Shown here: positions 1 through 47,953 of the stretch, one piece after another
Layout: each line of letters starts with the position of its first letter
How positions within the stretch are numbered: the stretch's first letter is position 1
Assembly (NCBI GenBank): GCA_025352235.1
Contig: JANXTU010000346.1
Location: forward strand, 1 to 47,953
Source of the DNA: Fimbriiglobus sp.
GTDB taxonomy: Bacteria > Planctomycetota > Planctomycetia > Gemmatales > Gemmataceae
Length of the DNA: 47,953 bases
Direction of reading: 5' to 3'
Made by a program: the position numbers and the translations under genes
Notes under the pieces: model-generated
Database searches by the model: none
Told to the model about the DNA's origin: nothing
The model's input: only the letters and a program-made list of their open reading frames with translations

Positions 1-1
1 G

Positions 2-211
2 CTGGCCTACCACATGTGGTTCGAAGTCCGCATCGACGGCCAATGGCTCGCCCTCGACGGCACCCTCGGCCAAGGCTCCGTCGGCCCCGGCCACCTCAAA
101 ATCACCGACAGCCACTGGGACGGCGAACGCGGCTTCACACCGTTGCTGCCGGTGCTGAACGTCTTGGGGGCCCAGCCGAAAGTGACCATCGCCACGGTGG
201 AGGGACGGTAA
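2..211 (+). CDS. Transglutaminase-like family protein, C-terminal fragment (truncated by window start)
   Basis: Open frame from window edge, LAYHMWFEVRIDGQWLALDGTLGQGSVGPGHLKITDSHWDG; resembles the HxWxEVxxxGxWxxxDxTLGQ part of transglutaminase-like domains. Confidence 0.7.
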   Translation: MAYHMWFEVRIDGQWLALDGTLGQGSVGPGHLKITDSHWDGERGFTPLLPVLNVLGAQPKVTIATVEGR

Positions 212-328
212 GGAATCCGGCGAGCCGAGGCGATGCCGGGAGTCCACGGACGGAGGGGACTTCCGGCGGCGAAACGAAGGGCAGGGTCAGCCGCAACTCA
301 AGAAGAAGTTCCTGGGGCGGCGTCTTGC

Positions 329-775
329 TCACACCGGAGCGTATGTGGCAAGGAATCCGTGCAACAGCCGATTCAGTTCAATACCGCACGCACTGAACGA
401 GTCGGCGGCAGACTCCAATTCTGGGATTTCAAACACTTTTCCAGTGTTGAGGCGAGCGGCTCCACTCGGTCCTGTACACGGCTTCCCGTGCAGAATGTCG
501 TTCCTCAACTTCACAAGTTTGGTGAACTCTTTGGCAGCCGATGCGAGATCCTCGCGTTCTGTTGATTTCGGCATGTTGCGGATCAGGTCACTCAGCTTCT
601 TCGCAATCTTGCCTGCCGTTAACTCATCCTTGACGAAGGTGTTCAGCGAGCCGGGGCGGATACGCTCCGCGCAATACACAGCATTCCACTCGCAGATGGC
701 GAAGCAGAAACACGCGGTGCCCAGTGCGTGCATGTAATCTGGATCGATGGGCTGTCGAAGGCGGTCGCCCTTCAT
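329..775 (-). CDS. HEPN-like hypothetical protein (RX4H motif RNDILH)
   Basis: 148 aa ORF, helical composition, KLRNDILHGKP motif near the C-terminus as in HEPN/RNase-type domains. Confidence 0.55.
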   Translation of the reverse strand: MKGDRLRQPIDPDYMHALGTACFCFAICEWNAVYCAERIRPGSLNTFVKDELTAGKIAKKLSDLIRNMPKSTEREDLASAAKEFTKLVKLRNDILHGKPCTGPSGAARLNTGKVFEIPELESAADSFSACGIELNRLLHGFLATYAPV

Positions 776-808
776 CGCGTAGCGTTCTCCAGTCGTGTGC
801 TTTCAGCC

Positions 809-915
809 GCCGAATGAGACGTTCAGCAGAATCGGGTCCGGAGTGTCCGGACCTCTTTCGATTCCGTCTAATTTCCCAGCGACACCGATTCTGCTGCAAC
901 GGCGAAGAGTTAGGC
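809..915 (-). other. Putative integron attC-like recombination site (complete palindromic architecture)
   Basis: Minus strand: GCCTAAC-TCTTCGCC-GTTGCAGCAGAATCGG ... CCGATTCTGCTGAAC-GTCTC-ATTCGGC. L''/L' arms pair over 15 bp with one extrahelical G (GTT-G-CAGC / GCTG-AAC). Outer boxes GCCTAAC/ATTCGGC are partly complementary. Confidence 0.6.
836..852. repeat. Small hairpin GTCCGGA-GTG-TCCGGAC inside the attC-like site
   Basis: Perfect 7-bp arms with 3-nt loop. Confidence 0.7.
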
Positions 916-1245
916 AGAATGACGACGAACCACCAATACCCTACGACGGCGTCAATCGGCCTCAACTCAAGCACCCCGCCTCGCCGTCGAACGGGGCTGC
1001 GTCCGGGGTGCGCCCCGAAGGCCGAATTTGCAGCTCCACCCGCGCCGCAAGCCAAGAAACTGGCCGCGAGGCCGCATCGCTCATTTCTCCTAAGCCATTC
1101 ACCGCTAGAGCTTTAGCCACCATTCAAACCGCCCGGCAAATTTGAAGTTCCTTGGGCGGCGCTCGCCCTTCAAACGCTACATACTGCCGGAGCCAAGTGC
1201 AGCGCCGCTTATAGCAGCCTGGTCGACAGCGGCTGGGCAATTCGG

Positions 1246-2352
1246 TCAGAAGGTCACGCTCCCCGGCGACGGGACTAGCGTCGGCAGGCCGATCAGGTCG
1301 TTCGGGGTCTTCCCTGGCAGGATCGGCTGGCGGAACAGGATTAGCGGCGCACCGCCGTTCACCGACATGTACGCCTCATACGCCGGAAACTCGTCCACCT
1401 TCCCAGAAAACACCACCTTCCGGGCGACCGGGTCCACGATCAGGAACCCGATCACGTCCATGTCCGCGATCACCCCGGACCCGAAGACTAACGGGATCGA
1501 GGAGGACATCTTGATCGGCACCTTGACCGCCGGGAGCGGCACCCCGAGCAGCGGCGGCAGGATCGGGCCGGCGATCATCCGCAGGGTCGATCCGAACGCC
1601 GTCCGGAGTACCGCGCCCGTGACCGGATCGACCTCGATGCTCTCCCCGCCGACGTGCGTGGTGGCCAGCGTGGGCGGGGACTTAGTGAAGTCGAACACCA
1701 TATCCGTGTGCATCTTGAAGTGGGCCGGGGTCCGCGTGACGGATGTGTCGAACGACCGGTTGCTGGTGAGGAACGCCCCCCGCTTGAGGCTCGGCGGGAA
1801 GGTCAGGGCGGGGACCGGCGGGCCGAACACGAACGTCTTGCCGGCGTGCGATCCGGCCGGGACGGTATGCGTGACCCCGGCGACGGTCCGGGGGATGAAC
1901 GAGTTGATCCAGACCTTGACCGTCGAGACGGCGGTCACCGCCGGGGGTGCTGGCGGGATCGGCCCCGGCGCGGCCGGCTGGATGTGGAGTTCGACCGTGC
2001 GGTCCTGAGCGTCGTTGCCGGTCGCCAGGGTCGAGCCCGACCACCGGGTCGAGTCGATCTGGGCCTCCGCCGCCCGGCCCTCGGTCATGAGGAAGCTCTT
2101 GACGGCCTGGGCACGCCGGCTGGAGAGATCCTGGTTGTAGGCCGCATTCCCGACCTTGCTCGCCCGCCCTGAGATCCAAAGGTGTTCCCCGTTAGCGAGC
2201 CGGCGAAAAACATTATCCCTGAGCCATTTCGTGTGTTCCGGCTTGGGCCGGTCGCCGTCGTGGTCGAAGTTGTCCAGAAACGTATGGAGCGAGGCCGGGT
2301 TGCTATCCGGAATGACCCGGACTGATCCCGGCCCCGTGGCCCGAAGCGTCAT
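1246..2352 (-). CDS. OmpA-like C-terminal domain protein
   Basis: FRRLANGEHLWISGRASKVGNAAYNQDLSSRRAQAVKSFLMTEGRAAEAQIDSTRWSGS resembles the OmpA peptidoglycan-associating fold. Start set at MTLRATG because an AAGGAG Shine-Dalgarno precedes it; the ORF extends upstream to 2394. Confidence 0.6.
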   Translation of the reverse strand: MTLRATGPGSVRVIPDSNPASLHTFLDNFDHDGDRPKPEHTKWLRDNVFRRLANGEHLWISGRASKVGNAAYNQDLSSRRAQAVKSFLMTEGRAAEAQIDSTRWSGSTLATGNDAQDRTVELHIQPAAPGPIPPAPPAVTAVSTVKVWINSFIPRTVAGVTHTVPAGSHAGKTFVFGPPVPALTFPPSLKRGAFLTSNRSFDTSVTRTPAHFKMHTDMVFDFTKSPPTLATTHVGGESIEVDPVTGAVLRTAFGSTLRMIAGPILPPLLGVPLPAVKVPIKMSSSIPLVFGSGVIADMDVIGFLIVDPVARKVVFSGKVDEFPAYEAYMSVNGGAPLILFRQPILPGKTPNDLIGLPTLVPSPGSVTF

Positions 2353-2382
2353 CTGGTGGTCTCCTTCATAGATTGTTGAGCC

Positions 2383-2470
2383 GCCGAACGACACAGCTCA
2401 GCAGTGGCACATCGACCACGCCTCATCGGGCAATGCCACCCGCCCGAATCCTGCTGAGAGGATTAATACC
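2383..2470 (-). other. Putative degenerate attC-like site (right half GTTCGGC intact)
   Basis: Minus strand ends CTGCTGAGCTGTGTC-GTTCGGC-GGC just upstream of the OmpA-like gene RBS; CTCAGCAG/CTGCTGAG and GTGGCA/TGCCAC inverted pairs; left outer box not convincing. Confidence 0.4.
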
Positions 2471-2496
2471 GCACGGATGCGAAAGATGACTACTCC

Positions 2497-3399
2497 CTAC
2501 TCATCCGTACCCCTCGGAGTCTCGGAGAACAGAGAAGCTATCGAGAACTTAAACGGGCGTTTCATGAATATGAAGTTATTTATATATTTATTTCTTTGAT
2601 TGATCAGGTTATCGACGCGTTGATTGACGGCCACGTCGAATAGATGTACGGGCACGAGGCGTTCCTGCTCCAAGAAGAAACCCTCGTAATCGTGAAGGCG
2701 GAGGAAGTCGAAGACATTCGCTGGCGCGCCATAATTATGTCGGGCCTCGCTCTCGACCAGCACTACCGGGCAGTCTCTAGCCAGTATCCCCTCTGCGCCC
2801 TCCAATACGGCCAGTTCGTGGCCCTCAACGTCGATCTTGATGAATCCGACCGGCTGTCGGACGACGTCGTCCAGTCGATCAACCCTGCACGAAATCGAGC
2901 GGAAGCCGAGGTAGCCATCCAGTCCATTCCGTTCGTCCAGTGTCGCCGAGCCGTGCATCTCAGCATATTCGCCGTGTGGGATGCGCAGCGTTGCTGTGCC
3001 GATTCGATTCGAGAGGGCAATTTCGTGAACGATCACTGAGGGGCTTAGCTTCCGGCGTAGCGTTTCTGCCAGCTCGGGTATCGGCTCGAAGCAATCCACC
3101 CTACAGCAAAGTTGCGACAAGCGGCCTGCAAAATAACCCTCGTTCGCTCCGACATCGATCGCGATGCGTGACGGATCGACCAAACGATCCAGCAGAAAGA
3201 ACTCGGGTTCATAGGTTTTCCATCGCTGCATTCGACGGAGTTCTACACGGAATGCAAATCGAGGGCCTCCGATCCAGGACGCCAGTTCTATGAGTTGCGA
3301 CAGAAGGAACATTCGGGATCCCTGTGGTGAATTGGGACGTGATCGTAAACTACGTGGTCGGATCGTGCCCCCCCCCCAGCGAGTGCGACGTGCCGTCAC
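2497..3399 (-). CDS. FkbM family methyltransferase (true start may be MFLLSQL at 3312)
   Basis: IAIDVGANEGYFAGRLSQL...FEPIPELAETLRRKL...RVDRLDDV...GFIKIDVEGHELAVLEGAEGIL are hallmark FkbM motifs. Confidence 0.88.
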   Translation of the reverse strand: MTARRTRWGGGTIRPRSLRSRPNSPQGSRMFLLSQLIELASWIGGPRFAFRVELRRMQRWKTYEPEFFLLDRLVDPSRIAIDVGANEGYFAGRLSQLCCRVDCFEPIPELAETLRRKLSPSVIVHEIALSNRIGTATLRIPHGEYAEMHGSATLDERNGLDGYLGFRSISCRVDRLDDVVRQPVGFIKIDVEGHELAVLEGAEGILARDCPVVLVESEARHNYGAPANVFDFLRLHDYEGFFLEQERLVPVHLFDVAVNQRVDNLINQRNKYINNFIFMKRPFKFSIASLFSETPRGTDE

Positions 3400-3443
3400 G
3401 TGCCACTCCGGACATTTTGGCTCCAGAGCGCGCTCTCCATTTT

Positions 3444-3500
3444 GCCGCCGAATGAGGCGTTCAGCGGAATCGGTCGATCCGCTCGCTACGACTATGGCGA
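3444..3500 (-). other. Putative attC-like half-site upstream of the FkbM gene
   Basis: Minus strand CCGATTCCGCTGAACGCCTCATTCGGCGGC matches the right half of the 809-915 site at 28/30 positions; left half degenerate. Confidence 0.4.
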
Positions 3501-3891
3501 TAGTGTAACGGATTCCGGGGCGACTGTCAAACAGGACCGCTGGAATGACGACTGATTGCCGGATATTTCACCGCAATCGAAGACTCCGACCCCGGGGCCG
3601 GCTCGCCCGGACGCCGGTTCGCCTTTTCTCGGCGGGTATGACAACAATTCTTGGAGCCACGGGGGAATGACTTGGGAATCCAAGCCAGGGGAGGCACCTG
3701 AAATCGGACGTAACTCCTTGCGGCGCTAGGTTGTTCCGAAAGTCGGACGTCATTCCACGATAGGGTGGGTGGGTTCACGCTGGAATGATGACTCCAAGAA
3801 TCGTTGGCACACCCTCGGATCAGTTCCCCTTGCGTTTTTCCCAAGTTCCGGCATAAGGCGTCCGGGGACTCGGGACGTTCGGGGGAAAACC

Positions 3892-5940
3892 ATGCGCAGT
3901 GTCGATCCAGTACAGTCCGTCGGGGAATTGGTCCGGCTCTCGGACGGCGCGGTGTGGCCGTTGATGCTCCCGATCACGCTGATCGGCTCCGGGTCGCAAT
4001 GCGACGTGCCTTTGACCGAAGGCCCCGAACTGATGTGCGCCCTCGCGCTCACGCCGGCCGGGCCGGCGCTTCGATCTTGGAATCCGGACGAGACGCGGAT
4101 CGATGGCCTCGCCACGGCGGCGGCGCTGTTGACCGACGGCCGAGAACTGCGCATCGGGGCACAGGAATTCCGATTGACCTGGAAGCCGTTCGTTCAAGCG
4201 GGTGATGCGGAACTCCGCGACCAACTGCGGATCGGGCGGGAGAAATTCCGCACCGAACGCAAGAAGATCGAAGCCGAGCATACCCTCCGGGCCAAGCGGC
4301 TCGACCAAGACGCCGGGCGATTGCGGGAAGGGGAACGAGCGTTAGCCGCCGAGCGGATTCGCGTCCGCGCGATCTACCGGCGATGCATTCAGCGGATCAA
4401 ATCGAAATGGTCGGCCGAACGCGACTCGGCGGACCTCGAACGGGCGAATCACGAATTGTCCGAGGCTCGCTTCCGCGAATTTGCCGAGCGCCGGCGCGTC
4501 GAACTCGACCGACTCGGGGATCAATTGACCGGCGACAAAGCCCGCGTGCAAGCGGCGTGGGAATTGATAGCCGAGGGACAGCGCCGCGCGATCACGGACC
4601 GATCGCAAGCCGATGAATGGCTCGCCCGCCAGCGTGAGGCACTCGACTTGCGGGCGAAGATGTTCCACGAGCAGCAACGGTTACGCGAAGGGAATCGGGA
4701 GGTTTCGGATGCGCGGCCATCGGCGTTGATCACCGAGATCGCCGGGTTGGAAGCGCGGGCTACGAACCTTCGGCAGTCGATCGCCGCGCTCCAGGCCAAG
4801 CGGGAATCGACCGCAGCAGAAGGGGTTTCGTCGTTCGCCCCGGTCGCATTGGAACCGACCCGCGTTTCGCGCGGCGCGGCGCAGCGGGCGGATAGTTTGC
4901 TGACCGAACTCCAAGAGCGGGAGCGGGAACTCGCGCGCGAGCGGCAAATTCAAAGTCATCTCCGCGGGGAACTCGAAACCCGCGCATCCGATCTCGGCGA
5001 TCAGCGGGCCATTCTGGTCGAACAAATCGCGGCGCTCACCGCGGCCCGGGATCTCTGGCATACCGCCGAAAGCCAAACGGTGGACGAACTCCACGCGCTC
5101 GCCATCGGGGTGCGATCCGAAGAGCAATCGCTCGACGAACGCGAACGCGACCTGTACGCGGCCGAGCGAAGGCGTCGGAGCGACGATCACGCGCTGGTCG
5201 AATTGCGCTTCAAACTCGAAAACTGGCAAGTCGCCCTCGCGGCGAAAGAAGCGAGCGTGCAATCCGAAGCGGATCAACTCGGCGAACAATTAGCCGCGAA
5301 ACAAACGCAGATGGATCGCTGGGAAGCGTCCCTCGGCGACACCGCGGCATCGTGGGCTGAACTCCGGCGGCGGGAAGTCTCATTTCTGCGCGCCGAACTC
5401 GACCAACTGGCGCTCGCCCAGGCCGACCACGCGGCGGCCGCGGCGGAGGCCCGCCGACTCCACGCGGACTTCACGGCGCAACTCGTCGCGATCGCGGCCC
5501 GCGACCTCGCGCGCACGGGGGACAAACGCGGCTCGACCCGCCGCGTTCGGGTTTTGGAAAAGCGTTGGCAGGCCCATTTCCGCCGCGAAGAAACTCGGCT
5601 CGTCCGCACTGAAGATCGCATTCGTCGGGAACGGGAAGAACTCGACGACCGCGATCGACGGGTACGACGGGAAGCCGATTCTGTCCTCGCGCAGAGACGG
5701 ACCGATGCCCTGGCCCGGATCGAGTTCGACCGCGACCGCTTGGCCGCGGACCGCAGACTGCACGAAGCTCGCGGCGAAGCCGAGTTGGAAACGCAGCTGC
5801 GCTTTCGGACCGAAGAAGATGCCCGCCGCTTGCGGGGCGAAATCGCCCGGATGGCGCAATCGATCCTCACGGCGAATTTGACTCACCCGGACGAACCGGA
5901 CGCGATCATCCTGCCCTTGAAACTGGTCCGGGCGGCATGA
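3892..5940 (+). CDS. FHA-like N-terminal domain protein with long charged coiled coil
   Basis: N-terminus LIGSGSQCDVPL...RIDG...LTDGRELRIGAQEF resembles a degenerate FHA fold; followed by about 500 aa of Arg/Glu-rich heptad-like sequence. Confidence 0.6.
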   Translation: MRSVDPVQSVGELVRLSDGAVWPLMLPITLIGSGSQCDVPLTEGPELMCALALTPAGPALRSWNPDETRIDGLATAAALLTDGRELRIGAQEFRLTWKPFVQAGDAELRDQLRIGREKFRTERKKIEAEHTLRAKRLDQDAGRLREGERALAAERIRVRAIYRRCIQRIKSKWSAERDSADLERANHELSEARFREFAERRRVELDRLGDQLTGDKARVQAAWELIAEGQRRAITDRSQADEWLARQREALDLRAKMFHEQQRLREGNREVSDARPSALITEIAGLEARATNLRQSIAALQAKRESTAAEGVSSFAPVALEPTRVSRGAAQRADSLLTELQERERELARERQIQSHLRGELETRASDLGDQRAILVEQIAALTAARDLWHTAESQTVDELHALAIGVRSEEQSLDERERDLYAAERRRRSDDHALVELRFKLENWQVALAAKEASVQSEADQLGEQLAAKQTQMDRWEASLGDTAASWAELRRREVSFLRAELDQLALAQADHAAAAAEARRLHADFTAQLVAIAARDLARTGDKRGSTRRVRVLEKRWQAHFRREETRLVRTEDRIRREREELDDRDRRVRREADSVLAQRRTDALARIEFDRDRLAADRRLHEARGEAELETQLRFRTEEDARRLRGEIARMAQSILTANLTHPDEPDAIILPLKLVRAA

Positions 5941-6081
5941 CTCGCCACCGCACGCCCGGTGCAACCGTCAAACTCGATGTCCGAGCGACGGCTCTTTCGA
6001 TGGAATACCCTGATTTTTATGGGGGAAGCGGTTCCATGGCGTAAGCTGGGATTGTAATAGTTGCAATCTCGGAGTTCCGTC

Positions 6082-7074
6082 GTGTCCCGTTTCCCCATCC
6101 TCGTTCTCGCCGCGGCCGCGTTCTTCGGAATCGGTTGCCGGCACAGCTGCAAGGACAATCGCTCGTTCTGCGAGCGTGTGCGGGATCGGTTCGATGACCG
6201 ACGAGACGGCCAACGGCGCGACACGGGTACGGACCGCGAACCGGCGGGGGTGATTCCGCCGCGCGGGGAAACCATCCCGGCGACGCCGCTGCCCGTGACC
6301 CCGCGCAACAGCAATACCATCGATTGGGACCCGAACGCGTCGCTGCCGGCGCCGAAGCGAAGTTCGGAGAAAATTCTCCCATCCGACCCCCCGCGTTCGG
6401 TGCCGAGCGACCCGCTGCTGGTGGTTCCCCCCGGCCCGTCGAATCGCACGCTATTGCTCCCCGATCCGCTGCTGCAAGACCCCCTCAAAACGACTCCGCA
6501 CGATCCGACCTTCGGGATTCTCGGCGAACCGATTCAACCGGACGCGGTGAAGCCGGCCGAAGACGCCAAATCGATCGCCCCCGACACGAAGTCCGATCTG
6601 CCCACCGACGCGCCGCCCGTGGGAGTCGAATCGTTCGCCGCCGTGCCGGGGCAAGATCACGTGGCCGGCGGGAAGAAGCCGACGCTCGAAGGCCTGGATG
6701 CCTTGAAATCGAAGGGGTTCAAGACGGTGCTCTACTTGCACGCGCCGGATGCGGACACGTCGGCCGCGAAGGATCTCGTCGAAAAACGCGGGCTGAAGTT
6801 CGTTACGCTCGCGGTCTCGCCGCAGACCCTCGGCGACGCCGGCAAGACCTTCGCCGAACAGTTGAAGGACGCGGCGTCGAAACCACTGTTCGTCTACGAC
6901 CTCGACGGCGTCCGGGCCGGGAGTCTGTGGTATCTCCAGTTCCGCAAAGTCGATTTGGTGAACGATGACGTCGCCCGCATCCGTGCCGGCGCCCTCGGTT
7001 TGAAAGATGCGGATGCGTCCGAGGAACAAAAGCAATTCTGGATCGCCATCCAAAATCAACTCGCGCAGCGGTGA
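6082..7074 (+). CDS. Putative lipoprotein with DUF442/dual-specificity-phosphatase-like C-terminal domain
   Basis: GTG start, lipobox-like LAAAAFFGIGC, proline-rich linker, C-terminal TLEGLDALKSKGFKTVLYLHAPDAD...PLFVYDLDGVRAGSLWYLQFR. Confidence 0.6.
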   Translation: MSRFPILVLAAAAFFGIGCRHSCKDNRSFCERVRDRFDDRRDGQRRDTGTDREPAGVIPPRGETIPATPLPVTPRNSNTIDWDPNASLPAPKRSSEKILPSDPPRSVPSDPLLVVPPGPSNRTLLLPDPLLQDPLKTTPHDPTFGILGEPIQPDAVKPAEDAKSIAPDTKSDLPTDAPPVGVESFAAVPGQDHVAGGKKPTLEGLDALKSKGFKTVLYLHAPDADTSAAKDLVEKRGLKFVTLAVSPQTLGDAGKTFAEQLKDAASKPLFVYDLDGVRAGSLWYLQFRKVDLVNDDVARIRAGALGLKDADASEEQKQFWIAIQNQLAQR

Positions 7075-7087
7075 TCGGACCTGTCGC

Positions 7088-7522
7088 TCATTTCACAATC
7101 TCCGCGACGATCACCATCGGTTCCTTCCGGTAGGTCGCGTAGCTCGTGGGCGTTTCCCACATCGTCACTTCGACCACCGGATAGCCTGCGGATTCGACCC
7201 AGTCGAAAATCAACTTGGCGATGTTCTCGGTCGTCGGGTGTTCGGCCATGTCATAAACCGGCTCGCCGGCGTCGCGGAGGATCGACACCAACGGGTCGCC
7301 CCGGAACAGCAGCATCTTGTGGTCGAGGGTCCGGTCAATCCAATCGCCGATGATCTTCCGCATCGCCGAGAAATCGACGACCATCCCGAGTTCGTCCAAT
7401 TCCTCGGCCGCGACCGTGATCACGGCCTTGCCATTGTGGCCGTGCAGGTGCCGGCACTTGCCAGCGTAATGCATCAGCCGGTGGCCGAAGCAGAAGTGGA
7501 TTTCTTTGGTCACGCGGAACAT
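7088..7522 (-). CDS. queD: 6-carboxytetrahydropterin synthase / 6-pyruvoyl-tetrahydropterin synthase family
   Basis: FCFGHRL...KCRHLHGHNGKAVITV...LDHKMLL...PTTENIAKLIFDWV...VTMWETPTS. Confidence 0.88.
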   Translation of the reverse strand: MFRVTKEIHFCFGHRLMHYAGKCRHLHGHNGKAVITVAAEELDELGMVVDFSAMRKIIGDWIDRTLDHKMLLFRGDPLVSILRDAGEPVYDMAEHPTTENIAKLIFDWVESAGYPVVEVTMWETPTSYATYRKEPMVIVAEIVK

Positions 7523-7538
7523 CGCGGTCTCCGGTCGT

Positions 7539-8237
7539 TCATCGGGCGTATTCGGTGGGATCGATCATCTCGGCATCCGCGAAACCGCGGATGCGCTCCG
7601 CGCATTTGTTGCAATGTCCGCAATGCAGTCCGCGCGCCGGGCGGATGCAAGAGAAAGTGAAGCGGAGGGGCATCTGTGCCCCGCGCCTTAGCACTTCGGC
7701 TTTCGTCAGGGCCCCGTCCGCATACGGCCGCAAGATTCGGACGCGGCCGCCGACACTACGGTTCACGGCGTCGGCCATGCCATTGTAAAAGGCGTCGGTC
7801 GCATCGGGGAACGGATTCGACCCCAATGGGGCCGTGGCCAACTCCGGCACACCGTGCAAATGGCACCAGAGAATCGCTTTGCAAAGCAGAATCACGTTGC
7901 GGCCGGGGAGGTACACCGCTTCGTCGGCGGAGTGTTCGTCCGGCGTCCCGAGGCCCGTCAGGCTCCAATGCTCGCCGTACAGGTCGCGGACGGGGAACTC
8001 GAGTTCGACCAAGGGCCGCAGGGACGGCGTCCGCACCGCCCCGAGAAATCGGCGCAAATGATCCCGTTCGACCGGTTCCCAGATCGCCCCGGTGCGGATG
8101 AAGATCGGGTGAATCGCCGGGTAGACCCGCAGCGCTTCCCCCAGCAGGATGGCGCTGTCCAATCCGCCACTGAGGAGGACGGCCAACGGCGACGACGCGA
8201 CCGCGGGGGGCCAATGGGGATCGGAGAATTCGACCAT
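7539..8237 (-). CDS. 7-cyano-7-deazaguanine synthase-like (QueC family) PP-loop ATPase
   Basis: AVLLSGGLDSAILL PP-loop, LPGRNVILL, C-terminal zinc motif CIRPARGLHCGHCNKCAERIRGF; adjacent to queD. Confidence 0.8.
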   Translation of the reverse strand: MVEFSDPHWPPAVASSPLAVLLSGGLDSAILLGEALRVYPAIHPIFIRTGAIWEPVERDHLRRFLGAVRTPSLRPLVELEFPVRDLYGEHWSLTGLGTPDEHSADEAVYLPGRNVILLCKAILWCHLHGVPELATAPLGSNPFPDATDAFYNGMADAVNRSVGGRVRILRPYADGALTKAEVLRRGAQMPLRFTFSCIRPARGLHCGHCNKCAERIRGFADAEMIDPTEYAR

Positions 8238-8484
8238 GCCGGTATTCTAGCAGCGACCGCAATGCCTCCGGCCAGTAAAGCGGAGCGATTGGTGCGGTTG
8301 AAACGATCCCAAAAAGCATCCGCGTTGCTCCGGTGCGAGCGGGTCGCCGCCCCGCCGCCGTCGCGTCCGTCCGATAACATCGCTGGCAATTGCCCCGTTG
8401 TAGCGCAAGCTACCGCACTGGCCCGTGGATCGCTGTCGGGAGTCGGCGGCGGTGGGGCCACGTTCCACATTGGGATGGGCAAAC

Positions 8485-9066
8485 ATGAGACGGATGCTCT
8501 TGGCAGGGATGCTGGCCCTGCCGTTCGCATTGGCGACCGCAGCGACGGTGCAGGCGCAAGGCCCCGGTTGCAATACACCGGGCGGTTGCGCCCCCGGCGC
8601 CGGGTATGGCGGCTACGCCGCGGCGCAAGCGTTCGCATACCCCGGTTATCGAGTCCGGTGCCTGTCGTTCCCGAAACTCCATCAAGAAGGGCCGTTGGTC
8701 AACTACGGGCCGTATGCAGGGTATTACCCGTTCGCACCTTACGGCCCTTGGACGTCCGACCTCCGCTACACCGGTCCCTTGAGCGCGGCGGGTGGCTCGG
8801 GGGCCACGGGTCGGTTGCGACTGACGGAATTGTCGGGCGGCTTCGGCGGGTTCCACGGTTTGCACCACGGCGTCCGGACGAGCCCTTGCGGCACGTGCAG
8901 CAGCGGTCACTCGTGGGGCAGTTACTCGCTGGCGACGCTGTCGAACATCGGCCACCGCATCAACCCGTGGCAGCACCGGGGCTCGAGTTCGTGCTCGTCG
9001 TGTCACTCGGCGATCCAACCGGATTCTTCGATTCAGTCGGTGGGTCTGACGGTGAACGAACGCTAG
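8485..9066 (+). CDS. Secreted Gly/Tyr-rich hypothetical protein with one CXXCH motif
   Basis: Signal peptide MRRMLLAGMLALPFALATAATVQAQ; CSSCHSA near C-terminus. Confidence 0.65.
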   Translation: MRRMLLAGMLALPFALATAATVQAQGPGCNTPGGCAPGAGYGGYAAAQAFAYPGYRVRCLSFPKLHQEGPLVNYGPYAGYYPFAPYGPWTSDLRYTGPLSAAGGSGATGRLRLTELSGGFGGFHGLHHGVRTSPCGTCSSGHSWGSYSLATLSNIGHRINPWQHRGSSSCSSCHSAIQPDSSIQSVGLTVNER

Positions 9067-9237
9067 ATCCTGACGGTCGGCGCGATTGTAGCGCCGGGTG
9101 AACAACCGGGGTCGGCGGAAATCGCACCGCCGGCCCGCACGTCCGATAACCATCGCGCAGAATGAACTCGCACTCGGTGCGCACTCGCAGGGAGCGGCGC
9201 CCATTTTCTAACGGACTAGACGACCGAGGATGACCCG

Positions 9238-9552
9238 ATGAAGAAGTTCCTGTTCGCCGTGGCGGCCACCGTGGCCATGATCGCGTTCGCCGGCGACGCT
9301 GCGGCGCAATCGCCCAACCCGTTCGAAGGCGCGCGGAAGCCGATCTTCCACTCGCTCTTCCACAAGCAACCGCTCCCGGCGTTCCAAGCCGCCCCGTGGT
9401 ATTTGTACTTCCCGTACAACGCCCACTTCCAAACGGCGGCGCCGATGTACAACGCCCCGTTCTACGCCCCACCGGGCGCCGGGGCGGGCCTCCAAGCCAA
9501 CCCGTACTTCCCCCAACAAAGCCCGGTGCCGACCTACATGCCGAGCAAGTAA
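9238..9552 (+). CDS. Small secreted hypothetical protein
   Basis: Signal peptide MKKFLFAVAATVAMIAFAGDAAAQ; mature part rich in Pro/Tyr/Phe/Ala; terminator immediately downstream. Confidence 0.7.
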   Translation: MKKFLFAVAATVAMIAFAGDAAAQSPNPFEGARKPIFHSLFHKQPLPAFQAAPWYLYFPYNAHFQTAAPMYNAPFYAPPGAGAGLQANPYFPQQSPVPTYMPSK

Positions 9553-9563
9553 ACGCATCACGG

Positions 9564-9597
9564 AACCCGCGCCGTCATCGGCGCGGGTTTTTCTTTT
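9564..9597 (+). terminator. Rho-independent terminator
   Basis: AACCCGCGCCG-TCAT-CGGCGCGGGTT (11-bp arms) followed by TTTCTTTT-type tract, 12 nt after stop of the small secreted protein. Confidence 0.85.
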
Positions 9598-10405
9598 GGC
9601 ACTCCGGGCAGAAGTGCGATGACCGCCCCGCGACGCGGATCATTTCAATCGCGGTGCCGCACGCCGCACACGGTTCTCCCGTCCGACCGTACACTTTGAA
9701 CTCGTCTTGGAAGCCGCCCCGCAGCCCGGATCCGCCGATGTAATCGCGGATCGTCGAGCCCCGGTATTCGATGGCTTGCGCGATCACGGCTTCGATGGCC
9801 AACCGCAGAGTATCGCACTTCGACCGGGTCAAATTGCTACCGAGCGTTTGCGGATGGAGGCGGCTGCGAAACAACGATTCATCCGCGTAGATGTTCCCGA
9901 CCCCGGCGAGGATCGACTGGTCGAGCAGAATCGCTTTGAGATTCCGCCGGCTCCTCCGCACGGCCGTGGCGAAGGGCTCCGCAGGAATATCGACCGGCTC
10001 CGGACCGAGCGATTCTCCGAAGGCGTGTTGAACGAGGGCATCGCTCGCGATCCACTGCACGCTGCCGAAGCGGCGGACATCGCGGTAGCGCAACTCGTGC
10101 TCGTCGGCGAACGCGAAGGCAAAATGCAGGTGGTCGGGAGGGGGGAGGCCCGCCGGCCCCGCGGTGAATTGCCCCGTCATGCCGAGGTGGACGAGCAAGA
10201 TCGCGCCGGTGTCGAGATCGACGAGGATCCACTTTCCGCGCCGCCGGATGCCAACGACGGTACTCCCGATCAATTCCGTTTCCCAATGCTTCGACCACGG
10301 CTTGCGGAGCTGTTTGGAACCGGTGCGGATCGCCGCGATCGTCCGCCCGACGATCAGCGGACGGAGATCGCGAACGACGGTTTCGACTTCGGGGAGTTCG
10401 GGCAT
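9575..10405 (-). CDS. mutM: Formamidopyrimidine-DNA glycosylase
   Basis: MPELPEVETVVRDL N-terminus, GRRGKWILVDLD, AGVGNIYADESLF, C-terminal zinc finger CAACGTAIEMIRVAGRSSHFCPECQ. Confidence 0.95.
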   Translation of the reverse strand: MPELPEVETVVRDLRPLIVGRTIAAIRTGSKQLRKPWSKHWETELIGSTVVGIRRRGKWILVDLDTGAILLVHLGMTGQFTAGPAGLPPPDHLHFAFAFADEHELRYRDVRRFGSVQWIASDALVQHAFGESLGPEPVDIPAEPFATAVRRSRRNLKAILLDQSILAGVGNIYADESLFRSRLHPQTLGSNLTRSKCDTLRLAIEAVIAQAIEYRGSTIRDYIGGSGLRGGFQDEFKVYGRTGEPCAACGTAIEMIRVAGRSSHFCPECQKKNPRR

Positions 10406-10457
10406 GGCGGTATTATAACTCCTATAAAAGCGAGACGAGTTTGCAGTGGGAGCGAAG

Positions 10458-12026
10458 ATGAGCGATAAGCCCCGTTGGTTCCAGACCGCGGCCATCGATT
10501 ACCCCAACAGTCGGCCGCACATCGGCACCGCCTTCGAAAAGCTCGGCGCCGACGTGCAAGCCCGCTACCGGCGGATGGAGGGGTACGATGTCACGTTCCT
10601 CATGGGGAACGATGAGAACACGTTGAAGGTCGCGGACAAAGCCAGGGAACTCGGGCTCGATCCGCAGGCTTACTGCGACGACATGGCCCGGCAGTTCCGC
10701 GAAGTCTGGGACGCGCTCGACATTTCCTACGACGTCTTCGTCCAAACTAGCCACGAGCGCCACAAGGCGTGCTGTCGAAAGTTCACTCAGAAGGTTTACG
10801 ACAACGGCCACATTTTTAAGGGGAAGTACGAGGGTTGGTATTGCCCCGGTTGCGAGGAGTTTAAGAGCGACAAGCTCTTCGGCGAAAACGCGGGACTCTG
10901 TCCGAACCACAAGCAACCCCTCGTGCGCCGCTCGGAGGATTGCTACTACTTCAAACTGAGCGCGTTCCAGGATCGACTCCTCGCTTACCTCAAAGACAAT
11001 CCCGACTTCGTGCAGCCGGATAGCCGGCGGAACGAGATGATCGGCTTCATCGAAGCCGAGGGGTTGCAGGACCTCAATATCTCCCGGCACGGCGAATCGT
11101 GGGGCATCCCGATTCCGTTCGATCCGGAGTTCACGATCTATGTCTGGTTCGACGCGTTGCTGACCTACATCACCGGCATCGGCTACGGCGACGACGAGGA
11201 ACTGTTCCGTAAGAATTGGCCGGCGGACATCCACTTCATCGGGAAAGATATCACGCGCTTCCACAGCCATATCTGGCCGGCGATGTGTTGGGCCGCCGGG
11301 ATCGAACCGCCGCGACACGTCTTCGGCCACGGGTTCGTGACGGTCGATGGTACGAAGATGGGCAAAAGCATGGGGAACGTGGTCCAGCCACTCGAGATCA
11401 TCGCGAAGAGCAGCGTCGATGCCTACCGTTATTTCTTCTTGCGAGAGTGCGCCTTTCCGAGCGACGGGGACTACAGCGGGCAGCGCTACGAAGAAGTGTT
11501 CAACAGCGAACTCGCGAACAAACTCGGGAACTTGTTCAGCCGGTGCATCACGGTCGGGGCCAAGGGCTTCGACGCCGTTTTGACCGGCACCGGCGGGCGT
11601 CTACCGGATAAAGTGACCGCAGATTTTGACGCCGCCAAAGTGGTGGCCGAGGTCCGCGTGGCCGTCGAGAATTGCGATTACAACCTCGCACTCCAAGCCA
11701 TCATCCTGAAAGTCTGCACGCCGGCGAACCAGTACATCGACGCCGAGGCCCCGTGGAAACTGGTGAAGGGTTCCCCCGAAGACAAAGACCGGGCCAAGGC
11801 GGTGATCTTCAACGTCATCCATTCGTTGAGAATCGCGGCGATCCTCCTCAAACCGTTCATCCCCCGTTCGGCGGAGACGATCTACACCGGCTTCAATTTC
11901 CCGAAGCCGTGGCGCGAGGTGTCTTACGCCGACGCTGCGGAGTCGGTGGCTCAGCCCGAGGATCTCCGCGTGACGGCGGAGTTGGTCGATGGCAAAGTGA
12001 AGCCGTTGTTCCCGAGAATTGCATAG
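10458..12026 (+). CDS. metG: Methionine--tRNA ligase
   Basis: AAIDYPNSRPHIGTAFEKLGADVQARY, GWYCPGCEEFKSDKL, GKDITRFHSHIWPAM, GHGFVTVDGTKMGKSMGNV (KMGKS-type KMSKS signature). Confidence 0.96.
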   Translation: MSDKPRWFQTAAIDYPNSRPHIGTAFEKLGADVQARYRRMEGYDVTFLMGNDENTLKVADKARELGLDPQAYCDDMARQFREVWDALDISYDVFVQTSHERHKACCRKFTQKVYDNGHIFKGKYEGWYCPGCEEFKSDKLFGENAGLCPNHKQPLVRRSEDCYYFKLSAFQDRLLAYLKDNPDFVQPDSRRNEMIGFIEAEGLQDLNISRHGESWGIPIPFDPEFTIYVWFDALLTYITGIGYGDDEELFRKNWPADIHFIGKDITRFHSHIWPAMCWAAGIEPPRHVFGHGFVTVDGTKMGKSMGNVVQPLEIIAKSSVDAYRYFFLRECAFPSDGDYSGQRYEEVFNSELANKLGNLFSRCITVGAKGFDAVLTGTGGRLPDKVTADFDAAKVVAEVRVAVENCDYNLALQAIILKVCTPANQYIDAEAPWKLVKGSPEDKDRAKAVIFNVIHSLRIAAILLKPFIPRSAETIYTGFNFPKPWREVSYADAAESVAQPEDLRVTAELVDGKVKPLFPRIA

Positions 12027-12072
12027 CCTTCTGGCTGATTGCTGACAACGGTCATCCACAACAGCCGTCAGT

Positions 12073-13236
12073 TCAAGAGAACGCCAATGGGCGGGTCGTT
12101 TCGTCTCGCAATTGGAATACCTTTTGGAAGCGGCCGAGGAGTTCCACGCGCAGTTTCGCCATGGCTTCGGGGCTGCGGTCCGAAATCGTGATGCAACCGC
12201 CGGCGCGGCGTTCGTGGCCACCGGCGTTGCCGAGCCCCTCGACGACTTCCCGCAGCAATTCCCCGGCGCGGGCGTTCGCTTTCGCCGAGCGCACCGAAAG
12301 AATCACTTTGCCTTCGTACACCCCGGCGCACGCGGCCCAGTCGGCCCCGTCGAAGCGCACGAGGCTGTCCACGATCTCGGCCGCCTGCTCCGGTTGGCGC
12401 AAGGGGTCGATCCACGTGAACAAGAACCGGTCGCAGACGACCGCGTTTTGAAGGGCGAGCGCCATGCACTCGAAATAGCTCTGCGGGAGTTGGGCGTTGC
12501 GGATTTGGGCCAGCAAGTCTTTGTTCGCCAGCGGAAAGAGCAGGTTCAACGCTTCGTCGTCGGCCGGGGTCGCCTCGCGGGGGTAGCCGGAGAGTTCGGT
12601 TTCGATGCCGTAATAGAGGGCGGTGGCGAGCGGGGCCGGGATCGAAGTCGCCTGCTCGGTGAGGTAGCGTGTCACGATGGTGCAGGTCGCCCCGAAGTCG
12701 GGGCGGATGTCCGTATAGCGGACGCCGGCCAAATTCCCCGGCGTGACGTGGTGGTCGATGACCGCCGTGATCGCCCGGCCGTGATCGGTGGTGTGCCGGC
12801 CGGTGCCCGGTTGGCTATCGACCATGACGAAGGCGTCGCCGGGTCGCTTCTCGAGCGCCGTCAGCGGTTCGAGATCGATCGGGATCAGATCGACCAGGGC
12901 GCGGTTCTCGCAGCGGCTGATCAGCCCATCTTGGGTCAAAACGCACGGCTTGCCGAGGCGGGTCCGCACGGCGTGGGCGAGGCCCAACATGCTGCCGAGA
13001 CTGTCGGGGTCGGGTTGGACGTGGGACAAAAAGACGACCCGGTCGCAGGATCTTAGCTCCGCTAAAAATCGATCCGACTTCCGTGATTTCCCCACGGGCG
13101 TGGGCAGTTCTAAGGTCGTTCGGGCGCCGGTCCGCGCCATAAAGTCACCAATAATAGGCCGGGCGACACTCCGACGCTCGGTCGGGATCGCCCCAATAGT
13201 AATGTGCATTTTAGACGCGAATGGCCCGCCGGCCAA
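12073..13236 (-). CDS. DHH family phosphoesterase (NrnA-like)
   Basis: VVFLSHVQPDPDSLGSMLGLAHAV, VMVDSQPGTG, AVIDHHVTPGN (DHH), GNAGGHERRAGGCI (DHHA1-like GGH); start codon uncertain. Confidence 0.88.
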   Translation of the reverse strand: MAGGPFASKMHITIGAIPTERRSVARPIIGDFMARTGARTTLELPTPVGKSRKSDRFLAELRSCDRVVFLSHVQPDPDSLGSMLGLAHAVRTRLGKPCVLTQDGLISRCENRALVDLIPIDLEPLTALEKRPGDAFVMVDSQPGTGRHTTDHGRAITAVIDHHVTPGNLAGVRYTDIRPDFGATCTIVTRYLTEQATSIPAPLATALYYGIETELSGYPREATPADDEALNLLFPLANKDLLAQIRNAQLPQSYFECMALALQNAVVCDRFLFTWIDPLRQPEQAAEIVDSLVRFDGADWAACAGVYEGKVILSVRSAKANARAGELLREVVEGLGNAGGHERRAGGCITISDRSPEAMAKLRVELLGRFQKVFQLRDETTRPLAFS

Positions 13237-13338
13237 CCGCGCGGCCGGATTTCCCCCGAACGATCATCGTGTTCCGGTCTTCCCGCGTCTGCTACACTGG
13301 CATAGGAGCGGTTCAAACACTTGGGGAGTGGCGCCCGG

Positions 13339-14283
13339 ATGGGGATCTACGACCGCGACTATTACCGCGAGGACGGGCCGCGCTGGGCCGGCGCCGTCGC
13401 CTCGGCGGGGACCATCGGGTTGATCGCGCTGACAATCGGCCTCTTTTTCGCACAGGTTCTGTCGACCCCACGCCGCGCTCGCGGTGCGGAATCGACCCCG
13501 CAGTCCGAACTCCAAGTGGCGGTCGAATTCCAGTACGACAAGGTCGCGGGCGGCGAAGTCTGGCGGGTCTTCACGGCCGGGGTTTTCCCGGATGTGAGTC
13601 TGTTCACCCTGATTGTCTCGATGCTCCTGCTCTATTGGGCCGGGAAGGAATTGGAACGCGTCTACGGGACGCGACCGTTCGTGGCTTTTTTCCTGCTCGC
13701 GGGTTTGGCCGGGACAATCGGGAAATTGCTCCTCGGCCTCGCGGGCATCGACACCAACGTCGCTTCCGTCGGCATCGGCGCCGCCATCTTCGCGACGATG
13801 GTTCTGTTCGCGTGCCTCAACCCGAGACGGACGATCTTGGTGTTCTTCGTACTGCCGATGCCGATCGCTCTTCTGGTCGGAATTCTGCTCGCGTTTGCGG
13901 TGTTCGGAATGCTGCAAGACGGTACGAAAGTTCATGCAGTTGGCATCGTGGCGGGAGCAGTCTTCGGCTTTCTCTTTTTCCGATTCGCTCCCGCGGTGCT
14001 GAACTGGTCGAACGCGGGCCGAACTCGCAAGGTTCGCCGACCCGCGATCCGGTTGCACACGAGTGCGCCTGAAGTGGAGTACGCGGCTCCACCCCCGAAG
14101 GCGCCCCGTCCGCCCCCGCCTGTTATCGAGAGGCAATCGCAGAACGCCCTCGACGAACAACTCGAAGCCAAACTCGATCGAGTGCTGGGGAAGGTGGCCC
14201 AATTCGGACGGGGGAGTTTGACGGCCGAGGAACTCGATATCTTGCAACAGGCCAGCGAAATCTACAAAAGAAAACGGTCTTAG
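13339..14283 (+). CDS. Rhomboid-family membrane protein, probably without protease activity
   Basis: MGIYDRDYYRE N-terminus, GGEVWRVFTAGVFPD, multiple TM segments, GIGAAIFA where GASGAIFA is expected, KVHAVGIVAGAVFGFLF retains His. Confidence 0.75.
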   Translation: MGIYDRDYYREDGPRWAGAVASAGTIGLIALTIGLFFAQVLSTPRRARGAESTPQSELQVAVEFQYDKVAGGEVWRVFTAGVFPDVSLFTLIVSMLLLYWAGKELERVYGTRPFVAFFLLAGLAGTIGKLLLGLAGIDTNVASVGIGAAIFATMVLFACLNPRRTILVFFVLPMPIALLVGILLAFAVFGMLQDGTKVHAVGIVAGAVFGFLFFRFAPAVLNWSNAGRTRKVRRPAIRLHTSAPEVEYAAPPPKAPRPPPPVIERQSQNALDEQLEAKLDRVLGKVAQFGRGSLTAEELDILQQASEIYKRKRS

Positions 14284-14365
14284 TCGGTGGCGGAATACGG
14301 TATTGACCATACAGACATCGCACTCGATCAGGTCGAGGTCTGACTCACCAGCGGGTGTCAACTCC

Positions 14366-14677
14366 ATGACCGATGAGAAAACCGCCATCTATTGCGCCGG
14401 GTTGCTCCAAGCCCTCGGCGAACCGAATCGCATTCGCATCATCGATCTGTTGCGGGCCGGGAGTAAGAACGTCACCGAAATATCCCGGCTCTTGGAAGAT
14501 GAAATCGTCAACGTTTCGCACCACCTTGGCGTCCTGCGCCGGGCGGGGCTCGTCGAGATCCGCAAAGACGGACGTTTCGTATTTTACTCCCTCCATCCGC
14601 AGCACTTCGGCAGCGATTCGTCCAATTCGACGAAGATCGACCTCGGTTGGTGTCGGGTCGAAATTCCCCATCACTAA
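14366..14677 (+). CDS. ArsR-type winged-helix transcriptional regulator
   Basis: LLQALGEPNRIRIIDLLRAGSKNVTEISRLLEDEIVNVSHHLGVLRRAGLVEIRKDGRFVFYSL. Confidence 0.88.
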   Translation: MTDEKTAIYCAGLLQALGEPNRIRIIDLLRAGSKNVTEISRLLEDEIVNVSHHLGVLRRAGLVEIRKDGRFVFYSLHPQHFGSDSSNSTKIDLGWCRVEIPHH

Positions 14678-15594
14678 CGACTCGCCGCCCGGTCCACGAG
14701 CAGTCGCCCCGGTAGCAATTCCAGTTCGACTTCCCGTATGCCAGCCGACTGGTCGCAAACGATTTCTCCGTCCGCGTGTAGACAAATCGCCTCTTCGCCA
14801 TCACTCCGCACGGCCCGGCAGAGACGCTGGGTCAGGCAAGTCAAATGGGTCGGGACGCGACCGCGCATGAAGCTGGGTAGGTAGCGGATCATCTGCCGGC
14901 GATTCATGTCGGACACGTGGAGCGTGTCGAAGAGCCCGTCTTCCAACGAAGCCTTCGGGGTGATCGGGAAGCCGCCTTCGCGGACGCCCAAATCGACGCT
15001 GACCGAGAGGGTCGGCCCTTCGACCACCGTGTGGTCAAAGGTCGTTGTTCGGATCGGCGTGCGGTAGTGCCAAATCATCGCCCGGACGAACGCCCACGAA
15101 TAGAGAGCCGTGCCGCGCAATCGGCGGATGCTGCGGGCTTCGTGGGCGACCATCCCGTTGAAGCCGAAGCCGGCGCAATTGACGAAAAATCGCTCGTGCC
15201 CCGGAATCCGCACCCGGCCGACATCGGCGCGAAATCGTTCGAACCGAAAGCCGGCGCCGCGCCGCGCGAGCCACTCGTGCCGGCCGAGGGCGAAGGCGTA
15301 ATCGTTGCTCGACCCGAGCGGCCAAACGCCCAAAGCGACCTCCGGGCGATCCGATTGCAACAATCCGTTGGCGACTTCGTGGACGGTCCCGTCGCCCCCG
15401 GCCGCGATGACCTCGTCGAACCCGGCCTCCGCCGCGGAGCGCGCGAGTTCGATGGCGTGCCCCGGGCCTTCGGTCGGCATCAACATCGCATCCGGCCCGG
15501 CCCAGCGGCGCGTTTCGTCGATTTTCTGTTTCGCGCGGCCCCGCCCCGCGGCGGGGTTGTAGATTACGCATTGGCGCACGGTCGCGTTGGTCAA
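14674..15594 (-). CDS. Diacylglycerol/sphingosine kinase-family lipid kinase (DAGK catalytic domain)
   Basis: VIYNPAAGRGRAKQKI, FDEVIAAGGDGTVHEVANGLL, LGVWPLGSSNDYAFALG; TTG start inferred. Confidence 0.88.
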   Translation of the reverse strand: MTNATVRQCVIYNPAAGRGRAKQKIDETRRWAGPDAMLMPTEGPGHAIELARSAAEAGFDEVIAAGGDGTVHEVANGLLQSDRPEVALGVWPLGSSNDYAFALGRHEWLARRGAGFRFERFRADVGRVRIPGHERFFVNCAGFGFNGMVAHEARSIRRLRGTALYSWAFVRAMIWHYRTPIRTTTFDHTVVEGPTLSVSVDLGVREGGFPITPKASLEDGLFDTLHVSDMNRRQMIRYLPSFMRGRVPTHLTCLTQRLCRAVRSDGEEAICLHADGEIVCDQSAGIREVELELLPGRLLVDRAASR

Positions 15595-15756
15595 GGTGCT
15601 CCTCCGGTGGCGACGATTCGCCCGCTCGACCCGGATGACATAGCGGCTACGCTGAGGCTTTGGCAAGGCACGACCACGCGGGTGTCGGGAACGCCGGGAC
15701 ACGGCGCTGATTTCACTGATGTTGAAGTCGGACGAACGGGAAAGTCGGGACGATTC

Positions 15757-16443
15757 ATGAACGGATTTCTCGTGGTGGATAAACCGGCCGGGATGACCTC
15801 GCGCGATGTCGTGAACCGCGCCCAATTCTGGTTCCCGCGGCGAACGAAAATCGGCCACACCGGCACCCTCGATCCGCTGGCGACGGGCGTGCTCGTCCTC
15901 TGCGTCGGCGCGGCGACGAAGCTCGCCGACCGCGTCCAAGCGATGCCCAAACAGTACGAGACCCGCATCCGTTTGGGCGCGACCAGCAACACCGATGACG
16001 CCGACGGCGTAATTGCCGAGTCTACCGCGACTTCAATACCCACTCTCGCGTCGGTGGAAGCGGCACTCTCCGCATTCGTCGGAAATATCCAGCAATTACC
16101 ACCGCAGTTCTCCGCGTTGAAAGTGCAAGGCCAACGGGCCTACGACTTAGCGCGTCGCGGGACCGAGGTCGCCTTGCCAGCGCGGCCGGTGCGGGTCGAT
16201 TCCATCGTGATGCAACGGTATGAATGGCCGTGGGTCGATCTGATGATCGACTGCGGCAAGGGGACGTACATCCGCAGCATCGCCCGCGATCTCGGCGCCG
16301 TCCTCGGCGTCGGCGGGTTGGTGCAGACGCTGCGGCGGACGCGCGTCGGCCCCTTCGCGGCGGAGGGCGGTATTAAACTCGATGCGCCAGCACACGAGGC
16401 AAAAGCGGCGTTGTTGCCGGTGGAGGCGATCGGCGAGAATTGA
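15757..16443 (+). CDS. truB: tRNA pseudouridine(55) synthase
   Basis: GFLVVDKPAGMTSRDVVN, KIGHTGTLDPLATGVLVLCVGAATKL, QLPPQFSALKVQGQRAYDLAR, CGKGTYIRSIARDLG. Confidence 0.95.
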   Translation: MNGFLVVDKPAGMTSRDVVNRAQFWFPRRTKIGHTGTLDPLATGVLVLCVGAATKLADRVQAMPKQYETRIRLGATSNTDDADGVIAESTATSIPTLASVEAALSAFVGNIQQLPPQFSALKVQGQRAYDLARRGTEVALPARPVRVDSIVMQRYEWPWVDLMIDCGKGTYIRSIARDLGAVLGVGGLVQTLRRTRVGPFAAEGGIKLDAPAHEAKAALLPVEAIGEN

Positions 16444-16482
16444 GTTGCGTGTGAGGTGCTCAGGTTGCAAAATACTAAGATT

Positions 16483-16552
16483 GTGGCGGCACGTTTCCCA
16501 ACGTGTCGGAATGATTTTAGACTGTCCGACACGTTGGGAAACGTGTCGCCAC
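16483..16552. repeat. Long inverted repeat (28-bp arms, 14-nt loop)
   Basis: GTGGCGGCACGTTTCCCAACGTGTCGGA-N14-TCCGACACGTTGGGAAACGTGTCGCCAC, one mismatch between arms. Confidence 0.95.
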
Positions 16553-16575
16553 ATGTCGGCCCGAGGCTCACCCCA

Positions 16576-19500
16576 ATGCACGACCTCCGTTGTCTCGCAA
16601 TTCTCATTTCGACAATTCTTAATTCCCAACTCCGCGCCGCCGAGCCGGCTGCGAATATCGATTTCTTCGAATCCAAGATTCGCCCCGTTCTCGTGGAACA
16701 TTGCTACTCTTGTCACAATTCGGCTAAGACCGCCAAGGGCGGGCTGGCTCTCGACGACCGGGCGTCGTTGCGAAAAGGCGGTACGGAAGGTGTCATCGTC
16801 GTTACCGGGAAGCCCGAAAATAGCCGGTTGATCGCGGCTCTGAAACACGAACTCGACGGCAAGGCGATGCCGAAGAACGGACCGAAGCTCGACAAGAGCG
16901 TCATCGCCGACTTCGAGAAATGGATCACGCTCGGCATGCCCGACCCGCGCGACAAGCCGCCGACGGCCGAAGAATTGACGAAAGCCACCTCGTGGGAAAC
17001 GATCCTCGAAGCCCGCAAGAAATGGTGGAGTTTCCAGCCGATCCGCAATCCGACGCCGCCAGAATCCGGGTGGTCAAAGCACCCGGTCGACCAATTCATC
17101 GCGGCGAAACTCAAAGAGAATAGGCTCGAACCGGGCGCACCCGCCGATGCTGTCACGCTCATCCGCAGGTTGTATTTCACCCTGATCGGCCTGCCTCCGG
17201 CGCCGGCCGACGTGGAACGATGGACGACGAAGTTGAAGTCCGAAGGCGGCTATGAAGAACTCGTCGATCACCTGCTCGGCACCCCGCAATTCGGCGAGCA
17301 CTGGGCCCGCCACTGGATGGACTGGACGCGCTACGCCGATTCGCACGGCTCCGAAGGCGACCCGGAAATCGTCGGGGCGTGGCACTACCGCGACTACCTC
17401 ATCCGCGCGCTCAACGCCGATGTGCCGTACGACCAACTCGTCCGCGAGCACGTCGCCGGAGATTTGTTGAAGGCCCCGCGCATCAACAAGAAACTCGAAC
17501 TCAACGAATCGGCGATCGGCACCGCGCACTGGCGGATGGTCTTCCACGGCTTCGCCCCGACCGACGCGCTCGAAGAAAAGGTCCGTTTCATCGACGACCA
17601 GATCAACACCTTCTCGAAGGCCTTCTTAGGCCTCACGGTGTCGTGCGCCCGTTGCCACGATCACAAATTCGATCCGATTAGCCACAAAGATTACTACGCC
17701 TTGTTCGGGGTGCTCGCGTCGAACCGGCCGGGGCGAATCGCCGTGGATAGCCCGGAGAAGTCGGAAAAGAATAAGGCTGAGTTGGCGGCGCTGAAAGCGA
17801 AAATCCGCGAAGTCGTCGGCGACGCTTGGTTGGCCGGCATCGGAGGGGGCTTGAAGACCGCGAACGACTCGGGGTCGATCCTCAAGCTCGTACGGGAGTT
17901 GAAAGCGGTCGACGGCGACGCGGAGAAATTCAAAGCCGTATTCGACCGCCACATGATGGAATCGGAGAAAGATCGCCGCGCGATCGCGCGGCCGACGGCA
18001 AACACGTTGAAGAACTGGGACTTGGCGGATGCGAACGATGCGGCGACTTGGTTCCGGGTCGGTGGCGCGACGCGCTCCGCGAACGCCGACTTCGCCGTGG
18101 CGACCGATGGCGACCGGGCGCTGGCCGGGGTCTATCCGCCCGGCATTTACTCGCACGGACTTTCCACGAAGCACGCCGCGAGACTCGAATCTCCCCCCGT
18201 CAAACTCACCGCCGATTCCGAACTCTGGGTCCGCGTCATAGGCGACGGCGGCGCGACGCTGCGGTATGTCGTCCAGGATTACCCGCGCGATGGAACCGTC
18301 TTCCCGGTTCACCGGCTGACACCGCAATGGCACTGGCAGCGGTTCGACCTGACCTACTGGACGGGCGACGAGATCCACATCGAATTGGCCGCGTCGCGGG
18401 ATGCGCCGTTGATGGCAGGTGGTTCCGAGCGATCTTGGTTCGGGATCCGCGAGGCTAGGATCGTCAAAAAAGGGACGTTCCAGCCGCCGCTCGAAACCAT
18501 CGACTGGCGTGCGCCGCTCAACGCGGCTTTCGCGCCGAAGATACCGAACTCTTCGGCCGAAGCCGCCGAGGCCTACGCCTCCGCCATTTTCGCGGCCGTC
18601 CGCGAATGGAAGAGCGGCCGAGGATCGCCCACGACGGCCGCGCTGCTGGCGAAGTGTTTGGAAGAAGGATTGCTATCGAACAAATTCGCGGACATGAAAG
18701 CCGTCCAGCCCCTCATCGATGAATACCGCAAACTCGAAGCCGAGATCGCCGTGCCGACGCGGGTACCCGGTTTGATGGAGGGCGTCGTGCGGAATCAGCC
18801 GCTGCTCGACCGGGGCGACCACAAAAAGCTGAAAGCCGAAGTGCCCCGGCGATTTCTGGAAGCCATCGACCCGACCCCCTACAAGGGAACGGACAGCGGT
18901 CGATTGCAACTCGCCGAAGATATGCTGAGCGACAAAAATCCGTTGACCCAGCGCGTGATCGTCAACCGGCTTTGGCACCACTCGTTCGGACGGGGACTTG
19001 CGCCGACGCCCGACAACTTCGGCCGGCTGGGCCTCGAGCCGACGCACCCGGAACTCCTCGATTTCTTAGCGACACGCTTTGTCAAACAAGGCTGGTCGAT
19101 CAAGGACGCGCTGCGATTTTTGGTCACATCCAAAACTTGGCAACTCGCTTCGAAGCCGACCGAACAAGCTCGGCGACTCGATCCGGACAACCGCTGGTTC
19201 TCGCACGCCTTGTTGCGCCGGCTCGACGCCGAGGCGATCCGCGATTCCCTGCTCGCGGTCAGCGGGTCGTTGAATCGCGAACTCTACGGTGCCCCCGTCG
19301 GCGGCAATTCGGATCGCCGGAGTCTGTACGTCCGCGTCCAACGCACGGCCCTCGATCCGTTCCTGCGGGCCTTCGATTTCCCCGAGCCGTTCAGCGCCGT
19401 CGGCCGGCGCGATGTCACCAATGTCCCGGCCCAAGCGCTGACGCTGCTGAACGATCCCCGCGTCGCGGCGCTCGCCGACCATTGGGCCGGACAAATCCTC

Positions 19501-20589
19501 GCCGAACCGGAATGGACCGAAGAAGAACCGCGGCTCCAACGCATGATCCAAACGGGGCTCGGTCGCCCGGCCACGCTCGCCGAGATCGCACAATTTCGAG
19601 CTTACTTGCTCGAATCGAAGAAGGATCGCGTGCTGCGGCAGATCCATTGGACCGAACTCCAAAGGCGACTCGACGAAAATCACAAGGTCGTCCGCGACCT
19701 CCTCGAACCGGCCCGGGCGAAGTTGCTGAAGGAGGTGAAGGACAAGCCGAACGCCGACGAGAAACGACTGGCGAAACCGATCGCGAAGTGGGATTTCCAA
19801 GACTCGCTGAAAGATCGCATCGGATCGCTCCACGGCGAAGCCGTGAACTCGGCGAAGCTGATCGATGGGAGTTTGAACGTTGGTGGCCGAGCCCACGTCC
19901 TCACGGTGCCGCTCGCCAAAACGATCCGCGAGAAGACACTGGAAGCATGGGTTCAACTCGATAGCCTCGATCAAGCCGGCGGCGCAGCCATGACGGTCCA
20001 AACCAAGGATGGCGGCGTTTTCGACGCCATCGTCTTCGGTGAGAAAAACGCGGGCCAGTGGGTCGCGGGCAGCAACGTCTTCCGGCGGACGCAATCGCTC
20101 GGAGCTCCGGTAGAGGCCGAGGCGAACCGGCGCGTGGTGCACCTGGCCATCGCGTACCACGCCGACGGGAAAATCGTCGCCTACCGCGATGGGCAACCCT
20201 ACGGCACCGGCTACCAGTCGGTCGGACTTCAAGAATTCAAGGCGGGCGAAGCGGTCGTCGGCTTCGGGATCCGCCACTCCCCGGCCGATGGGAATAAGGT
20301 GCTCGCGGGTAAAATCGTCCGGGCCCGGCTCTATGACAAGGCACTGTCAGCGGAAGAGGTGCTCGCGTCGTTCGGTTCGGTTTCGGGTTCGATTCCGGAA
20401 TCGAAAGTGCTCGGAGTGCTGAGTGCGGGCGACCGCGACAAAGTGATCGCCGCGAAAACGCGTCTCGCGGGGCTCGAAGCCGAACTGCGCGCGGCCGGGC
20501 CGGTTCCGACCGCTCTCGACGATCGCGCCGTTTGGGCCGACATCGCGCGGGCGGTCTACAATTTCAAAGAGTTCATCTACATCAAATAG
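16576..20589 (+). CDS. Planctomycete PSCyt1/DUF1549/DUF1553 (PSD1) cytochrome-type protein with LamG-like insertion
   Basis: [31 protein letters not shown] (CXXCH), [24 protein letters not shown] region, [40 protein letters not shown]; LamG-like segment [20 protein letters not shown]...[13 protein letters not shown]. Confidence 0.93.
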
Positions 20590-20596
20590 GCACGCC

Positions 20597-22021
20597 ATGA
20601 TTCCGATCTCTCGCCGGCGAATGCTGCAATCGTGCTCGACCGGGTTCGGCGCTGTCGTGCTGAACGCGCTCTTCGCCGAGTCGGTGCAGGCCGAATCCAA
20701 ATCCCTGCCCGAAGGGGCGGCGCTGATGGCGACGCACCATGCGGCGAAGGCGAAGCGCGTCATCTTCTGCTTCATGTCGGGCGGCGTCTCGCACGTCGAT
20801 TCGTTCGATCCGAAGCCGCGCTTGACGAAAGACCACGGCAAACCGATGCCGGGGAAGGTCGAGCGCACGATGTTCAACAATAACGGCAACATCATGGGGA
20901 GCCCCTTCCCGTTCGCCCCGGCGGGGAAGTGCGGCATGCCCGTCAGCACGATGTTCCCACACCTCGCGAAGGTGGCCGACGAACTCGCGCTGATCCGCTC
21001 GATGACGTCGTCGGTGAACGAGCACGCCCAAGCGAACTTCTTCATGCACTCGGGCTTCCCCATCATGGGCTACCCGACGGCCGGGGCTTGGACCACCTAC
21101 GGCCTCGGCACCGAAAGTAAGAATCTCCCCGGATACGTCGTCCTGCAAAGCGGGCACGCCGTCGCCCCGCACGGCGGCGTGAGTTTGTTCAGCAACGGCT
21201 TCCTCCCGGCCCAGCACCAAGGGTCGATTTTGAAGGCCGACCAAACCGAGGCGATCCGCAACATCCGCCCGGCCGATACCAAAGTCGTCCAACGCCGCCG
21301 GCTCGATCTCGTGAAAAAATTCGATCGATCGATGCTCGACGACACCGCCGACCCGCAGATCGAAGCGGCCATCGCGAATTCCGAGACCGCCTTCCGCATG
21401 CAAACCGCCGTACCGGAGTTGTGCGACCTCTCGGGCGAGTCGGCCGCGACGCAGAAACTCTACGGCGTCGATTCCAAGAATCCCGAACTCGCGGCGTACG
21501 CCAAGCAGTGTCTGCTCGCCCGGCGGCTCGTCGAACGCGGCGTGCGTTTCGTCGAACTCAGTTGCCTGACCCAAGGGATCGGAGCCGGCGGGGCCGCGAA
21601 CCCGTGGGATCAGCACGGCGACTTGCAGAAAGGCCACGCGGCGATGGCCCTGCAAGTCGATCAACCGATTGCGGCGCTCATCGCCGACTTGAAAGCGAGA
21701 GGGTTGCTCGACGAGACGCTGATCGTTTGGGCCGGGGAGTTCGGGCGCACGCCGTTCTCGCAGGGGGGCAACGGGCGCGATCATAACCCGATGGGGTTCA
21801 GCGTCTGGCTCGCCGGCGGCGGGGTGAAAGGCGGCAGCATCTACGGGGCCACGGACGACCACGGTTACCACGCCGTCGAAAATGAATGCACGGTCTACGA
21901 CCTCTGGGCTACTGTGTTGCACCAACTCGGGGTGAACCACGAGAAGCTGACCTTCCGCTACGGCGGCCGCGATTTCCGCCTGACCGATGTCCACGGCAAC
22001 GTCCTACCGATCCTCGCATGA
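20597..22021 (+). CDS. DUF1501 domain-containing protein (Tat-type signal)
   Basis: [18 protein letters not shown] leader, [60 protein letters not shown]. Confidence 0.95.
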
Positions 22022-24663
22022 GATCCACAATGCGACAGTGGTGGGCCTATTCGAGTGTGATTGTCGCGACGGTCGCCGTGGTCGCACTGCGGTACGCGCA
22101 CGACGAAGCCGACGATACCCACCACAATTTCTTGCTGCCGTTCATCGTACCGATCATGGTGGCCGGGTGGGTCGGTGGCATCCGCTGTTGCGCATGCGCC
22201 ACGGCCTTGAACGCGGCCCTGATGATCTTTTTGTTCACCGAGCCCCGCTACGATTTCCGGATCGATTCGAGCGCCGACGCACTGCGGTTGGGACTCTATG
22301 TGTGCATCTGCGTATTCATCGGCGTCCTCGCCGAGGCCCGCCAGCGCTCTCGCCGGCAGGTCGAAGTCGATCGGGCCATCGCCAACCGCCGACGGGCCGA
22401 ATTGGAATCCGAGATCGCCGACCGACTGGCCACCGAGAAACGGCTGTTCGCCAGCGAGCGCCGGTACAAAGCGCTGATTCAAGCGACCCCGCAGGTCGTG
22501 TGGTCCATCGGCGGAAACGATAACGAAGCGTTGAATTGGTGGGGAAAATTGACGGGGCAAACCGCGGCCGAATTATCCGGGTTGGGCTGGCTGGACGCCG
22601 TCCACGCCGACGACCGCGACCGGGTCCGCGAGACGTGGGAGCGCGCCTTAGAGCAGAATTTCCTGTACGACACCCAATACCGCATCCGGACGCAGGCCGG
22701 GCAGTACCGGCATTTTTCCGTCCGCGGCGTCGCGTTGTGCGACACTGCCGGCAGGCTCGAAGAATGGATCGGATCGCTGACCGACATCCACGACCGCACC
22801 GTGGCCGAGGAGGGGTTGCGCGAACTCAACGCTACGCTTGAAGCGCGGGTCGCGGAGCGGACGGCGGCGCTGCACGTGAGCGATCGGCGCTTCCGCGCGA
22901 TCTTCCATTCACAATTTCAATTCATCGGCCTGTTGGCGCCAACGGGCGAACTTTTGGAGGCGAATCGGACGGCCCTCGCCTCGGTTGGGGTCTCGGAAGA
23001 GTCGGTCCTCGGCCGGCCGTTTTGGGAGACCGCGTGGTGGGCGCACGATGCGGTTCAACAAAACCGTCTCCGGATGGCCGTGGTGAACGCGGCGGCCGGA
23101 ACGGCGGATCGGTTCGAGGCCACGCACGTGAGCGCCGACGGCGCTTTGATCTGGGTCGATTTCTCTTTGACGCCCTTCGCCGATGAATCCGGACGGATCG
23201 TGTTGTTGATCCCCGAGGGGCGCGACATCACCGAGCGGAAGGCGATGGAAACACAATTAAAACGGAGCGAGTCGCTCCACCGATCCGTCATCGAATCGTT
23301 GATGGAAGGGATCGTGGTGCAAGATGCGACGGGCGTCATCGTCGCCACGAATGGGCGAGCTGAACGGATTCTCGGTTTGACGCAAGATCAAATCTGCGGC
23401 CGCGACTCGCTGGACCCGCGTTGGCGAGCCGTGCGCGAAGACGGTTCCCCATTCCCCGGCGAGGAGCATCCCGCGATGGTGTGTCTCCGAACCGCGAGGC
23501 CGGTTCTCGGCACCGTGATGGGCATCCACCGGGCGGACGGCGATCTCACTTGGATCGTGGTGAATGCGCATCCGATCCAAGACTCGCCCGACACGCTCAC
23601 CGGCGCCGTCGCTTCGTTCCAAGACATCAGCGAGCGCAAGCACGCGGAAGAAGCTTCGCGCGAGCAAGAAGAACGCTTCCGCAGCGCCTTCGATTTCGCT
23701 CCGATCGGCATCGCGCTGGTGTCCCTCTCCGGGGCTTGGCTGCGCGTGAATCGATCCGTTTGCGAACTCTTGGGTTACGCCGAAGCGGAGTTGCTGGCGA
23801 CGGACTTCCAAACCCTCACGCACCCGAACGACCTCGGTCCCGATTTGGACAGCTTCCGGCAAATGCTCGATGGCAGCCTCCGCACCTACCAAATCGATAA
23901 GCGGTATTTCCATAAGACCGGCCGCATCGTCCGCGTACTACTTTCGGTCTCGCTGGTCCGGGATGCGGCTGCCCAGCCGCGCTATTTCATCAAGCAAATC
24001 GTGGACATCACCGAGCGCAAGGCGGCCGAAGAACGGATCAAAGCGGCGCTCCAAGAAAAGGAAACGCTCCTCAAAGAGGTCCACCACCGGGTGAAGAACA
24101 ATTTGCAGGTCGTCTCCAGCCTGCTCGATTTGCAGTCCGAACACACTGCCGATCCGGCCGCGCTCGTGATGTTCCAACAGAGTCGCAGGCGGGTGAAATC
24201 GATGGCGATGATCCACGATCGTCTTCACCGGGCCTCGGACTTGGCCCGCGTCGATTTCGGCGAGTACGCCAAGCAACTCACGGACGATCTATTCCACGGC
24301 TACCGCGTCGACCGAGCGGACATCGCATTGGAATTGGACATCGGGGCCGTGACGCTCCCGCTTGATCTGGCGATCCCGTGCGGTCTATTACTCAATGAGT
24401 TGATGTCCAATTGTTTAAAGCACGCGTTCCGCGGTCGGACCGATGGTCGAATCCGGCTCTCACTGTATACAAAGACCCATTCCATTGTGCTGAGCGTGAC
24501 CGACGACGGAGTCGGCTTCCCTGCGGGTGCCGACTTCCGCAACACGACTTCTTTCGGCATGCAGTTGATCAACACTTTGGTCGAACAGTTGAACGGCGAG
24601 ATCGAACTCGTCGCGGGGAAAGGGACGACCATCACCGTGTGCTTCGCTTCCGGTAGCTCGTAA
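22018..24663 (+). CDS. Membrane sensor histidine kinase: DUF4118-like TM region, several PAS domains, HisKA_2/HATPase
   Basis: N-terminal TM segments, PAS/PAC signatures ([38 protein letters not shown]), [48 protein letters not shown]. Confidence 0.92.
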
Positions 24664-24682
24664 CGATTCTAAAGGGTCCGAC

Positions 24683-26602
24683 GTGTCCGCATCCATTTTG
24701 ATTGTCGAAGACGAGAAGATCACCGCCAAAGGGATCGAGAAGCGGCTGAAGGGTTTGGGCTACACGGTCGCGGGAATGGCCGCGACTGGCGAGGAGGCCC
24801 TCGATAAGATCGAATCGCTTCTGCCCGACCTCCTGCTGATGGATATCAAACTGGGCACAGGGATGGATGGCGTGGAGGCGGCCGCGATTGCCCGCACGCG
24901 CTTCAATCGGCCGGTCGTCTTCCTCACGGCATTCTCGGACGACGCGACTTTACAGCGGGCGAAAATCACGGAACCGTTCGGCTACGTCATGAAGCCGTAC
25001 GAGGATCACGACCTCCGGACGGCGATCGAAATCGGCCTTTATAAGCACCGCATCGACTGCCGCGTCCGCGAGAACGAGCAGTGGCTCGCGGCCACGCTCG
25101 GCAGCATCGGCGACGGCGTCATCGCGATCGACGAACGGGGATGTGTCCGATTCCTGAACTCGCTCGCCGAACGGTTGACGGGTTGGTCTTCGGCGGATGC
25201 GGTCGGTCGGAATGTCACCGATGTCTTCCGGATCGTGGAAGAAACGAGCCGGGAAACCGTGCGCAACCCGGCGCTCGACGCGCTGCGGACGGGGGAATCG
25301 ACCAAGCTTGCCCCCGGCACGGTGCTGATCGACCGGGCCGGCGGCGAGCGCCCGATCGACGATAGCGCCGCCCCCATCCGCGCGTCCCACGGCACCGTGA
25401 TCGGCGCGGTCTTGGTCTTCCGCGATATCTCCGAGCGCCGCCGGCTCGAAGAAAACCTGCGCCAATCTCAGAAAATGGAAGCCATCGGCCGGTTGGCGGG
25501 CGGCATCGCCCACGATTTCAACAACATCATCAGCATCATCTCGGGCTTCTGCGAATTCCTGCTCTCGGACGAGTACTCCGAGACGGATCGCAGGCAGTTC
25601 GTGCGGAATATCCGCGATGCCTCCGGCCGCGCTGCGGGGCTGACTCAGCAGATCATGGCGTTTAGCCGCAAGCAGTTGCTCGTGCCGCTCGTTCTCGATT
25701 TGAATACCGTGGTCGCCGAAATGGGCGTGCTGGCGAAGCGGCTGATCGGATCGAATATCGAATTCGTCGCCGAGTTGGCCCCGGACCTCGCCCCGGTGAA
25801 GGCTGACCCCACGCAGATCGGCCAAGTCTTTTTGAACTTGGCCGCCAATGCCCGCGATGCCATGCCGAACGGCGGCCGGTTGACCGTCACCACGTCCAAC
25901 GTCGTGTTGGGCGTGGTGACCACCCGCGATTTCCCCGACGTCGCGCCTGGGAACTACGCCCTCCTCACCATCGCCGACAACGGCGTCGGCATCAGCGAAG
26001 CCGTACTCGCCCACATCTTCGAGCCGTTCTTTACGACCAAAGCCGTGGGACTTGGAACCGGTCTCGGCCTCGCCACCGTCTACGGCATCGTCAAGCAAAG
26101 CGGTGGCCACGTCGCGGTCGCCAGTCGGCCGGGGGAAGGGACCTTGTTCCGCATTTACCTTCCCTCCATCCAAGCCGCGGTGGCCCCGGCTGCTGCCCCC
26201 GCCCGAACACCGGCGAAACGCGGGGACGAAACCATCCTGCTGGTCGAAGATGATGAGACGATCCGGGGGATGATGAAGTTGGTTTTGAAATCGACGGGCT
26301 ACGAAGTGTTGGAAGCCGAAGACGGGGCCGTGGCTCTGGCGGTCGCGCGGGCCCACCCGGGTGTGATCCATCTGCTGATGACCGACCTGATGTTGCCGAA
26401 TATGTCCGGCCGCGAGCTGGCCGATCGGCTCGTGGCGGAGCAACGCGTCGGTCGCGTGCTCTTCATGTCCGGCTACACCGAAGGCGTCCTCGCCCACCAA
26501 GACGTGGCGTCCTCGGCCTCGGATTTTCTACACAAGCCCTTCACCTTGAACGGGCTGACGATGAAAATCCGCGAGGTTTTGGATCGTCCGACAGCGCCTT
26601 GA
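24683..26602 (+). CDS. Hybrid two-component protein REC-PAS-HisKA-HATPase-REC
   Basis: [14 protein letters not shown]...[59 protein letters not shown]...[52 protein letters not shown]...[13 protein letters not shown]. Confidence 0.93.
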
Positions 26603-26685
26603 CCCCGGCTCATTTTCGATCATTTTTCCGACACGCGTGTCCCGCTTAACGTAGGCTTCAGGTGCTCCCCGGTAGAGTGCAGGTG

Positions 26686-26712
26686 TCGGCGGGCGAGCCC
26701 AGCTCCCGCCGA
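26686..26712. repeat. Hairpin TCGGCGGG-N11-CCCGCCGA upstream of the peroxidase gene
   Basis: 8-bp perfect inverted arms; loop contains CGAGCCCAGCT. Confidence 0.7.
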
Positions 26713-26768
26713 TCCCCCCTCACCCACTGGGTCGATCCGCCGCGGTTCCTCTCCGGAAGGAAACGATC

Positions 26769-29552
26769 ATGAATGCCTTCGCGAAACTCGCCCGATCCAT
26801 TCGCAAAAGCCTCACGTTTCAGCCGCAGCTGCCGATCCGTCGGGGCCGGCTCCAATTCGAACCGCTCGAAGCGCGCGATGTGCCCTCCGGGTCGCCCGTC
26901 CGCACCTACGACGGCACCGGAAACAATCTGACCAATACCGATTGGGGTTCGACCGGCAGCGACCTCATCCGCGTCGCCGCGGCCGCCTACGCCGACGGAT
27001 TGTCCGCGCCCGCAGGCGCGGATCGCCCCAGCCCGCGCGTCATCAGCAACGCGCTCGCGGACGAACACGGAGTGAGCCGAGTCAGTGCTCAGGGCCTCTC
27101 GGCGATGGTTTACGCTTGGGGGCAGTTCCTCGACCACGACATCGGCCTGACGCCGACGGGGTCGACCGAGACGCTCTCCATCCCCGTGCCGACAGGGGAC
27201 CCATCGTTCGATCCGAATTCGACCGGTACGAAAACGATCACGACGAAGCGGTCGATCTTCGACGCGGCCACGGGCACGAGCACAGCCCGCGAGCAGGTGA
27301 ACACGATCACGGCTTGGATCGACGGCTCGATGGTCTACGGCTCGAACGACACGACCGCCGCGGCGCTGAGGACGTTCAGTGGCGGGCAGTTGAAAACGAG
27401 CGCGGGAAATCTGCTGCCGTTCAACGACGCCGCGACCTTCCCCACCGGCACCGTGACGATGGCAAACGATGCCCACGTCGTGGCGAACGACCAGCTCTTT
27501 GCGGCCGGGGATGCCCGCGCGAACGAGAATATCGAACTGACTTCGATCCAGACCCTGTTCGTCCGCGAACACAATCGCGTGGCCGCGGAATTGGCGGCGG
27601 CGAATCCGAACCTGACGGACGGGGAACTCTATCAACGAGCCCGCGCCATCATCGTCGGGGAGATCCAAGCGATCACGTACAACGAGTGGTTACCGACGCT
27701 GCTCGGGCCGGATGCGCTCGCGCCGTACGCAGGCTACGACGACACCGTGAACCCACAATTAGCGAACGAGTTTTCCACGGCCGCGTTCCGATTCGGTCAC
27801 AGCCTCCTGGCCGACGACATCCAGTTCCTCAACAACTCCGGCACCGAGGTCCGCAGCGGTGTGTCGCTCAGCGCGGCATTCTTCAACCCGGCGACGATCC
27901 GCGATGTCGGCGTCGATCCGATCCTCAAATACCTCGCGTCCGATCCGTCGTCCGAAATCGATACGAAGGTGGTCGACAGCGTTCGCAACTTCCTCTTCGG
28001 GCCCCCCGGATCGGGCGGGCTCGACCTCGCCAGTTTGAATATCGAGCGCGGCCGCGACCACGGCTTGGCCGACTACAACAGCGCCCGCGAAGCCTACGGA
28101 TTGCCGCGTGTGACGACGTTCGCCATGATCACGTCGAACGCCGAGACCCAAGCGAAATTGCAAGAACTGTACGGCTCCGTCGACAAGATCGACCTTTGGG
28201 TGGGAGGGTTGGCCGAGGATCATCTCCCGGGTAGCAGCGTCGGTCCGACTCTGAAAGCGATCATCACCGAGCAATTTGAACGGCTTCGCGACGGCGACCG
28301 CTTCTGGTATCAGAACACCTTCACCGGCGCCCAACTCCGCGCGCTCGACAATACGACCCTCGCCGATGTGATCGCCCGGAACTCGACGAGCACGAACTTA
28401 CAAGAGAACGTCTTCCGATTCCGCGTTGGAGTCTCCGGGAGCGTGACGAATTTCGTCAATCGCCCAGTCGCGGGGCATCGCGTCGAGTTGGTCAATGCCG
28501 GCGGCGAATCGGTCGCGGCGGCGACGACTGACACCCTCGGGCATTACGCGTTCGCAGTCGTCGACGGGCTGCGCACCGGCGACTATACGATTCAAACGAC
28601 CGACGCGCGAGGAGCTCGGGTCACTCGTTCTGTCTCGGTGTCGCGCGGGGATCTCTTCCAAAACGTCGATCTCGCGCTCGCGGATGCGCCGGCCGATCCG
28701 GTGCGAGTCCACTGCTACGCCGTGGGCGAAAACGGCGGTGGCCGCGTGCAAGCTTACCACGCGGACGGGACGCCGAGCTTCACGCTGACGCCTTACGAGG
28801 GCTTCCTCGGCGGAGTCCACGTGGCGACGGGCGATGTCAATGGCGACGGCGTCGACGATATCGTCACGGGGGCTGCGGCCGGGGCCGCGCCCCACGTCAA
28901 AGTCTTCGACGGGCTGACCGGGCAGGAGATCGCGAGCTTCTTCGCCTACGACCGCGAATTCCTCGGCGGCGTGAACGTCGCGATCGGCGATATTGACGGC
29001 TTCGCCGAGATCGTCACCGGGGCCGGGCCGGGCGCCGCGCCGCACGTGAAAGTCTTCGACGGGCGGGATTTCGCGGAGCGGCAAAGCTACTTCGCTTACG
29101 ACGAGGCCTTCCTCGGCGGGGTCACCGTTGCGGTGGGGGTGGAACCCGACGGCCGCGCCATCATTGTCACCGGCACCGAAACGAACGGCTCGCACGTCAA
29201 GGTGTTCGACGGCCGCGGTCCGCTCGAGTTGCGGAGCTTCCTCGCGTTCGATGCGAAGTTCGTCGGCGGGGTGAGCGTCGCCGCGTCCGACCTGAACGGC
29301 GACGGGCTCGCCGATGTCGTCATCGGGGCCGGGGCAGGCGGCGGCAGTCGCGTCGAAATCGTCGGCGGGCGCGACGGCCGCGAACTCGCCAGCTTCATCG
29401 CTTTCAGCGAGGACTACGCTGGGGCCACCGGCGTCTCGCGGATCGGCCTGGGCCTAATCCTCGCGCGGGCCAGCGATGGGGATTCGACCCACCTCAAAGC
29501 GTTCGGGTTGCCCGATGGCGTCGAAGTTTGGTCCCACTACGCTTTCGAATGA
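26769..29552 (+). CDS. Animal-type heme peroxidase family protein with C-terminal FG-GAP-like repeats
   Basis: FEPLEARDVPSG N-terminal motif, YAWGQFLDHDIGLTP, TAWIDGSMVYGSN, FVREHNRVAAELAAANP, EFSTAAFRFGHSLL, NIERGRDHGLADYNSAREAYGL, then repeats VATGDVNGDGVDDIVTGAAAGAAPHVKVFDG. Confidence 0.92.
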   Translation: MNAFAKLARSIRKSLTFQPQLPIRRGRLQFEPLEARDVPSGSPVRTYDGTGNNLTNTDWGSTGSDLIRVAAAAYADGLSAPAGADRPSPRVISNALADEHGVSRVSAQGLSAMVYAWGQFLDHDIGLTPTGSTETLSIPVPTGDPSFDPNSTGTKTITTKRSIFDAATGTSTAREQVNTITAWIDGSMVYGSNDTTAAALRTFSGGQLKTSAGNLLPFNDAATFPTGTVTMANDAHVVANDQLFAAGDARANENIELTSIQTLFVREHNRVAAELAAANPNLTDGELYQRARAIIVGEIQAITYNEWLPTLLGPDALAPYAGYDDTVNPQLANEFSTAAFRFGHSLLADDIQFLNNSGTEVRSGVSLSAAFFNPATIRDVGVDPILKYLASDPSSEIDTKVVDSVRNFLFGPPGSGGLDLASLNIERGRDHGLADYNSAREAYGLPRVTTFAMITSNAETQAKLQELYGSVDKIDLWVGGLAEDHLPGSSVGPTLKAIITEQFERLRDGDRFWYQNTFTGAQLRALDNTTLADVIARNSTSTNLQENVFRFRVGVSGSVTNFVNRPVAGHRVELVNAGGESVAAATTDTLGHYAFAVVDGLRTGDYTIQTTDARGARVTRSVSVSRGDLFQNVDLALADAPADPVRVHCYAVGENGGGRVQAYHADGTPSFTLTPYEGFLGGVHVATGDVNGDGVDDIVTGAAAGAAPHVKVFDGLTGQEIASFFAYDREFLGGVNVAIGDIDGFAEIVTGAGPGAAPHVKVFDGRDFAERQSYFAYDEAFLGGVTVAVGVEPDGRAIIVTGTETNGSHVKVFDGRGPLELRSFLAFDAKFVGGVSVAASDLNGDGLADVVIGAGAGGGSRVEIVGGRDGRELASFIAFSEDYAGATGVSRIGLGLILARASDGDSTHLKAFGLPDGVEVWSHYAFE
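28720..29540 (+). repeat. Tandem FG-GAP/VCBS-like protein repeats (about 60 aa period, 4-5 units)
   Basis: Recurring GAAPHVKVFDG...FFAYDxxFLGGVxVAxGD at protein level and CACGTCAAAGTCTTCGACGGG-like DNA. Confidence 0.8.
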
Positions 29553-29620
29553 CCGACAAGATTTTTTCGCGCGGCGGTAACGCGGGTTCCGCCGTGACTT
29601 CTCCGAGGGAGGAGTCGGCC

Positions 29621-30274
29621 ATGCGTGTTCTCGTTGTCGAAGATGAACCGGAATTGCTCCGGGTACTCGCGCAGTCGCTGCGGGAAACTGGCTATGCTGT
29701 GGATGTCGCCGACACTGGCCGGCTCGGTTTGGCCAAGGCGCTCGCGTGGGATTACGACCTGATCCTGCTCGACATCCTCCTGCCGGAGCTGGACGGCTGG
29801 CAGGTGCTGACGGCGCTCCGCAAACAGAAGGCGACGCCGGTGTTGATCCTGACGGCGCGCGACGCCATCGACGACCGGGTGAAAGGGCTCGATTGCGGCG
29901 CCGATGATTATGTGACGAAGCCGTTCGACCTTTCGGAAATCTCGGCCCGCGTCCGGGCACTTATCCGCCGGGCGGCGGGCAAGGCCGACTCGCGTTTAGA
30001 AATCGGCGCGGTCGTCGTCGACACGGCCCGGCGGAAAATCACCCGTGCGGGCGCCGACATCGTCCTCACGGCCCGGGAATACGCCATCGTCGAATTGCTA
30101 GCGCTGCATCGGGGGAATCTCGTCACGAAGTCGCAGATTTACGACCACATCTTCGACGAAAGCGACGACACACTTTCGAACCTCGTCGAAGTCCACGTGT
30201 CGAACGTCCGCAAGAAACTCGGCAAGGATTTCATCGAAACTCGCCGGGGCATGGGGTACGTGGTGAATGGTTAA
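29621..30274 (+). CDS. OmpR-family response regulator
   Basis: MRVLVVEDEPELLRVLAQSLRETGYAVDVADTG...LILLDILLPELDGWQVL...DDYVTKPFDLSEISARVRAL; winged helix with LVEVHVSNVRKKLGKDFIETRRGMGYVV. Confidence 0.95.
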   Translation: MRVLVVEDEPELLRVLAQSLRETGYAVDVADTGRLGLAKALAWDYDLILLDILLPELDGWQVLTALRKQKATPVLILTARDAIDDRVKGLDCGADDYVTKPFDLSEISARVRALIRRAAGKADSRLEIGAVVVDTARRKITRAGADIVLTAREYAIVELLALHRGNLVTKSQIYDHIFDESDDTLSNLVEVHVSNVRKKLGKDFIETRRGMGYVVNG

Positions 30275-31730
30275 CTCGATCCGCGTCCGGCTGCTGCTCT
30301 GGTACGCGCTCGTGTTGACGGGCGTCGTGGCCGGCTTCGCGCTGTTGCTCTACTACGAGGTCGAATCGGCCCGGATCAAAGAACTCGACGGCGATTTGGA
30401 ATCGGTCGCCGCAGGACTGGAATCCTCCTGCCGGTCGCTCCCAGCCGATTTGCTTCGTGCGCCCGGAACCGACGGGCCACGTTCCCGCGAGAAAGGTCGC
30501 CCGTCGCTACCGCCGATTGGCTCTGAAGCGCCGAATCGGGAATTTCATCTGGCCCGCATCACGTGGCCCGGCCCGCCCAATGCTGACGCACACGGCAAAT
30601 ACTTCGCTATCTATCGGGCCGATGGGAAAGTCGTGAAATCGGTCGGCGTACCTTCCGAGCGCGCCGCGCCCGCGGTCTCGTACCCGACTCAATCGTTCCG
30701 CGGGGCCAATCGCGAAATCGTACTGAAAGGGCCGGAGAACGTGACGATCCTCGTCGGTCGCCCGGCCGAGGCCGTCGCCGCCGAGATGCGCCGATTCGCG
30801 TGGCAGTTGGTCGTCACGGGGGGGGCCGTCCTCGGCGTCGGGTTACTCGGCGGTTGGATCATTTCCCGCAGGATCTTCCGGCCCGTCGCGGCGATCTCGG
30901 CCACGGCAGCGCGCATCACCGAGACGAACTTATCCGAACGGATCGATACCGCGAACTTGGACCGCGAACTCGTCGGCCTCGGCGCCGTCCTCAACGAAAC
31001 CTTCGACCGACTACGAGCCGCGTTCGACCGCCAAGCCCGCTTCACCGCCGATGCCTCGCACGAACTCCGCACGCCGCTCGCGGTCATCCGCTCGCAAGCC
31101 GAGTTGGTGCTGTCTCGGGCGCGCAGTTCGGAGGAATACCGGGCCGCGATCCAAACGACGCTGCACGCCGCGCTGCGGATGTCGTCGCTCGTCGAGCGAT
31201 TGCTGGTACTCGCGCGGACCGAATCGAACCTCTCCGGATTGAAACTCGAAATCGTCGAATGGGATGGCGCGATCCGCGCGGCGGCGGTTCAGCTCGCGTC
31301 GTTCGCGGAAAAGAAAAACGTCCGCTTGCAATTCGATCTCGCCCCGGTCCGCCTCCTCGGCGACTCGGGGGCCCTCGCTCAATTGGCGGTCAATCTCATC
31401 GGCAACGCCATCAAATACAACCGCCCCGGCGGGCGGGTCCGGGTGAGCCTTACGGCCGCGCCCGACGAGATTCTGCTCTCCGTCGCCGACACAGGGATCG
31501 GCATTCCACAAGCGGATCAGGGGAAAATCTTCGAACGATTCTACCGGGCCGACAAAGCCCGTTCGCGACGCAGCGGCGGCAGCGGGCTCGGTCTGGCGAT
31601 CTGCAAGGCCATCGTCGAAGCGCACGGCGGTGCCATCCAATTCGACTCCGCCCCCGGCGATGGGACGACTTTCCGAGTCGCAATCCCGAACCCGCATTTG
31701 GCCGGTGTCTCGGTGGCGTCTGTGGAGTAG
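30267..31730 (+). CDS. Sensor histidine kinase (HAMP-HisKA-HATPase)
   Basis: Two TM segments, FTADASHELRTPLAVIRSQAEL, LIGNAIKYNRPGG, VADTGIGIPQADQGKIFERFYRADKARSRRSGGSGLGLAI; 8-nt overlap with upstream response regulator. Confidence 0.95.
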   Translation: MVNSIRVRLLLWYALVLTGVVAGFALLLYYEVESARIKELDGDLESVAAGLESSCRSLPADLLRAPGTDGPRSREKGRPSLPPIGSEAPNREFHLARITWPGPPNADAHGKYFAIYRADGKVVKSVGVPSERAAPAVSYPTQSFRGANREIVLKGPENVTILVGRPAEAVAAEMRRFAWQLVVTGGAVLGVGLLGGWIISRRIFRPVAAISATAARITETNLSERIDTANLDRELVGLGAVLNETFDRLRAAFDRQARFTADASHELRTPLAVIRSQAELVLSRARSSEEYRAAIQTTLHAALRMSSLVERLLVLARTESNLSGLKLEIVEWDGAIRAAAVQLASFAEKKNVRLQFDLAPVRLLGDSGALAQLAVNLIGNAIKYNRPGGRVRVSLTAAPDEILLSVADTGIGIPQADQGKIFERFYRADKARSRRSGGSGLGLAICKAIVEAHGGAIQFDSAPGDGTTFRVAIPNPHLAGVSVASVE

Positions 31731-31792
31731 CGCTCCGGCGCGGTGAATCTGGTATCTTCAAATTCCCGTTCACTCCTCTCCCGGAGTTCCCC

Positions 31793-33370
31793 GTGTCCAC
31801 CCCCTTCGACCGCCGTACATTCCTCTCCGATGTCGGCCAAGGCATGCTCGTGGCCGGGCTCGGATCCGCGCTCGCACTCGACCTCGGTCTCGCCCCGGCC
31901 GAAGCCGCGGAAATACCGAACGATCTCCGTTTCGGCGATCTCGAACCTCTCGTGGGCTTTCTGCAAGACACGCCGAAAGAGAAGATCATCGCCGCGGTCG
32001 TCGGCAAACTGAACGACGGCACCACTCTGAAAGCCATGACGGCCGCGGCGGCTTTGGCCAACGCCCGCACCTTCGGCGGCGAAAACTACTTCGGCTTCCA
32101 CATCTTCATGGCCATCGCCCCGACCTACGCCATGGCCGCCGAACTACCGAAGGAACGCGCGGCGTTGCCGTTGTTGAAGGTGCTCTACCGCAACGCGCAC
32201 TATATGCAAGAAGTCGGCGGTCGGAAGAACGAGGTCCTCCACGCGATCATCCCTGCGACTGCGGCCGACCCGGACGCACTCCGCAAAGCGGTGAACACCG
32301 GGGATCGCACGAAGGCCGAGGAACTCTTGGCGGCGTCGGGGAAAACCCCGGCCGACTTCCTCAACGCAGTGCTCGGGTCGGTCGAAGACAACCACGATGT
32401 CCATTCCGCCGTGATGCCGTGGCGCGCCTATTCGGTGCTCGACTTCGTCGGAACAGAACACGCCGTCACGCTCTTTCGCCAGTCGGTGCGGCAGTGCGCC
32501 AAGAGTTGCGAATCGCAGAAGGGACGCGAAACGCCGATGACCGCCGCACGGGCGCTCGTGCCGAAATTGCTGGAGAAGCACGTACTGCCGCGGGCGAAGC
32601 CGGGCGAGAAAATCGCCGAGGATTCGTGGGTCGAGACGTTCGGCGAATTGATTTTGAACTCAACCCCGGAGCAAGCGGGCGAAGCCGTGGCCATGGCCTT
32701 CGCCGAGGGGATCGTCGCCGAGAGTATCGGCGAAGCGATCTCGCTCGCGGCGAATCAACTCGTCCTCCGGCAGGTCGAAACCTGGGAAGGCCGCAACACC
32801 CACGGCCGGCGGACGCACGGCGATTCCCCCGGCGTGCACGCCTCGGACACCACGAATGCTTGGCGGAACATGGCCCGCGTCGGCAGCCCGCGCCACCGAG
32901 CCGCCGGGCTGATTCTCGCGGCCATGGACTCCGCCCGCAGCCATAGCTGGACGCAACCGGACAAGAGCTCGGGCTATCACAAAGCTCCGTATCCGCGGGC
33001 CGAAGATCTGAAGCTGGTGAAGGCGACCGACGCGAAGGATCTGCTGAAGGAACTCGACGGCGCGATCCGCGAGAACAACCAACTGCGGGCGATGGCCCTC
33101 GCCCACGCCTACGGCGAACAGAAGCTCGACGTCCGCGCGATTTCCGATCTGCTGCTGCAATACGCCATCAGCGAAGACGGCCGGTTGCACTCGGAGAAAT
33201 ACTACCGCACCGTGCAGGAAGAATTTCAAACGACGCGGCCGGCCTTCCGCTGGCGCCAGATCACCGCGCTCGCCCGGGTCACGGCGAGCATGTACGGCTT
33301 CAACCAGTTCGACAAGAAAGAAGGCCGCGCCCCGGGCTACGAAGACGCATGCCGGTTGTTAAAAGTGTGA
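31793..33370 (+). CDS. Conserved hypothetical Tat-exported protein
   Basis: GTG start, DRRTFLSDVGQGMLVAGLGSALAL twin-arginine-type leader, long helical body of unknown family. Confidence 0.75.
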   Translation: MSTPFDRRTFLSDVGQGMLVAGLGSALALDLGLAPAEAAEIPNDLRFGDLEPLVGFLQDTPKEKIIAAVVGKLNDGTTLKAMTAAAALANARTFGGENYFGFHIFMAIAPTYAMAAELPKERAALPLLKVLYRNAHYMQEVGGRKNEVLHAIIPATAADPDALRKAVNTGDRTKAEELLAASGKTPADFLNAVLGSVEDNHDVHSAVMPWRAYSVLDFVGTEHAVTLFRQSVRQCAKSCESQKGRETPMTAARALVPKLLEKHVLPRAKPGEKIAEDSWVETFGELILNSTPEQAGEAVAMAFAEGIVAESIGEAISLAANQLVLRQVETWEGRNTHGRRTHGDSPGVHASDTTNAWRNMARVGSPRHRAAGLILAAMDSARSHSWTQPDKSSGYHKAPYPRAEDLKLVKATDAKDLLKELDGAIRENNQLRAMALAHAYGEQKLDVRAISDLLLQYAISEDGRLHSEKYYRTVQEEFQTTRPAFRWRQITALARVTASMYGFNQFDKKEGRAPGYEDACRLLKV

Positions 33371-33375
33371 ACGAA

Positions 33376-35904
33376 TCACGACCCGTAGTCGATGTCTTCC
33401 ACATTGGCGCGGTGCTTCAAGATGAAGTCCCGGCGCCCCTCGACTTCGTTGCCCATGAGCATGCGGAACATCTTCTCCGCTTGCAGCACGTCGGTCATCG
33501 TCACCTTCAGCAGGGTGCGGCGCTTGGGGTCGAGGGTGGTGTCCCAGAGTTCTTCGGGGTCCATTTCGCCGAGCCCTTTGAAGCGCGTGATCGTCAGTCC
33601 CTTCTCGCCGATCTTGCGGATCTCGGCGTACAGTTCCCGCAGGTTGTGCAAGTCCTTGGTGGCATCGCCGTTGACCAAGCTGTAGCGCACGAACGGATCG
33701 CGCCCGGCCGGGCGCGGCAACGGCACCAAGTCGTGCGCGGTGAAGTGGTAGTCGGCGAGTTTGCCGAGCGCCCGGTTCAGCATCCGCACTTCGTGCCATT
33801 CGTCGCGGCTGAACTTGAAGCGCTCGTCGATCTCGGCCGGCAGTTTGACGTTCGGATCGGTGCTCACCGCCATCGTCGGCACCGCTTCGCCGATGGTCAA
33901 CTCGTGCTTCAAGAGCGCCGATTGCTCGACGCGGAAGGCTTCGACTTCTTCCTGCGAATAGAAGAAGTGCTCCTTGGCGCCGAGCCGCACTTGAAACACC
34001 GGCAGCGCGCCGGCCTTCAGGTGATTCAAGAAATTGAGCAGCGAGTGGCCGCGGCGTTCGAGGATCGTCACGGCGGTATCGACATCGGCGAGGATCGGCA
34101 GAATCTTGCGGAGGGCGTCCGAACCGAGCGTCGCGGCGGTCGGGCGATCGCGCTTCGCGTCCGGGTCGGCGTGGACGACGAGGCTGGTATCGGCGAGCCC
34201 GCGGCCCATCAGCACATCGGCCATCTCTTCGCGCGTCTGGATGAACTTGGATTCCTTCTTCTGCGTCACCTTGTACAGCGGCGGGCGAGCCACAAAGAGC
34301 CGGCCTTCCTCGACGAGCTTGCGCATCTGACGGAAGAAGAACGTGAGCAGCAACGTGCGGATGTGCTGGCCGTCGACGTCGGCGTCGGTGAGGATGACGA
34401 TCTTGCCGTAGCGGATTTTGGACGTGTCTTCGATGTTGCCAATGTCGAGTCCGACGGCGGCGATGAGCGCGGCAATTTCGGCGTTGGCCAGCAGTTTTTC
34501 GAGCTGGGCCTTTTCGACGTTCAGCACCTTACCCCGCAGCGGCAGTACGGCTTGGTACATGCGGTCCCGGCCCGATTCGGCCGAGCCGCCGGCGGAGTCC
34601 CCTTCGACCAGGAACAACTCGGACTTTTCGCGGTCGCGAGTCGTGCAGTCCATGAGCTTGCCCGGTAGGCCGCCGCCGCCGAGGATGTTTTTGCGCTTGG
34701 TGATGGCGTCGCGGGCGTTCTTCGCGGCGATGCGAGCCTCGGCCGCGAGGTTGACGCGCCGGCACATCAGCACGCCTTCCTTCGGGTTCTTTTCCAAGTA
34801 CTCGTTCAGGCATTCGTACAGGACGCTGGCGACGACGCCTTCGACTTCGGGGTTGTTGAGCTTCACCTTCGTCTGCGATTCGAACAGCGGGTCGGGGTGT
34901 CCGATGCTGACGATCACCGTGAGGCCGAATCGGAAGTCCTCGCCCTTGAGTTCCATCCCTTCCTTGTAAATGTTCTCCTTCTTGCCGTAGGCCGTGAGGC
35001 TGCGGGTGAGCCCGGCGCGGTAGCCCGAGAGGTGCGTGCCGCCGTCGCTGTTGTAGGCGTTGTTGCAGTAGCAGCGCTCAATCTTGTCGTCGCGGTTGCA
35101 GTACTGCAGTGCGATCTCGACCTGGATGTTGTTGACGGTCTTCGAGAAATAAATCGGCTTCGGGTGCAAAGGGAAGAGCGATTCCCCCTCGTTGAGGAAG
35201 GCGACGTACTCGCCGATGCCCCCCTGCGAGAAGAAGCTCTCGGAGCGGGCTTGGAGTTCGTCCACGATGCCGATGCGCAGGCCGCGGTTGAGGAAGGCGA
35301 TCTCGCGCAATCGGTCGAGGAGGGTGTCGTAGTTGAAGGTGATGTCGCCGAAGATTTCGGGGTCGGGCTTGAAGCTGATGGTGGTCCCCGAGACGCCGGC
35401 GGGCGCCGGGCCGAGGTTCTTCAGGGCGCTGATGGCGTAGCCGCGCTCGAACTCCATCTGCCAGACGCGGCCGTCGCGGCGCACCTCGGCTTCGCACCAT
35501 TCGGACAGCGCGTTCATGGCCTTGGCGCCCATGCCGTGCAGCCCGGCCGACACGCGATACGCGGAGTTATCGAACTTGCCCGAGGTGCCAGCGATGGTCA
35601 GGGCATCTTCGAGCGTCGATTTGCCCGAGTCGGCCTTGATGCCGACGGGGATACCGCGGCCGTCGTCGGAGATCGAGCACGACCCGTCGGCGTGGAGCAC
35701 GACTTGAATGTTCTTGCAGTAGCCGGCGAGGGCCTCATCGACGGAGTTGTAAACGATTTCGTAGACGAGGTGATGCAGCCCGGACGCTGCGGTGTTGCCG
35801 ACGTACATGCCGGGGTTCTGACGGATGTGCGCGGCATCCTTCAGGGTCTTCATGTTGTCTTCGGTGTACTCGCCCTGCGGTGGGAGAATCGTCTCGGTGC
35901 TCAT
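33376..35904 (-). CDS. gyrB: DNA gyrase subunit B (type IIA topoisomerase ATPase/TOPRIM subunit)
   Basis: RQNPGMYVGNT, HHLVYEIVYNSVDEALAGYC, DDGRGIPVGI, GLHGMGAKAMNALSEW, LVEGDSAGGSAESGRDRMYQAVLPLRGKVLNVEKA, ILTDADVDGQHIRTLLLTFFFRQM, FKGLGEMDPEELWDTT. Confidence 0.95.
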   Translation of the reverse strand: MSTETILPPQGEYTEDNMKTLKDAAHIRQNPGMYVGNTAASGLHHLVYEIVYNSVDEALAGYCKNIQVVLHADGSCSISDDGRGIPVGIKADSGKSTLEDALTIAGTSGKFDNSAYRVSAGLHGMGAKAMNALSEWCEAEVRRDGRVWQMEFERGYAISALKNLGPAPAGVSGTTISFKPDPEIFGDITFNYDTLLDRLREIAFLNRGLRIGIVDELQARSESFFSQGGIGEYVAFLNEGESLFPLHPKPIYFSKTVNNIQVEIALQYCNRDDKIERCYCNNAYNSDGGTHLSGYRAGLTRSLTAYGKKENIYKEGMELKGEDFRFGLTVIVSIGHPDPLFESQTKVKLNNPEVEGVVASVLYECLNEYLEKNPKEGVLMCRRVNLAAEARIAAKNARDAITKRKNILGGGGLPGKLMDCTTRDREKSELFLVEGDSAGGSAESGRDRMYQAVLPLRGKVLNVEKAQLEKLLANAEIAALIAAVGLDIGNIEDTSKIRYGKIVILTDADVDGQHIRTLLLTFFFRQMRKLVEEGRLFVARPPLYKVTQKKESKFIQTREEMADVLMGRGLADTSLVVHADPDAKRDRPTAATLGSDALRKILPILADVDTAVTILERRGHSLLNFLNHLKAGALPVFQVRLGAKEHFFYSQEEVEAFRVEQSALLKHELTIGEAVPTMAVSTDPNVKLPAEIDERFKFSRDEWHEVRMLNRALGKLADYHFTAHDLVPLPRPAGRDPFVRYSLVNGDATKDLHNLRELYAEIRKIGEKGLTITRFKGLGEMDPEELWDTTLDPKRRTLLKVTMTDVLQAEKMFRMLMGNEVEGRRDFILKHRANVEDIDYGS

Positions 35905-36088
35905 GCGCGCGGCCCTGTTTTCCGGGGTGACACTACGTTGTCATTATACGAAATCGGGGGGTGGTTTGCGCTGGTGGGATGGAGTGGGCAGAATGACGAT
36001 TATAGCATCCGTGCACTATCGCTTTTCGCGTGTCGGTGCAATTCGGATTTTCTCCGCGATTCTCCGTCTCGGCGGTTAAAATGCTTCT

Positions 36089-37345
36089 ATGCGATATCGA
36101 CTTTCAGCGCTGTGCATCTTGGCCACTCACTGCACCCTGCTCCAAGCCGGGGTCTATTATTCCGGGGATGCGCGGAATGAGCTACCCGCCGAGTGGGCCG
36201 GATTCCTGCGTGATCAACGGGCGCTCCGGCTCGCGGCCGATCCGAGAAACGCCGGGTTCAACGCGTTCATCCCGATGCGGGACAGCGCCGTCGATGCCGT
36301 CGTCAAGCTCGAAGGATTCAAAAAGACGCGGGAACTGACCGCCGACGAACTCGCCGACCTCGGGGCGCTCCACTTGCGGTTGGGACAAGCGGAGAAGGCC
36401 GTCGGGATCCTTCGCGCCGCAAATCGGCAGCATTCCGAACACTTCCGCATCGCCGCGAACCTCGGCAGCGCCTGGCAAGTATCGGGCGACTTGGCCCAAG
36501 CGACGGCTGCCCTCGAAGAAGCCGTGCGGCTCGCGCCCAAAGAATTCCGGGCCGTCGAAGCGCTGCATCTGAAACTCGTGCGCGGCCGGGCCAAAGAGAA
36601 GAAGGGCGCGTCGAACCTCGACGATCTTTTCGGCATCGATTACTCCGATGCGAAAGCGAAGTTCCCCGCGAATGCCCTCGCACTCGTTCAAGAATTGGCC
36701 CTCGTACTCCCGTTCGACGCCCGGTTGCTTTGGCAACTCGCAGAAATCGCCAATGCCCACGGCGATGGGCGCACCGCCGCGAACTTGCTCGATGGGGCCG
36801 TCGTCGAACTCGGATTGCCTTCGGAGGACGCCCGCACGCGGCGGGCGCGCTTCCGCGCCGCGGCCGACGAACGGGCGAAGACAGACGATCACGCCGTCCA
36901 CAAAGGGACGCTGAAGTTCGCGTCGAGTCGGGTTTTTAAATCGCTCATCGACGAAACGAAGCTGCCGAAGGTCGATCCGAAAGGGATCAACCCGCTGCCG
37001 TGGAGCGCCCTGGCCGAAACGACCCTGACGAAGAAATTCGAGCCGAAGTTCCTGAAGTACATCATTGATGTCGACGGGCGATCCGTGCGTTTCACCGGCT
37101 TCCTGCGGCCGACACGCAACGCCGACGGATTGACCGAATTTCTGATGACCGAGTCGCCCATCGGTTGTTGGTATTGCGAATCGCCCGGCGCCACCCAGGT
37201 GATTTGGGTCGAACTCGCCGAGGGGGCGACCATCGACTTTTCCCGCGCGCCGATCCAAGTGACGGGGAAACTGGAGTTGAACCGCACCGATGCGGAATCG
37301 CATTTGTACCGGGTGGTCGGGGCGAGCGTGAAGAAAGTGGAGTGA
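36089..37345 (+). CDS. Tetratricopeptide-repeat-like secreted protein
   Basis: LADLGALHLRLGQAEKAVGILRAANRQHSEHFRIAANLGSAWQVSGDLAQATAALEEAVRLAPKEF; possible N-terminal signal. Confidence 0.7.
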   Translation: MRYRLSALCILATHCTLLQAGVYYSGDARNELPAEWAGFLRDQRALRLAADPRNAGFNAFIPMRDSAVDAVVKLEGFKKTRELTADELADLGALHLRLGQAEKAVGILRAANRQHSEHFRIAANLGSAWQVSGDLAQATAALEEAVRLAPKEFRAVEALHLKLVRGRAKEKKGASNLDDLFGIDYSDAKAKFPANALALVQELALVLPFDARLLWQLAEIANAHGDGRTAANLLDGAVVELGLPSEDARTRRARFRAAADERAKTDDHAVHKGTLKFASSRVFKSLIDETKLPKVDPKGINPLPWSALAETTLTKKFEPKFLKYIIDVDGRSVRFTGFLRPTRNADGLTEFLMTESPIGCWYCESPGATQVIWVELAEGATIDFSRAPIQVTGKLELNRTDAESHLYRVVGASVKKVE

Positions 37346-37385
37346 CGCCGGGCGGTCCATACAACACCCCCGAACCGCCGTCCCC

Positions 37386-38159
37386 ATGCGAACCACGAAT
37401 ATGCGCCCCAAATTGATCGCCGGTAACTGGAAAATGTACACGTCCGCGGCCGCCGCCGAGGAACTCGCCGTAGCGGTCGCCGCGGGTGCCCCAGCCGACC
37501 CGAACATCCGCCTCGCAATCTGCCCGCCTTCGATCTGGCTGACGCGGGTCGCCGCGGTGCTCAAGGGCAGCACCGTCTCGCTCGGTGGGCAAAATTGCCA
37601 CTTCGAAAAAGAGGGTGCCTACACCGGCGAACTCGCCCCCGCGATGCTGATCGACGCGGGGTGCCAGTACGTCATCCTCGGCCATAGCGAACGCCGCCAC
37701 GGCTTCGGCGAAACCGACGAACTGCTGAACAAGAAAACGAAAGCGGCCCTCGCCGCCGGGTTGCATGTGATCTTCTGCATCGGCGAATTGCTCGCCGAGC
37801 GCGAAGCGGAGCGGACCGAAGCGGTGTTGGATCGCCAGCTCACCGCCGGGCTCGCCGGGCTGACCCCCGAGCAAATGGCGAATGTCGTCCTCGCCTACGA
37901 ACCGGTCTGGGCCATCGGCACCGGCAAAGTCGCCTCGCCGGAACAAGCGCAAGCGGCCCACGCATTTGTACGCGGTAAAATCGCGATGCTGTTCGGCGAA
38001 GTGGTCGCGCAGGCCGTCCTCATTCAATACGGCGGCTCGGTGAAGCCCGACAACGCCGCGACACTGTTGAACCTCCCCGACGTCGACGGGGCCTTGGTCG
38101 GCGGGGCGAGTTTGAAAGCCGAATTGTTCTTGGCCATCGCGGCCGGGGCGAAGCGGTAG
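37386..38159 (+). CDS. tpiA: Triosephosphate isomerase (start 37386 or 37401)
   Basis: LIAGNWKMYTS, GAYTGELAPAMLIDAGCQYVILGHSERR, LAYEPVWAIGTGKVASPEQAQ, IQYGGSVKPDNAATL, DGALVGGASL. Confidence 0.96.
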   Translation: MRTTNMRPKLIAGNWKMYTSAAAAEELAVAVAAGAPADPNIRLAICPPSIWLTRVAAVLKGSTVSLGGQNCHFEKEGAYTGELAPAMLIDAGCQYVILGHSERRHGFGETDELLNKKTKAALAAGLHVIFCIGELLAEREAERTEAVLDRQLTAGLAGLTPEQMANVVLAYEPVWAIGTGKVASPEQAQAAHAFVRGKIAMLFGEVVAQAVLIQYGGSVKPDNAATLLNLPDVDGALVGGASLKAELFLAIAAGAKR

Positions 38160-38183
38160 GCGAATGCCGAACGCGAGTCGCAG

Positions 38184-39137
38184 TTATTTCGACAAGATCT
38201 CGTAGGCCCCGGTCGGGTATTGCCCGTAGGGGTTGCTCTGGATGCCGTTGGCGGCGGAGCTGACATACCCGCCCGGATCGCGGGTGATCTTGATCTTGAT
38301 GATCTTCGTGTCCCCGTTTTTGAGCGACCCGGCGTGGACGGCCGCGACGCCGATGTTCGAATCGGCCGTGTACGTGCCGGTCCCCCAGACGGTGCCGAGG
38401 TTGCTGCCCGTCACTTGGATGCGGACGGTTTTGCCCATGTGCGTTTGGAAGAGCTGGTAGAAGTTCGCCGGCTCGACCAGTTCGAGTTTGTCGTCCGCGG
38501 CCGAAATGCCGCCCGATTGCAGCGTGCGCGCGTCGGTGATGCGCAGTTTCAATTCGCCGAATTGGAACGTCCAGATGCGCAGTTGCGTCGCCGCGATCCG
38601 CCCCGAGAATTGCGATTCGTCCGTGGTGATCGTGTCGGTATCGCGCGGGGCATTCTTGCGGGCTTCCCGATCGCCGGCCACGGCCTCGTACACCATTTCC
38701 AAATGCGGACGGCTCTCGGCGTCGGCTTTACGAAGGGCCGATTTCAAAAACGGGGCGATCTTGCCGCCGAGGGTTTTCAGTTGGGCCTTCCCTTCCTCGC
38801 GGACTTTGGCTTCTTTGGAACCGATGGCGGCGAGGGCGGCGTCGAATGTCCGCTGTTCGCCTGGGCTGAGGCGGACGCCGAATTCGATTTTGCGGATGTC
38901 CTTCACGGGGATGGACAGGTCGCCGTGGGGCGTTTGCAATTGCAGTTGCTCGTCGAGTAGGGCAACCTTCAGCGTGCTGTTGTCGGTGAAGAGCACTTCC
39001 CAATCGCCGCCGGGGGGCTTGGCCTTCGCCGGGACTTCCGGTTTGACGCCGGGGTCGCTACCCGGTGTTGGCACCGGTTGCCCCGCACCGAGGGATGCGA
39101 ATGCCAGCAGAAGTACCCAAGTGCGAATCCGGTCCAT
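38184..39137 (-). CDS. Secreted LCCL-domain-like protein
   Basis: Signal peptide; C-terminal GTVWGTGTYTADSNIGVAAVHAGSLKNGDTKIIKIKI matches the LCCL core pattern. Confidence 0.75.
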   Translation of the reverse strand: MDRIRTWVLLLAFASLGAGQPVPTPGSDPGVKPEVPAKAKPPGGDWEVLFTDNSTLKVALLDEQLQLQTPHGDLSIPVKDIRKIEFGVRLSPGEQRTFDAALAAIGSKEAKVREEGKAQLKTLGGKIAPFLKSALRKADAESRPHLEMVYEAVAGDREARKNAPRDTDTITTDESQFSGRIAATQLRIWTFQFGELKLRITDARTLQSGGISAADDKLELVEPANFYQLFQTHMGKTVRIQVTGSNLGTVWGTGTYTADSNIGVAAVHAGSLKNGDTKIIKIKITRDPGGYVSSAANGIQSNPYGQYPTGAYEILSK

Positions 39138-39218
39138 GATCGCCCCCCGTTCGGTTGCAGGAGCAGTTTACCAGATAAGCCACCGCGAGTTTGTCACGGT
39201 CCGGTCACGCAGATCACG

Positions 39219-39491
39219 TCACCCCGGCTTGTTCGCCTTCAGCAAAAAGGCCAAGATCGTCGCGATAGCTTGGTAGAGTTGCGGCGGGATCTCTTGATCG
39301 ACTTTCATCCGGCTGAGCACGCCCACGAGGGCCCGGTCCTCGCGGACGGGGATGCCGTTCTTCTTGGCGAGCGCGAGGATGCGCTCGGCGAGCGCGCCCC
39401 GGCCCTTGGCCACGACCTTCGGCGCGGTGTCGCGGGCGGGATCGTACCGCAGCGCCACCGCCTTTTTTTGCTGGTTCTCGGCCACGCTCAC
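39219..39491 (-). CDS. Stand-alone FlhB C-terminal-domain-like protein (YlqH/FhlB type)
   Basis: KKAVALRYDPARDTAPKVVAKGRGALAERILALAKKNGIPVREDRALVGVLSRMKVDQEIPPQLYQAIATILAFL aligns to the FlhB cytoplasmic C-domain after NPTH. Confidence 0.88.
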   Translation of the reverse strand: MSVAENQQKKAVALRYDPARDTAPKVVAKGRGALAERILALAKKNGIPVREDRALVGVLSRMKVDQEIPPQLYQAIATILAFLLKANKPG

Positions 39492-41089
39492 GCCCTCGCA
39501 TTGACGATGGAACCTGATTCCGGTCGGATCGTCGCCCGCTTCTTGACGCGCTCCGGCCAATCGGCCAGCGGGCGCACATCGAGCAGCGCTTCGCGGAATC
39601 CGCCGGCCAACAACTCGGCTTTCAGCGCGGGGAGTTCCGGGGCCAAGCGATCGAGCACCGCCTGCGATTGGACGTAGACCACGGCGAAGAAGCGGTCGTC
39701 CTGCAACCCCGCTTCGATCCATGTTTCGCCGAGCCCGCTCAGGGGGACTTGCATCATCATGCGGAACGCTTTGGCCTGCTGTTCGCCCTGCTCGTCGGTT
39801 TCGTATTCCGGTTCGAGGGCGAGGTTCAACGTACGCCAGCGGCCGCCGTCGATGTACGGCACTTGGTAGACATAGGCGCCGCCGGTCTCTTTCGCGAAGA
39901 CGTTCTGCGCTTGTTGGGCCTCGATGCTTTCGAGCGTCCGCTGGGCGACGGGGAATTGAGCGTGGGCCAACGTCGGCAGGGCTTGAAACAACCTCAGCAA
40001 GCCGCCTTTGAGATCCGGGGTGCGATCCGCCGTCGCCCGCGATTCCCCGCTCGCTTCGCGGCCGAGCTTGGCTTCGTAGTGCTGACCGCCGTCTTCGACC
40101 GCCGCGCGGATTTGTTGGGCGCTCGGCGGCGCGTGCGTTGACACCACCCGAGCGGGGGGTGTCAACCCCCCGTGGGATCTTCCAGATCCGACCGGGATCG
40201 ATTCCGAATCCGAGACCGTTTGCAGAAGCTCGCGCACCTCCGACGCGTCCGCCGAGGCCGGGAACTTCTGCACGAATGCGGCGATCGTCTTTTGGAGCTC
40301 GGCCGTCGAAGCCCCTTCGAGAACTTTGGCGGTGAGATCGGCCACAAGTGCGTGGACTTCGGGGATCGCGGAGGCCGGAGCTTCCAACGCCTTCGGTGTC
40401 ACCGCCGTCAACGCGCTGCGGATTTCGGCCACGGCCCGTTGTTGCGAACTGATTTTCTGCCCGAGTACCGTGGGGGGCACGCTCTCGAGTTCCGTCAACA
40501 GCGGCGGCACCGCTTCGGCCAGCGGCGACGGTTGTTGAATCCGCAGAATCGCCGCGGCGACGAGCCTCGGGAGGTCGGGCGTTTCGGGCACCGGCCCCAG
40601 TTCGACCCCGTCCGGCGTGCGCCGCACGAGAGCGACGTACCGGCCACCCGGTTGCAGCGGCTCCTGCGAAGTCGCCTTCAATTCCTCCCCTTCGATTTTC
40701 ACCAGCACTTGGCCCGTCGGCTCGCGGCGCAGCACCTCGACGACCGACACCTGCGCGGCGTTCCCCGGCGTCCGCGGTGCGACGGGGGTCGTGTTCGAAA
40801 CGGCGACCGGAGTCACCGCCTGCGGGAGGATCTCGAGTTGCGGGTTCGTTTTGCCACCCGTGACGCGCAGCGTGAGCGCGTCGCCGGTTTTCAGATTCAC
40901 CGAATCGCGGACGAGGATGACGGTGTTGCCGAACTTCAGTTCGGCCTGACCATTTTGAATCCGGCCGACCGTCGCCGCGACGATGCTGGTCTGGATGTTG
41001 GAAATGTTCCCCGCCACCAAGCGCAGCGTTTGCGCCGTGACGGCGGGCGTCGCGGCGAGCGTGGCCGAGTTGACGGGATTCACTTGCAT
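39488..41089 (-). CDS. Flagellar hook-length control FliK-like protein
   Basis: C-terminal LNLALEPEYETDEQGEQQAKAFRMMMQVPLSGLGETWIEAGLQDDRFFAVVYVQSQAVLDRLAPELPALKAELLAGGF; stop overlaps the FlhB-like GTG start. Confidence 0.75.
   Translation of the reverse strand: MQVNPVNSATLAATPAVTAQTLRLVAGNISNIQTSIVAATVGRIQNGQAELKFGNTVILVRDSVNLKTGDALTLRVTGGKTNPQLEILPQAVTPVAVSNTTPVAPRTPGNAAQVSVVEVLRREPTGQVLVKIEGEELKATSQEPLQPGGRYVALVRRTPDGVELGPVPETPDLPRLVAAAILRIQQPSPLAEAVPPLLTELESVPPTVLGQKISSQQRAVAEIRSALTAVTPKALEAPASAIPEVHALVADLTAKVLEGASTAELQKTIAAFVQKFPASADASEVRELLQTVSDSESIPVGSGRSHGGLTPPARVVSTHAPPSAQQIRAAVEDGGQHYEAKLGREASGESRATADRTPDLKGGLLRLFQALPTLAHAQFPVAQRTLESIEAQQAQNVFAKETGGAYVYQVPYIDGGRWRTLNLALEPEYETDEQGEQQAKAFRMMMQVPLSGLGETWIEAGLQDDRFFAVVYVQSQAVLDRLAPELPALKAELLAGGFREALLDVRPLADWPERVKKRATIRPESGSIVNARA
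40137..40166. repeat. REP-like palindrome inside the fliK-like ORF
   Basis: GTTGACACCACCC-GAGC-GGGGGGTGTCAAC (12/13 bp arms, 4-nt loop), overlapping a second GGGGGG-TGTCAA-CCCCCC palindrome. Confidence 0.85.
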
Positions 41090-41135
41090 GGAGGCAGTGT
41101 AGTTCACCCGGCGAGAAATGCTGTATTTCGCGTAC

Positions 41136-42077
41136 TCAATCGGAAACCGACTCGCCGCCGTTGCGGGAACCCCACGCGGTCCAAATCGACGGCGAGATCG
41201 ACACCGGAATGAAACGGACCGATCCGTCGGCGAACGCCGCGTTGACGCCACCGAGATGGAGACTCCGCGCCGCCAAACGCCCTTTCTGTTGCGTCGCATT
41301 CATGCAGTCCGCGTTGGGAGAATCCGGCGGTTCGGCGTGGTTGTAGAGGGTGTTCCCGTAGTTGCCCACGATCCATTTCCCGCCGCGTTCCCCGTTCCAA
41401 ACACCGGTCGCTCCCGAACAAGCGGCCGGCGTCGGTTCCGTGACGCCGGGAAGTTCTCGGATGGCCAGCCGGTGCGTCGGATCAAGGCTGCCGCCGCCGA
41501 GAGGTCGCTCGGCGAACAGGGCCGTGTTCGTCGCCCCGTCGGTGATGTCCACGATCCGCACGGCGGAATTGGTGAAAAAGAGGCCGTCCGCGGCGACGAG
41601 CGAACCGCCGGCCGTTCCGCTGCCCGCGTTACCGGCGTAATTCGTACCCGCTTGCGTGATACCGGGAACTCGGCCCCCGGCCGGATCCGCCGGGCAGACG
41701 AATGCGCCGATGCGCGTGCGCGCGGCCGGGTCGTTTCGACTCCCGTCGAAGACGATCCCGGGCGCCGTGTAAAAGATGGGCGGCGATGCAAAATCGACGA
41801 GACCACGGACCCCGTCCTGTTCGAGGTGCGGCAGCAAATAGGCGTGTGCCGAAAAGATTGCCGGCGCGGGCGTGCCCCGTCCGGCCGGGAAATACCCCTG
41901 GCTACCGTGGTGGCCGTGCGCCGCCAATGCGAGTTGCTTGAGGTTGTTTGAACACGAGATCCGCGCCGCCGCGGCGCGAACTTTTTGAACGGCCGGCAGG
42001 AGCAAGCCCATCGCGATCCCGATGATGGCGAGCGCGACCAACAGTTCGATCAAACTGAAAGCCGGGCGGCGCGGCAT
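41136..42077 (-). CDS. DUF1559 domain-containing type IV pilin-like protein
   Basis: RRPAFSLIELLVALAIIGIAMGLLLPAVQKVRAAAARISCSNNLKQLALAAHGHH; C-terminal NAAFADGSVRFI. Confidence 0.95.
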   Translation of the reverse strand: MPRRPAFSLIELLVALAIIGIAMGLLLPAVQKVRAAAARISCSNNLKQLALAAHGHHGSQGYFPAGRGTPAPAIFSAHAYLLPHLEQDGVRGLVDFASPPIFYTAPGIVFDGSRNDPAARTRIGAFVCPADPAGGRVPGITQAGTNYAGNAGSGTAGGSLVAADGLFFTNSAVRIVDITDGATNTALFAERPLGGGSLDPTHRLAIRELPGVTEPTPAACSGATGVWNGERGGKWIVGNYGNTLYNHAEPPDSPNADCMNATQQKGRLAARSLHLGGVNAAFADGSVRFIPVSISPSIWTAWGSRNGGESVSD

Positions 42078-43282
42078 CACTTCGCCTCCGCCGCGATCCG
42101 CCAGACGCGATTGGCCAGTTCGTCGACCACCAGCAACGAACCGTCCTTGGCAACCGCGACGCCGACGGGGCGGCCGTAGACTTCGTCGTCGTTGGCGATG
42201 AAGCCGCTCAAGAAATCCTCGGCCGGGCCGGAGGGTTTGCCATCTTGGAAGGGCACGAATATGACGCGGTAGCCGGCGAATTTCGATCGATTCCACGAGC
42301 CTCGCTGGCCGACGAAAGCACCGCCTCGGAATTTTTCGGGGAACGCCTTCGCGTCGTAGAAGGCGAGGCCGAGCGAGGCGGTGTGCGATCCGAGCGGGAC
42401 GTCGGGCGCCATGGCCTTCGCCACGAGATCGGGGCGTTCGCCCTTGCGCCGCGGGTCTTCGTTTTGCCCCATGTACGAATACGGCCAACCGTGGAAGCTG
42501 CCGTCCGGGACGCCCGTGATGTAGTCGGGTACCAGGTCGTCGCCGAGTTGGTCGCGCTCGTTCACGGCGGTCCAAAGGGCGCCCGACTTCGGCTCGAAGG
42601 CCATGCCGACGGGATTGCGGAGACCGCCGGCGAACACGCGCAGGCCGGTGCCGTCCAAATTGATTTCGAGGATATTCGCTCGGAGGATCTCGTTCGCGGT
42701 GCCATTCTCCGCGACGTTGCTGCCCGACCCGACCGACACAAAGAGCTTCTTGCCATCTCGGCTCGGGAGCAAATTGCGAGTCCAGTGGTTGTTGTAACCG
42801 CCCGCGGGGAGGTCGAGTATTTTCCGTCCCTTTCCTTCGAGGCCGGTTTGATCGGTCTTATACGGGAACGACATAATCGCGTCGGTATTGCCGACGAAAA
42901 ACGTCTCGCCGACCAGAGCCATTCCGAGGGGAAGGTTCAAATCTTTCGCGAAGACTTCTTTTAACTCCGCCGCGCCGTCTTTGTTGGTATCGCGGAGCAG
43001 CGTAATCCGGTTGGCCCCTTTTTTGCCTTTGTCCGGCGTCCGCGTTTCGGCCACGAGAACGTCGCCGTTCGGCAAGACGTAGAGCCAGCGCGGGTTGTCG
43101 AGCCCGTCCGCGAACACGGAGACGCGGAATCCGGGTGGGGCGACCGGCATTTTGTCTTTGGGCCAACCGATGACTTTGGGGAACTTCGTGACGGACGGAG
43201 TTTCGTTCGGCTTGGGCAAGGCCGGCTTCGGGTCGTCGGCCGGATGCCCGAGGATCGATAGGAGTGCGAGGGTCGCGAACAT
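42077..43282 (-). CDS. PQQ-type sugar (sorbosone) dehydrogenase-like beta-propeller protein
   Basis: PPGFRVSVFADGLDNPRWLYVLPNGDVLVAETR, LLRDTNKDGAAELKEVF, GGYNNHWTRNLLPSRDGKKLFVSVGSGSN, RNPVGMAFEPKSGALWTAVNERDQLGDDLVPDYIT. Confidence 0.92.
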   Translation of the reverse strand: MFATLALLSILGHPADDPKPALPKPNETPSVTKFPKVIGWPKDKMPVAPPGFRVSVFADGLDNPRWLYVLPNGDVLVAETRTPDKGKKGANRITLLRDTNKDGAAELKEVFAKDLNLPLGMALVGETFFVGNTDAIMSFPYKTDQTGLEGKGRKILDLPAGGYNNHWTRNLLPSRDGKKLFVSVGSGSNVAENGTANEILRANILEINLDGTGLRVFAGGLRNPVGMAFEPKSGALWTAVNERDQLGDDLVPDYITGVPDGSFHGWPYSYMGQNEDPRRKGERPDLVAKAMAPDVPLGSHTASLGLAFYDAKAFPEKFRGGAFVGQRGSWNRSKFAGYRVIFVPFQDGKPSGPAEDFLSGFIANDDEVYGRPVGVAVAKDGSLLVVDELANRVWRIAAEAK

Positions 43283-43379
43283 TCGATGGGCCTCAGATTA
43301 CCGACGGAAACCGGACGGTACCGGACAACGCCGAAATTCCTCGCAAAATGAATGCCCAACCGACCGATGCGGCGAATAT

Positions 43380-43979
43380 TCAGGACGCGACACCCAAATC
43401 GGCGAGGAGGCTCATCAGGACGAGGGGGCTGAGAGGTTCGGATTCGTATCGGTAATCGTCGGACTCGATCGCGAGCCGCCATTCTTGCCGCGGGGTTTCG
43501 AGTGCGAGGCGATCTTCGAGGCCGAATGGGAATTCGACCCAGCCGACGAGCCCGATCAGGCGATCCCGCACGCGCTCATCCAGCAGGGCCCCTTCGATTT
43601 CGTACCCGGTCGCGGAGCGGAGGAGCAACCGACTCCCGGACACGACTTCCCGCAGGTTCTCGAGATTCAAAATCGCGCGGCGCCCCGGCAGGACAACCCA
43701 GAGCGCGGCCAGCAGGCGATCTTCCGACGGCATCAGCCGGCGATACCAATCGTTCAACCGGCGGACATCGTCGTCGGCCGAGTGGCGCGTGCAACCGGCG
43801 AGTTCTTGCATCCGGAACCAGAGGGTCCGTTGATTCTCGAAAACAAGCGTGAGGGCGGGGCCGACGCGGATGCGCCGGCAACGGTCAAGGTGCTGATAGC
43901 TGCGATCGACGGATTCGATAGGCAATTCGCGGAAATGACCCGCCGACGAGGGCGGGGCATCGAGCAATTGGGAAGCCAT
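43380..43979 (-). CDS. DUF3501-like hypothetical protein
   Basis: RIRVGPALTLVFENQRTLWFRMQELAG followed by RRLNDWYRRLMPSEDRLLAALWVVLPG, similar to the remembered DUF3501 pattern. Confidence 0.55.
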   Translation of the reverse strand: MASQLLDAPPSSAGHFRELPIESVDRSYQHLDRCRRIRVGPALTLVFENQRTLWFRMQELAGCTRHSADDDVRRLNDWYRRLMPSEDRLLAALWVVLPGRRAILNLENLREVVSGSRLLLRSATGYEIEGALLDERVRDRLIGLVGWVEFPFGLEDRLALETPRQEWRLAIESDDYRYESEPLSPLVLMSLLADLGVAS

Positions 43980-44161
43980 CGCGTCCTCCGGTATTCGGGG
44001 CAGGCGTTCGGTAGACTCCTCCGCTCCATCGGAATCATCGGGTATCCTTCTTCTATCATTCGTCGGTTTTGGGGAAACTGTACCGCAAATGCGGAGAAGT
44101 TCGGATAATTCATCCGATCTACTCGGAAAAATTGGACTTTGGGTTGTCCGCAGGCTTGCGT

Positions 44162-44218
44162 GAGTCCAGCGTTTGGGCGTCGAGTCTACGCGAGGGTGTG
44201 CGACTTCTCGCTGGACTC
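44162..44218. repeat. Inverted repeat GAGTCCAGCG ... CGCTGGACTC downstream of thpR
   Basis: 10-bp perfect arms at 44162-44171 and 44209-44218 with a 37-nt spacer. Confidence 0.75.
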
Positions 44219-44228
44219 GACACTCGCC

Positions 44229-44813
44229 CTACTCTTTGCTTTCGCCCAGCAGCGGACTGCGCCCGAGAACGGTGTACTCCATGCCATCGCGGCGGAGTTC
44301 GGTGCTGTAGACGAGAATTTCTTCGACCGGGGTATAGCCGGCGTTCCAACCGAGGTGCTTGGGCAGTTCGGCCGCCAGCAGGGTCGCGTCCGCTTCTCCC
44401 TTCGCGCGGCCTAGGGTCAGGTGCGGCGTGTAGCCGCGCTCTTCTTGACGGTACGAACCGAGTTCCGAGAGCGGCAATGCCATGGCCGCGTGCAACCGCA
44501 CCAGCGCCTCGGTCCCGGCCGTGATGCCGCCCCAAAGGATCTTGGGGCGGCGCGGCGTCGGGAAGGCGCCGACCCCGCCGACGCGCAGGGTGAACGGCGC
44601 TTCGAGGGCCGCCGCTTTCGCCGTCACCCGGCAGGCGTGGACCAAATCGCGGTCGTCGATTTCGCCAAGGAACAGCAGCGTGACGTGGAAGTTCTGCGGT
44701 TCGACCCACTTGACCTCGGCTCCGCTGAGCGCGAGAGAGCGCTGCATCAGCTTGGCCGCGGCGCGGATGGTGTCGTTGACGGCCACGCCGATGAATGTCC
44801 GAGTGCGTGCCAT
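44229..44813 (-). CDS. thpR: RNA 2',3'-cyclic phosphodiesterase (2H family)
   Basis: TFIGVAVNDTI, VEPQNFHVTLLFLGEID and GYTPHLTLGRAKG (two HxTL motifs). Confidence 0.93.
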   Translation of the reverse strand: MARTRTFIGVAVNDTIRAAAKLMQRSLALSGAEVKWVEPQNFHVTLLFLGEIDDRDLVHACRVTAKAAALEAPFTLRVGGVGAFPTPRRPKILWGGITAGTEALVRLHAAMALPLSELGSYRQEERGYTPHLTLGRAKGEADATLLAAELPKHLGWNAGYTPVEEILVYSTELRRDGMEYTVLGRSPLLGESKE

Positions 44814-44877
44814 GGTGGTCTCTTCCGGGGTCGGGAACGGACTGGGCGGTCCTTCCTAACGTGATACGCTCAAGAGC

Positions 44878-45807
44878 ATGAAGTACCAAGAACTCGGCCG
44901 CACGGGCCTGCGCGTTTCCCAATTGTCGCTCGGCGGGGCCCAGTTCGGCCAGCAGTACGGGCCGCTGTCGGTGCCGCAAGCCGCGGAGGTCGTTCACGCC
45001 GCCATCGACGCCGGCGTGAATCTCATCGATACCTCCGCCTTCTACGGGCTCGGCGCGTCCGAAACGATCCTCGGCGAAGTGTTGGCCGGAGGGTGGCGTG
45101 AGAAAGTGTCGATCTGCACGAAGGCCGGGCGGCTAGATCGGGATCGATTCGATTTCACCGCCGCAGGGATGCGCGAGTGCTTCGAAGATTCGCTCCGTCG
45201 ATTGCGCACCGACCGCGTCGAGATCCTGCTGGCCCACGACATCGAATTCGCCGACGATTTCGAACGGGTCTTCGACGAAACCGCCGGGGTGCTGAATGAC
45301 CTGAAGCGCGAGGGAAAATGCCGGTTCATCGGCATGTCGTGCCTGCCGTTGGGGTTGTTGGCCAAGGCCATCGAACGCTGCGACCTCGACGTCGTCGTCT
45401 CGTATTGCCATTTCCACTTGCAAGATCAAACGCTGCATTCGGAGTTGATGCCGGTCGCGGCGGCGCGCGGCGTCGGCGTGCTGAACGCCAGTCCGCTGAG
45501 TATGGGCCTGCTCACGAACCAAGGTCCACAGCCCTGGCACCCGGCCGGGGAGGAAATCCAAGCCGCCTGTCGGGAAGCCGCGGAGTATTGCCGGTCGCAC
45601 GGGGCCGACATCAGTTTCCTCGGGATGCAGTTTTGTTTGAATTCGAACGTGCCGAGCACGGTCTCCGGGGCGGCGACGCGGGCCGAATTGGAAACGAACC
45701 TGCGGGCGCTGGCGACCCGGCCCGACCCGGAACTTCTTTCGGGGGTGCTGGCGATTCTGGAACCGGTGTTGGACCGGACGTGGAAGAGCGGGAACTGGAA
45801 CGCGTAA
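44878..45807 (+). CDS. Aldo/keto reductase (L-galactose/fucose dehydrogenase-like)
   Basis: MKYQELGRTGLRVSQLSLGGAQFGQQYG, GVNLIDTSAFYGLGASETILGEVLAG, STKAGR-like CTKAGR, DRVEILLAHDIEF, STVSGAATRAELETN. Confidence 0.93.
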   Translation: MKYQELGRTGLRVSQLSLGGAQFGQQYGPLSVPQAAEVVHAAIDAGVNLIDTSAFYGLGASETILGEVLAGGWREKVSICTKAGRLDRDRFDFTAAGMRECFEDSLRRLRTDRVEILLAHDIEFADDFERVFDETAGVLNDLKREGKCRFIGMSCLPLGLLAKAIERCDLDVVVSYCHFHLQDQTLHSELMPVAAARGVGVLNASPLSMGLLTNQGPQPWHPAGEEIQAACREAAEYCRSHGADISFLGMQFCLNSNVPSTVSGAATRAELETNLRALATRPDPELLSGVLAILEPVLDRTWKSGNWNA

Positions 45808-45844
45808 GATGAGGTGCGGGAGTTCCACCGGACCGGAGGCGACC

Positions 45845-46450
45845 ATGGCGTTCCAGCAGTTCACCTTCCCGCAAGTGCTCACCGACTTGGAGTTGAGCGT
45901 GAGCGATGAAGATTTTTTCGGCGAGCTACCTCGCGAGGCGGTTTCGCCCGAATTTGAAGCGCGGATCAAAGAAGGCGCGGATTTGGCCAGTGCGATCGAC
46001 ACGGAGAAAGCCCGTTCGGAATTCGTCATCGCACCCGTATTGCTCGAGTTGCGCCGCAGACACCGCGGGGTCTTTTCTCTGTTTTCGGGGGTGGAATTGG
46101 TGGCGGATGCCAACCGGGGCTTGAACGGAATTTGCGATTTCGCTTTGGCCCAGCCGAAGAGTCAACACGTGATGCTCTTCCCGATCTTGTCCATCGTCGA
46201 GGCGAAGACCGACAATCTGCGGAGCGGCTTGGGGCAGTGCATTTCGTCGATGGTGGCCGCGAAAATACTCAACGATAAGAAAAACTCCTCGAACAAACCC
46301 ATTTTCGGTGTCGTGACCAGCGGTGCCCTGTGGAAATTTCTGAAGTTAGTCGGCACGACCGTCTCGATTGACAATTCGGAGTATCACATCGACGACCTCG
46401 GAAAATTGTTCGCCGTTCTCGGCTCGATCGTGTCCTCCTTCCGCGATTGA
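45845..46450 (+). CDS. Uncharacterised protein with PD-(D/E)XK-nuclease-like core
   Basis: ANRGLNGICDFALAQPKSQHVMLFPILSIVEAKTDNLRSGLGQCISSMVAA: D...E-x-K followed by Q-containing helix. Confidence 0.65.
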   Translation: MAFQQFTFPQVLTDLELSVSDEDFFGELPREAVSPEFEARIKEGADLASAIDTEKARSEFVIAPVLLELRRRHRGVFSLFSGVELVADANRGLNGICDFALAQPKSQHVMLFPILSIVEAKTDNLRSGLGQCISSMVAAKILNDKKNSSNKPIFGVVTSGALWKFLKLVGTTVSIDNSEYHIDDLGKLFAVLGSIVSSFRD

Positions 46451-46463
46451 TCGGAAAGAATCG

Positions 46464-47258
46464 ATGCTCCGCTTCGCCCTCGTATTCGCAATGCTCACCG
46501 TCGCCACCGCCGCGGTGGCCGCGCCGTTGCCGGAGCCGATCAGCTACGCCAAACCGTGCCCAGGCGATCGATTCCTCTTCGTGGTGTTCGGCTCGAAAGA
46601 CGCCGAAGCGAAGCTGAAGGACGGCGATAACAAACGCCACGCCACAAGCGTCCGGGCCAAGTATCCGGTGCCGGGGATGTACCGCGCAGGCGACGGCGTG
46701 GAACTCGTTTACCCGCTCGACGGTCAATTCCGAGTCTTTTCTGCGTTCGGCGTCGCGTCGGAGTTTTTCCCGCGCCGCTACGTCCCGGACGAAAACGTCT
46801 ACCTCTCCGGCGATGGCCGCACCGTCATCCGAATCGAAGGCAATTGGTGGAAAACGAAAGCCTACACGGGCGGTACCCGCCTTCCGCCCGAGGTGGAGCA
46901 GCAGCAGTTTGAATCGCCGGCCGTGAGCTTATACCGAGACGGCCTCCTTCTAAAACGCCATCCGTTGAAGTCGCTGATCGACGATCCCCTGTTACTCCCG
47001 CACACTCCGGAACACATCCTTTGGGTCGGCGGGGCGGTGTTCCGGGAAGACGCCGGACGGTTCGTGCTGTTCACGCAGGACACGAACCAAATCACATTCG
47101 ACTTCAACACCGGCGACATCGTCAGTAGGGAAAAGACCGGTTACGGTAGCCGCTTCGGTCAACGCGTTATCATGGGCACACTCGGGCTGACGTTGCTGTT
47201 GCTTTTGGCATGGGCCTTCTACGCCTTCCGCCGTTCCCGCGTCGTTGTGGCAGTTTGA
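46464..47258 (+). CDS. Hypothetical secreted/membrane protein with C-terminal TM helix
   Basis: Signal peptide MLRFALVFAMLTVATAAVAAPLP; C-terminal VIMGTLGLTLLLLLAWAFYAFRRSR. Confidence 0.7.
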   Translation: MLRFALVFAMLTVATAAVAAPLPEPISYAKPCPGDRFLFVVFGSKDAEAKLKDGDNKRHATSVRAKYPVPGMYRAGDGVELVYPLDGQFRVFSAFGVASEFFPRRYVPDENVYLSGDGRTVIRIEGNWWKTKAYTGGTRLPPEVEQQQFESPAVSLYRDGLLLKRHPLKSLIDDPLLLPHTPEHILWVGGAVFREDAGRFVLFTQDTNQITFDFNTGDIVSREKTGYGSRFGQRVIMGTLGLTLLLLLAWAFYAFRRSRVVVAV

Positions 47259-47310
47259 TTTCTCATTCCCGAGTTCACCCCTCGATTTTAGCCTTTTGCA
47301 AATAGCCGAC

Positions 47311-47382
47311 CGCTGATTGCTGCCTCAATTCTCAATTTTTATCACGCAATAGTTGTCAGCGATCCGCTTTCAGCAATCAGCG
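47311..47382. repeat. Inverted repeat CGCTGATTGCTG ... CAGCAATCAGCG
   Basis: Perfect 12-bp arms at 47311-47322 and 47371-47382. Confidence 0.8.
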
Positions 47383-47490
47383 AGAAAGTCGATTCGCCCA
47401 GGGTGTATGCTCGACGGACTTAAGAGTGACACATCGCGAAACGCCGATTTTCCGATGCGTCGGACTCCGTCCCACTTCGGTTTTGAAAGC

Positions 47491-47619
47491 CGAGCCGAGC
47501 GGAGAACGTCGCTTTTCGCTCCGCGAAAAGTGGTTGACGCCAGCACTCGCGTTCCGCACCTCGCGGGCGAGCCCAGCTACTTTTCGCGGAGCGAAAAGCG
47601 ACTTTTTCCGCTCGGCTCG
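47491..47619. repeat. Large imperfect inverted repeat (41-nt arms, 39/41 identical) in an apparently non-coding tail
   Basis: Arms 47491-47531 and 47579-47619; each contains the palindrome CGCTTTTCGCTCCGCGAAAAG. Confidence 0.85.
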
Positions 47620-47953
47620 GATAAGTTCCGCCAGTCTCGAACGAGCCCAGCCACTTTTCGCGGAGCAGTGTCAACCCAGACTGCGCTGAGAATAGCAACG
47701 ATTCTTGGAGGTGGCTGGAACTGGGCTGGGCCTGGTGGGGTCATCGAACGCGGATGCGGTATTTGAGATATCGTCTCGTCGTGCTTCTTGGAGGCGTTCC
47801 CGGCATTCTTCCAAAAGCGATTGTTCCAACACCCCGCCTCTGCAGGCTCGGGGATTTCTTCAAATTTCATGACGCAAGTCATTGCTGAACAAGAGGATCG
47901 GCCACAAGGGCCGTTTCGGCTCCGATTCTTCCAATTCTTTTAAATGGTTCCAA

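Follow-up and report, generated by a model that had tools for sequence, protein, structure and literature searches.

How is a locus to be read in which three unrelated genes share a strand, each is preceded by a site resembling one end of an integron attachment site, and no integrase is seen beside them? Integrons, by which bacteria capture genes, are mostly studied as one integrase gene beside one attI site. A sequence-only reading of the present locus took it as a degenerate cassette array or CALIN, and this proved largely right, since strong sites of the attC class are found elsewhere in the same genome and the genes have no DNA match in the three other genomes of the genus. Our analysis indicates that the region 226-3569 is very probably a small, decayed integron cassette array headed by a promoter, and a member of a dispersed system that has lost its integrase.

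The locus and its genes

The window (the whole stretch of DNA analysed, 47,953 nt) is contig C49 of its own genome, G000, a bin of 613 contigs and 5.49 Mb with a completeness of 90.4%. The features of its left end are as follows.

2-211, plus strand: 3' end of a transglutaminase-like gene, flanking the array; the contig starts inside the gene
226-324, minus strand: terminal block E2, which starts with GCCGCCCCAGGAACTTC at a distance of 4 nt from the stop codon of the HEPN-like gene
329-775, minus strand: cassette gene 3, HEPN-like, 148 aa, with an RxxxxH motif
806-929, minus strand: type A attC-like site; its left arm, GCCTAACTCTTCGCCGTTGCAGCAGAATCGG, carries an extrahelical G, and its right arm is CCGATTCTGCTGAACGTCTCATTCGGC
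968-1161, minus strand: terminal block E1, beginning CGCCGCCCAAGGAACTTC after the OmpA-like gene
1246-2352, minus strand: cassette gene 2, encoding 368 aa (counted from the ATG) with an OmpA C-terminal domain
2380-2474, minus strand: decayed type B attC, of which the right half (GCTGAGCTGTGTCGTTCGGC) is intact and the left arm has no good R'' box
2497-3312, minus strand: cassette gene 1, FkbM-family methyltransferase, 271 aa
3444-3473, minus strand: type A right half only (CCGATTCCGCTGAACGCCTCATTCGGCGGC), occupying the attI position of the related head on C189
3474-3569, minus strand: repeated promoter block P, putative Pc, with TTGACA at 3530-3525, a 17-nt spacer and TACACT at 3507-3502, directed toward the cassettes
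3898-5940, plus strand: FHA/coiled-coil protein gene, right flank, outside the array

Family searches agreed with the earlier naming of two of the cassette genes. The FkbM gene matched TIGR01444 (83.4 bits, above the cut-off) and also PF05050, and the OmpA-like gene matched PF00691 (35 bits, E 1.6e-8, above the cut-off); an alternative GTG start of the latter, at 2394, falls inside the att site at 2380-2474. The HEPN-like label, in contrast, is taken solely from the RxxxxH motif (RNDILH); the protein matched no family in Pfam, NCBIfam or PADLOC.

On the left side, the transglutaminase-like identity was borne out by a full-length homologue of 602 aa in the same-genus genome G046. The tail of this gene occurs three times in the assembly, on C49, C473 (95%) and C179 (94%). 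C473 begins at the same transglutaminase base as C49 and then runs into a different host gene, and strain mixtures in the bin are therefore possible. The two neighbours had been expected to mark the boundaries of the array; the FHA gene, which is kept in 4 of 4 genus genomes, does so on the right, but the left edge is formed by the E2 repeat plus the transglutaminase gene tail.

A gene order fixed across relatives, which would speak against cassettes, was not found. The FkbM, OmpA-like and HEPN-like genes had no DNA match in three other same-genus genomes, and in the closest of these, G046, the FHA gene (59% identity) has a DNA methyltransferase-like gene as its neighbour. An empty site could not be compared cleanly by synteny, the FHA and transglutaminase genes of G046 being on separate contigs. 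The GC content of the FkbM and HEPN-like genes is 54.4% and 55.5%, and that of the OmpA-like gene is 67%, compared with 63% for the window. Among 84,980 genomes, one per species, the only relative found of the HEPN-like protein was 71% identical and came from a Verrucomicrobiales MAG, and a relative in another phylum is consistent with horizontal transfer. GCCTAACAAG lies shortly after the stop codon of the Verrucomicrobiales gene, where the covariance model described below finds no complete site.

Candidate attachment sites in the window

The window contains exactly three matches to TGA[AG]C-N5-6-[AG]TTCGGC, each of them minus-strand and each preceding a different one of the three genes, whereas a first-order Markov control averaged 0.16 matches and never exceeded 2 in 200 runs. 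The right-end motif reported 30-130 nt upstream of the three minus-strand genes is thus well above expectation. The right ends lie at 806-835, 2380-2402 and 3444-3473, the second of which contains the intact GTTCGGC reported at about 2383. The site end and the ATG are separated by approximately 31 nt for the HEPN-like, 28 nt for the OmpA-like and 130 nt for the FkbM gene, so that the three genes share the minus strand, one per cassette, and each starts 28-130 nt after R'. Our computed identity between 806-835 and 3444-3473, 28 of 30 positions (93.3%), is the same as that given earlier.

Inspection of the longer sequence showed a feature that the sequence-only reading had missed, a 124-nt inverted-repeat element, designated type A, whose right half is 806-835. 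Near-identical full copies are present on C224, C135, C127 and C39, and 806-929 folds better than shuffled sequences (z -3.2) on the plus strand, which corresponds to the attC bottom strand. The right half at 2380 has 12 matches genome-wide versus 3 for the reversed control. The sequence at 3444-3473 is 100% identical to the right ends on C135, C39 and C224, and neither folding nor the covariance model detected a left half for it in 1-4000. The view that these are three cassette sites therefore holds for the att-type right ends, but the sites are degenerate and that at 3444 is a half-site behind a promoter.

Wide occurrence of the motif outside cassettes would also count against such a view. 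TGAACGNNTNRTTCGGC has seven exact matches in the genome, six of which are a type A element or right end with a gene just downstream, and this wide occurrence was thus not seen; the seventh match, on C462, falls within a reading frame and is presumably a chance occurrence. A search of the window against Rfam gave nothing at the gathering score, and 1-6000 searched at E 10 gave no meaningful match either, indicating that a known RNA or group II intron is absent from the sites.

Covariance model of the site class

The class of sites that includes the right half at 2383 was designated type B (GCCGAACCAGGCGCTGCAGCAGACGG...CCGCTGCTGAGCTGGGTCGTTCGGC); one type B attC lies at 6719-6820 of C407. The bottom strand of type B has an attC-like fold, with the R''/R' pair GCCGAAC/GTTCGGC, then an unpaired spacer, and an L''/L' stem in which one G is extrahelical and a second bulge is usual. 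To avoid circularity, the covariance model, R1, was derived exclusively from array sites next to full-length intI genes, taken from three other genomes of the family (G094, G093 and G027). Among the fetched relatives, these three were the only ones in which the type B regular expression gave arrays beside intI; at the remaining intI loci there were other site types, or the contig ended first. In the R1 structure 91% of cells are paired and 8 pairs are changed on both sides. The covariation was reached by 0 of 500 shuffles and the percentage paired by none, and slid controls were 24-44% paired.

Applied to G000, R1 detected at least about 30 strong attC sites elsewhere in the genome, scoring 26-85 bits, about 30 of them above 39 bits; these counts are lower bounds (150 candidates were scored), and the E-values of R1 are rough because its calibration was short. 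Arrays of 2-5 sites are found on C378 (five), C196, C476, C184 and C367. These strong scores identify the class of the window sites as attC.

When R1 was run on 1-4000 with filters off, the type A site ranked first (14.0 bits, 806-917) and 2380-2474 ranked third (11.2 bits), and 3444 gave only a fragment. The model thus matches both internal sites, as the sequence-only reading would require, but chance-level matches elsewhere in the window reach 18.1 bits, so that the window sites by themselves are sub-threshold and are not good attCs. The only near-complete attC in the window is 806-929, of a divergent repeated type. The matches at 19484 (18.1 bits) and 40059 (16.5 bits) were rejected as attCs and taken as chance, since the pairing is non-canonical at many positions or the match is confined to the R box.

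The window sites are assigned to the attC class by virtue of their sequence identity to classes of sites that are good attCs or grade into these. The grading is seen in forms that bridge types A and B: the left end on C189 is GCCGAACCAGCCGTTGCAGCAG, and a site in same-genus G046 has a type B-like left part and a type A right part. The R'' boxes of these type A variants fit their own R' (GCCGAAC on C189; GCCGAAT/ATTCGGC, a perfect match, in G046), and they score 16-22 bits with R1.

The probable array head and the integrase remnant

The promoter in P is the only promoter-like site in 1-3900, and since shuffled sequences are expected to give 0.9, its consensus is weak by itself. Copies of P occur on C473, C189 and C179, each ahead of an att sequence. 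On C189 the order is P, a complete attI with direct repeats, a gene and a type A site; on C473, between P and the gene, there is a type B right half that has decayed. The homology of the window to the C189 head ends at approximately 3474, the exact start of the type A right half. Because P precedes a complete attI on C189, the window resembles an array head without its attI, and neither the attI core nor the TAGACAGAA repeats are present at 3444-3569. The simplest account is that the attI of the head was swapped for the end of a type A site, which would have occurred by recombination or deletion.

No TIGR02249 match above the cut-off was found in G000, and C49 gave no hit. The earlier statement that no integrase is in view thus applies to the contig, but the genome search for intI yielded a remnant on C407, which is the only integron-integrase sequence found. 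It consists of the N-terminus of IntI (residues 1-78), is 75% identical to IntI of same-genus G047, and ends where an HTH reading frame resembling that of a transposase begins on the opposite strand; the fetched contigs contained no further intI fragments. With 613 contigs and 90.4% completeness, an intact intI may merely be missing from the bin. Divergent from the intI remnant are a promoter, TTGACA-N17-AATGAT, and an attI with the direct repeats TAGACAGAT/TGGGCAGAA 22 nt apart and AATTCTGTCCAATTACTGTTCGGC, followed by a short gene (cassette) and then an attC at 85 bits. This arrangement is that of a standard integron head, and it recurs in G047 with an intact intI and three repeats at 22-nt spacing.

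The attI core, CTGTCCAATT-N2-7-TTCGGC, occurs four times in G000 (C407, C179, C135 and C189), once in G047, exactly upstream of the intact intI, and in none of 93 other family genomes. Only one of the four exact cores in G000 adjoins intI sequence. Paired TAGACAGAA repeats with 22-nt spacing were found four times, at the same four places, versus 0 in shuffles (190 kb of own-genome sequence). The window itself has neither an intI next to attI nor an attI with direct repeats.

Terminal blocks

E1 and E2 both start with GCCGCCC(A/C)AGGAACTTC immediately after a gene. E2 has about 10 copies in the genome, most of them after a cassette gene, and its own fold gave no support for considering it as a full attC. 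Outside the window E1 is found on C135, C197, C378, C300, C224 and C179 and in part on C89, and 7 of its 8 copies are directly downstream of a gene with an upstream att site. The junctions are modular, in that unrelated genes abut E1 or E2 at an identical base, most of them with an upstream R' end or attC/attI. The exceptions are C610 (E2, att site not detected) and C89 (an E1 fragment with the att site reversed). Thus, arrays tend to close with E1 or E2, on the 3' side, against host-like sequence.

Proposed formation of the array and alternative explanations

Read along the minus strand, the proposed array would comprise a putative constitutive, Pc-like promoter (3530-3502), a hybrid att half-site (3473-3444), the FkbM gene, a decayed attC (2474-2380), the OmpA-like gene, a noncoding block plus type A attC (1161-806), the HEPN-like gene and E2 (324-226). 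Each gene would formerly have been a circular cassette, and the bottom strand of its attC would fold into a hairpin that IntI would cut at (A/G)'TTCGGC, by which the gene would come to lie behind the promoter. All three genes could be transcribed from P. As no intact intI was found and the sites are decayed, the array is presumably immobile at present. The weak window sites, the half-site at 3444 and the unclear R'' box at 2380 are points against this explanation.

It is quite unlikely, in our estimation, that type A, E1, E2 and P are ordinary intergenic or MITE-like repeats with genes between them by chance. Such repeats would account for the contiguous 355-nt repeat formed by E1 and type A (C49, C135) and for partial copies without the right half on C197, C378 and C300, and further intergenic repeats, in at least 25 copies, are present in the genome (3630-3700). 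However, nearly all copies of type A, E1 and P adjoin attC/attI or R' ends, the junctions fall at the R''-like start, and the type A variants of C189 and G046 have fitting R'' boxes and the R1 scores given above. Hardly more probable is an intact, working piece of one large chromosomal integron that was fragmented by assembly. Contigs bearing att sites do end in or near arrays (C39, C49, C130, C300, C317, C378 and C407), as repeats would cause, and part of the dispersal may be assembly breakage, the bin being fragmented and many array contigs ending within arrays. Nevertheless, the array on C49 is closed by the conserved chromosomal FHA gene on the right and by E2 and the transglutaminase gene on the left, other arrays are bounded by E1 or E2 where they meet host-like genes, and the sites in the window are decayed.

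A stronger contender, which we still regard as rather unlikely, is that the cassettes were inserted singly by a distant integrase into attG-like non-integron sites, at a locus that never had an attI. This is among the proposed routes to CALINs (PMC8618304), and it suits both a window without attI sequence and sites scattered over many contigs. Against it, on C189 the same P block precedes an attI that is complete and has direct repeats, and single insertion at a random site would not leave a partial type A attC at the head. In the decayed, promoter-headed array IntI would have inserted the cassettes, and attI would have been lost. For the genome as a whole we offer, as a tentative proposal, a distributed integron, with several chromosomal attI-plus-promoter heads and short arrays closed by E1 or E2, on all of which one integrase, now broken, would have acted in trans.

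Comparison with known systems

Sites of attC type were found in 79 of 95 genomes of the family versus 36 of 95 with intI above the cut-off. Since these sites are near universal and extend beyond intact intI, much of the accessory gene traffic of this planctomycete family may pass through attC-type sites by the integron route. Four attI cores with direct repeats, further promoter-headed arrays and a broken integrase also provide a natural setting in which to ask whether CALINs form as many platforms lose their intI or as a single integrase works at many locations.

A CALIN is a cluster of attC sites lacking an integron-integrase (Cury et al., IntegronFinder; PMC9024848). The present locus is similar in its unrelated same-strand genes, which follow R' and vary at the DNA level between relatives, in the attC-type sites between them and in having no intact intI nearby. 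It differs in that its attCs are below a confident score, and its own promoter block and the shared terminal blocks are outside the CALIN definition. The attCs of planctomycetes were modelled earlier by covariance models (PMC8352920). With the sedentary chromosomal integrons of Planctomycetes our system shares an attC with R''/R', spacer, L''/L' and extrahelical bases. Family-wide descriptions of sedentary chromosomal integrons mostly have one intI-attI platform per array; here, in contrast, there are several attI heads, and truncated intI sequence is all that was found. Mobile integrons are known to have cassettes with partial attI sites (PMC12901181). In their Delta-attI-type cassettes and attG, as in our arrays, partial attI or non-canonical sites flank array genes; in the mobile integrons such sites can still recombine (PMC12901181). 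Those, however, are known from mobile resistance integrons, whereas here copies of attI with a promoter head chromosomal arrays. Within the literature searched, the combination in one genome of several attI-promoter heads and shared terminal blocks with only a broken integrase seems to be new.

Further sequence features of the window

The plus strand carries a run of ten C (window 3367-3376) between the head site, the type A right half at 3444-3473, and the start of FkbM, and this run is a possible slippage site. At the left end, the contig (C49; window 1-320) and another contig of the same genome, C473 (L169), start at the same base within the transglutaminase gene. The two are 95% identical over 320 nt and diverge beyond, a pattern that may mean either that the gene is duplicated or that the bin combines two strains.

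A repeat of about 70 nt (window 3630-3700) is present 25 times or more in this genome, at 93-100% identity, and is frequently located close to contig ends. Another, of about 290 nt (window 47406-47697), contains many short palindromes, of which TTTTCGCTCCGCGAAAAG is found in the C130 and C473 copies. Further copies lie on contigs C39, C130, C89, C378, C407 and C179, and in several cases the repeat directly adjoins attC sequence or E1, the terminal block at 968-1161.

Related loci in other genomes

No more than about 10 nt beyond the Verrucomicrobiales relative of the HEPN-like gene (L192, 463-1000) lies GCCTAACAAGACGCGG, which is similar to an attC left end. In G094, another genome of the same family, an array with more than 10 attCs was observed (L096, contig G094:C13, 6602-19197), where intI has the same direction as the cassettes and is located downstream of the last attC. 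This layout is the inverse of that of the standard integron.
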